From: Simplicispira sp. 125
Lineage (GTDB): Bacteria; Pseudomonadota; Gammaproteobacteria; Burkholderiales; Burkholderiaceae_C
DNA: 64,000 nucleotides
NCBI RefSeq assembly: GCF_003096555.1
Contig: NZ_QEKM01000001.1
Location: forward strand, 3,844,001-3,908,000
Direction: 5' to 3'
Shown here: positions 1-64,000 of the stretch, in pieces
Position numbering within the stretch: position 1 is the stretch's first letter
Layout: every line of letters starts with the position of its first letter
Program-made: the position numbers and the translations under genes
Notes under the pieces: generated by a model
The model's input: the letters and a program-made list of their open reading frames with translations, nothing else
Databases searched by the model: none
What the model was told of the DNA's origin: nothing

Positions 1-1410
1 CCTGGCTTCCACGGCGCGGTGCTCAGCGGCAACTCCGGAGCCGCATTCGTGGCGTTGCTCGGGGTTGTACGCGCTGGGGGCGTTTGGCTCCCCGTCAATG
101 CGCGCAACAGTGTGGAGAGTAACATCGAGTTCCTGCAGGACATGGACTGCGACGTCTTGTTCTACCAGGCCCGCTATGCCGGCCAAGTCGCCGAGATCCG
201 CGGCAAGGTTCCCCGCATTCGCCATTACATCGCCCTGGACGAGGCTGATGAGCAGGACCTGTCGGTTGCCCAACTGATCCAGGGCCAGTCGCCCGAGATG
301 TTTGCAGCGCCGCTGCAACCACAGGGACTGGCCATGATCATGGGTACCGGTGGCACAACGGGGCGTTCGAAGGGCGTCATGCTCAGCCATCGCAACCTGA
401 CGGCTACCTTGGCCAACCATATGTCGGCGATGTATGTCACCGACCGCATGACCGTGCTGGCAGCCGCGCCCATCACCCATACCGCAGGGCTGGTGTCGCT
501 GCCCTTCATGGCGCGTGGTGGCTGCGTCATCCTGATGGATGGGATTGATCCGCAGAAGCTGCTCAAGGTGATCGAGCAGGAGCGGGTCAACATGATGTTC
601 CTTCCTCCTACGGTCATCTATACGCTGTTGGCCCAGCCCAACGTTCGCGATTTCGACTTTTCTGCGCTGCGCTACTTCATGTACGGCGCCGCACCTATGT
701 CACCCGACAAGCTGGCCGAGGCCATCGCGGTTTTCGGGCCTGTCATGTTGCAGATCTATGGTCAGGCGGAAGTGCCTGGCGCCATCTCCGTGCTGCGCGT
801 CGAGGACCATTTCATAGACGGACAGGTGGCACCCCGCGAGCGCCTACTGAGCGCGGGGCGCCGCTTTCCCTTCACGCGGGTGGCCATCATGGATGACGAC
901 GGCCACTTGCTCACCCAGCCCGGGGCTGTGGGCGAAATCGTCGCGCAGGGCGATATCGTGACTGCGGGCTACTACAAAAACCCCGAGGGCACCGCCGAAG
1001 TGCAGCGCAACGGCTGGCATTGCACCGGTGACGTGGGTTACTTCGACGAGCAGGGTTTCCTGTTCATCGTTGACCGTAAAAAGGACATGATCGTCACCGG
1101 CGGCTTCAACGTCTTCTCGTCCGAGGTCGAAGCCGCAGTGATGGCCCATCCTGCCGTGAAGGACTGCGCCGTCATCGGCGTGCCCGATGAAAAATGGGGC
1201 GAGGCCGTCAGAGCTGTCATCGAGCTGCGCCCAGACCAGTCCGTGGAGCCGCAGGCGCTCATCCAGTTCATCAAGGACCGCTTGGGCAGCGTGAAGGCGC
1301 CCAAGGAGGTCGAGATCGTCGCTCAACTGCCGCGCAGCGCGGTGGGCAAGGTCCTGAAGAAAGAAGTACGCAAGAAGTACTGGAGCGCGCAGGAGCGGAT
1401 GGTCTCCTGA
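1..1410 (+). CDS. AMP-forming acyl-CoA ligase, 5' end outside window
   Basis: This enzyme probably activates a carboxylic acid to its CoA thioester through an acyl-adenylate. The frame is open from base 1, and about 50-60 N-terminal residues expected for the family lie upstream, so the gene is partial. Visible ANL-superfamily motifs are the P-loop-like TGGTTGRSKG, the YGQAE adenine-binding motif (YGxTE is commoner), TGDVGYFDEQG with the DRKKDMI hinge, and the C-terminal PRSAVGKVLKK catalytic lysine. A thiolase gene follows 55 bp downstream and more acyl-CoA genes after it, so a role at the entry of a CoA-dependent degradation pathway is likely. The substrate cannot be told from sequence. Confidence 0.9.
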   Translation, partial: PGFHGAVLSGNSGAAFVALLGVVRAGGVWLPVNARNSVESNIEFLQDMDCDVLFYQARYAGQVAEIRGKVPRIRHYIALDEADEQDLSVAQLIQGQSPEMFAAPLQPQGLAMIMGTGGTTGRSKGVMLSHRNLTATLANHMSAMYVTDRMTVLAAAPITHTAGLVSLPFMARGGCVILMDGIDPQKLLKVIEQERVNMMFLPPTVIYTLLAQPNVRDFDFSALRYFMYGAAPMSPDKLAEAIAVFGPVMLQIYGQAEVPGAISVLRVEDHFIDGQVAPRERLLSAGRRFPFTRVAIMDDDGHLLTQPGAVGEIVAQGDIVTAGYYKNPEGTAEVQRNGWHCTGDVGYFDEQGFLFIVDRKKDMIVTGGFNVFSSEVEAAVMAHPAVKDCAVIGVPDEKWGEAVRAVIELRPDQSVEPQALIQFIKDRLGSVKAPKEVEIVAQLPRSAVGKVLKKEVRKKYWSAQERMVS

Positions 1411-1465
1411 CCGCAGCAAGCTTCGATTCAACGCACGTTTGGCAATTCAACCTGGAGGTATCGCA

Positions 1466-2653
1466 ATGCAAGAACCCGTTCTCGTCGCCGGTGTCGGCAT
1501 GACCCCTTTCAAGAAACCTGGCGACAACCTGCCGTACCCGGAAATGGCCGCGCTGGCGATCCGCCAGGCGCTACAGGACGCAGGACTGGCGTACTCCGAT
1601 ATTCAGGACGTCTATGCAGGCTATGTATATGGCGACTCGGCCAGCGGCCAGCGCGCGGTCTATGAGGTCGGCATGACCGGCGTGCCGGTGATCAACGTCA
1701 ACAACAATTGCTCCTCCGGCTCAACCGCCTTGTACCTTGCGCGGAAAGCAGTTGCCAACGGGTCGGCCGACTGCGCACTGGCAGTGGGCTTCGAGCAGAT
1801 GCCCTCGGGCGCCCTGAAGGCGCACTGGGATGACCGGCCCGACCCGCTCGACCGCTTCAACGGGGTCATGGATGAGGTGTTTGGTCATCCCGAGCTGCCC
1901 ATGGCGATTCGCTACTTCGCTGCAGCGGGCCGCGAGCACATGGACCGGTACGGCACCTCCCTGGAAACCTTTGCCCGTATCCGCGCCAAGGCGAGCCGCC
2001 ACGCCGCGCGCAACCCGCTGGCACTGTTCCGCAGGGAGGTAACAGTGGAAGAGGTGCTGGCCAGCGCCGCTCTGGTGCCCGGCACCATGACCCGTCTCAT
2101 GGCTTGCCCACCGACCTGCGGTGCCGCTGCGGCGGTCTTCGTGAGCAAGAAGTTTGCCCAAAAGATGGGGCTGGACCCCCGTGTGCAAGTGCTGGCCCAG
2201 TCGCTGGTGTCTGACCGCCCCGGCGCGTTCAGCGACAAGTCAGGCATTTCCATCGTGGGCTTTGACATGACGCGCGAGGCCGCCCGCCAGGTCTATGAGG
2301 CATCGGGCATTGGGCCGCAGGACATCGACGTGTGCGAGCTGCACGACTGCTTCGCACAGAACGAGCTGCTCAGCTACGAGGGCCTGGGCTTTTGCGGCAT
2401 CGGCGAAGGCCAGGCCTTCGTCGAGTCCGACAGCAATACCTACGGCGGCGCCGTCGTCGTCAACCCCTCGGGTGGGTTGCTGTCGAAAGGCCATCCGCTT
2501 GGCGCGACCGGCCTAGCGCAATGCTATGAGCTGGTTCACCAGATCCGCGGCAGCGCCGAAGAGCGCCAAGTGGAAGGCGCGCGGTTTGCCCTGCAACACA
2601 ACGCCGGACTGGGCGGTGCCACCGTCGTGACCCTCTATGGCCAAGCACAGTAA
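1466..2653 (+). CDS. SCP-x-type thiolase (acetyl-CoA acetyltransferase family)
   Basis: A thiolase-superfamily protein of 395 aa, expected to cleave a 3-ketoacyl-CoA or perform a related retro-Claisen/aldol step. The nucleophile Cys82 lies in NVNNNCSSGSTALYLA, the catalytic His343 in KGHPLGATGLAQ, and a C-terminal HN pair (His378) takes the place of the classical CxG motif, as in the sterol-carrier-protein-x/lipid-transfer branch. The ATG at 1466 was chosen because GGAGG sits at 1454-1458, seven bases before it; an in-frame TTG at 1439 has no such site. Members of this branch often pair with a small DUF35 zinc-ribbon/OB protein, but none is encoded in the cluster as far as visible. Confidence 0.9.
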   Translation: MQEPVLVAGVGMTPFKKPGDNLPYPEMAALAIRQALQDAGLAYSDIQDVYAGYVYGDSASGQRAVYEVGMTGVPVINVNNNCSSGSTALYLARKAVANGSADCALAVGFEQMPSGALKAHWDDRPDPLDRFNGVMDEVFGHPELPMAIRYFAAAGREHMDRYGTSLETFARIRAKASRHAARNPLALFRREVTVEEVLASAALVPGTMTRLMACPPTCGAAAAVFVSKKFAQKMGLDPRVQVLAQSLVSDRPGAFSDKSGISIVGFDMTREAARQVYEASGIGPQDIDVCELHDCFAQNELLSYEGLGFCGIGEGQAFVESDSNTYGGAVVVNPSGGLLSKGHPLGATGLAQCYELVHQIRGSAEERQVEGARFALQHNAGLGGATVVTLYGQAQ

Positions 2654-2663
2654 GGAGTACGGC

Positions 2664-3473
2664 ATGGCGAAACGCTTGGAAGGCAAGGTAGCCCTGGTGA
2701 CCGGTTGCGGATCGTCGGGCCCCGGTTGGGGCAATGGCAAGGCCATGGCCGTGCTGTTCGCCCGCGAGGGCGCCAAGGTTTATGGCTGCGACATTCATCT
2801 GGATGCCGCGCGAGAAACCGAAGCGATCGTGCGCCAGGAGGGCGGAACCATGAGCGTCGCCCAATGCGATGTGACCGATCCTGGCGCGGTGGAGTCGTTG
2901 ATCCAGGACTGCATCGCTACCTTTGGCGACATCGACATTCTGGTGAACAACGTCGGCACCGCCCGAATGGGCGGGGTCGTCGAACAGAGCCTGGAGGACT
3001 GGCGCATGGTTTTCGACGTCAATCTGACTTCCATGTTCCTCACCTGCAAACATGCCATTCCCTCCATGCTCAGGAAAGGCAAGGGGAGCATCGTCAACAT
3101 CGGTTCGGTGGCCGGCGCGCGTGACAGCGGTGTGGCCTATGTCTCCTACAGCGCCTCGAAAGCTGCGGTGCTCGGCTTTTCACGCAGCGTCGCCTTGCAA
3201 TATGCCCAACAGGGCATCCGCTCGAACGTGCTGATGCCGGGCCTGATGAATACGCCGATGGTTCGGCAACCGTTGCTGAAACTGGCAGACGGATACCAAG
3301 AAGCATCGCTGGAAGAAACGCTGGAAAAGCGGGACAAACAGTGCCCCATGGGCCATATGGGAGAAGCATGGGACGTGGCATACACAGCCCTATGGCTGGC
3401 GAGTGACGAATCCAAATACGTTACTTCCGCCGAAATCATGGTCGACGGCGGAATTTCTGCCCGTATCGGCTAA
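2664..3473 (+). CDS. Short-chain dehydrogenase/reductase
   Basis: An NAD(P)-dependent oxidoreductase of the classical SDR fold, 269 aa. The nucleotide-binding turn is an expanded glycine-rich loop, TGCGSSGPGWGNGKA, instead of TGxxxGIG. The NNVG strand and the YVSYSASK catalytic Tyr/Lys pair are intact. The start at 2664 follows TAAGGAG at 2651-2657; an in-frame ATG at 2637 lies inside the preceding thiolase gene and has no ribosome-binding site. It starts 10 bp after the thiolase stop and probably oxidises a hydroxyacyl-CoA or alcohol intermediate of the same pathway. The substrate is unknown. Confidence 0.88.
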   Translation: MAKRLEGKVALVTGCGSSGPGWGNGKAMAVLFAREGAKVYGCDIHLDAARETEAIVRQEGGTMSVAQCDVTDPGAVESLIQDCIATFGDIDILVNNVGTARMGGVVEQSLEDWRMVFDVNLTSMFLTCKHAIPSMLRKGKGSIVNIGSVAGARDSGVAYVSYSASKAAVLGFSRSVALQYAQQGIRSNVLMPGLMNTPMVRQPLLKLADGYQEASLEETLEKRDKQCPMGHMGEAWDVAYTALWLASDESKYVTSAEIMVDGGISARIG

Positions 3474-3510
3474 TCAGGAAATTTTTTAGATCAACCACAG
3501 GAGACAAATC

Positions 3511-4707
3511 ATGGGAAATTTTGCGCAATGGTTCAGGAAAAGCATGGTGGTCGCAGCAGCGGCCACCATCGGAATGGCGTCCACGGGGTACGCACAGTCC
3601 AAGCCGGAGAAATTCAAGATCGGCGGTGTGCTGTCCCTCTCCGGACCATATGGCTTGTTGGGCGAGGACATGCGGCGGGGGGTGCAGATCGCCGTGGAGG
3701 AACGCGGCGGCAAGGTGCTGGGCGTTCCGATCGAAATCACCTGGGAGGACGATGAGACCAAGCCTCAACCAGCCGTCCAGAAAGCCACCAAGCTGATCTC
3801 CGAAGGCTCTCACATGATTTTTGGAGCGCTGAGCTCCTCATCGACGCTGGCAGTCATGAACGTGACCAAACAGCGCAAGATCCCCCATCTTGTCACCATT
3901 TCGGCAGACGACAAGATCACCGTGCCCGGCGGCTCCCGCTACACGTTCCGCACCTCCAACAACCTGGACATGGAAAACCGCATGGCACTGGTGTACATGC
4001 AGGAAAAGAAACTCAAACGAATCTACGCGGTCACCGCCGACTACCAGGCCACCCGTGACGGCTACGTTTGGATCAAATCCCAACTCGAACCCAACGGCAT
4101 AGAGGTCGTGGGCGAAGACTTCCCCCCATTTGGCAACCGCGACTACTCGTCGATCGTTGACAAGGTAGCTAAGTCGAACGCTGACGGCGTGTTGCTAATG
4201 ATGACCGGCTCCGACGTGGTCACCTTCCTCAAGCAAGCCGGCCAAGTCAATCTGGGCAAAACCAAACTGCTTTTCGGTCCCGTGGCTGCCGATGACACGA
4301 TGGTGGCGGCCGTTGGGCCGGCTGCAGTGGGTGTCAACTCCGGCCAGCGCTACCACTACACCGTCGACAACGCGGCGAACCAGAAGTTCGTTGAGGCCTA
4401 TCGGAAGAAGTTCGGCATGTTCCCCAGCATGACGGCAGGAGAGGCCTACGACGGCATGGCATGGTGGCTCGACACGGTGGAAAAGACCGGCTCCTGGGAC
4501 AAGGAAAAGTGGGTTGACGCATTTGCGACCAGCGTTCGCGAAAACTCCGTTGAAGGTAAGAAAACCATGCGTGCCTGCGACCATCAAGCGGCACAGCCTG
4601 GATTCTGGAGTGAGGTGGTGCATGGCACCCCGCCAGCCCCGGCTTTGACGATGAAGGTCACCAAGGTCTTCCCCGAAGAGAAGCTTTTCGCACCCTGCAA
4701 AAACTGA
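3511..4707 (+). CDS. ABC transporter periplasmic substrate-binding protein (Leu/Ile/Val-type)
   Basis: A 398-aa type I periplasmic binding protein with an N-terminal signal peptide (basic start, then VVAAAATIGMASTGYA, cleavage likely after YAQ). It delivers ligand to the permease encoded just downstream. The mature part begins FKIGGVLSLSGPYGLLGEDM, the pattern of the LivJ/LivK-like family that also binds aromatic acids, amides and other organic acids. AGGAG at 3499-3503 supports the ATG at 3511. Given its position between acyl-CoA genes, the ligand is more likely the organic acid degraded by the cluster than a branched-chain amino acid. That is inference. Confidence 0.9.
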   Translation: MGNFAQWFRKSMVVAAAATIGMASTGYAQSKPEKFKIGGVLSLSGPYGLLGEDMRRGVQIAVEERGGKVLGVPIEITWEDDETKPQPAVQKATKLISEGSHMIFGALSSSSTLAVMNVTKQRKIPHLVTISADDKITVPGGSRYTFRTSNNLDMENRMALVYMQEKKLKRIYAVTADYQATRDGYVWIKSQLEPNGIEVVGEDFPPFGNRDYSSIVDKVAKSNADGVLLMMTGSDVVTFLKQAGQVNLGKTKLLFGPVAADDTMVAAVGPAAVGVNSGQRYHYTVDNAANQKFVEAYRKKFGMFPSMTAGEAYDGMAWWLDTVEKTGSWDKEKWVDAFATSVRENSVEGKKTMRACDHQAAQPGFWSEVVHGTPPAPALTMKVTKVFPEEKLFAPCKN

Positions 4708-4717
4708 GGACCGCACC

Positions 4718-4747
4718 GCGCGCAGGCTCCGCTGGGAGCCTGCGTGC
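4718..4747 (+). promoter_or_regulatory. Intercistronic hairpin between binding protein and permease genes
   Basis: GCAGGCTCC at 4722-4730 pairs perfectly with GGAGCCTGC at 4735-4743 around a 4-base loop. Four more pairs (one G-U) extend the stem to 13 bp. There is no following T-run, so it is more likely a 3' mRNA stabiliser or partial terminator that keeps binding-protein transcript in excess over permease transcript. Confidence 0.65.
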
Positions 4748-4777
4748 AACCTGGTTACTCCTACCCGGTGAATCGAT

Positions 4778-5635
4778 ATGTCAACTATTGTGATTGGCTT
4801 GAGCTTGGGTATGCTGCTGTTCCTACTGGCAGCGGGCCTGACGCTCATCTTTGGCATGCTGGGCGTGATCAATTTCGCCCACGGCGCCATTTACATGCTC
4901 GGCGCCTATATCTCGTATGAGACAGGAAGGCGCACAGGCTCTTTTCTCATGGGGGCGCTGGTTGCCACACTCTTCACCGCACTGGTGGGGGCGGTGGTTG
5001 AAAAACTCACGCTGCGCCCACTCTATGAACGCCCCCATTTCTACCAATTGATCCTGACCTTCGGGCTGATCCTGGTGCTGAGCGACCTGGTGCGCTTCTT
5101 CTGGGGACCGGGCTACCAGGAGGTACCGATTCCGCAACTGTGGAGTGGCACGGTGGACATGCTGGGCAGCACAATCCCTATGTACCGGCTTTTCGTGATC
5201 GGATTCGGCGCCCTCATTTCGGTGGGGCTCTACCTCGTGCTGGAGAAAAGCACTTTCGGCATGCTTGTGCGGGCCGCAAGCAGCGACGCAGAAATGGTGC
5301 GCATCCTGGGACTGCCGGTGGGCACCATCCGCATGGCGGTCTTCGCCATCGGCTGTGGACTGTCCGGCCTTGCCGGTTCCATTGCAGCGCCGTTGTTCCC
5401 GATCGAGCTGGGCATGGCGACCAACACCATCATCGACTGCTTCATCGTTGTCATTCTGGGTGGCCTCGGGAATATCCGTGGGGCGATCGCTGCATCAATG
5501 CTGATCGGCATGGTCCGCGCCATCGGCTATGTGTATATGCCAGGCTGGGTGGACATCATGACTTTCGTGCTGCTGATTGGCACCCTTTTGACGCGCCCGC
5601 AGGGCCTGTTCCACCGGACGGCGAGGACGGCATGA
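4778..5635 (+). CDS. livH: Branched-chain-type ABC permease LivH
   Basis: A polytopic inner-membrane permease of 285 aa, rich in hydrophobic helices. The LivH family signature region appears as LAAGLTLIFGMLGVINFAHG near the N terminus, and the cytoplasmic coupling segment as GMLVRAASSDAEMVRILGL near residue 165. It forms the heterodimeric channel with LivM. The start ATG has only a weak upstream GGTGA. Its stop codon overlaps the livM start (ATGA), indicating translational coupling in the transporter operon. Confidence 0.93.
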   Translation: MSTIVIGLSLGMLLFLLAAGLTLIFGMLGVINFAHGAIYMLGAYISYETGRRTGSFLMGALVATLFTALVGAVVEKLTLRPLYERPHFYQLILTFGLILVLSDLVRFFWGPGYQEVPIPQLWSGTVDMLGSTIPMYRLFVIGFGALISVGLYLVLEKSTFGMLVRAASSDAEMVRILGLPVGTIRMAVFAIGCGLSGLAGSIAAPLFPIELGMATNTIIDCFIVVILGGLGNIRGAIAASMLIGMVRAIGYVYMPGWVDIMTFVLLIGTLLTRPQGLFHRTARTA

Positions 5636-6600
5636 AGCTCACCAAATTTGATATTTACTTTGGCTTGCTGCTGGCTGCGGCGAGCATCGTGCTGCCCTTC
5701 CTCAGTCCAGGGGAGGCCATGATCCAGTTGCTCACATTGGCGGCCATTTGGGCAATCTTCGCCATCGGATTCGATTTCGTCTTCGGCTCGCTGGGCATGG
5801 TGTCCTTCGGGCATGCCACCTTCCTGGGAGTGGGCGGCTACGCGGTGGCCCTGGCAACCCAGAAATACGGTCTGCCGTTCTATGGCGGAGCAGTCCTTGC
5901 TATTGCCGTGGGTGCGGCTTTTGCTCTGCTTTTCAGCTTTTTCGCCCTGCGGGTCTCCGGCATCTTCTTCGCCCTGGTCACCTTGGCGCTATCGCAGTTG
6001 ATCTTCATCCTGGCCGACAGCAAGCTGCGAAGCTTCACGGGCGGTTCGGATGGCATCTCCGGCGTCGAACGCCCCAATTTTCTGGGCATCGACTTCTTCG
6101 ATCCTGTGAACTACTACTGGTTTGTTCTGGGCCTATATGCCTTGGTCATGCTGGCGGTGATATCCCTGCGCAGCTCGCCGTTCGGACGCGTGATCGCAGC
6201 GATCCGGGACAATGAAACCCGTGCCGATCAGTTGGGCTTCAACGTCAACCGCTACAAGCAAATCACCTTCGTGATTTCTGGAGCCCTGAGCGGCCTGGCG
6301 GGTGCCTTGCTGGCTTCGCTGCTGATGTACATGAACCCCCAGATGCTGCATTGGACAACATCTGGGGACGTCATCATCATGACACTGCTGGGCGGCTCCG
6401 GCACGCTCTGGGGCGCAACCGTCGGCGTGCTGGTCTTCGAGTTCCTGAAGGAATGGCTGAGCAGTTGGACCGAGTACTGGTATGGCGTTCTGGGCACAGT
6501 GTTCATCCTCGCGACCATCTTCTTCCCGCGCGGCATCATCGGTGAACTGGAGAAGGGTTTCGCGACTTACCAGAAAAATCGCCGGGGAGGTGCACGATGA
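5632..6600 (+). CDS. livM: Branched-chain-type ABC permease LivM
   Basis: The second permease subunit, 322 aa and highly hydrophobic. It has the LivM-type motif AIGFDFVFGSLGMVSFGHA near residue 40 and the coupling-helix region GRVIAAIRDNETRADQLGF around residue 185. The ATG at 5632 overlaps the livH stop and begins MKLTKFDIYFG. The same frame is open well upstream inside livH, but that stretch is out-of-frame livH sequence. The 3' end overlaps livG by four bases. Confidence 0.93.
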   Translation: MKLTKFDIYFGLLLAAASIVLPFLSPGEAMIQLLTLAAIWAIFAIGFDFVFGSLGMVSFGHATFLGVGGYAVALATQKYGLPFYGGAVLAIAVGAAFALLFSFFALRVSGIFFALVTLALSQLIFILADSKLRSFTGGSDGISGVERPNFLGIDFFDPVNYYWFVLGLYALVMLAVISLRSSPFGRVIAAIRDNETRADQLGFNVNRYKQITFVISGALSGLAGALLASLLMYMNPQMLHWTTSGDVIIMTLLGGSGTLWGATVGVLVFEFLKEWLSSWTEYWYGVLGTVFILATIFFPRGIIGELEKGFATYQKNRRGGAR

Positions 6601-7349
6601 GCCAGGTAGCACTCAAATGCGAGGGTGTGACCGTGAGTTATGGCGCCCTGAGGGCCGTCAACGACGTCAGCCATGATTTTCAAGAAGGACGCATTTACGG
6701 CCTGATCGGGCCCAACGGCGCGGGCAAGACGACGCTGCTCAATGTCCTGGCCGGGCGGCAAATGCGCCATGACGGCAAGGTGTTCTGCCGCGGCCAGGAA
6801 ATCAGCCAGCGTCCCGCTTACGAACGGGCCCGCATGGGCATTGGGCGCAGCTTCCAGATCATCAAGATCTTCGGAGAGATGACGGTTGCTGAGAATCTGC
6901 TGATCGCGGCCCAGTCCCGCCGACCGGGATTCCAGCCTTTCTGGGCAAGCAGCAGCTTCGACAAGCAGTTCCAAGAGCAACTCGATGCCATCCTGGAGCT
7001 GACAGGGCTTGCCGCCCACCGCGACGACATCGCGGGCACGCTGCCCTATGGCTTGCAACGCTCGTTGGAGCTGGGCGTGACCTTGCTGCCCGACCCCAAG
7101 ATTCTGCTGTTGGACGAGCCACTGGCCGGCATTGGCCACCATGAAATTCAGGCAGCGCTGGAATTGATCCAGAAGGTCGCGGTGGGGCGGACGGTGCTCC
7201 TGATCGAGCACAACATGGATGCGGTGATGTCTCTTTCCCACGAAATCGTGGTCATGAGCAACGGTTCTGTCATCGCCTGTGGGTCTCCCGAGGACATTCG
7301 CAAAAACGAATCGGTGCGCTCGATTTACCTTGGGGAGGACGCCCTGTGA
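6597..7349 (+). CDS. livG: Branched-chain-type ABC ATPase LivG
   Basis: A 250-aa ATP-binding subunit that energises the importer on the cytoplasmic face. Walker A is GPNGAGKTT, Walker B is ILLLDEPLAG, and the H-loop is LIEHNMDAV. The signature segment reads LPYGLQRSLELG, a divergent form of the usual Liv-type LSYGxQRRLE. Its ATG overlaps the livM stop (ATGA) and its end overlaps the livF start. Confidence 0.93.
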   Translation: MSQVALKCEGVTVSYGALRAVNDVSHDFQEGRIYGLIGPNGAGKTTLLNVLAGRQMRHDGKVFCRGQEISQRPAYERARMGIGRSFQIIKIFGEMTVAENLLIAAQSRRPGFQPFWASSSFDKQFQEQLDAILELTGLAAHRDDIAGTLPYGLQRSLELGVTLLPDPKILLLDEPLAGIGHHEIQAALELIQKVAVGRTVLLIEHNMDAVMSLSHEIVVMSNGSVIACGSPEDIRKNESVRSIYLGEDAL

Positions 7350-8053
7350 TCGAACTCGAAAAAGCTAGCGTCAAGTATGGACAAGCCCTGGCGCTTGAAG
7401 AAATTTCCGTACGTATCGATGCCCATGAAATCGTCGCCATCGTCGGACGCAACGGCGCGGGCAAGACCACTCTGCTCAAAGCCCTGATGGGCTTGATGCC
7501 TCTGGTCGCTGGTCGACGTCTGCTGGGTGAGCAAGACATTTCAGGATTCGGCGTGGAAGCCATTGCCAAGCTCGGCGTGGCGCTGGTACCCGACACACGC
7601 CGGATCTTCCCTAACTTGACGGTACTGGAAAACCTGAAGATTGGCACTCTGGCACACCAGCCGGGGCACTGGACCATTGAGCGGGTGCTGGAGGTCTTTC
7701 CGCGCCTGGCAGAGCGGTTGAACTTCGGTGGCGACCATCTTTCCGGCGGGGAGCAGCAGATGCTTTCCATCGGACGCGCCTTGCTGAGCAATCCCCGCAT
7801 CCTCCTGCTTGACGAACCCACCGAAGGCTTGGCGCCCGTCATCGTGGACCAACTGGTTCGGGTGTTCAGCGAAGTCCATAGCCAGGGCACCGGCATCGTC
7901 CTGGTGGAGCAGAACCTTAAGGTTCCCATGAAGCTGGCCCACCGCCAGTACGTGCTGGACCACGGCCAGGTCGCCTGGTCTGGCACGGCGCAGGAGCTCA
8001 ATGCCCAGCGCGCCCATGTCGAAGGCCTCATCACGACAGGTTCCGCAACATGA
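7346..8053 (+). CDS. livF: Branched-chain-type ABC ATPase LivF
   Basis: The second ATP-binding subunit, 235 aa. It shows Walker A GRNGAGKTT, signature LSGGEQQMLSIGRAL, Walker B ILLLDEPTEGLAP and a LVEQN H-loop. Translation starts at GTG 7346 behind GGGGAGG at 7332-7338, with the GTGA overlap typical of these operons. It completes a one-binding-protein, two-permease, two-ATPase importer. The last bases overlap the next gene (ATGA), so transporter and catabolic genes form one transcript. Confidence 0.93.
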   Translation: MIELEKASVKYGQALALEEISVRIDAHEIVAIVGRNGAGKTTLLKALMGLMPLVAGRRLLGEQDISGFGVEAIAKLGVALVPDTRRIFPNLTVLENLKIGTLAHQPGHWTIERVLEVFPRLAERLNFGGDHLSGGEQQMLSIGRALLSNPRILLLDEPTEGLAPVIVDQLVRVFSEVHSQGTGIVLVEQNLKVPMKLAHRQYVLDHGQVAWSGTAQELNAQRAHVEGLITTGSAT

Positions 8054-8685
8054 CCCGACATGCTCAACGCATGCCCAACACAGACACTTCCATGAACGCC
8101 AACACCTGCGCACGCATCGCACCGCTGCATGAAAGCGACCCCCGCTCCCAAGATCCGGTACTCGAGGATCTGGTGAATTTCGTCGGTTACCGTCCCAACG
8201 CGCTGCTGACCATGGCACGCAAGCCTGGTGTGGTGCCAGCGCTGCTCAAGCTGCTGGGCGTGACACTGCGTGGCGATGGCCTGCTACCGCAATCCCTGCG
8301 CTTTCTGATCGCGGCGGAAGCCGCACGTGGTGCGCGCTGCCGCTATACGACAACGCACCTCGTACATGCTGCCAACCACCTGGGCGTTGACTGGGACAAG
8401 CTGGCCGCGTTGCCGTCGTACCAGAACGATCCCCGGTACACGGAACAGGAACGAAAGGCGCTGGCCATCGCCACCGCCGGGGGGTGCCTGCCGGTGCGCG
8501 AACCGGCACGGGCTATGGAGCAGGCCAAGCAGGTCTTCTCTGAAGAGGAAATCGTGGAGATCGTGTCCTGCGTGGCCATGGCCGGCTGGTTCAACCGCTG
8601 GAATGGCCTCATGGGGTCGGAGCTGGAGCCAGAGCCTGCGGAGGCAATGGCCCATCTCCCCTGGCTCCAGCAATTGGACGTTTGA
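8050..8685 (+). CDS. Carboxymuconolactone decarboxylase/AhpD-like protein with altered CxxC
   Basis: A 211-aa all-helical protein of the CMD/AhpD-like superfamily. The region EAARGARCRYTTTH aligns with the redox motif of the family (E, six residues, CxxC, then H), but the second cysteine is replaced by threonine. A two-cysteine peroxidase/disulfide mechanism is therefore unlikely, and the protein may act as a lyase, an isomerase or a non-redox relative. The start at 8050 overlaps the livF stop; other in-frame ATGs at 8071 and 8092 are possible. The specific function is unknown. Confidence 0.75.
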   Translation: MTRHAQRMPNTDTSMNANTCARIAPLHESDPRSQDPVLEDLVNFVGYRPNALLTMARKPGVVPALLKLLGVTLRGDGLLPQSLRFLIAAEAARGARCRYTTTHLVHAANHLGVDWDKLAALPSYQNDPRYTEQERKALAIATAGGCLPVREPARAMEQAKQVFSEEEIVEIVSCVAMAGWFNRWNGLMGSELEPEPAEAMAHLPWLQQLDV

Positions 8686-8728
8686 TCATGCTGTGCGTTG
8701 ACATTTCATGCCACTGAGGATCTGGACC

Positions 8729-10330
8729 ATGTACAGCCGCATCCATGAACCCCACGCCTGCACGCTCACCGATGCATTGAGCGAATGGGCCGCCAGCCAA
8801 CCCGACACGCCCTGGCTGCACGACAGCCAGGGCAGCGCCCTCACCGTGGGACATGCCTTCACGGACAGTCAGCGTTTTGCCGGCTTCCTGCACCAGTTGG
8901 GTGTACAGCCTGAAGAACGTGTGGGCGTTTTCATGTCCAACAGTTGCGCCATGGCGACCACCGTGTTCGGCATTGGTTACCTGCGCTCTACTGCAGTGAT
9001 GCTCAACACCGAGCTGCGCTCTTCGTTCCTGCGTCACCAGTTGAACGATTGCCAACTGGCAACCATCGTGGTGGACGCAGCACTGGTCGAACATATTGTC
9101 AGCCAGGCTGATGAACTGCCCCATCTCAAGACCCTGATCGTATTGGGCGAGGGTCATGCCACCGTGCCCGGTCGCTGGCGCCACGTGGCCTGGTTGGACA
9201 ACGAGGTCAGCCCCCCCTGGAAGGGCCCTGCGCCGCAGCCCCAGGACATCTTTTGCATCATGTACACGTCCGGAACCACCGGGCCAAGCAAAGGCGTGCT
9301 GATGCCGCACTGCCACTGCGCCATGTTCGGCCTGGGTGCCATGCGCAGCATGGAGGTCGCTGCGCACGACAAGTACTACATCTGCCTTCCCCTGTTCCAC
9401 GCCAATGGCCTGTTCATGCAACTGGGAACCACGGTGCTGGCGCGCATCCCGGCTTTCCTGAAGCAGCGCTTCAGCGCCAGCACCTGGCTCGCCGACATCC
9501 GTGCAACCGGCGCCACGCTGACCCACCACCTGGGCACAACGGCCATGTTCGTCATCAACCAGCCGCCCACGGCGCAGGACCGGAACCACAACCTGCGCGC
9601 CTGCATGAGCGGCCCCAACCCCGCCCAGCACGAAGCCGTGTTCCGCGAACGCTTTGGTGTGAAAGACGTCCTGTCCGGATTTGGCATGACCGAGGTTGGC
9701 ATTCCCATCTGGGGCCGGCTTGGGCATTCCGCACCGAATGCCGCAGGCTGGGCGCACGAGGACCGTTACGAAATCTGCATTGCCGACCCCGACACCGATG
9801 CGCCTGTGCCAGCCGGGCAGACCGGCGAAATCCTGGTGCGGCCCAAGGTGCCTTTCGGCTTCATGGCAGGCTACCTGAACGTTCCGGAAAAGACGGTCGA
9901 AGCATGGCGCAACCTCTGGTTCCATACCGGGGACGCGGGCATACGGGACGCGCAAGGACTCATCACCTTCGTGGACCGCATCAAGGACTGCATCCGTCGC
10001 CGGGGCGAAAACATCTCGGCCACTGAAGTTGAAGCTGTGGTCGGACAGTTGCCCGGCATCCACGAAGTGGCGGCCTATGCCGTACCGGCGCAGGGTGCGG
10101 GCGGCGAAGATGAGGTGATGCTGGCCCTGGTGCCCAGCGAAGGTGCGACGCTGGACATGGCGGACATCGTCCGCCAGGCCAGCGCGCAACTGCCGCGCTT
10201 TGCCAAGCCACGCTACCTGCGCCAAATGGATAGCCTGCCAAAAACGGCGACTGGCAAGATCCAGCGCGCCATCCTGCGCCAGCAAGGCAGCGCCGACGCC
10301 TACGATGCCGAAGCGGCGCCCCCCCAGTAA
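8729..10330 (+). CDS. AMP-forming acyl-CoA ligase
   Basis: A 533-aa ANL-superfamily ligase. It has MYTSGTTGPSKGVLMPH (P-loop, about residue 178), GFGMTEVGIP (adenine site), FHTGDAGIRDAQG, the DRIKDCIRRRGENIS hinge and PKTATGKIQR with the catalytic lysine near the C terminus. The ATG at 8729 is preferred because GAGGA lies at 8716-8720; an ATG at 8708 has no ribosome-binding site. The overall pattern resembles crotonobetaine/carnitine-CoA-ligase-like enzymes, but the substrate cannot be assigned. Confidence 0.9.
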   Translation: MYSRIHEPHACTLTDALSEWAASQPDTPWLHDSQGSALTVGHAFTDSQRFAGFLHQLGVQPEERVGVFMSNSCAMATTVFGIGYLRSTAVMLNTELRSSFLRHQLNDCQLATIVVDAALVEHIVSQADELPHLKTLIVLGEGHATVPGRWRHVAWLDNEVSPPWKGPAPQPQDIFCIMYTSGTTGPSKGVLMPHCHCAMFGLGAMRSMEVAAHDKYYICLPLFHANGLFMQLGTTVLARIPAFLKQRFSASTWLADIRATGATLTHHLGTTAMFVINQPPTAQDRNHNLRACMSGPNPAQHEAVFRERFGVKDVLSGFGMTEVGIPIWGRLGHSAPNAAGWAHEDRYEICIADPDTDAPVPAGQTGEILVRPKVPFGFMAGYLNVPEKTVEAWRNLWFHTGDAGIRDAQGLITFVDRIKDCIRRRGENISATEVEAVVGQLPGIHEVAAYAVPAQGAGGEDEVMLALVPSEGATLDMADIVRQASAQLPRFAKPRYLRQMDSLPKTATGKIQRAILRQQGSADAYDAEAAPPQ

Positions 10331-10345
10331 ACACGAGAGCACACG

Positions 10346-11179
10346 ATGACGGAAAAGTTGCGTGGCAAGGTGGCTGTGGTCACCGGCTCAGGGCGGGGCA
10401 TCGGCCGTGCGATGGCCATCAAGCTTGCGAGCGAAGGTGCCAGGCTTGTCCTCAACGACCTTGACGATGCGCCCGCCGAAGCCGTGCGCCAGGAAATTCT
10501 CGCGCTGGGGGGCGAGGCAGTGGCCTGCTGCGGCAATGTGACTGATGCCGGTTTCGCCGATCGGCTCATCAGCACCGCCACCGAGACGTTCGACGGGCTG
10601 GACATCCTCATCAACAACGCTGGCTACACCTGGGACAACGTCATCCAGAAGATGAGCGACGAACAGTGGGAGGCGATGATCGACGTACACCTGACCGCGC
10701 CGTTCCGCATTCTGCGGGCGGCTCAGCCGGTGATTCGAGCGCTGAGCCATGCCGATTCAGCGGCAGGCCGCCGCGTAGTGCGCAAGGTGGTCAATATTTC
10801 CTCGGTTTCAGGCGTCTTCGGCAATGCCGGCCAGGCCAACTACTCCGCCGCCAAGGCCGGCATCATGGGCTTGACCATGACACTGGCCAAGGAATGGGGC
10901 CGCTTGAATACGACGGTCAATTGCGTGGCCTATGGCCTCATCAAGACCCGCGCGACCGAGGCCACCTCGGACGGGAACGCCACCATCGAGGTCGAGGGGC
11001 GCGAGATCAAGGTGGGCGTGAACCCGGATCTGATGGCCATGATGGAGCGCAGCATCCCGCTGGGCAGGGCTGGTACGCCGCAGGAGGCTGCCGGTGCGGC
11101 CTACCTGTTCTGCATTCCCGAGTCCGACTACGTGAGTGGCCAGACCGTGCTGTGCACGGGTGGACTCACGGGCATTTGA
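10346..11179 (+). CDS. Short-chain dehydrogenase/reductase (FabG/HSD-like)
   Basis: A 277-aa SDR with canonical TGSGRGIGRAMA cofactor loop, an acidic residue after the second strand (LNDLDD, favouring NAD), the NNAG motif, a catalytic Ser in VVNISSVSGVFG and the YSAAK Tyr/Lys pair. It probably oxidises a 3-hydroxyacyl-CoA-like intermediate. An insert of about 25 residues between residues 180 and 220 precedes the C-terminal helix. It lies 15 bp after the ligase gene. Confidence 0.9.
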   Translation: MTEKLRGKVAVVTGSGRGIGRAMAIKLASEGARLVLNDLDDAPAEAVRQEILALGGEAVACCGNVTDAGFADRLISTATETFDGLDILINNAGYTWDNVIQKMSDEQWEAMIDVHLTAPFRILRAAQPVIRALSHADSAAGRRVVRKVVNISSVSGVFGNAGQANYSAAKAGIMGLTMTLAKEWGRLNTTVNCVAYGLIKTRATEATSDGNATIEVEGREIKVGVNPDLMAMMERSIPLGRAGTPQEAAGAAYLFCIPESDYVSGQTVLCTGGLTGI

Positions 11180-11202
11180 ACCTTCACACCAGCTTTTTTC
11201 GT

Positions 11203-12252
11203 ATGTCGAAGCCCGAAACCACCGCACTACAGTACCCTTTCGAGCCACCTGCTCCAGGTCATGCGGCGGAAATCGCCCCTGGCGTGCACTGGATCCGGCT
11301 GTCCATGCCATTCCGGCTGGACCACATCAACGTCTGGGCCATCGAAACGCACGATGGCTGGGTGCTGGTGGACACCGGTCTGAACGACCCCGGCACCGTG
11401 GCAGCATGGCTGGCACTCATGGCCCAGGGGCCGCTGGCGCGCCCGCTGCAGGGTGTGTACGCCACGCACATGCACCCCGACCACATCGGCCTCGCGGGTT
11501 GGTTCACGCGCCGCGCCGGTGTACCGCTCTACATGAGCCGCCTTGAATACCTCACCTGCCGCGTCATGCACGCCGACACGAGCCGTGAGGCACCGCCCGA
11601 CGGCGTGCTGTTCTGTCGGCGCGCCGGCTGGTCCGAGGCTGCTATCGAAAGCTATCGCAGCCGCTTCGGCAGTTTTGGCAAGCACATCCACGCACTGCCA
11701 GAGAGCTTCCGACGCCTGCAAGATGGAGAACAGATTTCATTGGGCACGCATACCTGGCAGGCGGTCACCACCAGTGGCCACTCGCCGGAACATATCAGCC
11801 TTTACTGCCCGGACCTGAAGCTGCTGATCGCGGGCGATCAGGTGCTGCCGCGGATTTCGTCCAACGTTTCGGTGTTCGCCAGCGAACCCCAGGCCAACCC
11901 GCTCAAGGAGTGGTACGAATCGCTGGAAAAGCTGCTGCAGATGGTGCCCGCCGATGTGCTGGTGCTGCCCTCCCACAACGAACCCTTTTACGGACTGCAC
12001 GAACGCCTGCACGCGCTCAAGGCCAACCAGACCCAGGCGCTGGTGCGGCTGCGCCAGCAGTTGCAGGGTGGACCGCAGCGGATCGTGGACGTATTCCCCG
12101 CCCTGTTTCACCGCTCCATCGGCGAGAAGGATGAACAGCAACTGAGTCTCGCCACGGGGGAAGCCGTGGCTTGCATGAACTACCTCATCGCAGAACGTGC
12201 CGTGGATTGCACCGTGGATGGAAATGGCGTCGCGTGGTACGCGCTGAAGTGA
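11203..12252 (+). CDS. Metallo-beta-lactamase-fold hydrolase
   Basis: A 349-aa MBL-fold protein with the zinc-binding THMHPDHIGLAGWF motif (HxHxDH), a downstream TSGHSPEHISLY histidine, and GDQVLP providing the bridging aspartate. The C-terminal 80 residues (LPSHNEPFYGLHERLHALK onward) resemble the helical extension of LACTB2-like members. In catabolic clusters such proteins often act as thioesterases or lactonases, so hydrolysis of a CoA ester or lactone is plausible here. The ATG at 11203 begins MSKPETTALQYP; no strong ribosome-binding site is visible. Confidence 0.85.
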   Translation: MSKPETTALQYPFEPPAPGHAAEIAPGVHWIRLSMPFRLDHINVWAIETHDGWVLVDTGLNDPGTVAAWLALMAQGPLARPLQGVYATHMHPDHIGLAGWFTRRAGVPLYMSRLEYLTCRVMHADTSREAPPDGVLFCRRAGWSEAAIESYRSRFGSFGKHIHALPESFRRLQDGEQISLGTHTWQAVTTSGHSPEHISLYCPDLKLLIAGDQVLPRISSNVSVFASEPQANPLKEWYESLEKLLQMVPADVLVLPSHNEPFYGLHERLHALKANQTQALVRLRQQLQGGPQRIVDVFPALFHRSIGEKDEQQLSLATGEAVACMNYLIAERAVDCTVDGNGVAWYALK

Positions 12253-12329
12253 AGACTGCGCCCTCCTCCGGCTGCACGGAACGCCGGACATGGCAGGGCT
12301 GATCATTTCTATTGACCTGGGAGCACCCC

Positions 12330-13568
12330 GTGGAAGCAATCTACATCGCTGGCGTCGGCATGACGCTGTTCGGCCGACACCCGCAATGGAGCGTCAAAGA
12401 CCTCACACGCCAGGCCGTCACTGCAGCGCTGCAGGATGCCGGCTGTGACGCCGGGCAACTGCAGGCCGCCTATTTTTCCAACGCCACGCAGGGCCACATG
12501 GAGGGCCAGCACATGGTGCGCGGGCAGCTCGCGCTGCGCGCCATGGGGGTGCAGGGCATTCCCGTCGTCAATGTGGAGAACGCTTGCGCCAGTGCCAGCA
12601 CGGCGCTGCACCTGGCCGTGCAGCACGTGCGCAGCGGCGCGTCCGACATCGTGCTCGCCGTGGGCGCGGAGAAGATGTGCATCGACGACAAGGCCCGCAT
12701 GTTCGCGGCCTTCGACGGCGCCTGGGACGTGCATGACACCGAAGCCGGCAAAGAGCGCCTGCTGGCCATGGGTGCAGGCATCACGCCCCCACCGGGCAGC
12801 CAGTCGCCTCGCCCCTACAGCCTGTTCATGGACATTTACGCCGCCATGGGCCGCATGCACATGCGCGAATTCGGCACCACGCAGCAGCAGTTCGCGGCGG
12901 TGGCTGCCAAGAACCATGGGCACTCGGCGCACAACCCGCTGGCACAGTACCGCGACGCGATGAGCGTGACACAGGTGCTGGCTGCGCCGCCCATCAGCTA
13001 CCCGCTCACATTGCCCATGTGCTCGCCGGTGAGTGATGGTGCGGCGGCGGCCATTGTCTGCAACGCCGCAGGCCTCAAGCGCCTGCAAGGCGATGCACGC
13101 CGTGCCGTGCGCGTGCTGGCCTGCGTGCTGCAAACCGGCAGCGAGCGGGCCGCGAGCGATCTGGAAAACCATCTCGTGCGCAAAGGCGTGCAGCGCCTGT
13201 ACGAGCAGGCCGGCGTATCGCCCAAGGACGTGGGCGTGGCCGAGGTGCATGACGCTACGGCGATTGGCGAAGTCCTTCAGTCCGAGCTGCTGGGCCTGGT
13301 GCCCATGGGGCACGGCGGCACGGCGGCAGAGCGCGGCGAAACGAGCCTCGGCGGACGGATCCCCATCAACCCATCCGGGGGGCTCGAAAGCAAGGGCCAC
13401 CCGATTGGTGCAACCGGGCTGGGCCAGGTGTTTGAGCTGGTGACGCAACTGCGCGGCGAAGCTGGGGCACGCCAAGCACCGGGCGTGCGCATCGCGCTGG
13501 CGGAAAACGGCGGCGGGCTGGCCGGCATCGAAGAGGCCGTGGCCTGCCTCACGCTGCTGGGCCGTTGA
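12330..13568 (+). CDS. Thiolase-family protein (SCP-x/lipid-transfer branch)
   Basis: A second thiolase-fold enzyme, 412 aa. The nucleophile Cys86 sits in NVENACASASTALHLA and the catalytic His in KGHPIGATGLGQ. The C-terminal loop reads ALAENGGGLAG, with neither the CxG of biosynthetic thiolases nor the HN of the first thiolase in this cluster. GTG at 12330 follows GGGAG at 12319-12323 and is preferred over a TTG at 12312. Two distinct thiolases suggest two successive chain-shortening steps or different substrates. Confidence 0.88.
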   Translation: MEAIYIAGVGMTLFGRHPQWSVKDLTRQAVTAALQDAGCDAGQLQAAYFSNATQGHMEGQHMVRGQLALRAMGVQGIPVVNVENACASASTALHLAVQHVRSGASDIVLAVGAEKMCIDDKARMFAAFDGAWDVHDTEAGKERLLAMGAGITPPPGSQSPRPYSLFMDIYAAMGRMHMREFGTTQQQFAAVAAKNHGHSAHNPLAQYRDAMSVTQVLAAPPISYPLTLPMCSPVSDGAAAAIVCNAAGLKRLQGDARRAVRVLACVLQTGSERAASDLENHLVRKGVQRLYEQAGVSPKDVGVAEVHDATAIGEVLQSELLGLVPMGHGGTAAERGETSLGGRIPINPSGGLESKGHPIGATGLGQVFELVTQLRGEAGARQAPGVRIALAENGGGLAGIEEAVACLTLLGR

Positions 13569-13583
13569 ACAGGAGGCCATGGC

Positions 13584-15194
13584 ATGAGCCTTTACCCCGA
13601 CAACGTCTTCGCTGGCATGGTCGCCAACCGCGCGGCCGAGCTACCGGAATTCAACGTGCTGACCATCGAAGGCGGTGACGTGCGCCCCGACGATGTGCGC
13701 AGCTACCGCCAGCTCTGGGACAACGGCCGGCGCATGGCACAGGCCATGCTGGACCTGGGCATCGTCCCCGGTGAGCGCGTGGCTCTGCTGATGGCCAACC
13801 ATGCCGAGTTCGTCGAGGCCATGGTGGCGGCGGGAATCGTGGGCGCCACGGTAGTGCCCATCGATCCGCGCACCAAGGGCGACAAGCTGCACTTCATGCT
13901 GACCAACAGCCAGTGCAGCGCTGTCTTTGCTGCCGACTACGCCTTGCCCCACCTGCAACCGCTGCACGCGCGCCTGCCCGCCGTGCGCTGGGCCATGGCC
14001 TTTGCCACCGACGAGGGCGAACGGCCGCTTTCCGCCTGGGACGGCGTAGCTGACTGGCAGGCGATGGCACCAGTGCATGTGCCCGACCTGCCCATTCTCA
14101 CCACCGACCCGGACGCGGCGCTGGAGCTGATATTCACTTCCGGCACCACAGGCGACCCCAAGGGCATCGTGATGACGCACCGACGCTATTGCCAAACCGT
14201 GCAGCTTGCCCAGAGCCTTTTCGGTTACCGCGCGGACGACGTGCTCTATTCGGGCCTGTCGCTTACGCACGCCAACGCCCAGCTCGTCACCCTGGGGTCG
14301 GCCCTGGCCTGCCGCCTGCGCTGTGTGCTGTCGCGGCGCTTCACCAAATCGCGCCTGTGGGACATCACGCGCCAATACGGCGCCACCAGCTTCACGCTGC
14401 TGGGGGGCATGACGACGGCGGTCTACGCAGAACCGCCCAAGGCCAACGATGCCGACAATCCCGTGCGCTTTGTCGTCTCGTCCGGTATGCCTGCGGCCAT
14501 CTGGCGCGAGTTTTCCCAGCGCTTTGGTGTACAGATCGTGGAGTTCTACGGCGCGGCCGAAGGCGGGATGAGCTTCAACCACTTTGGCCAGGGTCCTGTG
14601 GGCAGCATCGGCAAGCCCCCGTCTCTGCTGCAACACCGCATCGTGAACGAGGCCGGCAACGACGTGCCCCCCGGCCAGCAAGGCGAGCTGCTGATGCGCC
14701 ACGCCAGCGGCGCGCCCTTTGTCGTGGAATATTTCGGCAACTCCGAGGCCTCGCAGCGCAAGTGCGCTGGCGGCTGGCTGCACATGGGCGACGTGGTGCA
14801 CGCAGACCAGGATGGCTGGCTGTATTTCGACTACCGCCAGGGCAGCGGCATCCGGCGCAACGGCGAGTTCATCGCCACCGCCTTCATCGAGAAGGCGATC
14901 GCCGAATCTGGCGTGGTCGATGATGTGTACGTCTACGGCATCGCCAGCACGCAGCTCGCGCCAGGTGAAAAGGAAGTCGTCGCCGCGGTAGTACCCAAGG
15001 ATGCGGCGACCTTCGACGCGCAGCAGCTCTTCGACGTGTGCCGTGAGCACCTGGAGGCCGGCATGGTGCCTGGCTTCATCCAGGTGCTGACCCAAATCCC
15101 CAAGACGGCATCCGAGAAGCCGCAGGACCGCTTCCTGATGGAGGCGTTCGAGCGCGAGCCGCAGAGCGTGCATCGGCGTATGACGGGGGTTTAA
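13584..15194 (+). CDS. AMP-forming acyl-CoA ligase (CaiC-like)
   Basis: The third ligase of the cluster, 536 aa. Motifs are FTSGTTGDPKGIVMTH, EFYGAAEGG (in place of YGxTE), HMGDVVHADQDGWLYF, the RQGSGIRRNGEFIAT hinge (an arginine-rich variant of DRxKD) and IPKTASEKPQDR, where the usual PxTxxGK lysine context is altered. The N-terminal half follows the crotonobetaine-CoA-ligase pattern. AGGAGG at 13571-13576 fixes the ATG at 13584. It is the last gene of the catabolic operon before the insertion-sequence debris. Confidence 0.88.
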   Translation: MSLYPDNVFAGMVANRAAELPEFNVLTIEGGDVRPDDVRSYRQLWDNGRRMAQAMLDLGIVPGERVALLMANHAEFVEAMVAAGIVGATVVPIDPRTKGDKLHFMLTNSQCSAVFAADYALPHLQPLHARLPAVRWAMAFATDEGERPLSAWDGVADWQAMAPVHVPDLPILTTDPDAALELIFTSGTTGDPKGIVMTHRRYCQTVQLAQSLFGYRADDVLYSGLSLTHANAQLVTLGSALACRLRCVLSRRFTKSRLWDITRQYGATSFTLLGGMTTAVYAEPPKANDADNPVRFVVSSGMPAAIWREFSQRFGVQIVEFYGAAEGGMSFNHFGQGPVGSIGKPPSLLQHRIVNEAGNDVPPGQQGELLMRHASGAPFVVEYFGNSEASQRKCAGGWLHMGDVVHADQDGWLYFDYRQGSGIRRNGEFIATAFIEKAIAESGVVDDVYVYGIASTQLAPGEKEVVAAVVPKDAATFDAQQLFDVCREHLEAGMVPGFIQVLTQIPKTASEKPQDRFLMEAFEREPQSVHRRMTGV

Positions 15195-15474
15195 GACCCG
15201 GGAACCTTTCCGCTCAGCCCATGGGGTCCATGCGGGCACCGGTAACGCATTGTTGGTAAGCACGCTACCCGCATATTTCACGCCCCCCGAGCCGGCAGCC
15301 AGACTTGCATGGTTTCGTGATTGCAAAGGTCATCCTGCGGGAGTGCTGAAGATATTGCTGGCCATGAGTTCGGCAACGACGATGTCACAGGCTTAGTGAC
15401 CCCCCACCCCGAATTGGGTTGCGGGCCTGTTTTGTATCTTCGCGCAGGCCAGGCGTTGGTGGTGAAGTTATCCA
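15195..15474. other. Non-coding junction between catabolic operon and IS debris
   Basis: About 280 bases follow the last ligase gene with no credible reading frame on either strand. GC content drops around 15240-15280 compared with the genes before it. The stretch may be flanking or internal sequence of decayed mobile elements, but no terminal repeats could be defined. Confidence 0.5.
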
Positions 15475-15950
15475 CGGCATCAGCAAGCGCAGAGGCTTCA
15501 CTGTCACCACCCGTCGCGACAAACGTTAGACCCCGGCCAATGACCTGGTCAATCGCCGCTTCCACGCCACTGGCCCGAACCAGCTGTGGGTGGCCGACAT
15601 GACCTATGTGCCGACCTGGATGGGTTTCCTCTATCTGGCTGTGGTCATCGATGTCTGGAGCCGCTGTGTGGTGGGCTGGGCCATGGGTGAGCGCATGACC
15701 GCCGACCTGGTGCTGGCGGCCTTGAACATGGCGCTTGAGCAGCGCAAACCCAAGGGCGTCATCCACCATTCGGACCAGGGCAGTCAGGGCGGATTCAACC
15801 GGTCGTCGCAACACCTTCAATCGTGAAGGTTTTTATGGGCTGACCTGGGAGTTGGATACGACAGTTGACCTGTCGAGCAGCGATGCGATGGCCGAGAGCT
15901 TCTTCGCCAGTCTGGAAGGCGAACTCATCGCACGTGCTCGACCATTTGCT
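15475..15950 (+). mobile_element. Decayed IS3-family transposase (orfB) remnant
   Basis: Translated pieces match IS3-family DDE transposases: GISKRRGFTVTTRRDKR, then an in-frame TAG at 15527-15529 (probably a CAG Gln codon mutated to stop), then NQLWVADMTYVPTW, LAVVIDVWSRCVVGWAMG and VIHHSDQGSQ. After about 15786 a foreign stretch of roughly 90 bases replaces the middle of the gene. A C-terminal piece, AMAESFFASLEGELIAR, resumes in another frame from about 15880. The foreign stretch contains the small palindrome CCTTCA/TGAAGG and could be the scar of a second insertion. With a stop, a replacement and a frame change, the element is inactive. Confidence 0.8.
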
Positions 15951-16359
15951 GGCGAAATTGCGCCGGGTACGGCGGTCGTACTTTGGACATTTGCGACTTC
16001 TTGAACACAAAGAATGATGTGTCCACGGAACCGGGTCAACTCCAACTCCAAATTGCTCCATGGAATGCGGCTTGATGTCGACCTTGATGGGCGTGCGGGC
16101 CGGGGAGGAATGTCAACATCCAGTCTGCTATGGCAGTTTTACAGCTTTTATTTTTTGCTCTCTACCCAATTTGACTGAGGCGCAAGTTTTTACAGAATAG
16201 GAAAAGTTAAGCCTCACGAGAGGAATTTTTACAGGGTTAATTTTTACGATCACAACCGGTCGATGCAACACATTCACTGAACATCTCAGCGTGTATGGGG
16301 GTGCGCGTCAGTCATACATTGAGAATGTGCCGAACATCCGTGACATCGAGAGATGGTAG
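15951..16359. other. AT-rich gap with four short direct repeats
   Basis: No gene is recognisable here. Between 16135 and 16248 the motif TTTTACAG, or a one-base variant, occurs four times in the same orientation (16135-16144, 16184-16195, 16224-16234, 16239-16248), spaced by 15-50 bases. Base composition is clearly AT-richer than the flanks, pointing to acquired DNA. Confidence 0.5.
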
Positions 16360-16746
16360 GTTGCAAAGGTTGATGCTGTACTTGATGCTCGTAACGCCCA
16401 GCGGTGGTACGTAGCCATCCGGGAGTCGCGAAAATGCCCCGGCTACCTCAAACACGTAGACATCGCGAAAGTTGAATCTGAGAAGAGCGCCAGTCTGCCG
16501 AAGTCCTTCGTGCCAGCCGAGCTGGGCCAGACGCGTATCGAAGACGTCGAGCGCGTGTTCATCCGATCTGAGCTTTTCCCGAATTTCATCAATGCGGTCT
16601 TCCGCCCAGGAGAATCTGTCGTTCCCGCTGCGGGTTGGCCACGAACACTGTCCAGTTCGTCAGCGCTCCCGCTTCTGCACGTTCCAGTCCGCAATTTTTG
16701 CGCCCTGAAACGCGATGCTGTTCGGATGCCCTTCATATCGCCGTAG
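16360..16746 (+). pseudogene. Unrecognised open frame without credible start
   Basis: A 128-codon open stretch bounded upstream by a TAG at 16357-16359. It includes phrases such as LDARNAQRWYVAIRESRK and GQTRIEDVERVF and ends RDAVRMPFISP. Codon use is plausible for protein to about residue 90 and then becomes serine- and proline-rich. No family was recognised, and there is no ATG with a ribosome-binding site near the 5' end. It may be the remnant of a gene carried by the mobile DNA, or non-coding. Confidence 0.3.
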
Positions 16747-16771
16747 GAACAGCGCAATGTCGTTTTTTGAT

Positions 16772-18865
16772 TTACGACATGGTGACGTTCAGTGGCTGCG
16801 AGAAGCCCACCCCGTCGGCCAGGTCGGTCACGCTCAGGATCAGCGTGTGCGTGCCAGCGGCCAGCGGCTCTGAGCGCAGGGCACTATCCGGCGTCAGGGT
16901 AATGGGCCTGCCGAAGGTGATGGCCAGGCCGCCGCCGGGCTCCTGCACGGGTTCCTGGGTCTGCACGTCGTAGAGGAGGTGGAGCGGCTCCACCGTGTCA
17001 CCTGCGTAGAGGTGGTGGTCCACGCGATCGGGCTGTTTGTCGGGGTCGTCCAGGTCGATATCGCGCGCGCCGATGATGGTGCACTTCGGCTCTTCCGTGT
17101 CCGGGTCGGGCTCACATTGGATCAGCAGCAGTACGATGCGCGCAGCGCTGTTGCCCGTGCGGCTTTGCAGGCGCACGGGTGCGCCGAGCATCGCTGATTC
17201 AAGGTCGCCGTCTTCGGCCGTTTGCACGCTCAGGGTGTAGAGCAGCAGGGGCTGGCCGTCGAGCTGCAACCATGCATCCGTACTGAAATAGACCGTGCCG
17301 TAGCCCTTGCCGAGCTTGCCCTCGCCGGAGACGACAAGGGGCGTGGTTCCCGTGACTTTGACCACGTTGGCATTTACGGACTGCACCTGCATCAGATCGG
17401 CCAGCTGCACACCATACCGAGAGGCGACTTCGCCTGCGATGAGTTCGCCATCGGCTTGGAGCGGCGCTACATAAATAACCGAAGGCATTTGCTGCGCTTG
17501 TTGCGTATGGCGGTCCACCAAACCTATGTACCCGGCGGGCATGCGGAATGTGTCATATACGACGCGCTGCTGTGCGGTGCGCTGGCCCAGAGGGAAGAAA
17601 ATGCTCAGGCCTTGAGCCCTGCGGGCCTTGGAGCCGGTGATGTTGAACAGAACAGCGTCTTGCAGCGCCTGCTGCAGGGCGGCTTGCGGGCCGGCGGCAA
17701 TGCCCTGGTCGAATAGCAGCGCGGCAAACTGCCCCAGGTCCACCAGGTCGAGGGCTTCCTTCATGTTCGGACTTCCCCCGAAGGCAAGGGTGCTCAGACG
17801 TGCCATGGCGACCTGCTTCCAGCGTTCGACGGTTTCGTCCTCTGCGACGGCTGCGCTTGCTGTGGTCGTACTGATGCTCTTGGCCATTTGCCGGGGCCGC
17901 TTGAACATGGGCGGCCAGAAGATGCCTGCGCTGCCTGCCTTGGCCAGCTTGGGGGCGCTGTCGTGGTAGGCGTGTACCGCACGGGCCCATTCGTCCAGCC
18001 GCTCCAGCAAGGCAGGAATGCGCGCCAGGTCAATGATGCTAAAGGTGACGTTGTCTGACGAAAAAGGCACCAAGCTGCCGCCGGGGCTGCTGCGCATCTG
18101 CTTATCGTGGTAAGCAATGGCTGCCGCCCGGCCAAATTCCGGGATGCTGGGAGCGGGCTGGCGGGATGCAGTCTCGACCACAGTCGTCCAGTCCCAGCCC
18201 AAGCCGGGCTCCAGCTCCTGCGATGCACCCAGGTAGCGGGCATAGGGCTGGAGTATCTTGGCAACTTCCAGCGTGGCCATCAGGCATGCGTCGAAGCCGA
18301 TATAGTCGAGCGTGACCCCTGTGGCGGCCTTTGCACCTTGCAGCGCCGCGGCCATGACGTGCATTCGCATCATCGGCTCGCCGTCGTCAGGGAAGTTTTC
18401 GTCGTTGCCAAAGCCGTAGTAACCCCCGCCGTGGTCCCACATCATCAGCATGGTGCGGTCGGCTGGGTAAGTACGCACGCCCCACGTCACAAAGTCTTGC
18501 AGCGTGCTGCCTGAATCCATGTTCTGCGCACCGAGGTCTGCCAGCTCCTTGAGTTTGCCTTCCGCCAGTTCGAAGCGCTTGACGGTTTTCCAGCTGGTGA
18601 CGAGACCCGCCGGGTCGACCTTGTCGGCCCCTCCCGTGGTGATGACGATGCGGGTGTGCGTCGAGCCCTTCGCGGCCAGCATCTCCAGCAGGTTGCTGGT
18701 GCCCAAGTCGCCGCCACTCTCCAGGTCGGAGCCCAGCAGGTAAACGAGCAGCGTGGTGCTGAGCGGCGCGCTGGAGTCGGGGCCACTGCCGCCGCAGGCG
18801 GCAAGCCCTCCAGCGAGCAGGGCGGCGGCGGTGCCAAGCATGTGGCGGCGTGAGAGGTTGTGCAT
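16772..18865 (-). CDS. Clostripain-like (C11 family) cysteine peptidase, Tat lipoprotein
   Basis: A 697-aa exported protein. The N terminus combines a twin-arginine motif (SRRHML, residues 5-10) with a lipobox ending LAAC (Cys24), so it is probably exported folded and lipidated. The peptidase part begins LLVYLLGSDLESGGDLGTSN. The family catalytic dyad is visible as His in MLMMWDHGGGYYG and Cys in YIGFDACLMATLE. The C-terminal half is less typical and ends with a beta-rich region. AAGGA precedes the ATG. It lies 33 bp downstream of another lipoprotein hydrolase gene, and both may be co-transcribed. The peptidase target is unknown. Confidence 0.85.
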   Translation of the reverse strand: MHNLSRRHMLGTAAALLAGGLAACGGSGPDSSAPLSTTLLVYLLGSDLESGGDLGTSNLLEMLAAKGSTHTRIVITTGGADKVDPAGLVTSWKTVKRFELAEGKLKELADLGAQNMDSGSTLQDFVTWGVRTYPADRTMLMMWDHGGGYYGFGNDENFPDDGEPMMRMHVMAAALQGAKAATGVTLDYIGFDACLMATLEVAKILQPYARYLGASQELEPGLGWDWTTVVETASRQPAPSIPEFGRAAAIAYHDKQMRSSPGGSLVPFSSDNVTFSIIDLARIPALLERLDEWARAVHAYHDSAPKLAKAGSAGIFWPPMFKRPRQMAKSISTTTASAAVAEDETVERWKQVAMARLSTLAFGGSPNMKEALDLVDLGQFAALLFDQGIAAGPQAALQQALQDAVLFNITGSKARRAQGLSIFFPLGQRTAQQRVVYDTFRMPAGYIGLVDRHTQQAQQMPSVIYVAPLQADGELIAGEVASRYGVQLADLMQVQSVNANVVKVTGTTPLVVSGEGKLGKGYGTVYFSTDAWLQLDGQPLLLYTLSVQTAEDGDLESAMLGAPVRLQSRTGNSAARIVLLLIQCEPDPDTEEPKCTIIGARDIDLDDPDKQPDRVDHHLYAGDTVEPLHLLYDVQTQEPVQEPGGGLAITFGRPITLTPDSALRSEPLAAGTHTLILSVTDLADGVGFSQPLNVTMS

Positions 18866-18898
18866 GGTTTTCCTTGGTGCGATAGGGTGAAAAAGTGA

Positions 18899-20683
18899 TC
18901 AGTGCGGTACCAGGCCGCGCTTGAAGCGGTCGATGAGCGCACGCGCCTTCTCGGGGTTCTTGTAAACCGGGGGCGGACTGTCCGCCGCCTCGGCCTTGGG
19001 CATGGCGTCTGCGGTGGGCTCTTCGCCCTGCAACGGCTGGCCCTGGCACGTGGTTTCGCGCGGCGCGGGCGTTTCGCCCAGCAGGTGGGCGGTCACCTTG
19101 GGGTCCACGCAGGCGTCGCTGTAGGGGTAAACGCCGTGCTGAAAGTCACCCGCCACGTACACGCGGCGGGCACCGGGCAACTGGGCGAAGAAGCGGTTGG
19201 CGTCGTCGGTGTTGGTGGCCCCGTCGTACTGCGACTGCACGAACAGCACCGGGAGCTGCTGCATGGCCGCCGGATCGGGCTTGCGCACCGAGGGGCCGCC
19301 CCAGAACGCGCAGGCATCCAGCGCCAGCAGCCCGCCGAAGTGCATGGGCGCCTGCCGGGCGATGCGGCGCACCTTGGCGATCCACTCCGACAGGTCCGTC
19401 GTGCTGGGCGTGTCGTTGCAGCGGACCGCAACGCCGGTGGCGTCGTCGAGCCGGATGCTTTCCGCCTCAGGCTCCAGCCAGGTGCTACGGTAGTTGTCAT
19501 AGAGTTTCCATGCCGTCTCGCGCAGTAGCACGTCGCGCGGCTCATTGCCGGGGGCGAAGGCGTGCAGCGCCAGCGCGTCATGCACCGCATCGGCATCCGC
19601 TGCATCCGGCACGCTGAGCAGCGCTGCGTCCAGCCCCTGGGCCGCCGCGATGTGGCTCAGGTATCCGACAGCGCTGCCGCGGCTGTAGCTCAGCCGACTC
19701 AAGGGTCCGCCCAAGACAGCCTGCACGCGGGGCGCGAGGCGGGGCATGACTGTGCGCACCTCAGTCTCGGTGGCTCCCAGGCGGAAGGCGTCTGGGTGGC
19801 GCGCGGCGTAGGGTGCCAGCACCTCGTCGAACAGGCGCTGGCGCGCGGGCGGCTGCCCGTGCAGCATTTGCTCCATGGAGGCGCTGAAGTCCGTCGCGCT
19901 GTCCAGCACCATGCGGCTCACCTTTTCAGGGAACAGGCTGGCGTACCACGCACCGAGCCAGGTGCCGTAGGAGTAGCCCAGATAGTTGAGCTTCTCGTCG
20001 CCCAGCAGGCCGCGAAGCAGATCCATGTCGCGTGCGGTGGCGTCGGTGTTGATGTACGGCGTGACGGGGTTGCGCGCGCAGGCTTCGGCCTGCTTGCGGC
20101 CGTTGTAGTGCACGTTGGCGATGTTCTCGGGCGTGTCCCACCCTGCCGCGCTGTAGTCCACGAAGCGCGTCAGCTCGTTGGTGGCACAGGACAGCCGTGT
20201 GCTGGCCCCCACGCCGCGCGGCGAGAAGCCCACCATGTCGTATTCATCCAGCAGCCGCAACTGCTGTGCGCCCTGGGAACTGGCGGGATTGCTGTCCGCG
20301 AACGCAGCCCACAGATGCAACGTCATGGAAAGCCCGTCGCCGCCCGGCCCGCCGGGGTTGAAGAAAAGCACGCCGCGCCGCGCCTCGGTCCGGCCTGCCG
20401 CCATGCGCATGACCGCCAGGGAGACATCGCCGCGCTGGGGCTCGCTCCAGACCATCGGCGCACGCACCTGGGCGCACTGCAGCCGCCCGGCGGGCGGCTG
20501 GATGTCGAGGCCGTCCATGGGCCTGCCCAGAATGGTGGGGTCGCATTCGGCCCATTGCACGGTCTGCGTGCGGTATTCGTTCAGTGGGTCGGGCGAGCCG
20601 CCGCCGCCGCAGGCAGTGAGGGCAGCAGCCAGAGCCGTGGTTGCAAGCCAGCGGGCGGGGTGGGGAGCGATGGGGGAGGGCAC
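18899..20683 (-). CDS. TAP-like alpha/beta-hydrolase lipoprotein
   Basis: An alpha/beta-hydrolase of about 594 aa related to tripeptidyl aminopeptidases. The oxyanion region is FFNPGGPGGDGLSM, the nucleophile elbow GYSYGTWLGAW, and the C-terminal TAP-like domain contains LFVQSQYDGATNTDDA and DFQHGVYPYSDACV with the catalytic Asp and His. The proposed start is GTG at 20683 behind AAAAAGGA. It gives a short signal peptide ending in the lipobox LTAC (Cys25). The frame stays open to an ATG at 20767, but that would pass through a genomic repeat (20695-20744). Upstream lies the large inverted repeat shared with the divergent response regulator. Confidence 0.85.
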   Translation of the reverse strand: MPSPIAPHPARWLATTALAAALTACGGGGSPDPLNEYRTQTVQWAECDPTILGRPMDGLDIQPPAGRLQCAQVRAPMVWSEPQRGDVSLAVMRMAAGRTEARRGVLFFNPGGPGGDGLSMTLHLWAAFADSNPASSQGAQQLRLLDEYDMVGFSPRGVGASTRLSCATNELTRFVDYSAAGWDTPENIANVHYNGRKQAEACARNPVTPYINTDATARDMDLLRGLLGDEKLNYLGYSYGTWLGAWYASLFPEKVSRMVLDSATDFSASMEQMLHGQPPARQRLFDEVLAPYAARHPDAFRLGATETEVRTVMPRLAPRVQAVLGGPLSRLSYSRGSAVGYLSHIAAAQGLDAALLSVPDAADADAVHDALALHAFAPGNEPRDVLLRETAWKLYDNYRSTWLEPEAESIRLDDATGVAVRCNDTPSTTDLSEWIAKVRRIARQAPMHFGGLLALDACAFWGGPSVRKPDPAAMQQLPVLFVQSQYDGATNTDDANRFFAQLPGARRVYVAGDFQHGVYPYSDACVDPKVTAHLLGETPAPRETTCQGQPLQGEEPTADAMPKAEAADSPPPVYKNPEKARALIDRFKRGLVPH

Positions 20684-20694
20684 CGGCGGATTCC

Positions 20695-20744
20695 TTTTTT
20701 GATAGCAGCCAGCGCTTTGCAGTAAAGCGCCAGAGGCCAAAAAA
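20695..20744. repeat. Comamonadaceae-type short palindromic repeat, copy 1
   Basis: A T-run and GATAGCAGCC are followed by GCGCTTT, a 5-base spacer and AAAGCGC (7-bp stem), then CAGAGGCC. The same layout (A/T run with TAGC, GCGC stem, AGAGGCC) recurs at 23442, 38115, 49511, 53037 and 54589. This copy lies just upstream of the alpha/beta-hydrolase start. Confidence 0.75.
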
Positions 20745-20801
20745 CACCTCAAAAGATGGGTGTGCATGGCGAAGAATCGTAGGGACTTGTGACCGGCTGC
20801 G

Positions 20802-20861
20802 GTATCCCTGAGATTGGGTAATTTGGGGGTGTATGCGCAAATTACCCAATCTCAGGGATAC
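20802..20861. promoter_or_regulatory. 23-bp perfect inverted repeat, candidate response-regulator operator
   Basis: Arms at 20802-20824 and 20839-20861 are exact reverse complements over 23 bp around a 14-base spacer. Each arm contains TACCCAATCTCAGGGA (20843-20858 on the + strand, 20805-20820 on the - strand), itself a loose dyad of TACCC and GGGATA. It lies in the divergent gap between the hydrolase and the NarL-type regulator, 56 bp before the regulator ATG, a natural place for an operator. Confidence 0.7.
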
Positions 20862-20917
20862 GCGGGGGCGGCCCGCTGGCCTACCATCGCGCTTGTTTCT
20901 CTTTGGTTGCCAGCACC

Positions 20918-21601
20918 ATGTCTCCCCCCGCCAACGATCCCATCCTGCCCGCACCTGTGCTGGTGGTGGAAGATGAGCCGCTCTTGCAGCAGCGCCTGCG
21001 CGGGGTGCTGAGCGCGCTGGGCTACCCGCCAGACGCGCTGTTGTTCGCCGCCACGCTGGCCGAGGCGCGCTCCTGCCTGGCGCAGCAACCCATGGCGCTG
21101 GTGCTGGTGGATTTACATTTGCCCGACGGCGATGGGCGCGAGTTGATCGTGCAATTGCGCGCCGATGACCCCGGCGTGGGCATCCTGGTGGTGTCGGCCT
21201 GGAGTTCGGAAGAGGCCATTTTGGGCGCGCTGCGTGCAGGGGCCACCGGGTATGTGCTCAAGGAGCGCGACGACATGGAGGTGATGCTGTCGATCCGCAG
21301 CGTACTGCGCGGTGGCGCGCCGATCGACCCGTTCATTGCCCGGCGCATCCTGGAGTTGCTGCCCGCGCCGGCAGCGGCGGCGCCGGGCGCTCCGCCACCA
21401 CCGGAGAACTGCCTGAGCGAGCGCGAAAACGAAATTTTGCGGCTGGTGGCCGATGGCCTGTCCAACCGCGAGATCGCAGAGCAGCTGTTCCTGTCGCGCT
21501 ACACCGTGGAAAGCCACGTCAAGCGCGTCTATCGCAAATTGGCGGTGTCATCGCGCACGGGCGCGGTGCGTGAGGCACGTTCGCGCGGGTGGCTGGGCTG
21601 A
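20918..21601 (+). CDS. NarL/FixJ-type two-component response regulator
   Basis: A 227-aa protein with an N-terminal receiver domain (LVVEDEP acidic pocket, phospho-acceptor Asp65 in [11 protein letters not shown], and a conserved Lys in GYVLKERDD). A proline/alanine linker near residue 150 leads to a LuxR-type helix-turn-helix, [20 protein letters not shown] with [20 protein letters not shown]. The ATG at 20918 has little ribosome-binding sequence; an in-frame TTG at 20903 is the alternative. The gene overlaps the kinase gene (TGATG), so the two form a cognate pair. It probably binds the inverted repeat upstream. Confidence 0.92.
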
Positions 21602-23457
21602 TGCGGCTGCTGATGTGGCTGGCCGCGCTGGCGCTCTGGCTGCCGGGTGGGGTGCTGGCCGATGCCTGCGCGCCGCGCATTGTGTCGGTGCAGGCGGCGC
21701 CAGCGCTGGACGGCGCCCGGCCCCTCACCGGATGGGTGGATGTGACCTTGCCCGATACGTGGTCAGCCCGCTGGCCCGCGCACGGCGACTCGGGCTGGTA
21801 CCGCATCGATTGGGAGCGCGGCTGTGCGAACGGCGAGCCCGTGGCCCTGGGCATTGACGGCATCAGCGTGGCGGGCGAGGTGTACAACAACGGCGATCTG
21901 CTGTGGCGCGACGCCTCGCTGGTGGAGCCGTTGTCGCGCAGCTGGAACGTGCCGCGGTGGTGGGTGCTGCCCGAATCCGGCCTGCAGCCGGGCGTGAACA
22001 CGGTGTGGGTGCGCGCCGTGGGGCCGGTGGCGCTGGGGCCGGGCTTGCGCGCTGTGCGGCTGGGCGACCCGTCCACGGTAGCCGCGCAGCACCATCGCAC
22101 CCAGTGGCGCCAACGCACGCTGTACCTGATCAACGCGGTGCTGTGCGGCATGGCGGGCACACTGTTTTTGGTGGTGTGGGCGCTGCGCCGCAATACACCG
22201 GCTGGGGCAGCCTACGGCTGGTTCGGACTGATGGCGTTGGCGTGGCTGGCTTATCTGACCACCTATCTGGCGTACACGCAGTGGCCCTGGCCCGATGCGA
22301 TCACACGCAGCCGTTTCAGCATGGTGGCGCTGGTGGGCTACGTGCTGTCCGCCTGCGTGTTCACCTTGCGCTTTGGCGGGCAGAAGCTGCCGCTCGCGGA
22401 ACGTGTGCTGTGGGTGCTGGCGGCACTGGGCGCTGGCACGGCGGTGCTGGTACCGGACGATGTGGCGGGGCCGTGGTTCGGCAGGGTGTGGCAGGGGGCC
22501 ATGGGGGTTTTCATGGTCAACTGCCTGCAGTTCCAGTGGCACGCGTGGCGCTCCCGGCCTGGGGGGCGCAAGCCCCTGCACATGCTGCTGGCGCTGTGCT
22601 GGCTGGCGGTCATGGTGCTCACGGTGATCACGCTCGTTCCGGGGGTGGACCGCTGGAACGTGGCGCGCAACTGGGCCGCGTTGAGCGGATTGCTGGTGAT
22701 CTCGTTGGTGATGCTGCTGCTGGGCGCGCAGCTCATGCAGCGGGTGCGCAGCGTGGAGCGCTTCAACCGCGCGCTGGAGCAGGGAGTGGCCCGTGCCCGC
22801 GCCGATCTGGCCCAGGCACTGGAGCGCGAGCACGCCCAGGCACTGGACCACACCAAACTGCAGGAGCGCATGCAGATTGCGCACGACCTGCACGACGGTC
22901 TGGGCGGCAGCCTGATGCGCAGCATGGCGCTGGTGGAGCAGGCGCCCAAGCCGTTGTCCAACGAGCGCGTGCTGTCGCTGCTGAAGGTGCTGCGTGACGA
23001 CCTGCGCCAGGTGATCGACCAGGGCTCCAGCGCCGGCGCACAGGTGCCCGATACGCCGGTGCAATGGGCCGCGCCGCTGCGCCACCGGTTTACCGGTATC
23101 TTTGATGAAATGGATGTGACGTCGCACTGGGACATGCCGTTGCAATGGCAGGGCCGTCCCAGCGCGCTGCAGTGCCTGGGCCTGACGCGGCTGGTAGAGG
23201 AGGCGCTGTCGAACACCATCAAGCACAGCCGGGCGCGGCAGGTGCGCGTGCGATGCACGCAGCCGCAGCCCGGTGTGTTATGCCTGCGCATTGAGGATGA
23301 CGGCGTGGGATTTGACGTGCAGGCCGTGCAACAAGCCGGGCTGAGCGTGGGCATGCGCAGCATGGCCGCTCGGGCCGAGCGCATGGGTGGCACGCTGGAG
23401 ATGGTATCGGGCGCAACGGGGACGGTGGTGAGTCTCACGTTGCTATTGAAAAAATAG
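21601..23457 (+). CDS. Sensor histidine kinase, 7TMR-DISM type with HisKA_3
   Basis: A 618-aa membrane kinase. It has a signal peptide (residues 1-21), a periplasmic domain of about 150 residues resembling the 7TMR-DISM extracellular module, seven predicted membrane helices (about residues 175-385), a short coiled coil, the HisKA_3 phospho-acceptor MQIAHDLHDGLGGSL (His428) and a HATPase with EALSNTIKHS and DDGVGFD. Periplasmic sensing of a carbohydrate- or lipid-like ligand is known for some family members but cannot be specified here. The start overlaps the regulator stop. The stop codon and last few codons are supplied by a genomic repeat (23442-23488). Confidence 0.9.
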   Translation: MRLLMWLAALALWLPGGVLADACAPRIVSVQAAPALDGARPLTGWVDVTLPDTWSARWPAHGDSGWYRIDWERGCANGEPVALGIDGISVAGEVYNNGDLLWRDASLVEPLSRSWNVPRWWVLPESGLQPGVNTVWVRAVGPVALGPGLRAVRLGDPSTVAAQHHRTQWRQRTLYLINAVLCGMAGTLFLVVWALRRNTPAGAAYGWFGLMALAWLAYLTTYLAYTQWPWPDAITRSRFSMVALVGYVLSACVFTLRFGGQKLPLAERVLWVLAALGAGTAVLVPDDVAGPWFGRVWQGAMGVFMVNCLQFQWHAWRSRPGGRKPLHMLLALCWLAVMVLTVITLVPGVDRWNVARNWAALSGLLVISLVMLLLGAQLMQRVRSVERFNRALEQGVARARADLAQALEREHAQALDHTKLQERMQIAHDLHDGLGGSLMRSMALVEQAPKPLSNERVLSLLKVLRDDLRQVIDQGSSAGAQVPDTPVQWAAPLRHRFTGIFDEMDVTSHWDMPLQWQGRPSALQCLGLTRLVEEALSNTIKHSRARQVRVRCTQPQPGVLCLRIEDDGVGFDVQAVQQAGLSVGMRSMAARAERMGGTLEMVSGATGTVVSLTLLLKK

Positions 23458-23488
23458 CTGCAAACGATTGACTGGAAAGCGCTGGCGG
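23442..23488. repeat. Comamonadaceae-type short palindromic repeat, copy 2
   Basis: GCTATTGAAAAAATAGC forms a perfect 6-bp stem (GCTATT/AATAGC) and is followed by a degenerate GCGC segment, AAAGCGCTGGCGG. The TAG inside the stem is the stop codon of the sensor kinase, so the repeat has been recruited as the 3' end of that gene. Confidence 0.7.
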
Positions 23489-23770
23489 ATGATTTCAGGA
23501 TCTTCTTGTGAATGCCAGTACGTCATCTCGGAAATACGCATCAAACCATTAACGTGCGACCCGCGCGACAGATACCAGCAGGGTGTCGGCGCCTTTGTGC
23601 TACACAAAAGGCTCGGGTTCCTGGTTATGACCCCATGCGCGGCAAGCCTCGTCCAAGTCGGTTCGCTGCGCAGCAGCTTGGAGCCACAGGCGCATGATTT
23701 TGGCAGGGCAGGCAGTGGAGCACACCGGCGTGCGTCGTTCGATCACTCAAGGCCCTCATAGCCTTCAAAA
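23489..23770. other. Intergenic stretch without recognised gene
   Basis: About 280 bases between the kinase and the lipoprotein gene. Short open frames exist on both strands, but none has a ribosome-binding site or familiar protein features. The 3' end leads into the candidate operator at 23771. Confidence 0.5.
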
Positions 23771-23786
23771 TACCTGAAATCAGGGA
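23771..23786 (+). promoter_or_regulatory. Candidate operator, third copy of the two-component motif
   Basis: TACCTGAAATCAGGGA matches 12 of 16 positions of TACCCAATCTCAGGGA in the arms of the inverted repeat at 20802-20861, including both ends (TACC and TCAGGGA). It contains the dyad CCTGA-AA-TCAGG. It lies 61 bp before the lipoprotein start, so that gene may belong to the same regulon. Confidence 0.5.
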
Positions 23787-23847
23787 ATGACAAGTGCCAG
23801 GGTTCATTCGATCATCGTTGCCGTACCAATCAAGGATGAACCCGTTC

Positions 23848-25059
23848 ATGAAGAAATCCATTTTGTGTGCAGCCCTGGCGGCTGCCTTCCTCAGCGCCTG
23901 TGGCGGCAGCGATGACAGCAAACTGATTCCCGGCGACGAATTCAGCGTCGAGCTGAGCCTGGACGACACACTGACTGAAATCTCGACCTATCGCGTCTAC
24001 GGCCTCAGCAATAGCGGCCAGCTGGTCACCACCGCCGACGACCTCGCCAGCGACGGGCTCATCCCCATCGAAGTCAGCCGCATTGACGCCAAGACGCAGG
24101 CCGCCGATGCCTTGCCCGAAGTGGCAGCCATCCAAGCCTTCGTGCCTCAACTGTGGGCCGAGCTGGGCAAACGCCACGGTACGCTGGACGCCAGCAAGCT
24201 GGCGCAAGAGGTGCACGACCTGGATATTTCGCTGGCAACCATTTATACGGATTACCGCAACTCTGGTCTGAGCCTGCCGGAGTTCGTCGATTTCTACGAA
24301 ACGCTGGATGCCCATCCGACGCTCGACAAGACCGGCAAGGTCGAGGCCGAACTGAGCCAGTTTCTGAGCAATGCCCAGATCACCCCCAGGCAGCTTCTCG
24401 ATGTGCTGCATGCGCATGGCAGCAACTGGCAGCAGTTTCTGGCCCTGATGGCCTCGCGCCAGGACGATTTCAGCAGCCTGTATGACCAGTATGGCAAGGC
24501 CGCCACGGACATTTCGACCTTTGTACAGGGCTATCTGCAACCGCAGACCAAGGCGCTCAAGAACGCCGCTACCGCCATCGCGGTAGCAAAATTCGGCTGG
24601 GATGTCATCAAGGACAACCGCCCCGAGACCGTCGCCACGGGGGCCTTCACACGCGCACTGGCCTCGAGCGATCCCCAGTGGGACAACTATGCCCAGACCA
24701 GGTCCGGCACCTCGCAGGTGGTGACGCTCAAGACCAAAGGGGTTATTCCGGTGACCCAAACCGAGGTCAAATTCGCTCTCACGGGCTACTACGACGCCAA
24801 ACACTCCAGCATTGGCGGCCACTGGTTGCCCCTGGTGAACATGGACGTGAAGGAGGTATACGCCATCATTTCCTGGAAGGTCAACGCCAAGGCGAGTGTG
24901 ACCCTGCCCGTGAATGTGGGAACGTTAGCCGCCCCCATTCCCGAAATTCCGGTATTCATGGAGATCAACACGTCCGGCGTGTTCCAGAACGATACCAAAA
25001 AATACGAGTTCCGCGCCAATGGCAAGGACGGCTTTCGCTACATCGGACAGAAGAAGTAA
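23848..25059 (+). CDS. Lipoprotein of unknown function
   Basis: A 403-aa protein with a clean lipoprotein signal: KKSIL start, hydrophobic core, lipobox LSAC (Cys18), then GGSDDSK. The first half is rich in helical, charged segments (for example QAFVPQLWAELGKRHGTLDA). The C-terminal half has beta-type stretches with aromatic residues. No known domain was recognised. AAGGA at 23832-23836 lies 11 bases before the ATG; an ATG at 23836 is the alternative and would add four residues. It follows the two-component system and carries a similar candidate operator, suggesting co-regulation with the lipoprotein hydrolases. Confidence 0.75.
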   Translation: MKKSILCAALAAAFLSACGGSDDSKLIPGDEFSVELSLDDTLTEISTYRVYGLSNSGQLVTTADDLASDGLIPIEVSRIDAKTQAADALPEVAAIQAFVPQLWAELGKRHGTLDASKLAQEVHDLDISLATIYTDYRNSGLSLPEFVDFYETLDAHPTLDKTGKVEAELSQFLSNAQITPRQLLDVLHAHGSNWQQFLALMASRQDDFSSLYDQYGKAATDISTFVQGYLQPQTKALKNAATAIAVAKFGWDVIKDNRPETVATGAFTRALASSDPQWDNYAQTRSGTSQVVTLKTKGVIPVTQTEVKFALTGYYDAKHSSIGGHWLPLVNMDVKEVYAIISWKVNAKASVTLPVNVGTLAAPIPEIPVFMEINTSGVFQNDTKKYEFRANGKDGFRYIGQKK

Positions 25060-25086
25060 CCCGATACCCTGCGCGGCCCGGCTCTG

Positions 25087-25212
25087 ATGGGCTGGGCCGA
25101 CGGCCTGTTCAAAGGCTTTGGCTGGCGCGGCGGCTGGGGTATTTTGTTCGACGACTTCATGGCCGCCTTTTACACGCTGCTGGTGATTGCGCTGTGGAGG
25201 TTCTTCGCATGA
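25087..25212 (+). CDS. Possible 41-aa small membrane protein
   Basis: A short frame starting ATG at 25087 encodes MGWADGLFKGFGWRGGWGIL, followed by an acidic pair and a hydrophobic helix ending ALWRFFA. The composition (Gly/Trp-rich amphipathic start plus one membrane segment) looks protein-like. It lies in the same frame as the upstream lipoprotein, 27 bases after its stop, and has no clear ribosome-binding site, so translation may depend on coupling. It could also be the tail of a decayed gene. Confidence 0.4.
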   Translation: MGWADGLFKGFGWRGGWGILFDDFMAAFYTLLVIALWRFFA

Positions 25213-25345
25213 GCCCCGCAGCACCCACCCCTGAACCCCAATGAGGCGCCCCTGAACAACCCCTGCAGCCCGCATAAACACTGATTTTCGGGTGATTGCT
25301 GATGCTCTGAACGCCCAGTTTGATTTCCAATAGTGGCTGTTTTCT
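25213..25345. other. Short spacer before IS5 remnant
   Basis: A proline-codon-rich stretch without an identifiable gene. The left boundary of the insertion-sequence remnant must lie near its end, but no terminal inverted repeat could be assigned. Confidence 0.4.
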
Positions 25346-26160
25346 GGGAGTTCTGCCGTGCTGTTTGCCTGCCCCGCCACCGAGAATTTCTTCCGTTAGC
25401 GCATCGACCACATGATCGACCTGCGCCATCTGCTGGCCGTGCTGGCCTCGCGCATGTCCTGGCGGCAAATCGAGGCCTCGGTGGCCCATCTGTTCTTGCG
25501 CAAGGCTCGCGCTGGCGTTGCCATGCCCGATCTGGATCTCTTTGGTGAACAGGTGCAGCGCGCTGCTGTACCTCAAGCACGCCTTCAACGGATCCGACGA
25601 AGGCGTGGTCGCGCTGACTCCCCCCGCTGGCAGTTCTTCTCGGGCTGCGCCTATTACGAAGACCGCCAGCCCTGCGACGCCACCACCGTGGTCAAGTTCC
25701 GTCAGTTGCTGGGCGAGGAAGGCGGGGAAGAACTGCTGTCGCAGACCATCAACGTGGCAGTGGACCTCCAACTGAACGAGCAACTGGAGCAGGCAGCGAT
25801 CCTGATGCAGGACAGCGGGGCCTAGCTAGCGACGGTATTCGTCGATCTGGGCTATCGGGGCAAGTCCAGGCGGATCAGCGGGCAACAGAGAAAGCTGCTC
25901 AAGCGGCGCCAGGCCATTGAGCCGATCATTGGCCACCTCAAGAGTGATCACCGCATGGATCGTGGCCCTCTCAAGGGTCAGCAGGGTGATCGGCTGCATG
26001 CACTGCTGTGCGCGGCGGGCTACAACATCCGCTGGCTGCTGCGCCAGATCGCGGGTCTATCGCCAACGTGGTCGCTGGCGCTGCGCAAACGGCTCGACTT
26101 CGCGCTCACCAGGTCAGCATCTCACCTGGGCTTGGCTTGAAAACGGATAAATCAGGGACG
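25346..26160 (+). mobile_element. Decayed IS5-family transposase remnant
   Basis: Fragments read like an IS5-family transposase: RIDHMIDLRHLLAVLASRMS near the start, preceded by an in-frame TAG at 25397; ALLYLKHAFNGSDEGVV in a shifted frame around 25565-25612; WQFFSGCAYYEDRQPCDATT; then, after a TAG at 25823 and a large internal deletion, VFVDLGYRGK and RQAIEPIIGHLKSDHRMDRG to AAGYNIRWLLRQIAG. The segment with the first catalytic Asp is missing, so it cannot be active. It ends about 40 bp from the 3' end of kdpE. Confidence 0.85.
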
Positions 26161-26203
26161 ACTCATTAGACATGCGGTCATTTGTGCACATTGAAGCGTA
26201 GGT

Positions 26204-26908
26204 TTATGCAACAAACCGATAGCCGATCCCTGCCTCGGTGCGCAGATGTCGGGGCATGGCGGGGTTGTCCTCCACCTTCTTGCGCAGGTTGGCCATGTGC
26301 ACGCGCACGTAGTGCGTGTCGTCCGCATGGCCGGGGCCCCACACGGCCTTGAGCAGTTGCTGGTGGGTGATGACGCGGTCGGGCTGCGACGCCAGGTGGG
26401 TGAGCAGCTTGTATTCGATGGGCGTGAGGTGCAGCGGCTGGCCGGCGCGCTCGGCGGTGCGGCGAGCGAGGTCGATGCGGACATCGCCAAAGGCAATCAG
26501 TGGGTCGCCGCCGGGCGTCTGCTGGTAGTGGCGCCGCAGTTGCGCGCGCACGCGGGCCATGAGTTCGCCGGCGCCAAAGGGTTTGACCAAGTAGTCGTCG
26601 GCACCGGCATCGAGCGCGGCGATTTTGTCCGCCTCCTGGCTGCGCGCCGAGAGCACGATCACCGGCACCGTGGACCAACTGCGCAGGCCGCGGATCACTT
26701 CAATGCCATCGCCGTCGGGCAGGCCCAGGTCGAGCACAACGAGGTCGGGGCGGCGCGTGCCAGCTTCAATCAGGCCGCGGGCTACGCTGTCGGCCTCGTG
26801 CACGGTGTGCCCCTCGGCGCCCAGCGCCAGGCGGACGAAGCGGCGAATGGCGGCTTCGTCCTCGACGACCAGAATGCTGTGGCCCGCAGGCTTTTCAGGT
26901 GTGCTCAT
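26204..26908 (-). CDS. kdpE: Response regulator KdpE
   Basis: A 234-aa OmpR-type regulator with receiver phospho-acceptor in VVLDLGLPDGDG, switch Lys in YLVKPFGAGEL, and a C-terminal winged helix including LTPIEYKLLTHLASQ and YVRVHMANLRKK. It activates the kdp operon under potassium limitation or osmotic upshift together with KdpD. The ATG at 26908 overlaps the kdpD stop (ATGA); the frame extends further upstream only as a shadow inside kdpD. It is the last gene of the operon, directly followed by IS5 debris that may have altered its transcript end. Confidence 0.95.
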   Translation of the reverse strand: MSTPEKPAGHSILVVEDEAAIRRFVRLALGAEGHTVHEADSVARGLIEAGTRRPDLVVLDLGLPDGDGIEVIRGLRSWSTVPVIVLSARSQEADKIAALDAGADDYLVKPFGAGELMARVRAQLRRHYQQTPGGDPLIAFGDVRIDLARRTAERAGQPLHLTPIEYKLLTHLASQPDRVITHQQLLKAVWGPGHADDTHYVRVHMANLRKKVEDNPAMPRHLRTEAGIGYRFVA

Positions 26909-29607
26909 GGTGTCGCGCCCTGTCCGGTGCCGTCGTCCTGCGGAGGCTCTCCGCGCGGCAGGGCGATGGTGAAGCGGGCGCCTGCAATGCGGCCCTGCGC
27001 GCGCCGGTTGCTGCCCTGGATGCGCCCGCCGTGCGCCTGCACGATGGCGCGGCAGATGGCCAGGCCCAGGCCCACGCCCGGCAGCGGGCTTTCGCGGTTG
27101 CCGCGCTCGAACTTCTCGAAAATGCGCTCTTCCGCGCCCTCGGGCAAACCCGGGCCTTCGTCGTCCACCCACAGCAGCACCTCCCGCGCGGCGGCCTCGG
27201 CGCCCAGGGTGATGGCGCTTCCGCTGGGCGTGTACTTGGCGGCGTTCTCCAACAGGTTGACGAGCACGCGCTCGAACAGCACGGCGTCGAGGTGCAGCAG
27301 CGGCAGGTCGGCCGGCAGGTTTACGTGCAGGGCGCGGCCGGCCAGTGCCTTGCTACTTGCCACCAGCGCGCTGCCCACTACCTCTTCGAGCGGTTGCCAG
27401 TCGCGGTGCAGGGGTGCAGCGCCTGCCTCCAGCCGGGCCATGTCGAGCAGGTTGTTGACCTGCGCACTCATGCGCAGCGCCGAGTCGCGGATGGCATCGG
27501 AGACTTCGCGCTGGGCGGCGCTCAAGGGCGGATCGGTCAGGTCGAGGGCGTCGGACAGGCCCACCAGCGAGGCCAGCGGCGTGCGCAAGTCGTGCGAGAT
27601 GGCCGACAGCAGCGCGTTGCGCAGCCGCTCGGACTCGATCTGCACGGTGCTGGTGCGCGCCACTTCGATGTAGTGGATGCGTTCGAGCGAAATCGCCAGC
27701 AGCGAGGCGCAGGTATCGAGCAGGCGCATCGGCTCAGGGCCGAGCGGCGCGCTGCCCAAGAGCTCCAGCACCAGCACGCCGCGCACGCGCATGGGCGCTT
27801 TGAGCGGCACGACGAGGCACGGGCTGGCCGGCAGCGTGCCGGTGCCGCGCCCGGCGGACTCGGCATGGTCGAATGACCACTGCGCAACGCCCAGGTCCAC
27901 CGGCGCCTCGGCCCCCGCGAGCGGCTCAAGGTGGTTGGCGTCGTCGGCCACCAGCAGGCTGGAGCGGGCGCGGAACTCGGCGCGCAGGAAGCGGGCGGCA
28001 ATCTCGCCCACCTGCTCGGGCAGCAGCGCGGCCGACAGGTCGCGCGACATATCGTAGAGGCTGCGCACCCGGCGCTCGCGCTGCATGGCCGCCGCCGCCT
28101 GCACCTTGAGCCCAGCGGTAAGCTGCCCCACCACCAGCGCTACCACGAGCATCACGGCAAAAGTGACCAGGTACTGCACGTCGCTGACCGCCAGCGAAAA
28201 GCGCGGCGGCACGAAAAACAAGTCGAACAAGGCCACGCCCAGAAAGGCCGCCAACACCGCCGGGCCGCGCCCAAAGCGCAGCCCTACGCCGACCACCACC
28301 AGCAGGAACAGCATGACGATGTTGCTCAGCTCGAGCACACCCGTCATGGGCGTTGCCAGCAGCGCCAGTAGCGTGCAGGCCGTGGCCGCTGCGGCGTACC
28401 CGCGCCACGCGCTGCCCGCCGCTTCATCCGGAGTGCGCGGTGCGCGTGCGAGGTCGGGCGCCGGTGCGCCGGGCCTGGTTGGCAGGGCCACCTGCAAGAC
28501 GTCGAGGTCGTCCGCGCTGCGCACCAGCTGGTCTGCCAGCGCCCGCCGCCAGCGCCCGCGCGTACCCCGCCCCAGCACCAGGCGCACAAGGTTGTGCTCG
28601 CGCGCATAGCGCACCAGCGCGGCTGCAGGCTCCGGCGCCGAGAGCGTCGCTGTGGTTGCCCCGAGCTCGCTGGCCAGCTTGAGCACTTTCAGCGCCTGCG
28701 CGTTGTCGAGGGCGCCGGTCTCCACATGCACCGCGTGCCAGGGCACATCGAGCTGCGTGGCCATGCGGGCACAGCTGCGCACCACTTTCTCACCGGCAGC
28801 GCCCGGGCCCACGCACGCCAGCAGCGCCTCCCGGTTGGCCCACACCGGCTGCACGGACACCGAACGCCGGTAGGCACGCACCTCTCCATCGACCCGGTCG
28901 GCCGTGCGGCGCAGGGCCAGCTCGCGCAGGGCCAACAGGTTGCCCTTGCGAAAGAAGTTGGCGGCGGCGCGTTCGGCCTGCTGCGGCACATACACCTTGC
29001 CGGCTTTGAGACGCGCCAGCAGTTCGTCGGGCGGCAGGTCGACCACCACCACCTCGTCGGCGTCGTCGAACACCCGGTCTGGCACGGTTTCCCACACGCG
29101 GATGCCGGTGATGCCGCTGACCACGTCGTTCAGGCTCTCGAGGTGCTGGACGTTCATCGTCGTCCAGACATCAATGCCCGCAGCGAGCAATTCTTCCGCG
29201 TCCTGCCAGCGCTTGGGGTGGCGCGAACCGGCGGCGTTGCTGTGGGCCAGCTCGTCCAGCAGAACCAGGGCGCGGGGATCGCCGCCGTGCGCAGCGCCAA
29301 ACTGCAAGGCCCCTTCCAGATCGAATTCAGGCAGCGTACGCCCATGGTTCGCAACCTGGCTGGGCGCAAGCCGCGCCAGCCCCGCGGCCATGGCTTCGGT
29401 CTCGCCGCGGCCATGGGTTTCGACCACGCCGACCAGCAAGGGCGTTCCTTGCGCCTTTGCGGCCTGGGCCGCAGACAGCATGGCGTAGGTTTTGCCCACA
29501 CCGGCATTGGCCCCAAAGAAGATCTTGAGCCGCCCACGCCGCGCCCGCACCTCGTCGCGCTGTACTTGCTCGAGCAGTTGGTCGGGATTGGGGCGGGCGT
29601 CGCTCAT
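26905..29607 (-). CDS. kdpD: Sensor histidine kinase KdpD
   Basis: A full-length KdpD of 900 aa. The N-terminal KdpD domain starts RGRLKIFFGANAGVGKTYAM with a Walker A-like loop and continues with VVDLPPDELLARLKAGKVY. A Usp-like domain (about 250-380) and four closely spaced membrane helices (about 405-500) follow. Then come a GAF-like domain, the phospho-acceptor AISHDLRTPLASLVG and a HATPase with NLLENAAKYTPSG and GLGLAICRAIV. It senses low K+ or ionic strength and phosphorylates KdpE. It is separated from kdpC by 58 bp, in the usual order C-D-E. Confidence 0.96.
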   Translation of the reverse strand: MSDARPNPDQLLEQVQRDEVRARRGRLKIFFGANAGVGKTYAMLSAAQAAKAQGTPLLVGVVETHGRGETEAMAAGLARLAPSQVANHGRTLPEFDLEGALQFGAAHGGDPRALVLLDELAHSNAAGSRHPKRWQDAEELLAAGIDVWTTMNVQHLESLNDVVSGITGIRVWETVPDRVFDDADEVVVVDLPPDELLARLKAGKVYVPQQAERAAANFFRKGNLLALRELALRRTADRVDGEVRAYRRSVSVQPVWANREALLACVGPGAAGEKVVRSCARMATQLDVPWHAVHVETGALDNAQALKVLKLASELGATTATLSAPEPAAALVRYAREHNLVRLVLGRGTRGRWRRALADQLVRSADDLDVLQVALPTRPGAPAPDLARAPRTPDEAAGSAWRGYAAAATACTLLALLATPMTGVLELSNIVMLFLLVVVGVGLRFGRGPAVLAAFLGVALFDLFFVPPRFSLAVSDVQYLVTFAVMLVVALVVGQLTAGLKVQAAAAMQRERRVRSLYDMSRDLSAALLPEQVGEIAARFLRAEFRARSSLLVADDANHLEPLAGAEAPVDLGVAQWSFDHAESAGRGTGTLPASPCLVVPLKAPMRVRGVLVLELLGSAPLGPEPMRLLDTCASLLAISLERIHYIEVARTSTVQIESERLRNALLSAISHDLRTPLASLVGLSDALDLTDPPLSAAQREVSDAIRDSALRMSAQVNNLLDMARLEAGAAPLHRDWQPLEEVVGSALVASSKALAGRALHVNLPADLPLLHLDAVLFERVLVNLLENAAKYTPSGSAITLGAEAAAREVLLWVDDEGPGLPEGAEERIFEKFERGNRESPLPGVGLGLAICRAIVQAHGGRIQGSNRRAQGRIAGARFTIALPRGEPPQDDGTGQGATP

Positions 29608-29665
29608 CGGTAGCTACTGTAGAGCAGGTGGCGCCACACGCACGCAAGCGGTGGCCAGCGCCGCT

Positions 29666-30244
29666 TCAGGCACGGGGCAAGGCATCGAGCGCCAGGTTGA
29701 GCCGCAGCACGTTCACGCGCGGCTCGCCCAGAAAGCCCAGCAGCGTGCCTTCGGTGTGCTCTGCCACCAGCGCCTGCACCCGCTGCGGCGGCAGGCCCAA
29801 AGCACGGGCCACCCGGTTGACCTGGTAGTCGGCGGCAGCGCGGCTGATGTGCGGGTCAAGCCCGCTGGCGGAGGTGGTCACCAGGTCCACCGGCACCGGG
29901 GCCGTGTTGCCCGGGTCCGCCGCACGCAGCGCTGCGATGCGCGCCGAAACGGCCTCGGCCAAGGCCGGATTGCTGGGCCCCAGGTTGGAGCCCGAGGACG
30001 CTGCGGCGTTGTAGGGATCGGGCGCAGTGGCCGATGGCCGGCTCCAGAAATGGCCAGGCTGCGAAAACGGCTGGCCGATCAGCGCGGAGCCGACCACCAC
30101 GCCCTTCGCCTTCACCAGACTGCCGTTGGCCTGGTCGGGGAACAGCACCTGTGCCAGACCCGTGACAGCCAGCGGATACGCCAGGCCTGTAACGAGGGAA
30201 AGCACGACAAAAAGCACCAGGGTAGGACGAAACGAGAATGTCAT
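29666..30244 (-). CDS. kdpC: Potassium-transporting ATPase subunit KdpC
   Basis: A 192-aa single-span subunit that stabilises the KdpFABC complex at the inner membrane. The N-terminal helix [20 protein letters not shown] is followed by family motifs [39 protein letters not shown] and [25 protein letters not shown] five bases upstream supports the ATG at 30244. It begins 19 bp after kdpB. Confidence 0.96.
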
Positions 30245-30263
30245 AGCACCTCCGGAACAAAAA

Positions 30264-32333
30264 TCAGACCACGCCCAGCGCTGCCAGCGCCAGGTCGATG
30301 AGCTTGATACCCACGAACGGCACCACCACACCGCCCAGGCCGTAGAGGGCGAGATTGCGGCGCAACAGCGCTGCGGCGCCCACCGGGCGGTAGCGCACCC
30401 CTTTGAGCGCCAGCGGAATCAGGAAGACGATGACCAGCGCGTTGAAAACCACCGCCGAAAGAATCGCCGAGTTAGGACTGGCCAGCTGCATCACGTTCAA
30501 GGCCGAGAGCTGCGGGTAGGTGCCCACGAACGCGGCCGGCACGATGGCAAAGTATTTAGCCAGATCGTTGGCAATGCTGAAGGTGGTGAGCGAGCCACGC
30601 GTCATCAGCATCTGCTTGCCGGTCTCGACGATTTCGATCAGCTTGGTCGGGTCGCTGTCGAGGTCCACCATGTTGCCGGCCTCCTTGGCGGCCTGCGTGC
30701 CGGTGTTCATGGCCACGGCCACATCGGCCTGGGCCAGCGCCGGCGCATCGTTGGTGCCGTCGCCCGTCATGGCCACCAGTTGGCCGGCTGCCTGGTACTC
30801 CCGGATGCGTTCGAGCTTGGCTTCAGGCGTGGCTTCGGCAAGAAAGTCGTCCACCCCCGCTTCGGCCGCGATGGCCGCCGCCGTGAGGCGGTTGTCGCCA
30901 GTGACCATCACCGTCTTGATGCCCATGCGGCGCAGCTCGGCAAAGCGCTCCTTGATGCCGGGCTTGACGATGTCCTTGAGCTCGATGGCACCCAGCACGC
31001 GGGCACCCTCGCTCACCACCAGCGGCGTGCTGCCGCGGCGGGCGATGCTGTCCACCACAGCCTGCAGCGCGGCCGGGAAATCACCGCCCAGCGCCTGAAC
31101 ATGCCGCCGGATCGCATCGGCCGCGCCCTTGCGCAGGCTGCGGCCGCCAGGCAAGTCGACACCGCTCATGCGCGTTTGCGCGGTGAAGGGCACACACTGC
31201 GCGTCCAGCGCTGCAGCGCTTCGTTCAGCCAGTTGGAATTTCTGGCGTGCCAGCACCACGATGCTTCGGCCTTCGGGTGTTTCATCGGCCACCGACGCGA
31301 GCTGTGCCGCTTCGGCCAGCGCGGCCTCGTTCACGCCCGGCGCCGGGGCAAAGGCGCTGGCCTGGCGGTTACCCAGGGTGATGGTGCCGGTCTTGTCGAG
31401 CAGCAGCACATCCACGTCGCCCGCCGCTTCCACCGCGCGGCCGGAGGTGGCGATCACGTTGGCCTGCATCATGCGGCTCATGCCCGCCACGCCAATGGCA
31501 GAAAGGAGGCCTGCAATGGTGGTGGGAATCAGGCACACCAGCAGCGCAACCAGCACCACCAGGCTCACGGGTTCACCGGCGCCACCGGCGGCAACGCCAA
31601 ACTGCGAAAACGGCAGCAAGGTGACCACCACGCTCAGGAACACGATGGTCAGCGCCACCAGCAAGATGGTGAGCGCAATCTCGTTGGGCGTCTTCTGCCG
31701 CTTGGCGTTCTCCACCATGCCAATCATGCGGTCGATAAAGGTCTCGCCCGGATTCACCGAGACGCGCACCACGATCCAGTCGGACAGCACCCGCGTGCCC
31801 CCGGTAACGGAGCTGAAGTCACCGCCCGACTCGCGGATCACCGGGGCCGACTCGCCCGTAATGGCGCTCTCGTCCACCGAGGCCACGCCCAGGATGACTT
31901 CGCCATCGGCGGGCACCGTGTCACCCGCTTCCACCAGCACCAGGTCTTCGCGCTTGAGCTGGTCGGCTTCCATGGGTAGCCACGCCATGGCCGCGCGCGT
32001 GGCAGGCACCGGGGCGCCCTTGGGTAATTGCTTGGCCCAGGTCTCTTTCTTGAGCCCGCGCAGCGACGCCGCCTGCGCCTTGCTGCGCCCCTCGGCCAGC
32101 GCTTCCGCCATGTTGGCAAACAGCACGGTGAACCACAGCCACAGCGCGACCAAGGCGGTGAACAGGCTGGGTTCGGAGAGCGCGAGCGCGGTCGTGAAGG
32201 CGCTGCCCACGTACACCACAAACATCACCGGATTGCGCCACTGCACGCGCGGGTCCAGTTTCTTGAGTGCCTCCAGAAGCGCCGGGCGCAAAAGCGCGGG
32301 GTCGAACAGGGTCGGGGTGGTGTGGCGTGTCAT
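30264..32333 (-). CDS. kdpB: Potassium-transporting P-type ATPase subunit KdpB
   Basis: The 689-aa catalytic subunit of the Kdp pump. It has the phosphorylation site [13 protein letters not shown], the TGES-type actuator motif [15 protein letters not shown], the hinge [20 protein letters not shown], and terminal helices that include [23 protein letters not shown] hydrolysis here drives high-affinity K+ uptake through KdpA. The ATG at 32333 overlaps the kdpA stop (ATGA); the longer open frame upstream lies inside kdpA and is spurious. Confidence 0.97.
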
Positions 32334-34042
32334 TTCAGGGGCTCCACCAGCGTCAGGTGCTCCACCACCGGGCCCAGGGCCAGGGCGGGAACGTAGTTCA
32401 AAAGACCCACCAGCAGCACGGTGCCAATCAACAGTCCGACAAAGAGCGGCCCGTGCGTGGGCAGCGTCCCGGCGGTGGCGGTTGCACGCTTCTTGCCCGC
32501 CAGCGAGCCCGCCATGGCCAGCACCGCCACGATGACGCCAAAGCGCCCGAACCACATGGCTGCGGCGAGCAGCACGTTGTAGAAAGGTGTATTGGCCGAG
32601 AGGCCGGCGAACGCACTGCCGTTGTTGTTGGCAGCCGAGGTCAAGGCATACAGGATTTCACTGAAGCCGTGCGGCCCCGGGTTCAAAATGCCCGCCCGCC
32701 CCGCCTCGGTGCCTACGGCCAGGGCGGTGCCGAGCAGCACCAGCAAGGGCGTGATGAGAATGGCGAGCGAGACCATCTTCATCTCGTTCGCTTCGATTTT
32801 CTTGCCCAGGTATTCTGGGGTTCGGCCAATCATCAGCCCGGCAATGAACACTGCCAGCATGGCGAACACCAGCATGCCGTAGAGGCCCGTGCCGACCCCG
32901 CCGAACACCACCTCGCCCAACTGCATCAGCACCATGGGCACGGCGCCGCCCAGCGGCGTGAAGCTGTCGTGCATGCTGTTGACCGCGCCGCAGCTCGCCG
33001 CCGTGGTGACCGCGGCAAACAGCGTGCTGGCGTTGATGCCAAAGCGCGCCTCTTTGCCTTCCATGTTGCCGCCGGGCTGGCTGGAGCTGGCCGCTTGGTC
33101 TACGCCCAGTGCGGTGAGCGCCGGGTTGCCTGCTTGCTCGGCCCAGTTGACGGTGACGGCAAAAACCACGAACAGCACGGTCATGGCGGCCAGTACGGCG
33201 AAGCCTTGGCGCCTGTCTCCGACCATGCGCCCGAACACCAGGCACAGCGCGGCGGGGATGATGAAAATCGCCAGCATCTGCAGTGCGTTGGTGATCGCGC
33301 TGGGGTTCTCGAACGGGTGCGCAGAATTGGCGTTGAAGAAGCCGCCACCATTGGTGCCCAGCATCTTGATGGCCAGTTGCGAAGCGACCGGGCCCAGGGC
33401 CAGCTGCGTGCTGCCACCCTCGACGCCGGTGGTGCTCACATACGCGGAAAGGGTCTGGACCACGCCCAGCCCGGCAAACGCCAGCGCCAGCAGAAACGAC
33501 AGCGGCAGCAGCACCCACAGCGTGGCGCGGGTGAGGTCCACCCAGACGTTGCCGATGGTGGCCGCGCTGTGGCGCGCAAAGCCGCGCACCAGCGCCACCA
33601 CCACCACGATGCCGGTGGCGGCCGACAGGAAGTTCTGCACCGCCAGTCCCAGCATTTGCGTCAGGTAGCCCATGGTGGTCTCGCCGCCATAGCCCTGCCA
33701 ATTGGTGTTGGTGACAAAGCTCACTGCCGTGTTGAAGGCCGAATCGGCAGACACCGCAGCAAAGCCCTGCGGGTTGAGCGGCAGCGGCATTTGCAGACGC
33801 TGCAAGGCGTACACAAAAAACAGTCCGAGGGTATTGAACAGCAGCAAGCCCAGGGCATAGCGCACCCAGCCCGTCTCTTGCGCGGCATCGACACCCGCGA
33901 GCCGCCACAGCGGCGACTCGAGCTTGCGACCCAGCGCGAATCGCCCGTCCATGACCGCGTCGATGGCGCGGGACAGCGGCCAGGCCAGTGCAAAAAGCAC
34001 CAGCAGGAACGCCCCCAGTTGCACGATGGCGCCGGTAGTCAT
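32330..34042 (-). CDS. kdpA: Potassium-transporting ATPase subunit KdpA
   Basis: The 570-aa K+-channel-like subunit with about ten membrane helices. Selectivity-filter-type segments are visible as [32 protein letters not shown] and [11 protein letters not shown]. It starts [15 protein letters not shown], overlapping the kdpF stop by the ATGA arrangement, so kdpF, kdpA and kdpB are translationally coupled. Confidence 0.97.
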
Positions 34043-34131
34043 GAAAAATCCTCAGGCCGCAGCAGCACGGCGACGAGGTACACAAAGAGCCCGCCCGCAA
34101 GCGCGCCAGCCAGCCAGTACCAGGCACTCAT
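34039..34131 (-). CDS. kdpF: KdpF, small membrane subunit of Kdp ATPase
   Basis: A 30-aa single-helix peptide beginning [20 protein letters not shown] and ending [10 protein letters not shown], which carries the typical KdpF C-terminal LLRPEDF motif. KdpF lines the KdpA/KdpB interface and stabilises the complex. It overlaps kdpA at its stop and the preceding small gene at its start. Confidence 0.93.
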
Positions 34132-34229
34132 GGTCGTGCCTGCGGACGCTGCAGCCGTTCGCAGCCCTTGACGAGCGCCACAGGCAGCAGCCAGAAAAGG
34201 CCCGCCAGGGCCAGATAAACCATGTCCAT
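34128..34229 (-). CDS. 33-aa small membrane protein heading the kdp operon
   Basis: Starts MDMVYLALAGLFWLLPVALV and continues [13 protein letters not shown]: one hydrophobic helix followed by a basic tail. GAGGA lies eight bases before the ATG at 34229 and the stop overlaps the kdpF ATG, so the gene is embedded in the operon like a genuine subunit. Similar short peptides with a KxCERL-like tail occur, from memory, just before kdpF in other bacteria, usually unnamed. Its role (complex assembly or translational coupling) is not known. Confidence 0.7.
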   Translation of the reverse strand: MDMVYLALAGLFWLLPVALVKGCERLQRPQARP

Positions 34230-34280
34230 ATCCGTAATCCTCACAACTTCATTGGCAATGGTGAGATGCTAGAAACCGCT

Positions 34281-34332
34281 GCATCAAGTTGGTACCAAGA
34301 ACCGAAGGTCGGTTATCAAGAAAGCATCAAGA
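34281..34332 (-). promoter_or_regulatory. Candidate KdpE-type regulatory region upstream of kdp
   Basis: GCATCAAG occurs at 34281-34288 and again at 34324-34331 in the same orientation, 43 bp apart (about four helical turns). Between them are ACCAAGAA and ATCAAGAAA, related CAAGA units, plus the dyad ACCGA-AGG-TCGGT. It lies 52-103 bp upstream of the first gene of the operon. Binding by KdpE is inference from position and repetition only. Confidence 0.35.
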
Positions 34333-34379
34333 CCGCCGCAGCAAGGCAACGCACACAAGGCCGGGCGCACAGCCAGTGA

Positions 34380-34828
34380 AGCCAGCAGCACCCAGACCGC
34401 ACCAGGGGCAGGTTCCACCATCCGCGCGAGTACCTACCAATACGACGCCAACGGCCACCGCACCAGCCGCACCATCACCGAATCGCTGAGCGCAGCCAAC
34501 CGCAGCGCCAGCCTCAGTGCCCGCCTGCCCGGAGGCCCCAACCCGCCAGAACTGCTGGCCAGCTACCGCTACAGCGCAGACAACCTGCGCGCAGAAAAGC
34601 AACTCAGTGACCTGGGCCTGGGCAACGCCAGCCAAGCCAGCGCAAGCGCTGCCCCCAGCCCCCAGCACAAGCCCCCTGGCCTACGAACGCACCCAATGGG
34701 ACGGCCTGCACGCACGGCGCAGCTTTGAAATCACAGGTGCCAACAACACCCAGACCCGGCGCAGCGACACCGACGCCGCAGTGCTGGCAGGCAACACCGC
34801 TCCCTGGTTGTTCAGCCGCACCGAATAG
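34380..34828 (+). pseudogene. RHS/YD-repeat protein remnant, frameshifted
   Basis: The frame without a start codon contains STYQYDANGHRTSR and SYRYSADNLRAEKQ, the tyrosine-aspartate repeat style of RHS proteins. Around 34640-34690 it must shift by one to continue as AYERTQWDGLHARRSFEITG up to a TAG at 34826-34828. The missing start, the frameshift and the short length show a decayed fragment of a large polymorphic-toxin or cell-surface RHS gene. It lies upstream of kdp, and no other RHS parts are in the window. Confidence 0.65.
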
Positions 34829-34864
34829 ACCAAGCGTGAGGGGTGTCGTCTGCCCAGGACCGTA

Positions 34865-35746
34865 TCAGTCACGCCAGGGCGGCGCCTCGATACGGTCGGT
34901 CTCGCCCGGAATCGGGGCGAACCGGTGCTGCAACCAGTCATCTGCGGCACGGGCCATGCGCTCGCGCTGCGTGGATACGAAGTTCCACCACATGCGCACG
35001 GGTTGCTCCAGCGGCGCGCCACCGATGACGACCAGCCGCACTTCCTTGTTCCCGGCGCTGAGCTGGGCTCCCTGGCCAGGGGCCAGCACCACCATCTCCG
35101 CTGCGGCGACTGCCTGGCCGTCCAGTGCGTAGTCTTGGCCGACGCCATAGACTGCCAGCTCCGGCACCAACGGGGGCAAGGTGAAATGGGTGTTCGCTGC
35201 CATCGTGATGTCGAGGTACACGGTCTCGGACGCAGTACGCACCGGGCTCGTGCGGTCGAAGGCGCTGCCCACCAGGACGCGGACCTGAACGCCGGGCGCT
35301 GCGTCAACGACAGGAATGTCGGCCGCAGCCACATGCTGGAAGGCCGGCTCGCAGTCTTCCAGTGCCGGGGGCAGTGCCACCCAAAGCTGCAGGCCGTGCG
35401 TGAGGCGCGATCGTCCGCGGTCTGCTTCGTGGGTGCGTTCACTGTGCACGATGCCGCGCCCCGCCGTCATCCAGTTCACCGCGCCAGGCTCGATGAGCTG
35501 CACGCTGCCGATGCTGTCGCGGTGCATCTGTCGGCCCTCGAAGAGATAGGTGACAGTGGCCAGGCCGATGTGCGGGTGGCCGCCGACATCGCTGTCGACC
35601 TCCGGCGCGAGCGTCGCGGGGCCGAACTCGTCAAAAAATACAAAAGGTCCGACGGATCTGCGCTCCTGCGCAGGCAGCGTGCGGCGCACGCGAAGTCCCG
35701 GTGCGAGGTCGGTCATGCGGCCGTGAAGGCGAAGGGTTTCGTTCAT
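34865..35746 (-). CDS. Pirin family protein
   Basis: A 293-aa bicupin of the pirin family. The metal-site residues are visible as GGHPHIGLATVTYLFEG (HxH) and GRGIVHSERT (H and E) in the N-terminal cupin, and the C-terminal cupin domain is complete. Bacterial pirins can act as quercetin dioxygenase-like enzymes or as redox-linked partners of metabolic enzymes; the exact role here is open. AAGGAG seven bases upstream supports the ATG at 35746. A truncated second pirin lies directly upstream. Confidence 0.88.
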   Translation of the reverse strand: MNETLRLHGRMTDLAPGLRVRRTLPAQERRSVGPFVFFDEFGPATLAPEVDSDVGGHPHIGLATVTYLFEGRQMHRDSIGSVQLIEPGAVNWMTAGRGIVHSERTHEADRGRSRLTHGLQLWVALPPALEDCEPAFQHVAAADIPVVDAAPGVQVRVLVGSAFDRTSPVRTASETVYLDITMAANTHFTLPPLVPELAVYGVGQDYALDGQAVAAAEMVVLAPGQGAQLSAGNKEVRLVVIGGAPLEQPVRMWWNFVSTQRERMARAADDWLQHRFAPIPGETDRIEAPPWRD

Positions 35747-35759
35747 GGGGGGCTCCTTC

Positions 35760-36053
35760 TTCAACTGAGCGGGGTGCTGGTGGACGGTTCTGCACGGCAT
35801 GGTTGCCACCATCAGGCGAGGCGACCAAAGCCAGGCGTCCACGCTTGGACTCTAGGGGAATGGTCTTCTGCTCATCGCTGGGTGCGATGCCTGTCTGATG
35901 GAGCGTAATCCAGATTTGCAGGAAGTGCGCCGTTTTGTCTGGGGTATGGTTGAATTCGCTATGCACGACGCCGGTACCCGCGGACATGCGCTGTTCGTCA
36001 CCGGGAGGGGTGCCCTTCACGTTGCCCATGCCGTCGAGGGTCAGCTTTCGCAT
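35760..36053 (-). pseudogene. Truncated second pirin
   Basis: The frame reads MRKLTLDGMGNVKGTPPGDE, then QRMSAGTGVVHSEFNHTP, HFLQIWITLHQTGIAPSDEQ and RGRLALVASPDGG, which matches the middle of short pirins of the YhaK type. The first metal-site HxH segment and the second cupin are missing, and the frame runs on into the start region of the intact pirin gene. It is best read as a relic. It differs in sequence from the neighbouring pirin, so it is not a simple partial duplication of it. Confidence 0.7.
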
Positions 36054-36434
36054 CGGTGATCCTGTCGGTAGGAAGGATAGAGCGGGGTTCGAAAAAATCG
36101 AACAAAGAATCCAGAATTATCGGACACGGGACGCGCAGCGGCAGTCGATACTGAAAGCCTCAGCCACCTGGCACACCCCATGTCCACGACTTTCATCTCA
36201 TTCCATTTCTAAATCATCCGTGTCGTTGTTGCTTCGCCTTGCCGTGCTACAGCACTGTCTGCGGCTTCGCGCCTAGACACGAATGATTTGGAAACAGAAT
36301 CACCCGCCCAGAACGCCGCCGCGATCGCCGGGCGGTTGTTGCTGGTGGTGGGGCCCCGGCGAATGGAGCTTGGATGCGCGCAGCGCCCGGGCCTGAGATT
36401 TCCTTGTTCACAACCACACTGATCGGAGCACACC
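36054..36434. other. Intergenic region with inverted repeats upstream of wrbA
   Basis: No gene was seen. The palindrome GTTCGA-AAAAA-TCGAAC lies at 36087-36103. A longer pair, AAATCATCCGTGTC at 36211-36224 and GACACGAATGATTT at 36276-36289, is complementary at 13 of 14 positions around a 51-base loop. Either could bind a regulator of the divergent pirin and wrbA genes; the longer pair could also be the ends of a small lost element. Confidence 0.5.
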
Positions 36435-37034
36435 ATGTCCAAAGTCCTTGTCCTGTACTACTCGTCCTACGGCCATCTGGAAACCATGGCCCAGGCCATC
36501 GCCGAAGGCGCGCGCGCCGGTGGCGCATCCGTCGATGTGAAGCGCGTTCCCGAGACCGTGCCACTTGAGGTGGCCAAGTCGGCCCACTTCAAGCTCGACC
36601 AGGCCGCACCAGTCGCCACCGTCGCGGAGTTGGTCAACTACGACGCCATCATCATTGGTGCCCCGACCCGGTTCGGGCGCATGCCGGCCCAGATGGCGGC
36701 GTTTCTGGACCAGGCCGGTGGTTTGTGGGCCAGCGGCGCACTGCATGGCAAGGTGGGCGCCGCGTTCACCTCCACGGCCACCCAGCACGGGGGCCAGGAA
36801 GTGACACTCTTCTCGATCATCACCAATTTGCTGCACTTTGGCATGGTCATCGTCGGCCTGCCGTACAGCCACCAGGGCCAGATGACGCTGGATGAAGTGG
36901 TGGGCGGCAGCCCCTATGGCGCGACGACCATTGCCGGCGGCCAAGGCCAACGCCAACCCAGCGCGATCGAGCTGGAAGGCGCCCGGCACCAAGGCAAGCT
37001 GGTCGCGGAAACAGCCAACAAGTTGTTCGGCTGA
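36435..37034 (+). CDS. wrbA: NAD(P)H:quinone oxidoreductase WrbA
   Basis: A 199-aa flavodoxin-like enzyme that reduces quinones by two electrons, protecting against oxidative stress. The FMN phosphate loop is [15 protein letters not shown], followed by [30 protein letters not shown] and [20 protein letters not shown], all hallmark WrbA segments. GGAGC precedes the ATG. It converges on mtgA, with 33 bp between the stops. Confidence 0.95.
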
Positions 37035-37067
37035 CAGGTCCCGCGCGTTAGCGGCCAGCAGGCGCCG

Positions 37068-37802
37068 TCAAGGCAGCTCCGCACTCCCCATGCGCCCCAG
37101 AATGGTGCGCGTGCGCCCGGACAGGTAGGCCGAGTTGGGCATTTTTTCGAAGCGCTTGGGGGCGGGCAGCATCACGGCCAGGCGGGCTGCTTCATGGGGG
37201 GCGAGCTGGGCGGCGCTTTTGCGGAAGTAGTGCCGGGCGGCAGCCTCGGCGCCGAAGATGCCATTGCCCCACTCCACATTGTTGAGGTAAATCTCCAGGA
37301 TGCGCTCTTTGGAGAGAAACTGTTCCAGCGCCAGCGTGAGCACAAACTCCTGGCCCTTGCGCACCAGGGTGCGCTCGCCCGAGAGCAGGAGGTTCTTGGC
37401 CAGTTGCTGGGTGATGGTGGAGCCACCCCGAATCTTGGGCGCGCGCACCACCTTGGCAGGGGCGCGGGTCTGGGCTTTGGCCGTTTGCGCTTCGGCCTTG
37501 GCGTTGCGCTCCCAGGCTTTTTCGATGGCGTTCCAGTCCACGCCTTCGTGGTTGACGAAGCCGTCGTCCTCTGACGCGATCACGGCGCGTTTGAGGTGGC
37601 TGCTGATCTGTGCGTAGGGCACCCACTGCTGGCGCCAGCGCAGGGTGCCATCACCAGTGATCTGGGCCCAGGCTTCGGAGCGCTGGAAGGTGGTTGATTC
37701 GGGATTCAGCACCGCCATGGTGGCGATGCGCAGCACAAAGAACAGTTCCAGGGCAAGCGCCGCAAACGCGACGAGGCCCATCCAGCGCAGCAAGGATTTC
37801 AT
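37068..37802 (-). CDS. mtgA: Monofunctional biosynthetic peptidoglycan transglycosylase MtgA
   Basis: A 244-aa glycosyltransferase family 51 enzyme that polymerises lipid II into glycan strands. It has an N-terminal membrane anchor (residues 8-28), the catalytic EDDGFVNHEGVDW motif, RGGSTITQQLAKNLLL, then KEQFLSKERILEIYLN-type sequence (here EQFLSKERILEIYLNNVEWG) and GAEAAARHYFRKSAAQL. It lies 15 bp after aroE at the end of a leftward operon. Confidence 0.95.
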   Translation of the reverse strand: MKSLLRWMGLVAFAALALELFFVLRIATMAVLNPESTTFQRSEAWAQITGDGTLRWRQQWVPYAQISSHLKRAVIASEDDGFVNHEGVDWNAIEKAWERNAKAEAQTAKAQTRAPAKVVRAPKIRGGSTITQQLAKNLLLSGERTLVRKGQEFVLTLALEQFLSKERILEIYLNNVEWGNGIFGAEAAARHYFRKSAAQLAPHEAARLAVMLPAPKRFEKMPNSAYLSGRTRTILGRMGSAELP

Positions 37803-37817
37803 GCGTGTGGGTGCGCG

Positions 37818-38687
37818 CTAGTGCGATGGGGCTGTGGGCGAGGCCATCAGTGCGCGCAGTTCGGTCAGCACCTGGCTGCCCGGTGGGCGCACGCCACGCC
37901 AGACCAGGAAGGCCTCGGCCGCCTGCTCCACCAGCATGCCCAGGCCATCGCGCGCGTGCGCGCCGTGCTGCGTGGCCCAGTCCAGAAAGCCCTGCGCGGC
38001 GGGGCCGTACATCATGTCGTAGGCCAGGCTGGCGGGCCGCAGAACGCCTGCGGGTACGGGTACTTCGGCGCCAGCCAGGCTGCTGGCTGTGGCGTTAATA
38101 ATAATGTCGAAATTGGCCTCTAACGCTTGTGTGGATTGCGCTAGTAGCTCTATTTTTTGTAGCAATGCAAGCGGTGCGTGGGTTTGTACCAGCGCCTGTG
38201 CGCGGGCCACGGTGCGGTTGGCCACCGTGATGCTGCGCGGCCCGGCGGCCAGCAGCGGGCCCAGGGCACCGGCGGCGGCGCCGCCTGCGCCGATGAGCAG
38301 CACATCGCGCCCGGCAAGGCGCATGCCTGCGTTGCGCTCAATGTCGGCCACCAGGCCCAGACCGTCGGTGTTGTCGGCGTGGATGGTGCCGTCGATGAAG
38401 GTGAGCGTGTTGGCGGCGCCTGCCAGTTGCACGCGCTCGCTGCGGTGCGTGGCGGCCTGCGCGGCTTCGAGTTTGAAGGGTACGGTGATGTTGCAGCCCC
38501 GGCCCCCGGCGGCGGCGAAGCCATGCAGCGCCTGGACAAAGCCGTCCAGCGGTACCAGGCGGCGCTCGTAGTGCAGTGCCTGGCCGGTCAGCTCGGCAAA
38601 GCGGGCATGGATCCAGGGCGAGCGGCTGTGCTCTACCGGGTTACCCATCACGCAATACTGGTCGATCGATGTGGCGGAGAGGGTCAT
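37818..38687 (-). CDS. aroE: Shikimate dehydrogenase AroE with absorbed repeat
   Basis: A 289-aa NADP-dependent enzyme reducing 3-dehydroshikimate to shikimate. Substrate-site motifs are GNPVEHSRSPWIHARF, ITVPFKLEAA and ADNTDGLGLV; the cofactor loop is LIGAGGAAAGALGPLL; near the C terminus are YDMMYGPAAQGFLDWA and DGLGMLVEQAAEAF. Around residues 176-191, the segment LQKIELLAQSTQALEA is encoded by a degenerate genomic repeat (38115-38163), with AT-rich codons unlike the rest of the gene. The ATG at 38687 (MTLSATSIDQYC) was chosen by homology; a longer frame upstream would cross a repeat element. Confidence 0.93.
   Translation of the reverse strand: MTLSATSIDQYCVMGNPVEHSRSPWIHARFAELTGQALHYERRLVPLDGFVQALHGFAAAGGRGCNITVPFKLEAAQAATHRSERVQLAGAANTLTFIDGTIHADNTDGLGLVADIERNAGMRLAGRDVLLIGAGGAAAGALGPLLAAGPRSITVANRTVARAQALVQTHAPLALLQKIELLAQSTQALEANFDIIINATASSLAGAEVPVPAGVLRPASLAYDMMYGPAAQGFLDWATQHGAHARDGLGMLVEQAAEAFLVWRGVRPPGSQVLTELRALMASPTAPSH
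38115..38163. repeat. Comamonadaceae-type short repeat inside aroE, copy 3
   Basis: GGCCTCTAACGCTTG, a spacer, then GCGCTAGTAGCTCTATTTTT follow the layout of the intergenic copies at 53037 and 20695. The reading frame of aroE stays open through it, so the repeat has been fixed as coding sequence. Confidence 0.7.
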
Positions 38688-38699
38688 GGATGGTTCTTC

Positions 38700-38815
38700 C
38701 TGGGGAGAGCGTTCCGGCGGGCGTGTTCCAGGCCAACGGGCGCCGTGGAACAGGCTTTGCCCGGCCACTGGCGCCGTCCCCTGGGGGAGGGCGCAGAAGG
38801 AGACTCAAGGGGGAA
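38700..38815. repeat. GC-rich palindromic repeat element (second family), copy 1
   Basis: On the - strand it begins CCCCCTTGAG and contains CCCTCCCCCAGGGG and GGCGCCAGTGG, then CGGGCAAAGCC. It has the same opening and internal order as the element at 56540-56640. It lies between aroE and the TonB-like gene, and its stems could act as an intra-operon processing or termination signal. Confidence 0.55.
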
Positions 38816-38817
38816 GG

Positions 38818-39678
38818 TTACCTCACGGTGGTTTCCAGGGTCTGGTCGCGGGTGAACTTGAAGCGCGAAACCACGGCGATCTGGTCGGCCTTCTTGCGCA
38901 TTTCTGTACCAAAGGGTCCAAAGGGGCCTGAGGCCATGGCAATGGCTTCGGCCTGGCGATCCAACCGGAGGTTGCCTGAGCCCTGCACGATTTCGGTGCC
39001 CAGCACCCGGCCATCGTGGTTGACGGTGACGATCATCACCAGTTCGCCATAGAGCTTCTGACCGCCGGATTCGGGGAAGTTGACCGTACCCTTGTCCTCC
39101 ACCTTGCGGCGGAGCTGGTCGTAGTACACCGCGTACACCTCTTCGCGTGTGGCGGGGCTGATGTAGCGTTTCTTGGGGCGTGCGTTTTCTTCGTTGATGC
39201 GCTTTTCGATCTCGGCCAGCATCTTGACAAGCTGGCGGCGGCGCTCGTCCTGAGCGGTCTGCTCGGCATTCTGGCTGGGTTTGCGGGGGTCGGGTGCGGG
39301 CAGGGTGGCGATCTGTTTGCGCAGCTGGGCGAGCAGCTGGGTTTGCTCCTCCTGCATGGCATCGGTCTTGCGCTGCACTTCTTCAAAGTCGTCGCCCACG
39401 CTGGTCATGGCCGAATAGGGCAGTGGGCTGGTGGCGCGGCCTTTTTCAGCATCGCCCCCGCCAGCGAGCGAAAATTGGGCAATGGCCTGGGCCTTGGTGG
39501 GCGCTTCGTTCGAGCGGGCATTGACCAGGATGACTTCGAGCGGCGTGTCCTGGAACACGCGGTTGAAACCCTCGGGGTCGATAAAGCGCACGGACAGCAC
39601 GGCAAGGTGCAGCGCCAGCGACACCGCCAGCGTTAATTGCAGCGTACTGAAACGGAGGAGGTGGGCAGATAGTTTCAC
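38818..39678 (-). CDS. TonB-like energy-transducer family protein
   Basis: A 286-aa protein with one N-terminal membrane helix (LQLTLAVSLALHLAVLSVRF), a charged coiled-coil-prone middle (about residues 100-170, with EEVQRKTDAMQEEQTQLLAQ) and a C-terminal TonB-type domain including YGELVMIVTVNHDGRV and LGTEIVQGSG. It may couple inner-membrane energy to an envelope receptor or have a structural role. No exbB/exbD lie nearby. It starts with GTG at 39678, overlapping the upstream gene stop (GTGA), and sits in the operon with aroE and mtgA. Confidence 0.85.
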   Translation of the reverse strand: MKLSAHLLRFSTLQLTLAVSLALHLAVLSVRFIDPEGFNRVFQDTPLEVILVNARSNEAPTKAQAIAQFSLAGGGDAEKGRATSPLPYSAMTSVGDDFEEVQRKTDAMQEEQTQLLAQLRKQIATLPAPDPRKPSQNAEQTAQDERRRQLVKMLAEIEKRINEENARPKKRYISPATREEVYAVYYDQLRRKVEDKGTVNFPESGGQKLYGELVMIVTVNHDGRVLGTEIVQGSGNLRLDRQAEAIAMASGPFGPFGTEMRKKADQIAVVSRFKFTRDQTLETTVR

Positions 39679-41762
39679 GGGGCTGAGTGATCAGCGGTAG
39701 CGCCCGCCTCGGGTTCGTTCACATCCACGGCGATGGCAATGGGTCCGGCCACGGCGCTGTCATCGTCCTCACCGCTGTCGTCGTCATCCACCGGGCCGTC
39801 GTCGCTGGGGTCCAGCGGGTCGTCGATGCGCTCGATCACGGTGCCATGCAGGTCGAGGGTGATTTCGTCCACTGCGCCCAGCTTGACGCGCAGACGCGCG
39901 CCGCGCGGCAGGTTTTGCGCCCCCAGCACGGGAAAGACAAGAGGCAGCGTGTCGGCGCGCACCAGAAAACTGCCGCCCGGGCCTTCCTTGAAGACGGTGG
40001 CCTCCAGCTCGGTGATGTTGTTCTGTTCGAGGTACTTCAGCGTCCAGAACCGCTCCATGCCGCCCTGGTAACCGTTGTAAGCGCTGTAGGCCGCGTCAAA
40101 GCTGCTGATGATGGAGAACAGTTCGGCGTCCTTCGGTTTGAAGGGTGCGGCCAAGGCGGCCGTAGCGCCGTTGCGCGCACAGGCAATGATCTGCCACTGG
40201 TTCACCAGGTCCACATACCGGCGCAGCGGACTGGTGGCCCAGGTGTAGCTTTTGACACCCATACCGGCGTGGGGCAGGGCCTTGGTGCCCATGCGTACCT
40301 TCACGCCCGGGGCCATGCTGGCCTGGCTGCGGTAGATGCCGGGCACGCCCAGGCTGGCGAGCCATTGGCCCCAGGTGCTGTTGGCGACGATGGCGGCTTC
40401 GGCCACGATGAGGTCGAGCGGCGCGCCGCGCTGGCGCGTGGTGATTTGCACGGTTTCGCTGCCATCGGGCTCGCCGCCCTCTCCGCCCATGAGGCGGAAG
40501 TTGTAGTCCGGCCGGTTGAAGTTCTCTGGCTTGCCGCGCACCACTTCGCGCCCGGCCTTGAGTTTTTGTGCCAGGCGGTTCAAAAATGAGAGCTGCACGC
40601 GCAGGCTGGATAAGCGCTCTGGGGTATTTTTGACCTCAATGCTCGGATCGGCCAGCCAGGCCTCGGTGACGATGTGATCGAGTTGGTCGTGGCGCAGGTT
40701 GGCGATCACGGGCACGCGGTCCAGGCGCGTCTCGGTGGCGGTGATCTCCAGCGTGGCTTCGTCGATCGTGCAGTAGAGCGATACGGCCGGGTTGGCGCGG
40801 CCTTCGTCCAGTGTGTAGATCTGCACCACGCTGTCGGGCAGCATGGTGATCTTGTAGCCCGGCATGTAGACCGTGGACAGGCGCTGGCGGCCAAGCTGGT
40901 CGAGTGCGCTGCCGGGGGTAATGGCCAGGCCTGGCGCCGCAATGTGGATGCCCAGCGTGACGGTGCCAGAGCCCAACCCGGTGACCGAAAGCGCGTCGTC
41001 GATTTCGGTGGTCTGCGAGTCGTCGATGGAAAACGCCTGCACATCGGCCAGCGGCAGGTCGGCCGGGGGCTGCGGGGCATCCAGCGCAGGAAAGCCCGTG
41101 CCCTTGGGGAAATTGTCAAACAGAAAGCGTTTCCAGTGGAACTGGTAGCTCGAATCGATGGCACCGGCCTTTTGCAGCAGATCCAGCGGCGCGGTGTGTG
41201 TGGCGCGGCTGGCCTCGACCACGGCCTTGTATTCAGGCGCGTTCTTGTCGGGACGGAACAGAATCTTGTAGAGCTGCTCGCGGATCGGCGCCGGACAAAC
41301 ACCTTGGGCAAGGGCTTCGGCCCACTGTGCAATCTGGGCCAGCACGGCTTTTTTCTTCTCGATGGCGGCCAGCGCCTGCTGCAGGATGTCGGCCGGTGCC
41401 TTCTTGAAGCGCCCCTTGCCTGCGCGGCGGAAGTAGTGCGGCGCTTCGTACAGGCGCAGCAGCGCACCGGCCTGCTCGGCCAGCGTGGCGTTGGCCGAAA
41501 AATAGTCGCGCGCCAGGTCGGCAAAGCCAAATTCGCCTTCGGGAGCGAATTCCCAAGCCAGGTCGAGGTCAATCGTTTCCGCTTGCGCCTGTGCCTGGGC
41601 CAGCAGCTCGGCGGGCGCGGGCTTGTCAAATTTGAGCAGCAGGTTGGCTGCTTTGACTTTGACCCGTTTACCCGAGTCCAGCTCGATCTGGGCCGAAGAC
41701 TCGGCTTCGGAGAGGATGCGGCCGGCCAGAAACTTTCCGGATTCTTCAAACAATGCGTGCAT
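39675..41762 (-). CDS. RNase II-family 3'-5' exoribonuclease
   Basis: A 695-aa protein of the RNB family. The catalytic core includes AFSIDDSQTTEIDDALSV with the clustered aspartates that bind metal, then TLGIHIAAPGLAI and TSPLRRYVDLVNQWQ late in the RNB domain. An S1-like stretch follows near residue 620, and the C terminus is acidic (DPSDDGPVDDDDSGEDDDSA). The ATG at 41762 (MHALFEESGKFLAGR) is the only start consistent with family alignment. It probably degrades mRNA fragments. It is the second gene of the leftward phosphoesterase/RNase/tonB/aroE/mtgA operon. Confidence 0.9.
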   Translation of the reverse strand: MHALFEESGKFLAGRILSEAESSAQIELDSGKRVKVKAANLLLKFDKPAPAELLAQAQAQAETIDLDLAWEFAPEGEFGFADLARDYFSANATLAEQAGALLRLYEAPHYFRRAGKGRFKKAPADILQQALAAIEKKKAVLAQIAQWAEALAQGVCPAPIREQLYKILFRPDKNAPEYKAVVEASRATHTAPLDLLQKAGAIDSSYQFHWKRFLFDNFPKGTGFPALDAPQPPADLPLADVQAFSIDDSQTTEIDDALSVTGLGSGTVTLGIHIAAPGLAITPGSALDQLGRQRLSTVYMPGYKITMLPDSVVQIYTLDEGRANPAVSLYCTIDEATLEITATETRLDRVPVIANLRHDQLDHIVTEAWLADPSIEVKNTPERLSSLRVQLSFLNRLAQKLKAGREVVRGKPENFNRPDYNFRLMGGEGGEPDGSETVQITTRQRGAPLDLIVAEAAIVANSTWGQWLASLGVPGIYRSQASMAPGVKVRMGTKALPHAGMGVKSYTWATSPLRRYVDLVNQWQIIACARNGATAALAAPFKPKDAELFSIISSFDAAYSAYNGYQGGMERFWTLKYLEQNNITELEATVFKEGPGGSFLVRADTLPLVFPVLGAQNLPRGARLRVKLGAVDEITLDLHGTVIERIDDPLDPSDDGPVDDDDSGEDDDSAVAGPIAIAVDVNEPEAGATADHSAP

Positions 41763-41800
41763 GGGGGCAATTGTCCCATGCTCGAAGGGCCTCGTCGGCG

Positions 41801-42562
41801 CTACACCTCGATCAGCATCTCGGGCGCAAAGCGGGCGTTTTCCACCACGCCCTTGGGTGCGTAACCCCGCGGGTTGGCTACTACGCGCGTGGCGCCCAGC
41901 CGATAGTCGCAGCTGTGGTGTACATGGCCATGCAGCCACAGGCGGGGCTGCCAGCGCAAAATTTGTGCCTCCAGGTTGGAGACAAAGCAGGCGTTCAGCG
42001 GTGAGCCGACAAACTGTGGCGCAATGCTGCCGGGGGAGGGTGCAAAGTGCGTGACCACGACCGTGGGGCCATCGAAGGGCTCGGCAAAGCGTGCTTCGAG
42101 CCAGGCGACGGACTGGTCAAACAGCATTTGCGAGACGGCGGGCGTAAAGCGGTCCGGGAAATCCGGGGTCAGACCGATGCGGCTGAAGTCGCGCACGAAC
42201 GCCTGCGCCTTCTGCAAGCCTTCCTCGCGCTGCGCGGGCGAGTCGAACAGCCGGTAGTCCGACCACAGCGTGCAGGCCAGAAAGCGCACGCCGCCATGGC
42301 GCCACTCCTCGCGTTCCAGCACGCGCACCTGGCTGCCCTGCGCCTCGGTGCGCAGGGCAGCCATGGTGCTCACCAGGTCGGAGCCATAGAACTCGTGGTT
42401 GCCAGCGACGTAGAGCGTGGGCCGGCTGAACTGCCGCGCCCAGGCCATGCCTTGCGCAGGGCGTTGCAGATCACCGGCCAGAACGACGACATCGGCGTCG
42501 GTGTGCGGCAGTTCCAGGGGCTGCACGGACAGGTGCAGGTCGGAGAGCAGGGCGATTTTCAT
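41801..42562 (-). CDS. Metallophosphoesterase
   Basis: A 253-aa calcineurin-like phosphoesterase. Metal ligands are visible as LLSDLHLS (DxH), VVLAGDLQRP (GD), VAGNHEFYGS (GNHE), VVTHFAPSPGS and LWLHGHVHHSCDY (GHxH). The substrate is unknown. The ATG at 42562 begins MKIALLSDLHLS; an extension to 42595 lacks support. It is 38 bp upstream of the RNase gene and is the probable head of that operon. Confidence 0.88.
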   Translation of the reverse strand: MKIALLSDLHLSVQPLELPHTDADVVVLAGDLQRPAQGMAWARQFSRPTLYVAGNHEFYGSDLVSTMAALRTEAQGSQVRVLEREEWRHGGVRFLACTLWSDYRLFDSPAQREEGLQKAQAFVRDFSRIGLTPDFPDRFTPAVSQMLFDQSVAWLEARFAEPFDGPTVVVTHFAPSPGSIAPQFVGSPLNACFVSNLEAQILRWQPRLWLHGHVHHSCDYRLGATRVVANPRGYAPKGVVENARFAPEMLIEV

Positions 42563-42654
42563 GGGCGGGTTCCGTGGCAACGATACAGAGGCCATTCTGG
42601 CCCGGAGTCCGAAGCCAGCCGGGGCATGCGGCCATTGCGGATATCCGGGGGGGC

Positions 42655-42681
42655 TGTCACCTTTTTGCTGTCCTCAGCGTC
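42655..42681 (+). promoter_or_regulatory. Candidate ECF sigma autoregulatory promoter
   Basis: TGTCACC at 42655-42661 and CGTC at 42678-42681 are separated by exactly 16 bases, a spacing and wording typical of ECF-sigma promoters. It lies 34 bp before the start of the ECF sigma gene, so positive autoregulation is likely. Confidence 0.55.
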
Positions 42682-42715
42682 CAATGGTCACAAGCCCCAA
42701 AAAAGCGAGCCCACC

Positions 42716-43435
42716 ATGCAGTCCTTCTCCCTAGCCAACGCTCAGCCGACCGTTCCCACCCCTCGTTCCGACGAGCAGCTGGTGGCGAGCGCTCTGCAAG
42801 GAGAGCAGAGTGCCTTCGAAGCCATCATGCGGCGCCACAACCGGGTGCTGTTCCGCGCAGCGCGCGGGGTGGTTTCCGACGATGCGGAGGCGCAGGACGT
42901 GGTGCAGGAAACCTACCTGCGCGCCTTCACCCGGCTGCGGGATTTTCAGGGGGGCGCATCGCTGGCGACCTGGATGGCGCGCATTGCCATCAACATCGCG
43001 CTGGACGTGCTGCGCAAGCGCAGCCGGTCGGTGCCGCTCGACTCCCAGGATCTGGACCACGAGCCTTCTCCGGAGCACATGATGTCCTTTAGCGCTCCTG
43101 CGGGCGTATCGCCCGAATCCGTGCTGGCACGCACCGAGCTGCGCGCCCTGCTGCAGTCTGCCATCGAGGGGCTGCCGCCCATCTACCGCAGCGTATTCAT
43201 CCTGCGCGCCGTGCAGGAAATGAGCGTGGACGAAGCGGCGTACTGCCTGCAGGTGAGTGACGCGGTCGTCAAGACCCGCTACCTGCGCGCCCGCTCCCTG
43301 CTGCGCGATGCGCTGGGCGCACAGATCGAGGCGCATGCCGAAAGCGTCTTTGCCTTTGCCGGCGAGCGCTGCGACCAGGTCGTGCGCCATGTGGTGGCCG
43401 AGCTGCAGCAGCGCCATCTCATTGCGCGGCACTGA
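42716..43435 (+). CDS. ECF-type RNA polymerase sigma factor
   Basis: A 239-aa group 4 sigma factor. Region 2 contains AFEAIMRRHNRVLFRAARGV and EAQDVVQETYLRAFTRLRDF, with WMARIAINIALDVLRKRSR for promoter melting. Region 4 is AIEGLPPIYRSVFILRAVQE with VDEAAYCLQVSDAVVKTRYL. A C-terminal tail of about 35 residues with one Cys (ERCDQVVRHVV) and His residues follows. No anti-sigma gene is adjacent. Downstream, 150 bp away, are a ferritin-like protein and cytochrome c, which may be its targets. Confidence 0.92.
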   Translation: MQSFSLANAQPTVPTPRSDEQLVASALQGEQSAFEAIMRRHNRVLFRAARGVVSDDAEAQDVVQETYLRAFTRLRDFQGGASLATWMARIAINIALDVLRKRSRSVPLDSQDLDHEPSPEHMMSFSAPAGVSPESVLARTELRALLQSAIEGLPPIYRSVFILRAVQEMSVDEAAYCLQVSDAVVKTRYLRARSLLRDALGAQIEAHAESVFAFAGERCDQVVRHVVAELQQRHLIARH

Positions 43436-43585
43436 GCGCAGCCAAAACACCCCCTGGCGACGCCGACCCGTCTGGCCGTACCGCGCGTATGGCCTGCAGC
43501 GCCGCGCCTGGCCAGAGCCACCCCATTCAATTTGCCGGCCGTTCCAGATGCCGGCGCAACGGTTCATCAACCCACGGAGAAAACC

Positions 43586-44179
43586 ATGAAGAACCCTTCT
43601 ATTTACGTCCCCTCGCAGGCCTTGTTTCTCTCGCGCCGCCGGGCTATGTCGGCATCCGGTGCCGCCGTGCTGTCGGCCAGCGCCGTGGCCTTGCTGGGCG
43701 GGCGCGACGCGCTGGCCGCCGGTGCCAAGGTGAGCGCCCAGGAGCTGGAGGCCGATGTGCGCATCCTCAATACCGCCCTTGGCGCGGAACTGGAGGCGGT
43801 GGCGGCCTACCAGGTGGGCGCGGAAAGCGGCCTGCTCAGCAAGGCGGTGCTGCCGGTGGCCGTCGCGTTCCAGGGGCACCACAAGGAGCATGCGGCGGCC
43901 ATTGCCAGCACGGTGCAAAAGCTCGGCGGCAAGCCCGTGGTGGCCAAGGAGAAATACCAGTTCCCCGTGGAAAAGCTCAAGGTGGAGGCCGACGTGCTGC
44001 GCTTTGCAGCGGGTCTGGAGCGCGGCGCCATCTCGGCCTACCTGGGCGCTGTGCCCCTGTTTGCGGACCGCGCGCTGGCGCAGGTCGCTGCGAGCATCCT
44101 GGGCGACGAGGCCATGCACTGGGCCGTGCTGCGCCAGGTCCTGGGTGAGGCTCCCGTGCCTTCGGCCTTCATGTCATGA
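43586..44179 (+). CDS. Exported ferritin-like domain protein
   Basis: A 197-aa protein. The N-terminal part has SRRRAMSASGAAVLSASAVA, a twin-arginine-like export signal, followed by ALAAG. The mature region is a four-helix ferritin-like fold with regularly placed Glu and His: ALGAELEAVAAYQVG, VAFQGHHKEHAAAIAST, FAAGLERGAISAYLGA and ILGDEAMHWAVLRQVLG. It probably binds a metal centre in the periplasm. GGAGA five bases before the ATG supports the start at 43586. Its stop overlaps the cytochrome gene start (ATGA), so the two proteins are made together. Confidence 0.82.
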   Translation: MKNPSIYVPSQALFLSRRRAMSASGAAVLSASAVALLGGRDALAAGAKVSAQELEADVRILNTALGAELEAVAAYQVGAESGLLSKAVLPVAVAFQGHHKEHAAAIASTVQKLGGKPVVAKEKYQFPVEKLKVEADVLRFAAGLERGAISAYLGAVPLFADRALAQVAASILGDEAMHWAVLRQVLGEAPVPSAFMS

Positions 44180-44586
44180 AGCCGCGCCGGCTTGTCGTGG
44201 CGTTGGGGCTGGCGGGCGGCCTGCTCGCCACCGGTGCCAGCGCGGCGCCGGATGCCGCAGCGCTGGCACGCGGTGAGCAGGTGTACGCGCGCTGCGCCGC
44301 CTGCCACGCCATCGAGGGCAACCGGACGGGCCCCCAGCACTGCGGGCTGTTTGGGCGCCATGCTGGCACCGCGCCCGGCTACAACGCGTATTCCAAAGCC
44401 ATGCGGGAGAGCCCGTGGGTGTGGGACGAGAAGTCGCTCAACGTTTTCTTGAAAGCCCCCATGAAGGCGTTGCCTGGAACCACCATGGGCTATGCCGGGG
44501 TGAAGGACGCCGTCGAGCGGTCGGACCTGATCGCCTGGCTGAAGGAGGCCACGCAGCCCGGCGCGGCGTGCAAGCCCGTTCCTTAG
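44176..44586 (+). CDS. Class I c-type cytochrome (c2-like)
   Basis: A 136-aa periplasmic cytochrome with signal peptide (KPRRLVVALGLAGGLLATGA, then SAA). Haem attachment is CAACH at residues 40-44, and the distal methionine is in FLKAPMKALPGTTMGYAG. The pattern GYNAYSKAMRESPWVWDEKS is typical of cytochrome c2/c550 proteins. Coupled to the ferritin-like protein and behind an ECF sigma factor, it probably supplies or accepts electrons for a periplasmic redox process. Confidence 0.92.
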   Translation: MKPRRLVVALGLAGGLLATGASAAPDAAALARGEQVYARCAACHAIEGNRTGPQHCGLFGRHAGTAPGYNAYSKAMRESPWVWDEKSLNVFLKAPMKALPGTTMGYAGVKDAVERSDLIAWLKEATQPGAACKPVP

Positions 44587-44610
44587 TGCTGCCGCAAGCG
44601 CAAGGGTCGA

Positions 44611-44643
44611 TCCGGCATGCAGCCGCGCCGCTGGGATGCCGGA
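44611..44643 (+). terminator. Hairpin after cytochrome gene
   Basis: TCCGGCAT at 44611-44618 pairs with ATGCCGGA at 44636-44643, and an inner CAGC/GCTG pair lies within the loop. No T-run follows, so it would be a weak or Rho-assisted terminator. Confidence 0.45.
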
Positions 44644-44669
44644 ATCCATGGACGATAAGGAGTAGAGAC

Positions 44670-44690
44670 ATGAAACATGCAGGTGGTTGA
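44670..44690 (+). other. Six-codon mini-frame with strong ribosome-binding site
   Basis: AAGGAG at 44657-44662 is seven bases before an ATG that encodes only MKHAGG and a stop. This is either the surviving start of a deleted gene or a minimal leader. No further coding sequence follows before the convergent esterase gene. Confidence 0.3.
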
Positions 44691-44712
44691 GCGTGCGCAG
44701 TGCCTGCAAGGT

Positions 44713-45312
44713 TCAATCGGTGCCTGACGCGAGCTGCAGGAATCGTGCAATGGTCTCCAGGTGCGCGGGGAAATCGCTCAGCGCGTGGTCGCCGCCTTCG
44801 AGCAGGTGCACTTCGGCCTGCGGGTAGCGCGCCACCATTTCGCGCCAATCGAGCACTTCATCGCCCTTGGCGATGATGGCCAGCTCCGGCCCGCCCGGGT
44901 CCAGGCCGCGCTGGTCCAGCGCCTGGAGTTCGTCCACGTACTCCGGCAGGAAGAAGAAGCGCTCCTGCGGGTTGTGCCAGGCGGTCTGCTCTCCGATATG
45001 GCGCGCCAGGTCGCGCGCGGGGTCCACGGCGGGGTTCAGCAGTACGCTAGGGCAGCCTGCATGCCGGGCCACCCAGCTGGCGTAGAAGCCGCCCAGTGAC
45101 GAGCCCACCACGGCCATGGAGGTGCGTGGCCAGTCGGCAATGCCCCGGGCGACCAGCGCCATGGCGGCGCGCGGCGAGGGCGGAAGCTGGGGGCTCCAGA
45201 AGCGCACTTCGGGGTGGTGGCGTGCCACATGGTCGGCCATCATCCGGGCCTTGGCGGACTGGGGCGACGAGCGGAAACCGTGCAGGTACAGGAGGTGGGT
45301 GGTGGTGCTCAT
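44713..45312 (-). CDS. YqiA/YcfP-type alpha/beta-fold esterase
   Basis: A 199-aa hydrolase of the short alpha/beta-fold type (UPF0227-like). It has YLHGFRSSPQSAKARMM at the N terminus, nucleophile elbow VVGSSLGGFYASWVA, IIAKGDEVLDWREMV with the acid residue, and EGGDHALSDF with the catalytic His. The substrate is unknown; E. coli YqiA acts on short-chain CoA esters and nitrophenyl esters. The start MSTTTHLLYLHGF at 45312 was chosen over an upstream frame. Confidence 0.85.
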   Translation of the reverse strand: MSTTTHLLYLHGFRSSPQSAKARMMADHVARHHPEVRFWSPQLPPSPRAAMALVARGIADWPRTSMAVVGSSLGGFYASWVARHAGCPSVLLNPAVDPARDLARHIGEQTAWHNPQERFFFLPEYVDELQALDQRGLDPGGPELAIIAKGDEVLDWREMVARYPQAEVHLLEGGDHALSDFPAHLETIARFLQLASGTD

Positions 45313-45429
45313 GGCGGGATGTACGGGGAAAAAACGGAGCCATCGCGGCATGCGGACGGGCGGTTGTAAGCATAAGATACGCGGCACGGGGCAGCGCAGC
45401 GTGCGCTACCCATCCTGCCTGCCCAAACC

Positions 45430-47874
45430 ATGCCTGATTTTTCCCCGCTTTCCACTGCCCGACGCCTTGTGACGGGGGGAGGGAGGCAAAAGCCCGCGTT
45501 TTTGGGACGGTTTGAATTACAGCGCGTGCTGGGCCAGGGCGCGCAGGCCACGGTGTGGCTGGCGCAGGACCCGCGCCTGCAGCGCCTGGTGGCTATCAAG
45601 CTCATGCCACCCATGCAGGGCCAGGACGCCTCGGTGCTGGAAACCTGGCTGCGCGAGGCGCGCCATGTGGGGCGGCTGGCGCACCCCTGTATCGTGCCGG
45701 TGTTCGAGGCCGATGTGCAGGGCCTACAGCCCTATATCGTGTTCGAGTACGTGCCCGGCTGCACCCTGGCCGAGCACCTGGCGCAGCAGGGACGCTGCGC
45801 GCCGCACGACGCCGTGGCGCTGATGGTCGATGTGCTCGACGGCCTGCAGGCGGCCCATGCGGCGGGCATCGTGCACCGCGACCTCAAGCCGTCGAACGTG
45901 ATGGTGGATGCGCATCGCCATGCGCGTGTGATGGATTTCGGGCTGGCGGTGGCCGTGGCCAGTCCGTCCGATGCGCAACTGGCCAGCGGCACGCCGGCCT
46001 ATATGGCGCCCGAGGCCACGGCCGGGGCTGCGCCCGCGCCTTCCATGGATATTTATTCGGCCGCGCTGGTGCTGGTGGAGTTGCTCACCGGCCATCCGCT
46101 GATCCACCAGAGTGACACTTGGCAGGCGCTCTACCGCATCGCCAACGAGACGTTGGAACTGCCCGCCGACCTGGGGCCGGGCGTGGACGACAACCTGCGC
46201 GCTATCTTGCGGCGCGCTTTGGCGCGCGAGCCTTTGGCGCGCTATGCCTCGGCGGCGGACTTCCGCGACGCGCTGCGCGCCTGGGCGGCGCCGGTGAGTG
46301 CGCCAACGGCGGCAAGCAACGCGACACTGGATTTTCTGCTGCGGCGCATGCGGCACAAAAGCGACTTTCCGGCGTTGTCCGACTCGGTGGCGCGCATCCA
46401 GCGCGTGGCCAGTTCGGAGGACGACAGCATCAGCGATCTGACGCACGAAATCCTCAAGGATGTGGCGCTCACGCACAAGCTCTTGCGGCTGGTCAACAGT
46501 GTGCACTTTGCCCATGCCAGCCGGGGTACGGTGAGCACCGTCTCGCGTGCGGTCAGCCTGGTGGGGTTCAACGCGGTACGCAACATGGCGCTGAGCCTGG
46601 TGATGCTGGACCACATGCAGGACCAGCAGCACGCCAGCCAGATGCGTGAGGAATTTTTGCGCGCCATGATGGCCGGGTCCGTGGCGGCCGAGCTGTGTGG
46701 TGCCGCCGCCGAGGCCGAGGAAGCCTTCATTGGCGCCATGTTCCAGAACCTGGGGCGCATGCTGTGCGAGTTTTACTTTCCTGAAGAGGCGGGCCAGATC
46801 CGCGCCATCGTGGCGGCGGGTCGCACCGAGAGCGGCGAGGAGTCTGCGGCGCAGCAGGTGCTGGGTGTGGGGCTGGAAGACCTGGGCGCGGGTGTGGCAC
46901 GTGTCTGGGGCCTGCCCGAGGCCCTGCAGCGCTGCATTCGCAAGCCCCTGGGGTCGCCCCCCATGCGCCCGCCAGAAAAAGGTGTGGAGCGGCTGCGCTG
47001 GGTGGCCCGCGCGGCCAACGAAGTGGCCACCACCTTGCTGCAGAGCGATGTGCGGCAGGTCGAGGAGCGCTTGCAGATGCTGGCCGCCCGGTACGCGCGC
47101 ACGCTCGGGTTTTCTGCGCAGGCCATTGCCGAAGCCACCTTGCGCGCTCGCCATCAACTGGTCGCCATGGCCGAGGCGCTGGAGTTGCGGGTGGCGCCCG
47201 GCGCGCCTGCGGCCCGTTTGCTCCAGTTGCCCGCATCTGCCCCGGCGGGCGATGGCGCGCCCGATGACGCTCTGGCTGCACACGAACTGCACGCACAACC
47301 CACACAACCGCTGTCGGTGGCTGTGCTGCAGGCGACGGGGGGGGCGGCCGCCATGGCGCAGGTGGCCGAAGTGCTCTCCGCAGGCATCCAGGACATCACG
47401 AACGCCATGGTGGACGAGGGGTTCAAGCTGAACGATGTGCTGCGCATGATTCTGGAAACCATGTTCCGCGCCCTGGGGGCGCGGCGCATGGTGTTTTGTC
47501 TGCGCGATGCCAAGACCGACGTGCTGACCGGGCGATTCGGGCTGGGCGAAGGTAATGATGTGGCGGTGCGTGCCATGGCCGTACCGCTCAAGACTCCGGG
47601 TGACCTGTTTGCCGCCGTGTGCCTGCGCGGCGCCGATACCCTGATCGCGGATGCCACCGAGCCACGCATGCAGGCCCGGCTGCCCGCCTGGTATCGCAGT
47701 AGCCTGGATGCCCCCACGTTTCTGCTGCTGCCCCTGCAGATGAAGGGGCGGCCTTTTGCGCTGATTTATGCCGACCACGCCCATCCGGGCGCCATCGTGG
47801 TGGACGACAAGGCTTTGGGGTTGCTGCGCACCCTGCGCAACCAGGCGGTGATGGCGTTCCGTCAGGCGGGCTGA
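45430..47874 (+). CDS. Serine/threonine protein kinase fused to HDOD and GAF-like domains
   Basis: An 814-aa signalling protein with three modules. The Hanks-type kinase (about 27-290) has a GQGAQATVWLAQD loop, Lys57, Glu76, HRDLKPSN (Asp151), DFG (Asp169) and a GTPAYMAPE activation end, all catalytically complete. The HDOD domain (about 300-520) includes FPALSDSVARIQRVAS and LLRLVNSVHFAHASRG. The C-terminal GAF-like domain (about 625-810) includes ALGARRMVFCLRD. No membrane helix is evident, so it is cytoplasmic. HDOD proteins occur in bacterial signalling; the fusion suggests a stress- or ligand-controlled kinase with unknown targets. Confidence 0.9.
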   Translation: MPDFSPLSTARRLVTGGGRQKPAFLGRFELQRVLGQGAQATVWLAQDPRLQRLVAIKLMPPMQGQDASVLETWLREARHVGRLAHPCIVPVFEADVQGLQPYIVFEYVPGCTLAEHLAQQGRCAPHDAVALMVDVLDGLQAAHAAGIVHRDLKPSNVMVDAHRHARVMDFGLAVAVASPSDAQLASGTPAYMAPEATAGAAPAPSMDIYSAALVLVELLTGHPLIHQSDTWQALYRIANETLELPADLGPGVDDNLRAILRRALAREPLARYASAADFRDALRAWAAPVSAPTAASNATLDFLLRRMRHKSDFPALSDSVARIQRVASSEDDSISDLTHEILKDVALTHKLLRLVNSVHFAHASRGTVSTVSRAVSLVGFNAVRNMALSLVMLDHMQDQQHASQMREEFLRAMMAGSVAAELCGAAAEAEEAFIGAMFQNLGRMLCEFYFPEEAGQIRAIVAAGRTESGEESAAQQVLGVGLEDLGAGVARVWGLPEALQRCIRKPLGSPPMRPPEKGVERLRWVARAANEVATTLLQSDVRQVEERLQMLAARYARTLGFSAQAIAEATLRARHQLVAMAEALELRVAPGAPAARLLQLPASAPAGDGAPDDALAAHELHAQPTQPLSVAVLQATGGAAAMAQVAEVLSAGIQDITNAMVDEGFKLNDVLRMILETMFRALGARRMVFCLRDAKTDVLTGRFGLGEGNDVAVRAMAVPLKTPGDLFAAVCLRGADTLIADATEPRMQARLPAWYRSSLDAPTFLLLPLQMKGRPFALIYADHAHPGAIVVDDKALGLLRTLRNQAVMAFRQAG

Positions 47875-47931
47875 CCAACGCCTCTGGACCGACAGGCTCA
47901 ACGGGGGTAGCGCACACCCGATAATCGCGCC

Positions 47932-49104
47932 ATGGCGACCACTTTTGACAAACCCACCCTCGCGCAGCGCATCTTGCCCCTTTTCCAGGGTTTTGATGGC
48001 TGGCTGGTGGCTGTGGTTCTGCTGCTGGCCAGTGCGGGCCTGCTGGCGATGTATTCGTCGGGCTATGACCATGGCACACGGTTTGCCGACCATGGCCGCA
48101 ATATGCTAATTGCGGTGACCATTTTGTTCCTGGTGGCGCAGGTGCCGCCCCAGAAGTTGATGGTCATGGCCGTGCCCGTGTATACGCTGGGCGTGGCCCT
48201 GCTGGTGGCCGTGGCGCTGTTTGGCATTACCAAGAAAGGGGCGCAGCGCTGGATCAACCTGGGGGTTGTCATCCAGCCCAGCGAGTTGCTCAAGATCGGC
48301 ATGCCGCTGATGCTGGCCTGGTGGTTCCAGAAGCGCGAGGGCCAGTTGCGCCCGCTTGACTTCGGGGTGGCGGCTTTGCTGCTGGCCGTACCGGTGGGCC
48401 TGATCATGAAGCAGCCTGACCTGGGAACCTCGCTGCTGGTGTTGGCGGCCGGGTTGTCGGTCATCTTTTTTGCCGGGCTGTCCTGGAAGCTGGTGTTGCC
48501 GCCAGTGTTGTTGGGTGCCGTGGGCATTGCGCTGATCGTCGGTTTTGAGCCGCAACTGTGTGCGGACGGAGTGCGTTGGTCGGTGCTGCACGACTACCAG
48601 CAGCAGCGCATCTGCACGCTGCTGGACCCCACGCGCGACCCGCTGGGCAAAGGCTTTCACATCATCCAGGGCATGATCGCCATCGGCTCAGGCGGGGTGT
48701 TTGGCAAGGGCTTCATGGCGGGCACCCAGACGCACCTTGAATTTATTCCCGAGCGCACTACCGACTTCATCTTTGCCGCTTTTTCCGAAGAATTTGGCCT
48801 GCTGGGAAATCTGTTCCTGATCGTGTGTTTTCTGTTCCTGGTGTGGCGGGGCCTGGCCATTGCCATGGGAGCGGGCACGCTTTTTGGTCGCCTGATGGCG
48901 GGCGCGGTGTCCATGATTTTCTTCACCTATGCCTTTGTGAACATGGGCATGGTCAGCGGCATCTTGCCGGTGGTGGGGGTGCCGTTGCCCTTTGTCAGCT
49001 ATGGCGGAACGGCCATGGTTACGCTGGGACTGGCTCTGGGCATCCTGATGTCCATCGTGCGCGCGCAGCGCTCGCCAGTGCAGCAAGCCCGGTCTGTGGG
49101 CTGA
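47932..49104 (+). CDS. rodA: Rod-shape SEDS glycosyltransferase RodA
   Basis: A 390-aa polytopic SEDS protein that polymerises peptidoglycan during elongation together with PBP2. Motifs include QPSELLKIGMPLMLAWWFQK, KQPDLGTSLLVLAAGLSV, GSGGVFGKGFMAGTQTHLEF with IPERTTDFIFAAFSEEFGLL, and GVPLPFVSYGGTAM near the end. It has about ten membrane helices. The ATG at 47932 has no strong ribosome-binding site. Confidence 0.96.
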   Translation: MATTFDKPTLAQRILPLFQGFDGWLVAVVLLLASAGLLAMYSSGYDHGTRFADHGRNMLIAVTILFLVAQVPPQKLMVMAVPVYTLGVALLVAVALFGITKKGAQRWINLGVVIQPSELLKIGMPLMLAWWFQKREGQLRPLDFGVAALLLAVPVGLIMKQPDLGTSLLVLAAGLSVIFFAGLSWKLVLPPVLLGAVGIALIVGFEPQLCADGVRWSVLHDYQQQRICTLLDPTRDPLGKGFHIIQGMIAIGSGGVFGKGFMAGTQTHLEFIPERTTDFIFAAFSEEFGLLGNLFLIVCFLFLVWRGLAIAMGAGTLFGRLMAGAVSMIFFTYAFVNMGMVSGILPVVGVPLPFVSYGGTAMVTLGLALGILMSIVRAQRSPVQQARSVG

Positions 49105-49105
49105 C

Positions 49106-49121
49106 CCTGCACCGGTGCAGG
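49106..49121. terminator. Perfect 16-bp palindrome after rodA
   Basis: CCTGCACCGGTGCAGG lies two bases after the rodA stop and is followed by TACCGGTTTCTT. It is short and lacks a strong T-run, so it is only a possible weak terminator or protein-binding site. Confidence 0.35.
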
Positions 49122-49155
49122 TACCGGTTTCTTCAACAGGTTCTAGAATCCCGGC

Positions 49156-50640
49156 ATGACCCTTCGCTCCCCTACCGGCGCGCCGCAGCGCGCGCCCACT
49201 GCCCAGCGTATCGACATTGCACGCCAGCTGTTGCTGGCGCCCTTCGGCCTGGATGAAAGCCACCTGGCGCGCGCGCTGGGCGAGATTCGCGCCCACCAGG
49301 TGGACGACGCCGACCTGTATTTCCAGTACACGCGCAGCGAAGGCTGGAGCCTGGAGGAAGGCATTGTCAAAACTGGCTCGTTCTCCATCGACCAGGGCGT
49401 GGGGGTGCGCGCCGTCAGTGGTGAGAAGACCGCCTTTGCCTATTCCGACGATATCTCTGAGGCCTCCTTGCTCGATGCGGCCCGCACTGTGCGGTCTATT
49501 TCGGCCGCAAGGCAAAGTGGTAAAGCGCGAGTAGCTACCACAAAAATAGCAAAAAGCCGCAAACTCTACGCCGGCTTGGATCCCATCGCCTCGCTGGACA
49601 GCACGGCCAAGGTCGCCTTGCTGGAAAAAGCGGAGCAACTGGCCCGTGCCAAGGACCCGCGCGTGGCGCAGGTCATGGCCGGGCTGGCCAGTGAATACGA
49701 TGTGGTGCTGGTCGCCCGTGCCGATGGCACCCTGGCCGCCGATGTACGGCCCCTGGTGCGCTTGTCGATCACGGTGATCGCAGAGCAGGGTGGCCGCCGC
49801 GAGGTGGGATCGGCTGGCGGTGGCGGGCGCTTCGGGCTCGATTACTTTGATGACCAGCAGATCGCCCAGTACGTGAACGAAGCCGTGCACGCGGCGCTTG
49901 TCAACCTCGAATCGCGCCCCGCACCCGCTGGCGAGATGACCGTGGTGCTTGGCCCCGGATGGCCTGGCATCCTGCTGCACGAGGCCATTGGCCACGGTTT
50001 GGAGGGCGACTTCAACCGCAAGGGGTCGAGTGCCTTTAGCGGCCGTATCGGTCAGCGCGTGGCGGCCAAGGGTGTGACGGTGCTCGATGACGGCACGCTG
50101 ACCGACCGCCGAGGTTCGCTCAACGTGGACGACGAAGGCAACACCAGCCAGCGCAATGTGCTGATCGAGGATGGCATTCTCAAGGGCTACATCCAGGACG
50201 CGCTCAACGCCCGCCTGATGGGCGTGGCGCCCACCGGCAACGGCCGCCGCGAAAGCTATGCGCATATCCCCATGCCACGCATGACCAACACCTACATGCT
50301 GGGTGGCGACAAGGATCCGCAGGAGATCGTGGCCAGCATCAAGAAGGGCCTGTACGCCACCAATTTCGGCGGCGGGCAGGTGGACATCACCTCCGGCAAG
50401 TTCGTGTTCTCGGCCAGTGAAGCCTACTGGGTGGAAAACGGAAAAATTCTCTATCCCGTCAAAGGGGCCACCATCGTTGGTAGCGGCCCTGAATGTCTCA
50501 AGCGGGTGGGCATGATCGGCAACGACATGCGGCTGGACAGCGGTGTGGGGACCTGTGGCAAGGAGGGTCAGAGCGTGCCCGTGGGCGTGGGCCAGCCCAC
50601 CTTGCGCATTGATGGCCTGACAGTGGGCGGCACGGCCTGA
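49156..50640 (+). CDS. tldD: Metalloprotease TldD with absorbed repeat
   Basis: A 494-aa subunit of the TldD/TldE zinc protease that processes modified peptides such as microcin B17 precursors and CcdA. The zinc region is LLHEAIGHGLEGDFNRKGSS (HExxxH), with GTLTDRRGSLNVDDEGN and a C-terminal GSGPECLKRVGMIGNDM. Around residues 119-133 the segment GKARVATTKIAK is encoded by a degenerate genomic repeat (49511-49550). The partner TldE (PmbA) is not in the window. Confidence 0.95.
   Translation: MTLRSPTGAPQRAPTAQRIDIARQLLLAPFGLDESHLARALGEIRAHQVDDADLYFQYTRSEGWSLEEGIVKTGSFSIDQGVGVRAVSGEKTAFAYSDDISEASLLDAARTVRSISAARQSGKARVATTKIAKSRKLYAGLDPIASLDSTAKVALLEKAEQLARAKDPRVAQVMAGLASEYDVVLVARADGTLAADVRPLVRLSITVIAEQGGRREVGSAGGGGRFGLDYFDDQQIAQYVNEAVHAALVNLESRPAPAGEMTVVLGPGWPGILLHEAIGHGLEGDFNRKGSSAFSGRIGQRVAAKGVTVLDDGTLTDRRGSLNVDDEGNTSQRNVLIEDGILKGYIQDALNARLMGVAPTGNGRRESYAHIPMPRMTNTYMLGGDKDPQEIVASIKKGLYATNFGGGQVDITSGKFVFSASEAYWVENGKILYPVKGATIVGSGPECLKRVGMIGNDMRLDSGVGTCGKEGQSVPVGVGQPTLRIDGLTVGGTA
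49511..49550. repeat. Comamonadaceae-type short repeat inside tldD, copy 4
   Basis: GGTAAAGCGCGAGTAGCTAC with its following A-run and ATAGC matches 25 of 32 positions of the intergenic copy at 53037-53084. It is in frame and does not disrupt tldD. Confidence 0.6.
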
Positions 50641-50722
50641 CTGGCTGCCGCGTTGCGCGCCGGACACGGTGCTGCAAGCGACTCCGTAGCGGCATGAGCA
50701 CAATCGGGGTAGGCGTCGCACA

Positions 50723-51268
50723 ATGGTGCGTATGGCCTTGACGCGCCCCCTCTCTCAACTGACGATCCAGTCGTTTGGCGACATCAGCCGCTTCCTGCGC
50801 GAAGGCGTGGCGGATGAGGAATCGCGCCAGATGCGGGACAGCATGGTCGTGCTGGCGCAAGCGGTCGACGTAGCGGTGCGCACGCGCCGTGCGCGAGACG
50901 ATGCTGCCAGCATCACTCGCCATGCGGCCGCACTGGTGCAGGGCGTGCGGGCGCACCAGCTATTTCTCACTGGGCTGGGCTCCGCCTGGCATTCGTTGTA
51001 TGAGTTTGGCGCCTACCAGAGCGCCTTGCGTGAACTGCGCCGCGCCGTTGAAGCGTGGCATAAGACGCTGGAGCAGCGCCGCCCGGACGAAGGCGCTGGG
51101 TTTGATCGGATGGAACTGCTGGCCTGGCGGACGCTGGGCGAAGGCCTGCTGCTCATCGACATGTACGAGCAGGGCGGGCAGGCCCACAGCGAACCGCCTC
51201 CGTCGGAACGTCGGCCCCGCAACCCGTGGACACGGGCACTGGACTGGTGGCGTCGCGCGCGCCGCTGA
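50723..51268 (+). CDS. Conserved-looking helical protein of unknown function
   Basis: A 181-aa soluble protein rich in arginine, alanine and leucine, with long helical stretches such as RRARDDAASITRHAAALVQG and SALRELRRAVEAWHKTLEQR. The C terminus is basic (RALDWWRRARR). No domain was recognised. The ATG at 50723 or 50732 could be used; neither has a good ribosome-binding site. It precedes the DAHP synthase leader by 12-30 bp. Confidence 0.65.
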   Translation: MVRMALTRPLSQLTIQSFGDISRFLREGVADEESRQMRDSMVVLAQAVDVAVRTRRARDDAASITRHAAALVQGVRAHQLFLTGLGSAWHSLYEFGAYQSALRELRRAVEAWHKTLEQRRPDEGAGFDRMELLAWRTLGEGLLLIDMYEQGGQAHSEPPPSERRPRNPWTRALDWWRRARR

Positions 51269-51298
51269 GGTCTGGAACAAATGTGCTACATTGTGCGA

Positions 51299-51355
51299 AT
51301 GCACATGCCCTGCGCTTTTTATTTTTGGTTCTGGTTCTCGGTCCCTGGCGGATGA
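51299..51355 (+). CDS. Aromatic-rich leader peptide of the DAHP synthase gene
   Basis: A short frame encoding MHMPCAFYFWFWFSVPGG. Seven successive codons, positions 7-13, specify F, Y, F, W, F, W, F. An in-frame ATG at 51281 would lengthen it by six residues. This is the layout of amino-acid attenuators: starvation for Phe, Trp or Tyr would stall the ribosome in this run. A terminator hairpin follows at 51392-51424 before the DAHP synthase start. Confidence 0.75.
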   Translation: MHMPCAFYFWFWFSVPGG

Positions 51356-51391
51356 GAGGCAAGCGCGCAAGCACCTGAATACTTCCCACCC

Positions 51392-51424
51392 AACCGCCGA
51401 TGCTGCAAAGCCCGGCGGTTTTTT
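51392..51424 (+). terminator. Attenuator terminator upstream of DAHP synthase
   Basis: AACCGCCG at 51392-51399 pairs with CGGCGGTT at 51413-51420 (8-bp GC-rich stem), directly followed by a run of T to 51424. GGCGG at 51347-51351, at the end of the leader frame, can pair instead with CCGCC at 51394-51398, giving an alternative antiterminator. Confidence 0.8.
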
Positions 51425-51467
51425 GTTTTCAGCCCTTTTTTTCAAACCTTCCGAGAGAAAGCACCCC

Positions 51468-52601
51468 ATGACAGCCATGTCCCTTCCTGCCAGCACTGAT
51501 GCCTGGTACCGCAGCGTCGAGAAAACCAGCCAGACCGACGACGAACGTATCAAGGACATCACTGTGTTGCCTCCTCCCGAGCACCTGATCCGCTTTTTTC
51601 CCATCAGCGGTACGCCGGTGGAAACGCTGATCACCCAGACCCGCAAGGCCATCCACAACATCATCGCGGGCAAAGACGACCGCCTGCTCGTCGTCATCGG
51701 GCCGTGCTCGATACACGACCCTGCCGCCGCGCTGGACTATGCCCGCCGTCTGCAGGTTGCACGCGAGCAGTACAAGGACACGCTGGAGATCGTGATGCGC
51801 GTTTACTTCGAGAAGCCGCGCACCACAGTCGGCTGGAAGGGCCTCATCAACGACCCCTACCTGGACGAGAGCTACCGTATTGACGAGGGCTTGCGCATTG
51901 CGCGCCAGCTGCTCATCGAAATCAATCGCTTGGGCGTGCCCGCAGGCAGCGAATTTTTGGACGTGATCTCGCCCCAGTACATCGGGGATCTGATTTCTTG
52001 GGGCGCTATCGGCGCACGCACCACGGAGAGCCAGGTGCACCGCGAACTGGCCTCGGGCTTGTCGGCGCCCATCGGCTTCAAGAACGGCACCGATGGCAAT
52101 ATCCGCATCGCCACCGACGCCATCCAGTCGGCCAGCCGGGGTCACCACTTCCTGTCGGTGCACAAGAATGGCCAGGTCGCCATCGTCAACACCAAAGGCA
52201 ACAAAGACTGCCACGTGATTTTGCGTGGCGGCAAGGCGCCCAACTACGACGCCGCCAGCGTCGCAGCCGCCTGCAAGGACCTGGAGGCCGCCAAGCTGCC
52301 CGCCACCCTGATGGTGGACTGCAGCCATGCCAACAGCAGCAAGCAGCATGAGAAGCAGCGGGACGTGGCGCGCGACATCGCCGACCAGATCAAGGGTGGA
52401 TCGCGCAGTGTGTTCGGCCTGATGATCGAGAGCCACCTGGTCGCCGGAGCGCAGAAATTCTCGCCCGGAAAGGAGTTGCCCGGTGCGCTGGAATACGGCA
52501 AAAGCATCACCGATGCTTGCCTGGGCTGGGATGATTCCCTGCGCTGCCTGGGCGAGTTGTCGGCGGCTGTGCAGGTACGCAGGGATCTGGCGAAGGCGTA
52601 A
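51468..52601 (+). CDS. aroG: 3-deoxy-7-phosphoheptulonate (DAHP) synthase, class I AroG/AroF type
   Basis: A 377-aa enzyme joining phosphoenolpyruvate and erythrose 4-phosphate, the first step of the shikimate pathway. Active-site segments are VVIGPCSIHDPAAALDYA, RVYFEKPRTTVGWKGLINDP, GARTTESQVHRELASGLS, IGFKNGTDGN, MVDCSHANSSKQHEKQ and MIESHLVAGAQ. The family includes feedback-regulated isozymes; the isozyme class cannot be told here, and the symbol aroG is used loosely. GAGAGAAAG precedes the ATG at 51468. Upstream leader and terminator suggest control by attenuation in response to aromatic amino acids. Confidence 0.93.
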   Translation: MTAMSLPASTDAWYRSVEKTSQTDDERIKDITVLPPPEHLIRFFPISGTPVETLITQTRKAIHNIIAGKDDRLLVVIGPCSIHDPAAALDYARRLQVAREQYKDTLEIVMRVYFEKPRTTVGWKGLINDPYLDESYRIDEGLRIARQLLIEINRLGVPAGSEFLDVISPQYIGDLISWGAIGARTTESQVHRELASGLSAPIGFKNGTDGNIRIATDAIQSASRGHHFLSVHKNGQVAIVNTKGNKDCHVILRGGKAPNYDAASVAAACKDLEAAKLPATLMVDCSHANSSKQHEKQRDVARDIADQIKGGSRSVFGLMIESHLVAGAQKFSPGKELPGALEYGKSITDACLGWDDSLRCLGELSAAVQVRRDLAKA

Positions 52602-52717
52602 TTTCACTTCAGTGCCTGTCGGTGCAGTGTCCGTGGCGGGTCTGAAAATGGAATAAGCTTGCAACTTAGGCCGTGCAGTGTGCGCGGCACTCTCTCCCGA
52701 CAAAGAAAGGCAACCTG

Positions 52718-53029
52718 ATGCACAGCGTAGTGACGGTCTCCCTCGATCCCAGCCAGGAATTCCGCTTCGAGCTTGATGGCGTTGAGCCTATGGCGCACGA
52801 GGATGCGCGGCGTTGGTTGGACGACGAATTCATTCGCATGGAATGCGAGCCCTTGCGCGCCAGCGGCAAGGTGCTGATGGCCGACAAGGTGCTGACCGTG
52901 GCCGCCGCTGCCGGAGCGTCCATGTTGGGCGATCGGGCGTGGATGGCCGACTTTGCCCGTGCCACCAGCGCTGCCTTGGCACGGCCCGTGGTGCGCGTGG
53001 ATGTTCAGTCCATGACTATCAATTATTGA
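52718..53029 (+). CDS. Small conserved-looking protein of unknown function
   Basis: A 103-aa protein beginning MHSVVTVSLDPSQEFRFELD and ending VVRVDVQSMTINY, mixed alpha/beta in appearance. No domain or motif was recognised. AAAGG eight bases upstream supports the ATG at 52718. It lies alone between DAHP synthase and a genomic repeat. Confidence 0.65.
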   Translation: MHSVVTVSLDPSQEFRFELDGVEPMAHEDARRWLDDEFIRMECEPLRASGKVLMADKVLTVAAAAGASMLGDRAWMADFARATSAALARPVVRVDVQSMTINY

Positions 53030-53036
53030 TGAAAAC

Positions 53037-53084
53037 AGGCTGTAGCGCTTGCTGGTAAAGCGCTAGCAGCTATAAAATAAATAG
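53037..53084. repeat. Comamonadaceae-type short palindromic repeat, copy 5
   Basis: TAGCGCTT and AAGCGCTA form a perfect 8-bp stem around a 7-base loop, followed by GCAGCTATAAAATAAATAG. It is the best-preserved copy in the window and sits between two converging genes, where it could serve as a transcription barrier. Confidence 0.75.
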
Positions 53085-53123
53085 TAAAATTGCCGTGCAG
53101 GCAGTTTTACTGTTGCGTTCACC

Positions 53124-54560
53124 CTATTCCCCTGGTGACCCAGCGGCCAGCGCCTTCAGCAGGCGCTCGTGCACGCCGCCAAAGGCGCCGTTGCTCATGC
53201 AGACGATGTGATCGCCAGGCCGTGCCGCCTGCGCGATCTGCTGCACCAGTTCGTCCAGCGTGGCCGCGGTGCGTGCCCGTCCTTGCGGTCCGGTGCCCAT
53301 GGGCGCCAGTGCGGCGGCGGCGTCCCAGTCCAGCCCAGCGGTGTGGCAAAACGCCAGGTTGGCGCTTTCTAGTGCCCAGGGCAGCTGGGACTTCATGGTG
53401 CCCAGCTTCATGGTGTTACTGCGCGGCTCGAAGACCGCCAGGATGCGTGCGTTCGTGCCCACGCTGCGGCGCAGGCCATCGAGCGTGGTGCGCAGGGCGG
53501 TAGGGTGGTGGGCAAAGTCGTCGTACACCGCAATGCCGCGCACCGTGCCGCGCAGTTCCATGCGCCGCCGCACATTCTGGAACCGGGCCAGGGCCGCCGC
53601 GGCCACGGCGGGCGCAACGCCTACGTGGTGCGCCGCTGCGATGGCCGCCAAGGCGTTGAGCTGGTTGTGGGTTCCCGTGAGGTTCCATTCCACACGGGCG
53701 ACGCATGTCCCATGGTGCATGACATCAAAAGCACCAGGTTCGCCCTGGGCGGCAAAATCGCTCACGGCAGCGCCAAAGCTGCGCACGTCGCTCCAGCAGC
53801 CCTGGTGCAGCACGCGCACCAGGCTTTCCTCCAGGCCATTGACGACAACGCAGCCCGACGGCGGCACGGTGCGGACCAAATGGTGGAATTGGCGCTCGAT
53901 GGCAGCCAGATCATCAAAGATGTCGGCGTGATCAAACTCCAGGTTGTTCAGTACGGCCGTGCGTGGACGGTAATGCACGAACTTGCTGCGCTTGTCGAAA
54001 AAGGCCGTATCGTATTCATCGGCCTCGATGACGAACAGCGGCGCGGAGCCCATCGGGCCGGTGCCAGGCACGGGGCGTGTGGCGGCACCCAGGCGCGCGG
54101 AAACACCAAAATCCAGCGGTACGCCGCCCACCAGAAAACCAGGCTCCAGCCCAGCGCATTCCAGAATCCAGGCCAGCATTGAGGTGGTAGTGGTCTTGCC
54201 ATGCGTGCCTGCCACGGCCAACACATGGCGCCCCTGCAAGACATGTTCGGCCAGCCACTGTGGCCCGCTGGTGTAGGGGCTGCCCGTGTCCAGGATGGCT
54301 TCCATCAGGGGAAACTTGGGACTGCCATCGGTCAGGCGGACGCGGCTGACCACGTTGCCCACGACGAACATATCAGGCTGCAGTGCCATCTGGTCGGCGC
54401 CATAGCCCTCGATCAGTTCGATGCCGAGCGCACGCAACTGGTCGCTCATGGGGGGATAGACGCCGGCGTCGCAGCCGGTCACCTTGTGGCCTGCCGCGCG
54501 TGCAAGCGCGGCCAAGCCGCCCATGAAGGTGCCGCAGATGCCCAGAATGTGTATATGCAT
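53124..54560 (-). CDS. mpl: UDP-N-acetylmuramate:L-Ala-gamma-D-Glu-meso-DAP ligase Mpl
   Basis: A 478-aa Mur ligase that recycles murein tripeptide by attaching it to UDP-MurNAc. It has an N-terminal Rossmann loop IHILGICGTFMGGLAALARA, the P-loop VAGTHGKTTTTSML, EADEYDTAFFDKRSKFVHYR and DDFAHHPTALRTTLDGLR. The length agrees with the family (about 450-480). It is divergent from the following gene and flanked by two repeats. Confidence 0.95.
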   Translation of the reverse strand: MHIHILGICGTFMGGLAALARAAGHKVTGCDAGVYPPMSDQLRALGIELIEGYGADQMALQPDMFVVGNVVSRVRLTDGSPKFPLMEAILDTGSPYTSGPQWLAEHVLQGRHVLAVAGTHGKTTTTSMLAWILECAGLEPGFLVGGVPLDFGVSARLGAATRPVPGTGPMGSAPLFVIEADEYDTAFFDKRSKFVHYRPRTAVLNNLEFDHADIFDDLAAIERQFHHLVRTVPPSGCVVVNGLEESLVRVLHQGCWSDVRSFGAAVSDFAAQGEPGAFDVMHHGTCVARVEWNLTGTHNQLNALAAIAAAHHVGVAPAVAAAALARFQNVRRRMELRGTVRGIAVYDDFAHHPTALRTTLDGLRRSVGTNARILAVFEPRSNTMKLGTMKSQLPWALESANLAFCHTAGLDWDAAAALAPMGTGPQGRARTAATLDELVQQIAQAARPGDHIVCMSNGAFGGVHERLLKALAAGSPGE

Positions 54561-54588
54561 GGGTGCCGATTCTAAAGCGATGGCAAAA

Positions 54589-54632
54589 ACGGGCTGTAGG
54601 GCTTATTCAGCAAGCGTAGCCAGCTATTAAAA
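54589..54632. repeat. Comamonadaceae-type short palindromic repeat, copy 6
   Basis: A degenerate copy: GGGCTGTAGGGCTTATTCAG, then CAAGCG, AGCCAGCTATTAAAAG. It lies in the divergent gap between mpl and the next gene and has lost part of the GCGC stem. Confidence 0.6.
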
Positions 54633-54758
54633 GCAGAGCTTTCCGTTGGGTAGTAGCCTGATGGGGCAAGGCCAAGGGCCTGCAATGCACAGGGGTGCTG
54701 GGTGTTTGCGAAGGGCGCGGGGTGGGTTCCGGTCACAATGCGATCAGAGATCCGCTCC

Positions 54759-55352
54759 ATGTTATCAACCCTTTCCATTGAAATTTCCCAAGCTGCTGCC
54801 CGCCTGGTGGTGGAAGAAGGACTGGAATACGGCCCCGCCAAGCGCAGCGCCGTCAAGCAGCTCGCGCTGCCTTCGCGCACACCGCTGCCCACTAACGAGC
54901 AGGTCGAAGACGCTGTGCGGGAGCATATCGCGCTGTTTTGTGCGGAGTCGCAGCCAGCCGAATTGCGCGCTCTGCGGCGCCTGGCATTGTTATGGATGGA
55001 GCGTATGGCGGCTTTTCGCCCGCATCTGGGGGGGGCTGTGTGGCATGGTACGGCGACGCAAATGTCCGATATTTACCTGCAATTGTTTTGCGATGATTCA
55101 AAATCAGCAGAAATAGCGTTGATTGACCATGGTGTGAACTATGAACCCAGCACCGTGCCGGGCCTGCATGGCAAACCTGTTGAAGCCCTGAGTGTGGGAA
55201 GTTTGTCCCGCGAGCTGGAGATTGTGGTGGGTGTACACCTTTTGATCTACGACCTGGATGATTTGCGCGGTGCCTTGCGGCCCGATGCCCGGGGGCGCTC
55301 GCCCCGTGGGGATACGGCTGCCGTGCGCCTGCTTTTGGAGCTTGATCAGTGA
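54759..55352 (+). CDS. Conserved protein of unknown function linked to mpl and redoxin genes
   Basis: A 197-aa protein. Segments such as AARLVVEEGLEYGPAKRSAV, ALRRLALLWMERMAAFRPHL with GGAVWHGTATQMSDIYLQLF, and VGVHLLIYDLDDLRGALRPD look well structured. I recall similar proteins next to mpl in related genomes, but no function. The ATG at 54759 gives the N terminus that best fits those; an ATG at 54738 would add seven residues. Its stop overlaps the following start (GTGA), so it is translationally coupled to the redoxin. Confidence 0.75.
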   Translation: MLSTLSIEISQAAARLVVEEGLEYGPAKRSAVKQLALPSRTPLPTNEQVEDAVREHIALFCAESQPAELRALRRLALLWMERMAAFRPHLGGAVWHGTATQMSDIYLQLFCDDSKSAEIALIDHGVNYEPSTVPGLHGKPVEALSVGSLSRELEIVVGVHLLIYDLDDLRGALRPDARGRSPRGDTAAVRLLLELDQ

Positions 55353-55945
55353 CGAATCCTCTTCCCGTGCCGCCGGGCGCTGATGCGCCTGAAATGTCGA
55401 AAGCCCCTGCGGGCGCTGTTTCCAGGCGCCGCCATCTGTGGCTGTATGCCGGGGTCGCTGCCGCAGCGGCGGCCGCAGGCGGGGGGTGGTCGTGGTGGCG
55501 AAACCAGTCCTTTGCAGAAGCTTCGGATGCCAGTCAGGCTTTCTGGGACTTGTCTTTTGAGACGCCGGCGGGTCAACCTCTGGCTGCGGCGGCATTCAAG
55601 GGTAAGCCTTTGCTGCTCAATTTTTGGGCCACCTGGTGTCCTCCTTGTATCGCCGAGTTGCCTCTGTTGAACGGGTTTTACCGCGAAAATGCGGCCAAAG
55701 GCTGGCAAGTGATGGGTGTTGCCGTCGATCAACCATCGGCGGTGCGGGGTTTTCTGGAGCGCACGCCACTGGATTTTCCGATTGCCATGGCGGGCCTGGG
55801 CGGAACCGATTTGTCGCGGTCGCTGGGAAATCTGGGGGGCGGCTTGCCTTTCACTGTGTTGTTCGCGGCCGATGGGCGTATTCTTCACCGTAAGATCGGA
55901 CAGGTAACACCGGAGAATTTGCGCCAGTGGTCCCGGCTGATATGA
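55349..55945 (+). CDS. TlpA-like membrane-anchored thiol-disulfide oxidoreductase
   Basis: A 198-aa thioredoxin-fold protein. One membrane helix (about residues 29-46) anchors it with the redox domain in the periplasm. The active site is NFWATWCPPC, the cis-Pro loop GGGLPFTVLF, and the substrate-side strand GWQVMGVAVDQ. It probably reduces or isomerises periplasmic disulfides, for example in cytochrome c maturation. It begins with GTG at 55349, overlapping the upstream stop. Confidence 0.9.
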   Translation: MTNPLPVPPGADAPEMSKAPAGAVSRRRHLWLYAGVAAAAAAAGGGWSWWRNQSFAEASDASQAFWDLSFETPAGQPLAAAAFKGKPLLLNFWATWCPPCIAELPLLNGFYRENAAKGWQVMGVAVDQPSAVRGFLERTPLDFPIAMAGLGGTDLSRSLGNLGGGLPFTVLFAADGRILHRKIGQVTPENLRQWSRLI

Positions 55946-56081
55946 GGCGTTTCAGTCGGAACCATAGATTTTTGACCCGGACCGTTGCGGTCAATTGATG
56001 GAAATTGCTGGGGAAAGGATAAAAAAGGGTGAAATTGGAGTAAATTCGCGCCCTGTTCAGTTTTTAGCTGTTGGAGCTCTC

Positions 56082-56528
56082 ATGGATTTGCGAAAACTCA
56101 AGACCCTCATCGACCTGGTGTCCGAGTCGAATGTGTCTGAACTCGAAATCACCGAAGCCGAGGGCAAGGTCCGCATTGTCAAGAGCGGCGGAACCGTGGT
56201 GCAGCAGTATGCACCAGCGCCCATGGCTCCCGCGCCGGCCCAGCCTGCGGGCGTAGCCCCGGTTGCCGAGCTGCCGGCGCCCGTTGAGCCCGCGGGCCAT
56301 GTGGTGAAGTCGCCCATGGTGGGGACTTTCTACCGCGCCTCCAGTCCTGGCGCCAAGGCCTTTGTCGATGTGGGCAGCCAAGTCAAGGAAGGCGAGACCA
56401 TCTGCATTATCGAGGCCATGAAGATTCTCAACGAGATTGAGGCCGACAAGTCCGGCACCGTCACACGCATCCTGGGTGAAAACGGCCAGGCCGTGGAATA
56501 CGGCCAGCCCTTGTTCGTGATCGAGTGA
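56082..56528 (+). CDS. accB: Biotin carboxyl carrier protein of acetyl-CoA carboxylase
   Basis: A 148-aa BCCP. The N-terminal part [20 protein letters not shown] is typical, followed by an Ala/Pro-rich linker (about 48-75) and the biotinyl domain with [17 protein letters not shown], where Lys114 is biotinylated. It carries CO2 from AccC to the carboxyltransferase for fatty-acid synthesis. GGAG at 56072-56075 supports the ATG at 56082. accC follows after a repeat-bearing gap of 174 bp. Confidence 0.97.
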
Positions 56529-56539
56529 GAGAGAACAAC

Positions 56540-56640
56540 CCCTTGAGCGGCTTCGCCGCTTCCCCCTTCCCTCGCAGGGCTGCGCACTGCGGGAAGGTGG
56601 ACACCGCCAGCGCGGCGGGGCGGCCCTTGCGCGGCGGATG
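56540..56640. repeat. GC-rich palindromic repeat element (second family), copy 2
   Basis: It starts CCCCTTGAGCGGCTTCGCCG, with a GCGGC-TTC-GCCGC stem, and continues with CCCTTCCCTCGCAGGG and CACCGCCAGCGCGGCGG. The layout parallels the element at 38700-38815. Located between accB and accC, it may modulate the ratio of the two proteins. Confidence 0.6.
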
Positions 56641-56702
56641 CTGGCGCTGGCCGCGTCAGTTTCAAGCGCTGCACGCATCGTGTCTCATTGTGGGCAAACA
56701 AC

Positions 56703-58052
56703 ATGTTTAAAAAGATCCTGGTCGCCAATCGCGGCGAAATCGCCCTTCGAATCCAGCGCGCCTGCCATGAACTTGGCATCAAGGCCGTGATGGTGTATTC
56801 CGAGGCCGACCGCGACGCCAAATACGTCAAGCTGGCCGAAGAGGCTGTGTGCATCGGCCCTGCGCCGTCCCCGCTGAGTTATCTGAACATGCCGGCCATC
56901 ATCTCGGCGGCCGAGGTGACGGATGCCGAGGCGATCCACCCGGGCTACGGTTTTCTCAGTGAAAACGCCGATTTTGCCGAGCGCGTGGAAAAGAGTGGTT
57001 TCCAGTTTATTGGCCCTACGCCCGAAAACATCCGCACCATGGGCGACAAGGTGTCTGCCAAGCAGGCCATGATCAAGGCGGGCGTGCCCTGCGTGCCCGG
57101 TTCTGACGGTGAACTGCCGGACGATCCGGTGCAGATCCGCCGTATTGCCAAAGCAGTGGGCTACCCGGTCATCATCAAGGCCGCGGGCGGTGGTGGTGGG
57201 CGCGGCATGCGCGTGGTGCATACCGAGGCCGCGCTGGTCAATGCGGTGCAGATGACCAAAGCCGAAGCGGGTGCCGCGTTTGGCAATCCTGCGGTGTACA
57301 TGGAAAAATTCCTGCAAAACCCGCGCCACATCGAGATTCAGATCCTGGCCGACAAACACCGCAACGCGGTGTATCTGGGCGAGCGCGACTGCTCCATGCA
57401 GCGCCGTCACCAGAAGGTGATTGAGGAAGCGCCGGCGCCGGGTATTCCGCGTCGGCTCATTGACCGTATCGGTGACCGCTGCGTGGCAGCTTGCAAAAAA
57501 ATCGGCTATCGGGGCGCGGGTACGTTCGAGTTTTTGTACGAAAACGGCGAGTTCTATTTCATTGAAATGAACACGCGCGTACAAGTGGAGCACCCGGTTA
57601 CCGAATGGATTACGGGTGTGGATATCGTGCGCACGCAGATCATGGTGGCGGCGGGCGAGAAACTGCCTTTCACGCAGCGCCAGATCCAGATCCGCGGTCA
57701 CGCCATTGAGTGCCGCATCAATGCCGAAGACCCCTACAAGTTCATTCCTTCGCCAGGGCGCATTACGAAATGGCACGCGCCCGGTGGGCCTGGGGTGCGG
57801 GTGGACTCGCACATTTACACGAATTACTTTGTGCCGCCCAACTACGATTCGATGATTGGCAAGATCATTGTCCATGGCGACACGCGCGAGCAGGCCTTGG
57901 CGCGCATGCGCACGGCTTTGTCCGAAACAGTGATCGAAGGCATCAATACCAATGTGCCGTTGCACCGTGAACTCATGGTGGACGCCAAGTTCATGGACGG
58001 CGGCACCAATATTCACTATCTTGAAGAGTGGCTGTCCCAGCGCCAGCGCTGA
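56703..58052 (+). CDS. accC: Biotin carboxylase of acetyl-CoA carboxylase
   Basis: A 449-aa ATP-grasp enzyme carboxylating the biotin of AccB, equal in length to the E. coli protein. Motifs: [70 protein letters not shown] and [18 protein letters not shown] with [15 protein letters not shown]. The ATG at 56703 is chosen over an in-frame GTG at 56688 by family length. Confidence 0.98.
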
Positions 58053-58076
58053 GGCCGTCAGTTTCTGAACAACCTG

Positions 58077-58100
58077 AAGGGCGCGCATACCGCGCCCTTT
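58077..58100 (+). terminator. Hairpin between accC and prmA
   Basis: AAGGGCGCG at 58077-58085 pairs perfectly with CGCGCCCTT at 58091-58099 around a 5-base loop, followed by only three T residues (58098-58100) and TGTCC-type sequence. It can act as a partial terminator or RNA-processing signal before prmA. Confidence 0.6.
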
Positions 58101-58123
58101 GTCCGTATGGGAGGCGCGAAGCC

Positions 58124-59011
58124 ATGTTTGAACTCAGCCTGATGTGTCCGCAAGACCGGGTCGAAGTCCTGAGCGAAGCGCTGGATGCGCTGGATGCGCT
58201 CAGTGTTTCGGTCGAAGATGCCGATGCGCAGACCGATGCCGAGCAGGCCTTGTTCGGCGAGCCTGGCATGCCTCCACCGAGCGAAGGCTGGCAGCGCAGC
58301 CGTGTGGTCGCGCTGTTTGCGACCGAAGCCGGTGCGCAGGACGCGCAGCGTTTGCTGGAGGCGCAGGATTTTTTTGCTGGTTGCGAAGCCTGCCAGGTGA
58401 CGGCTTTGGCCGACCAGGATTGGGTGCGGTTGACCCAATCGCAATTCACGCCCGTCGAGATCACTGCAGATTTCTGGATCGTGCCGACTTGGCATGAGCC
58501 GCCAGAGCAGGCACGTCGCATCATCCGCCTCGATCCTGGGTTGGCTTTTGGCACGGGCACGCATCCCACCACGCGCATGTGCCTGCGCTGGATCGCCCAC
58601 CACGGAGCCGCAGGTGCGCTGGGGCGCGTGCTGGACTATGGCTGTGGCTCGGGCATCCTGGCCATCGGGGCGGCCAAGTTTGGCGCCACCGACATTGATG
58701 CGGTGGATATTGATCCGGCCGCAGTGGAATCTGCCGCACTCAATGCCCAGGCCAATGGTGTGCAGATGCGCGCCGGACTTCCAGACAAAGCGCAGGGTCA
58801 CTACCAGACCGTGCTGGCCAACATTCTGGCGACACCCCTGCGTGTGCTGGCTCCTCTCTTGTGCAGCCATGTGGCGCAAGGAGGGCATTTGGTGCTGGCT
58901 GGAATTCTGGAGCGCCAGGCGCAAGAGCTGCAGGAGGCCTATGCGCCCTGGCTGTCCCTCGCGGTGGCAGACTGTGAAGATGGCTGGATTCTTATGACCG
59001 CGTCGCGCTAG
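58124..59011 (+). CDS. prmA: Ribosomal protein L11 methyltransferase PrmA
   Basis: A 295-aa SAM-dependent methyltransferase that trimethylates L11. It has an N-terminal substrate-recognition domain, LDPGLAFGTGTHPTTRMCLR, the SAM loop LDYGCGSGILAIGAAKFGA and VLANILATPLRVLAPLL (NPP-like site NIL). GGGAGG at 58109-58114 precedes the ATG at 58124. It follows accC in the order common in beta-proteobacteria. Confidence 0.95.
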   Translation: MFELSLMCPQDRVEVLSEALDALDALSVSVEDADAQTDAEQALFGEPGMPPPSEGWQRSRVVALFATEAGAQDAQRLLEAQDFFAGCEACQVTALADQDWVRLTQSQFTPVEITADFWIVPTWHEPPEQARRIIRLDPGLAFGTGTHPTTRMCLRWIAHHGAAGALGRVLDYGCGSGILAIGAAKFGATDIDAVDIDPAAVESAALNAQANGVQMRAGLPDKAQGHYQTVLANILATPLRVLAPLLCSHVAQGGHLVLAGILERQAQELQEAYAPWLSLAVADCEDGWILMTASR

Positions 59012-59049
59012 CGCGAGCGCGGCGTGGTCCACTCTACAATCCACAGCGC

Positions 59050-60582
59050 ATGAGCCAGATCACCCGCTGCCCGTCTTGCGCGACGATGTTCAAGGTCGTT
59101 GCCGATCAGTTGCGCATCTCTGACGGGTGGGTGCGTTGCGGGCATTGCAAGCAGGTTTTTGACGCCGCTGCGTATCTGCAAGCACAGCCCCCCGCGGCAC
59201 TTATGCCGGATCTCGCGCTGGACAAGCTGCGCGCACCGCCACAACCGGTGCGACGCGCCGAGAGCGCTGCAAAAACATGGGGCCCCACTGCGGCGCCGCC
59301 TGAAAGAAGCAGCCGGGCGCAGGCCTTACCTGCCCAGTTTTCTGCGCCTCTGGCGTCCGAACGGACGCAGGCGCAGGTTGATACGTCTGCTGTTTTAAAG
59401 GTGCCGGAGCCCGGTGTGCCGCCGTTTCTTGCCTTGGAGCCTTTGCCAGGGCAGGCTGGGACCGATATTTTTGGCCGGGCGCGCACAACCGTTGTACCTG
59501 AGCCGTTCACTCTGCCGCCAGAACGTGTTGCACCATCGCCATCGGCGTCCCCGGCATTGGCTGAAACCAAGTCTGCTGCGATGGATTGGCCCGCCATTGA
59601 TTTTGAGCCTGCGGCGTCGTCTGAGGAAGAACCACCGGGCTATGAACTGCCCACGCCTGAGTGGCAAGAGACCGAATTTGGGATGGAGCCCGATGCGGAT
59701 TGGCCGAAAGCGTTGCCTCCCGAGCCTGCAGTGGCGTCGTTGGCGCAGACACCAGAGCCAGAGCCACCACCGATTGAGCGGGCATTGCGCGATGCTCTTC
59801 ATGATGTGCTCCTGCAGCGCGAGGCACTGCAGGCGGCAAAGGCATCGGTGGATGGGCCGGTGTCGCCTGCTGCGGCGGTGACCTCGATTTCCAAGGAGCC
59901 GGCACCCTTGCTGCCTGATATCCCGAGGAGTCTGGCATCAGAGGAGGGGGGTGCGGCAGTCGAAGAAGCAGACCACCTTGATCTGCCGGTGGAGGAGGAT
60001 CCACTGCGCCAGGCCATGCCTGCGGACATGCAGGATATAGCGGAGCCGGGAGACAACGCATCTGCTGGAGAGCTTTCTTTTATGCGGGCGGCCCGGCGCA
60101 AGGCGTTCTGGCGTAAACCGCTGGTGCGTATGGGGTTGGCCTTGCTGAGTGTGTGTCTGCTTTGCGCGCTGCTGCTCCAGGTCGCCGTGCACGAGCGCCA
60201 TTTCATCGCGGCATCCTGGCCGCAGGCCAAGGCTTCGCTGGATGCCTTGTGCCGCCCGCTGCAATGCTCTGTGGGGCATTACCGCCAGATTGCAGCGGTG
60301 GACGTGGATGGATCGTCCTTCCACAAAGTGCGCGGCGATGAATACCAGTTTTCCCTGACCTTGAAGAGCCGCGCACGTATGCCGGTAGAAACGCCAGCCA
60401 TCGAACTGACGCTGACTGATACGCAGAATCAGCCGATTGTGCGTCGTGTCTTGCCGCCCTCAGAGCTTTCCGCGCCCGCTGAACTGGCGGCGCAAGGAGA
60501 GTGGAGTGCGACCACGGCGATTCTTCTGGCATCGGGCGGTGTCCGCATCACGGGTTACCGGGTGCTGGCTTTTTATCCCTGA
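59050..60582 (+). CDS. Zinc-ribbon, DUF3426 membrane protein
   Basis: A 510-aa protein. The N-terminal MJ0042-type zinc ribbon has CPSCATMF and CGHCKQVFD (two CxxC pairs). A long low-complexity stretch rich in Pro, Glu and Ala (about 55-330) follows. After one membrane helix (about 355-380, LVRMGLALLSVCLLCALLLQ) comes a periplasmic DUF3426 domain ending GGVRITGYRVLAFYP. The function is unknown; the family is usually found after prmA. It may signal across the membrane. Confidence 0.85.
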   Translation: MSQITRCPSCATMFKVVADQLRISDGWVRCGHCKQVFDAAAYLQAQPPAALMPDLALDKLRAPPQPVRRAESAAKTWGPTAAPPERSSRAQALPAQFSAPLASERTQAQVDTSAVLKVPEPGVPPFLALEPLPGQAGTDIFGRARTTVVPEPFTLPPERVAPSPSASPALAETKSAAMDWPAIDFEPAASSEEEPPGYELPTPEWQETEFGMEPDADWPKALPPEPAVASLAQTPEPEPPPIERALRDALHDVLLQREALQAAKASVDGPVSPAAAVTSISKEPAPLLPDIPRSLASEEGGAAVEEADHLDLPVEEDPLRQAMPADMQDIAEPGDNASAGELSFMRAARRKAFWRKPLVRMGLALLSVCLLCALLLQVAVHERHFIAASWPQAKASLDALCRPLQCSVGHYRQIAAVDVDGSSFHKVRGDEYQFSLTLKSRARMPVETPAIELTLTDTQNQPIVRRVLPPSELSAPAELAAQGEWSATTAILLASGGVRITGYRVLAFYP

Positions 60583-60611
60583 ACGGCCTTGCGCCCAAAC
60601 GATTGATTGAT

Positions 60612-61529
60612 ATGGCAGCACTGATTTGCGGTTCCCTGGCGTTTGACACCATCATGACCTTCGAAGGGCGATTTTCGGAGCAGATCCTGCCCGATCAGTT
60701 GCATATTCTGAATGTCTCGTTTCTGGTGCCCGCGCTGCGCCGGGACTTTGGCGGCTGTGCCGGCAACATTGCTTACAGTCTCCAGTTGTTGGGGGGGCAA
60801 CCTGTACCCATGGCCATGCTGGGCAGTGATGGGGCCGAATATCTGCAGCGCCTGTCCCATCTGGGTATCAGTACCCGTTGCGTAGGCCAGGTCAATGACA
60901 CCTACACCGCCCAGGCCATGATCATGACCGACCGCGATAACAACCAGATCACGGCGTTTCATCCTGGCGCGATGATGCAAGCCCATGCGAACCGTATCGA
61001 CGCCAGCATGCCAGAAGTGCGCATTGGCATCATCGCTCCTGATGGGCGCGACGCCATGATCGAACACGCTGCGCAGTTCCAGGCGGCGGGCATTCCCTTT
61101 GTTTTCGATCCGGGGCAAGGTCTGCCCATGTTCTCGGGCGAGGAGCTCACCCGCTTTGTGGAGCAGGCGTCTTGGGTCACGGTCAATGATTACGAGGGCA
61201 AGATGCTGTGCGATCGCACAGGCCTCGATCTGGCCGCGCTTTCGCGCAAGGTGGAAGGCTTGGTGGTGACCCTCGGGGCGCAGGGTTGCGAGGTCTGGAT
61301 CGAGGGAGTTCGGACCGAAGTGGCACCGGTTGTGCCCACCCAGATTGTCGACCCCACAGGCTGCGGTGACGCATGGCGTGGCGCTCTGCTCTTCGGCCTG
61401 GAGCGGGGCTGGCCCCTGGCGCGCTGTGCTGCGCTGGGTAACCGCCTGGGGGCTCTCAAAATTGCGGCGCGTGGACCACAGAACTACACGCTGGATTTCG
61501 ATCCCGCATCGCTGATGGCCCAGGCATAA
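60612..61529 (+). CDS. PfkB-family carbohydrate/nucleoside kinase
   Basis: A 305-aa ribokinase-like kinase. PfkB signatures are FGGCAGNIAYSLQLLGG near residue 47 and DPTGCGDAWRGALLFGLERG with the catalytic Asp near residue 255. MAALICGSLAFDTIMTFEG is the N-terminal strand. Resemblance to adenosine-kinase-like members is noticeable, but the substrate is uncertain. It lies 29 bp after the DUF3426 gene. Confidence 0.88.
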   Translation: MAALICGSLAFDTIMTFEGRFSEQILPDQLHILNVSFLVPALRRDFGGCAGNIAYSLQLLGGQPVPMAMLGSDGAEYLQRLSHLGISTRCVGQVNDTYTAQAMIMTDRDNNQITAFHPGAMMQAHANRIDASMPEVRIGIIAPDGRDAMIEHAAQFQAAGIPFVFDPGQGLPMFSGEELTRFVEQASWVTVNDYEGKMLCDRTGLDLAALSRKVEGLVVTLGAQGCEVWIEGVRTEVAPVVPTQIVDPTGCGDAWRGALLFGLERGWPLARCAALGNRLGALKIAARGPQNYTLDFDPASLMAQA

Positions 61530-61532
61530 AAA

Positions 61533-61555
61533 AACCCGGTGCAGGGCACCGGGTT
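61533..61555 (-). terminator. Strong rho-independent terminator (leftward)
   Basis: AACCCGGTGC at 61533-61542 and GCACCGGGTT at 61546-61555 form a perfect 10-bp stem with a 3-base loop. Seven A residues precede it on the + strand (61528-61534), giving a U-run in leftward RNA. It ends the histone-like transcript and may slow the converging kinase transcript. Confidence 0.85.
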
Positions 61556-61579
61556 GTGATGCGCAGCCGGGGCTGCGTA

Positions 61580-62206
61580 TCAGGGCTTTGAGCCCGTAGG
61601 GAAAGGCCACGCAGCCTGGGGGTTGAGCGTCGTCTGTGCCGCAGGAGCTGCTTTGGCTGCTGCAGGCTTCTTGGCCGGTGCCGCTTTCTTGGGAGCCGAT
61701 GCCGCCTTTTTGGCTACAGGTTCTGCTGCTTTTTTTGCAGGTGCCGCGGTTTTGGCGGGTGCTACCTTCTTTGCAGGAACTGCTGCCTTTTTGGTGGGCG
61801 CAGCCTTTTTCGCGGGCGCGGCCTTCTTGGCCACTACGGCTTTCTTGGCAGGAGCCGCCTTCTTTGCAGGTGCCGCTTTCTTTGCCGCTACGACCTTCTT
61901 GGCTGGAGCTGCTTTCTTGGCGGGCGCCGCCTTTTTCGCTGGAGCTGCCTTCTTTGCCGCTACGGCTTTTTTGGCAGGTGCCGCGGCCTTCTTGGCGGGA
62001 GCGGCCTTGGGAGCGGTGGCCTTCGCTGCCGGTGCTGCGGCCTTTTTAGCGGGCGCAGCCTTCTTTGCCACTACCGCTTTCTTGGCGGGCGCAGCGGCTT
62101 TGGCTGGAGCCACTTTCTTTGCCGGTGCTGCTGCCTTCTTGGCGGGTGCAGCCTTCTTCACGGGAGCCGCCTTCTTGGCGGCGGGTTTCTTCGCAGTTGC
62201 CATCAT
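61580..62206 (-). CDS. Histone H1-like, lysine/alanine-repeat DNA-binding protein
   Basis: A 208-aa, very basic protein built from repeated AAPAKKAA/VAKKAAPAKK units with interspersed variants (AAKATAPKAA, APTKKAAV). It resembles eukaryotic H1 tails and bacterial AlgP/HctB/BpH1-type proteins, which compact or bridge DNA. A unique C-terminal tail, TTLNPQAAWPFPTGSKP, follows the repeats. Start is at tandem ATGs 62206/62203 behind AAGGAGA. The codon-level repetition could cause length change by replication slippage. Confidence 0.85.
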   Translation of the reverse strand: MMATAKKPAAKKAAPVKKAAPAKKAAAPAKKVAPAKAAAPAKKAVVAKKAAPAKKAAAPAAKATAPKAAPAKKAAAPAKKAVAAKKAAPAKKAAPAKKAAPAKKVVAAKKAAPAKKAAPAKKAVVAKKAAPAKKAAPTKKAAVPAKKVAPAKTAAPAKKAAEPVAKKAASAPKKAAPAKKPAAAKAAPAAQTTLNPQAAWPFPTGSKP

Positions 62207-62538
62207 TTTCTCCTTGGGTCAGTGAGCAAAGAGCACTCCACGCCTACATTGGGCAAGGAGCGATCCATGGAGATGGGCTTGTGCCCATTTCCATGAATAC
62301 GGGGACGCTGTGCCCCAAGGCACGGACAGGTGCCAAGTGGGCGGAGCGTGGTGTGGTGTTGCATTGCGCGGGTGTGCTGCTACTGTGGCCAGGAGGCAAT
62401 AGCGTGCCATCCCGTCAGCGCATGGGCTTTTCGTGCGCGACGGCCGTCGCAGCCGTGCCCGTGGATACCACGTGAAATGGCTGGGCTGTCTGTGGAGTCG
62501 ATGGCGAGCTTCATATGGAAGTATGGGAAGGCCGGGCG
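62207..62538. other. Gap between histone-like gene and nrdB, with a 13-bp hairpin
   Basis: About 330 bases with no gene seen. CATGGAGATGGGC at 62266-62278 pairs with GCCCATTTCCATG at 62283-62295 (one G-U) around a 4-base loop. The structure lies 60-90 bp before the histone-like start in the transcript direction and may be part of its 5' untranslated region or the end of the nrdB message. Confidence 0.5.
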
Positions 62539-63738
62539 CTAGTCCCAAGAGAGCGCGCCGCCCGACTGGTACTCGATCACGCGGGTTTCGAAGAAGTTGC
62601 GTTCCTTCTTCAGGTCAATCATTTCACTCATCCAGGGGAAGGGGTTTTCTTCGTTGGGGAAGAGGGTTTCCAGTCCGATCTGGGTGGCGCGGCGGTTGGC
62701 GATGTAGCGCAGGTAGCCCTTGAACATGGAAGCGTTCATACCCAACACGCCACGTGGCATGGTGTCTTCGGCGTATCTGTATTCAAGTTCTACGGCCTTG
62801 ATGAACAAGGTCTTGATTTCTTCCTTGAATGCGGAAGTCCAGAGACTGGGATTCTCCAGCTTGAGCTGGTTGATCAGGTCGATGCCGAAGTTGCAGTGCA
62901 TGGACTCGTCGCGCAGGATGTACTGGTACTGCTCGGCGGCGCCGGTCATCTTGTTTTGCCGACCCAGCGCCAGGATTTGCGTGAAGCCAACGTAGAAGAA
63001 AAGACCTTCCATCAGGCAGGCGAAAACGATCAACGATTTGAGCAGTGTCTGGTCGTTTTCGTGTGTGCCGGTGTGGAAGTGCGGGTCGCTGATGGCCTCG
63101 ATGAACGGGATCAGGAATTCGTCCTTGTCACGGATCGACTGCACCTCGTTGTAGGCGTTGAAGATCTCGCCTTCGTCCAGACCCAGCGATTCGACAATGT
63201 ACTGGTACGCGTGCGTGTGGATCGCTTCTTCAAAAGCCTGACGCAGCAGGAACTGACGGCATTCGGGCGCCGTGATGTGGCGGTAGGTGCCGAGCACGAT
63301 GTTGTTGGCGGCCAGCGAGTCTGCGGTGACGAAGAAACCCAAATTGCGCTTGATGATGCGGCGTTCATCTTCGGTCAGACCATTCGGGTCTTTCCAGAGC
63401 GCGATGTCGCGCGTCATGTTGACTTCCTGCGGCATCCAGTGGTTGGCGCAGGTGGCAAGGTATTTCTCCCAGGCCCACTTGTATTTGAACGGCACCAGTT
63501 GATTGACGTCGGTCTTGCCGTTGATGATGCGTTTGTCGGCTGCGTTCACGCGCTGCGCACGCACTGCTCCTGATTCAGAAGCGGTGGAGGCTGCAGGCGC
63601 AGCTGCTGCGTGAGCGCTGATAGATGAATCGGCGAGCGATGCAGAGAGCGGCGCCGATGCCGCCAAGCGGTGTTCTTGCAGACCGCCGTCGAAAAATCTT
63701 TGCGATGAGGATGTGACTTTTTCGTCCCAGTTCAGCAT
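62539..63738 (-). CDS. nrdB: Ribonucleotide reductase class Ia small subunit NrdB
   Basis: A 399-aa R2 protein with the diiron/tyrosyl radical site. Ligand-bearing helices are visible as [47 protein letters not shown] and [14 protein letters not shown]. The C terminus ends in the hydrophobic/acidic tail GGALSWD. Near the N terminus is an Ala/Ser-rich extension of about 50 residues that many R2 proteins lack. The ATG at 63738 starts MLNWDEKV; a frame from 63777 is spurious. Confidence 0.96.
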
Positions 63739-63868
63739 GGTTTTTCCAGTGTTCGGATTATGGAAGCAGCGCTGCAAAATGAAAAGCGCCTATGTGCTGC
63801 GCTGCGCTGTTTTGTTGCTTGAAAACACATGTGAGGTCGCCGTTGTATAGCGACCTGTGTACGCAGTG

Positions 63869-64000
63869 CTACTGACAGGCTTCGCACGAGGGATCGTCGA
63901 TGGCGCAGAAGCGCACATCGCTGGCGGGCAACGTCTCTTGTGGCGTGCCCGGTGATGCCATGGCGCTATCGTCGCGGCCCGATGCAACCGCGTTGAGCTG
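63869..64000 (-). CDS. nrdA: Ribonucleotide reductase large subunit NrdA, C-terminal end only
   Basis: The last 43 residues of NrdA end RFCAIDDPSCEACQ. The terminal CEAC pair is the mobile cysteine motif that passes electrons from thioredoxin/glutaredoxin to the active site. The rest lies beyond the window edge. A 130-bp gap separates it from nrdB and contains the stem AGGTCGC/GCGACCT. Confidence 0.9.
   Translation of the reverse strand, partial: QLNAVASGRDDSAMASPGTPQETLPASDVRFCAIDDPSCEACQ

What the first reader, a model, noticed from the sequence alone, without database searches (positions are those of the whole stretch)
51281..51467. Aromatic-amino-acid attenuator controlling DAHP synthase
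A short frame, MHMPCAFYFWFWFSVPGG, has seven consecutive Phe/Tyr/Trp codons. It is followed 36 bases after its stop by an 8-bp GC-rich terminator stem with T-run. GGCGG at the leader's end can alternatively pair with CCGCC in the terminator's 5' arm. A ribosome stalled in the aromatic run would leave GGCGG free (antitermination), whereas a ribosome at the stop would cover it (termination). The mixed Phe/Tyr/Trp content would let one switch read all three pathway end products, unlike single-amino-acid leaders.
Basis: partly seen in the sequence, partly recalled or inferred. Interest (0 to 1): 0.75.

Follow-up and report, generated by a model that had tools for sequence, protein, structure and literature searches.

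The report
Leaderless aromatic-codon attenuator for DAHP synthase
A tiny peptide gene rich in phenylalanine, tyrosine and tryptophan codons sits in front of the gene for the first enzyme of aromatic amino-acid synthesis, and comparison with related bacteria strongly suggests that how fast ribosomes read it decides whether the enzyme gene is transcribed.

Summary
The leader ORF (51299-51355), its seven-codon Phe/Tyr/Trp run, the terminator (51392-51424) and the competing GGCGG/CCGCC pairing are present. All 78 testable loci of 80 close relatives carry an equivalent leader, as do 39 of 40 fetched hits from the order and 4 of 6 fetched class hits outside it.

Core aromatic codons vary mainly at third positions. 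GGCGG is read in all three frames across families, so it is kept as RNA. Its flanking base tends to co-vary with both terminator arms. The attenuator reading is well supported but untested by experiment.

Additions: an extended -10 box lies 6-8 nt before a leader ATG in 79 of 79 sequences and no leader start has a good Shine-Dalgarno match, so the transcript is probably leaderless. The antiterminator seems to have a second helix, weak in the window. Trp is in 78 of 79 close relatives' leaders but in 17 of 37 from other families, so sensing of all three amino acids is lineage-specific at best.

Leader-controlled DAHP synthase is reported in Corynebacterium and predicted in Acholeplasma. This looks like a new, widely distributed member of that kind, absent from Rfam 15; the key proteobacterial attenuator survey (2004) could not be read.

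The parts
51284..51292 (+). extended -10 promoter-like element TGC-TACATT
   Evidence: TGNTANNNT found upstream of the leader in 79 of 79 sequences (TACATT 62, TAGAGT 7, TATATT 6, TACAGT 3, TAAATT 1); 6 nt before the ATG here, 6-8 nt in 78 of 79, and in the 79th (L016) 7 nt before its second in-frame ATG. The consensus scan reported no -35/-10 promoter pair here.
51299..51355 (+). leader ORF MHMPCAFYFWFWFSVPGG, probably leaderless
   Evidence: sequence; equivalent ORF in 78 of 78 testable loci; 0 of 79 leader starts reach -5 kcal/mol against anti-Shine-Dalgarno; third-base variation in core codons
51317..51337 (+). run of seven Phe/Tyr/Trp codons, the inferred stalling site
   Evidence: unique in the window; last aromatic codon begins 12 or 15 nt before GGCGG in 70 of 79 sequences
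51347..51351 (+). GGCGG, 5' arm of the antiterminator, overlapping the leader end
   Evidence: exact in 77 of 79 close relatives and 62 of 64 in the order-wide set, where it is read in all three frames
51354..51359 (+). GAGAGG, second antiterminator helix, 5' side
51382..51386 (+). CTTCC, second antiterminator helix, 3' side (weak in this sequence, stronger in some relatives)
51392..51399 (+). AACCGCCG, terminator 5' arm; CCGCC 51394-51398 is also the 3' arm of the antiterminator
   Evidence: CCGCC in 78 of 79 and 64 of 64
51413..51424 (+). CGGCGGTT terminator 3' arm and T-run
   Evidence: GGCGG in 64 of 64; 99.2% of terminator cells paired
51468..52601 (+). type I DAHP synthase (aroFGH), the controlled gene
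   Evidence: TIGR00034

Best explanation
It is a ribosome-mediated transcription attenuator of a DAHP synthase gene. Transcription starts at or next to the leader AUG, and ribosomes begin on this leaderless end (inferred). If charged tRNA for an aromatic amino acid is short, the ribosome stalls in the aromatic run. Its leading edge then stops just before GGCGG, so GGCGG-nn-GAGAG pairs with the pyrimidine stretch and CCGCC (antiterminator) and DAHP synthase is transcribed. If tRNAs are charged, the ribosome runs to the stop and covers GGCGG and/or GAGAG, CCGCC is left to pair with the downstream CGGCGG, and transcription ends. Shown here: the parts, their conservation and covariation, and their spacing. 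Inferred: start site, stalling, switching, and the set of amino acids sensed.
For: 78 of 78 testable loci of close relatives have the leader. 39 of 40 fetched order-wide hits have DAHP synthase just downstream. Core aromatic codons: minority letters 1, 9 and 48 at codon positions 1, 2 and 3, of 312 each, 78 of 79 sequences used. Base flanking GGCGG: Watson-Crick with the terminator 5' arm in 42 of 64, shuffled mean 27.9, reached in 2 of 5000 shuffles; 17 two-sided changes in that pair, 2 of 500 shuffles as high; terminator pair GC 36, AU 25, other 3. GGCGG starts at codon position 1, 2 or 3 in 24, 4 and 36 of 64. Last aromatic codon begins 12 nt (42) or 15 nt (28) before GGCGG out of 79. -10 to ATG spacing and absence of a Shine-Dalgarno.
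Against: No transcript, ribosome or reporter data. The shuffles do not remove relatedness. In the leader:arm pair 16 of 64 do not pair, the next pair outward fails in 23 of 64, four of the seven pairs never vary, and the count of co-varying pairs is no higher than in shuffles (493 of 500 as high). The single-sequence fold is not better than shuffles. At equilibrium the stretch from GGCGG to the U-run prefers the terminator in 76 of 79, and in the window the antiterminator is slightly weaker (-14.8 against -16.6 kcal/mol), so switching must rely on order of folding. The second helix is weak in the window. In 4 of 79 (L031, L043, L055, L056) the stop lies 28-31 nt after the start of GGCGG, too far for a ribosome at the stop to cover it. 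Four DAHP synthase genomes of the order without a model match were inspected and none has a comparable leader.
Confidence: 0.9

Rival explanations
1. It is a plain intergenic terminator of the upstream gene plus a chance ORF.
For: The upstream 181-aa ORF on the same strand ends at 51268, 30 nt before the leader; a terminator there would serve it too. The wider upstream context is largely shared: tldD is found upstream in 70 of 78 relatives, so neighbourhood alone does not separate the two readings.
Against: The gene immediately upstream changes (the 181-aa ORF was found in 28 of 78; in many others tldD is next) while leader, GGCGG and terminator stay. Aromatic codons are under coding constraint.
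Confidence: 0.03
2. The leader works, but senses essentially only Phe (perhaps Tyr); the Trp codon is incidental.
For: In 37 leaders of other families Phe is in 37, Tyr in 34, Trp in 17. Corynebacterium aroR is reported to respond to Phe and not Tyr (PMC11802643 passage).
Against: Among the 79 close relatives Trp is in 78, each time beside aromatic neighbours.
Confidence: 0.4
3. The leader has an ordinary 5' UTR and Shine-Dalgarno, starting from a promoter further upstream.
For: One order-wide leader (L100) has GGAGCAATTG before its ATG; 3 of 37 leaders of other families score -5 kcal/mol or lower against anti-SD, and 20 of 37 lack TANNNT at 6-8 nt. No strong -35 conservation and no promoter hit in the consensus scan.
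Against: 0 of 79 close relatives' leader starts reach -5, against 70 of 79 DAHP synthase starts, though the latter count took the best ATG near the gene start; the -10 box sits 6-8 nt before the ATG.
Confidence: 0.1
4. The terminated RNA or the peptide has a second job in trans, as reported for rnTrpL/peTrpL (an addition to, not a replacement of, attenuation).
For: The S. meliloti leaderless trpL RNA and its peptide are reported to act in trans (PMC7298713, start of abstract, passages).
Against: No test here. The peptide outside the aromatic core and the GGCGG region is variable.
Confidence: 0.07

Closest known systems
Corynebacterium glutamicum aroR leader upstream of aroF (DAHP synthase), Neshat et al. 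2014 as cited in PMC11802643; aroF leader also in PMC4046766
   Same: Short leader with aromatic codons controlling DAHP synthase by transcription attenuation (passages).
   Different: Phe-Tyr-Phe, no Trp mentioned; Actinobacteria; reported to respond to Phe and not Tyr. Sequence relatedness was not tested, nor whether aroR is leaderless. Here 6-9 aromatic codons, Trp in 78 of 79, and GGCGG overlapping the leader end.
uORFC-13-1 motif, Acholeplasma aroF (PMC8632094)
   Same: Predicted leader ORF with Phe coding and an intrinsic terminator before DAHP synthase (passage).
   Different: 24 representatives, at least one Phe residue, has a predicted RBS; a prediction in another phylum.
Sinorhizobium meliloti trpL / rnTrpL (PMC7298713)
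   Same: Transcription attenuator whose RNA 5' end is the leader ATG (passage).
   Different: trp leader, controls trpE(G); trans functions reported.
Corynebacterium ilvB leader (C. diphtheriae in PMC5784534; Morbach 2000 on C. glutamicum seen only as a reference title in PMC4046766)
   Same: Leader-peptide transcript with its start site at the leader start, i.e. leaderless (passage).
   Different: Branched-chain amino acids.
E. coli trpL, pheL, ilvL, thrL attenuators (trpL and pheL in PMC11802643 passage; ilvL and thrL recalled)
   Same: Same logic; ilvL and thrL also read more than one amino acid (recalled).
   Different: Shine-Dalgarno-led leaders (recalled); E. coli aroF and aroH are repressed by TyrR and TrpR and the three isoenzymes are feedback-inhibited (PMC5343134 passage).

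Membership tests
ribosome-mediated transcription attenuator | short translated leader rich in codons for the pathway's product | tested here: met
   78 of 78 testable loci; third-base variation consistent with translation; translation itself not measured
ribosome-mediated transcription attenuator | intrinsic terminator between leader and gene | tested here: met
   64 of 64 with CCGCC and GGCGG arms, 99.2% of cells paired
ribosome-mediated transcription attenuator | mutually exclusive antiterminator | tested here: met
   pairing and three-way covariation, with exceptions; energies comparable
ribosome-mediated transcription attenuator | ribosome at the stop masks the antiterminator | tested here: inconclusive
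   spacing fits in 75 of 79; stop too far in 4 of 79; footprint size recalled
ribosome-mediated transcription attenuator | read-through responds to charged-tRNA level | not testable with these tools
   needs experiment
leaderless leader-peptide attenuator (rnTrpL-like in start) | transcript starts at the leader AUG | tested here: inconclusive
   predicted from -10 spacing and lack of SD in 79 sequences; no 5' end data
C. glutamicum aroR family | sequence homology to the aroR leader RNA | not tested
   aroR sequence not fetched; only function compared from passages
any Rfam 15 family | score at gathering threshold | tested here: not met
   0 matches in the window; only below-threshold match at the locus is RefA5, 12 bits against 91

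The most novel reading that the evidence does not exclude
Bacteria of this order commonly run amino-acid attenuators on leaderless ORFs (DAHP synthase, leuA and probably trpE leaders here). Sensing then depends on Shine-Dalgarno-free 70S initiation, and in Comamonadaceae-type genomes a single leader acts as an OR gate for Phe, Tyr and Trp at the entry of the shikimate pathway.
Probability: 0.45. Interest if true: 0.65.

Novelty: new member of a known kind. Interest (0 to 1): 0.5.

Why it matters
It proposes how many bacteria of one order adjust the first step of aromatic amino-acid synthesis to its end products, with a switch that Rfam 15 does not list and that did not appear in the ten literature searches made here. 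Its probable leaderless start gives a compact natural test of how leaderless initiation couples to RNA polymerase, and a possible sensor part for strains engineered to make aromatics.

Tried and rejected
Considered and rejected: a plain terminator of the upstream gene; a conserved small protein, because the peptide C-terminus follows an RNA element read in different frames; an Rfam family (13 related loci gave only an SRP RNA outside the leader). The own genome's second DAHP synthase (G000:C1:3133717) and the second copies in G401 and G409 have no such leader. One search stopped with an error after 24 of 79 sequences; one search repeated the fold and printed the last 57 of 79, from L024 on. 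In one search a swap test on the whole segment between GGCGG and CCGCC was only weakly positive: 38 of 63 natives better than their swapped mean. The narrower helix test was clearer as a whole (native -6.17, reassigned mean -5.40 kcal/mol, 0 of 2000 as low) but only 37 of 62 were individually better than their swapped mean, 52 of 62 better than shuffled. RNAalifold on the 79 sequences put three leader pairs elsewhere and found two-sided change in 1 of 11 pairs. Two of six fetched class-level hits (E about 3e-4) had neither leader nor DAHP synthase. Order-wide hits above about E 1e-4 often cover only the terminator part of the model and were not trusted or inspected. Leaders upstream of ilvB and pheA were not found in the own genome in the stretches taken.

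Rows dropped: L002 and L053 (too little upstream sequence); 53 of 79 near-redundant close relatives, L084 (same family) and L085 (leuA leader) from alignment A2; L079 (no Trp); L164 and L167 (leu hits not aligned by the script).

Literature: ten searches of an open-access library. No paper describing this element in Burkholderiales turned up in the listings. Panina 2001, Neshat 2014 and Vitreschak 2004 (attenuation in proteobacteria) are not held and were not read; the last could already contain it. Papers seen only as passages: PMC2965389, PMC4046766, PMC7298713, PMC11802643, PMC1262725, PMC5784534, PMC4117421, PMC8632094, PMC5343134, PMC3890552.

Full report
Observation. The downstream gene is a type I DAHP synthase. 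The run is the only one of five or more aromatic codons in the six frames of the window; about 3e-4 runs of seven would be expected under independence. Folding the window sequence alone gives no signal against shuffles, so the case rests on comparison.

Conservation. The DAHP synthase protein brought in 80 loci, many titled with genera such as Acidovorax, Variovorax, Polaromonas and Hydrogenophaga, which I recall as Comamonadaceae; some are unnamed MAGs. They are the best 80 of at least 569 that encode a relative, so the closest relatives and not a random draw. Of the 80, 78 had enough upstream sequence and 78 of 78 had a leader ORF with 6-8 aromatic residues within nine codons. A covariance model of the window plus these 78 (R1) matched 94 of 399 genomes drawn across the order, in 53 of 159 genera. 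Of 40 hits fetched, 39 had DAHP synthase at 58-84% identity just downstream; the fortieth is a leuA leader. A second model (R2) matched 115 of 399 in the order, its weak tail doubtful, and 9 of 369 in the class. Six of those nine lie outside the order and were fetched: four, in two families, have an aromatic leader and DAHP synthase; two do not. Four order genomes with DAHP synthase but no model match were inspected and have no comparable leader, so the element is widespread but not universal.

Coding constraint. In 78 of 79 sequences aligned on the FWF/YFW core, minority letters at codon positions 1, 2 and 3 number 1, 9 and 48 of 312 each. Aligning on that core favours aromatic residues but leaves third bases free. 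All 79 leaders have Phe and Tyr before GGCGG; Trp is present once in 71, twice in 7 and absent in 1. In the 37 leaders of other families 17 have all three, 17 have Phe and Tyr, and 3 have Phe only.

RNA constraint. GGCGG is exact in 77 of 79 close relatives and CCGCC in 78 of 79; in the 64 order-wide sequences 62, 64 and, for the second GGCGG, 64. The leader GGCGG begins at codon position 1, 2 or 3 in 24, 4 and 36 of 64, so it is kept as RNA, not as peptide. The base before it can pair with the base after CCGCC, which pairs in turn with the base before the 3' GGCGG. C:G:C (24) and U:A:U (16) make up 40 of 64, and L060, alone among the family rows of that alignment, is U:A:U. Leader:arm Watson-Crick pairs: 42 of 64, shuffled mean 27.9, 2 of 5000 shuffles as high; 16 of 64 do not pair at all. 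The pair-counting tool gives 17 cells with two-sided change (2 of 500 shuffles as high) and a covariation score reached by 6 of 500, but its measures that count pairs or types are not above shuffles; the next pair outward fails in 23 of 64 and four pairs never vary. The terminator has 27 two-sided cells, 0 of 500. These shuffles do not correct for relatedness. Next to GGCGG, GAGAG can pair with a pyrimidine stretch before CCGCC, strongly in some relatives (for example L024, L031, L043) and weakly in the window.

Leaderless start. An extended -10 (TGNTANNNT) occurs in 79 of 79 sequences. Its end is 6, 7 or 8 nt from the leader ATG in 11, 36 and 31; in the remaining one (L016) the second in-frame ATG is at 7. 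Against the anti-Shine-Dalgarno, 0 of 79 leader starts reach -5 kcal/mol, compared with 70 of 79 DAHP synthase starts, where the best nearby ATG was taken. In 37 leaders of other families TANNNT peaks at 6-8 nt (17 of 37), and 3 of 37 have an SD-like score. No strong -35 conservation was seen, and the consensus promoter scan found nothing. So transcription probably begins at, or one or two bases before, the AUG. In the window's own genome the leuA leader and a probable trpE leader have a similar box 7 nt before their ATG, and so, at 6-8 nt, do the relatives' copies printed (12 of 12 trp loci; 10 of 12 leu loci, two not aligned by the script).

Geometry and mechanism. The first base of the last aromatic codon is 12 nt (42) or 15 nt (28) before GGCGG in 70 of 79; six lie at 11, 14 or 18, and three at 3 because of an extra aromatic residue after the run. 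The stop begins 6, 15 or 21 nt after the start of GGCGG in 20, 15 and 39 of 79, at 13 in one and at 28-31 in four. With a ribosome covering roughly 12 nt beyond the start of the A-site codon (recalled), stalling anywhere in the run leaves GGCGG free, while a ribosome at the stop covers GGCGG or the adjacent GAGAG, except in the four late-stop sequences, which this model does not explain. Antiterminator and terminator have similar stability (means -20.0 and -17.6 kcal/mol; window -14.8 and -16.6). The stretch from GGCGG to the U-run at equilibrium contains the terminator in 76 of 79. The antiterminator is complete before the terminator's 3' arm is made, so order of synthesis would decide. This is inference.

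Surroundings. tldD lies upstream in 70 of 78 relatives and a 181-aa ORF between tldD and the leader was found in 28 of 78, so the neighbourhood is shared but the immediately preceding gene changes. The own genome has a second type I DAHP synthase without a leader.

Compared with what is known. DAHP synthase under a leader peptide is reported for C. glutamicum aroR-aroF (Phe-Tyr-Phe; responds to Phe and not Tyr; passages) and predicted for Acholeplasma aroF (passage). Leaderless leader peptides are reported for S. meliloti trpL and C. diphtheriae ilvB (passages). Rfam 15 has no match. The element is therefore, as far as these searches reach, a new and widely distributed member of a known kind, with a richer codon run. 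The 2004 survey of proteobacterial attenuators could not be read. The claim that it reads all three end products is plausible in the window's family, unproved, and not general in the order.

Noticed in passing
L140 (own genome, rc position 837); L144-L155: trpE is preceded by a conserved leader MFIHR..ITG.SDRGAWPWR with a -10 box 6-8 nt before its ATG (12 of 12 printed) and conserved residues far from the Trp codons; no T-run terminator was found by the script in the own genome, so it may not be a classical attenuator.
   Followed up: partly
L141 (own genome), L156-L166, L085/L131: leuA is preceded by a leaderless-type Leu leader (MKSFALALLLSPHGRRQ) with the same TGTGCTACATT box and, in the own genome, a T-run terminator.
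   Followed up: partly
G000:C1:3133717-3134748 (L124): Second type I DAHP synthase in the same genome, without an aromatic leader.
   Followed up: partly
window 50723-51268: 181-aa ORF with no NCBIfam match at E 0.001, detected in 28 of 78 relatives' upstream regions.
   Followed up: no
L134-L137: Same leader plus DAHP synthase in four genomes of two families outside the order; inherited or transferred is unknown.
   Followed up: partly
L031, L043, L055, L056: Leaders whose stop lies 28-31 nt after GGCGG, in a shifted frame; a ribosome at the stop should not mask the antiterminator there.
   Followed up: no
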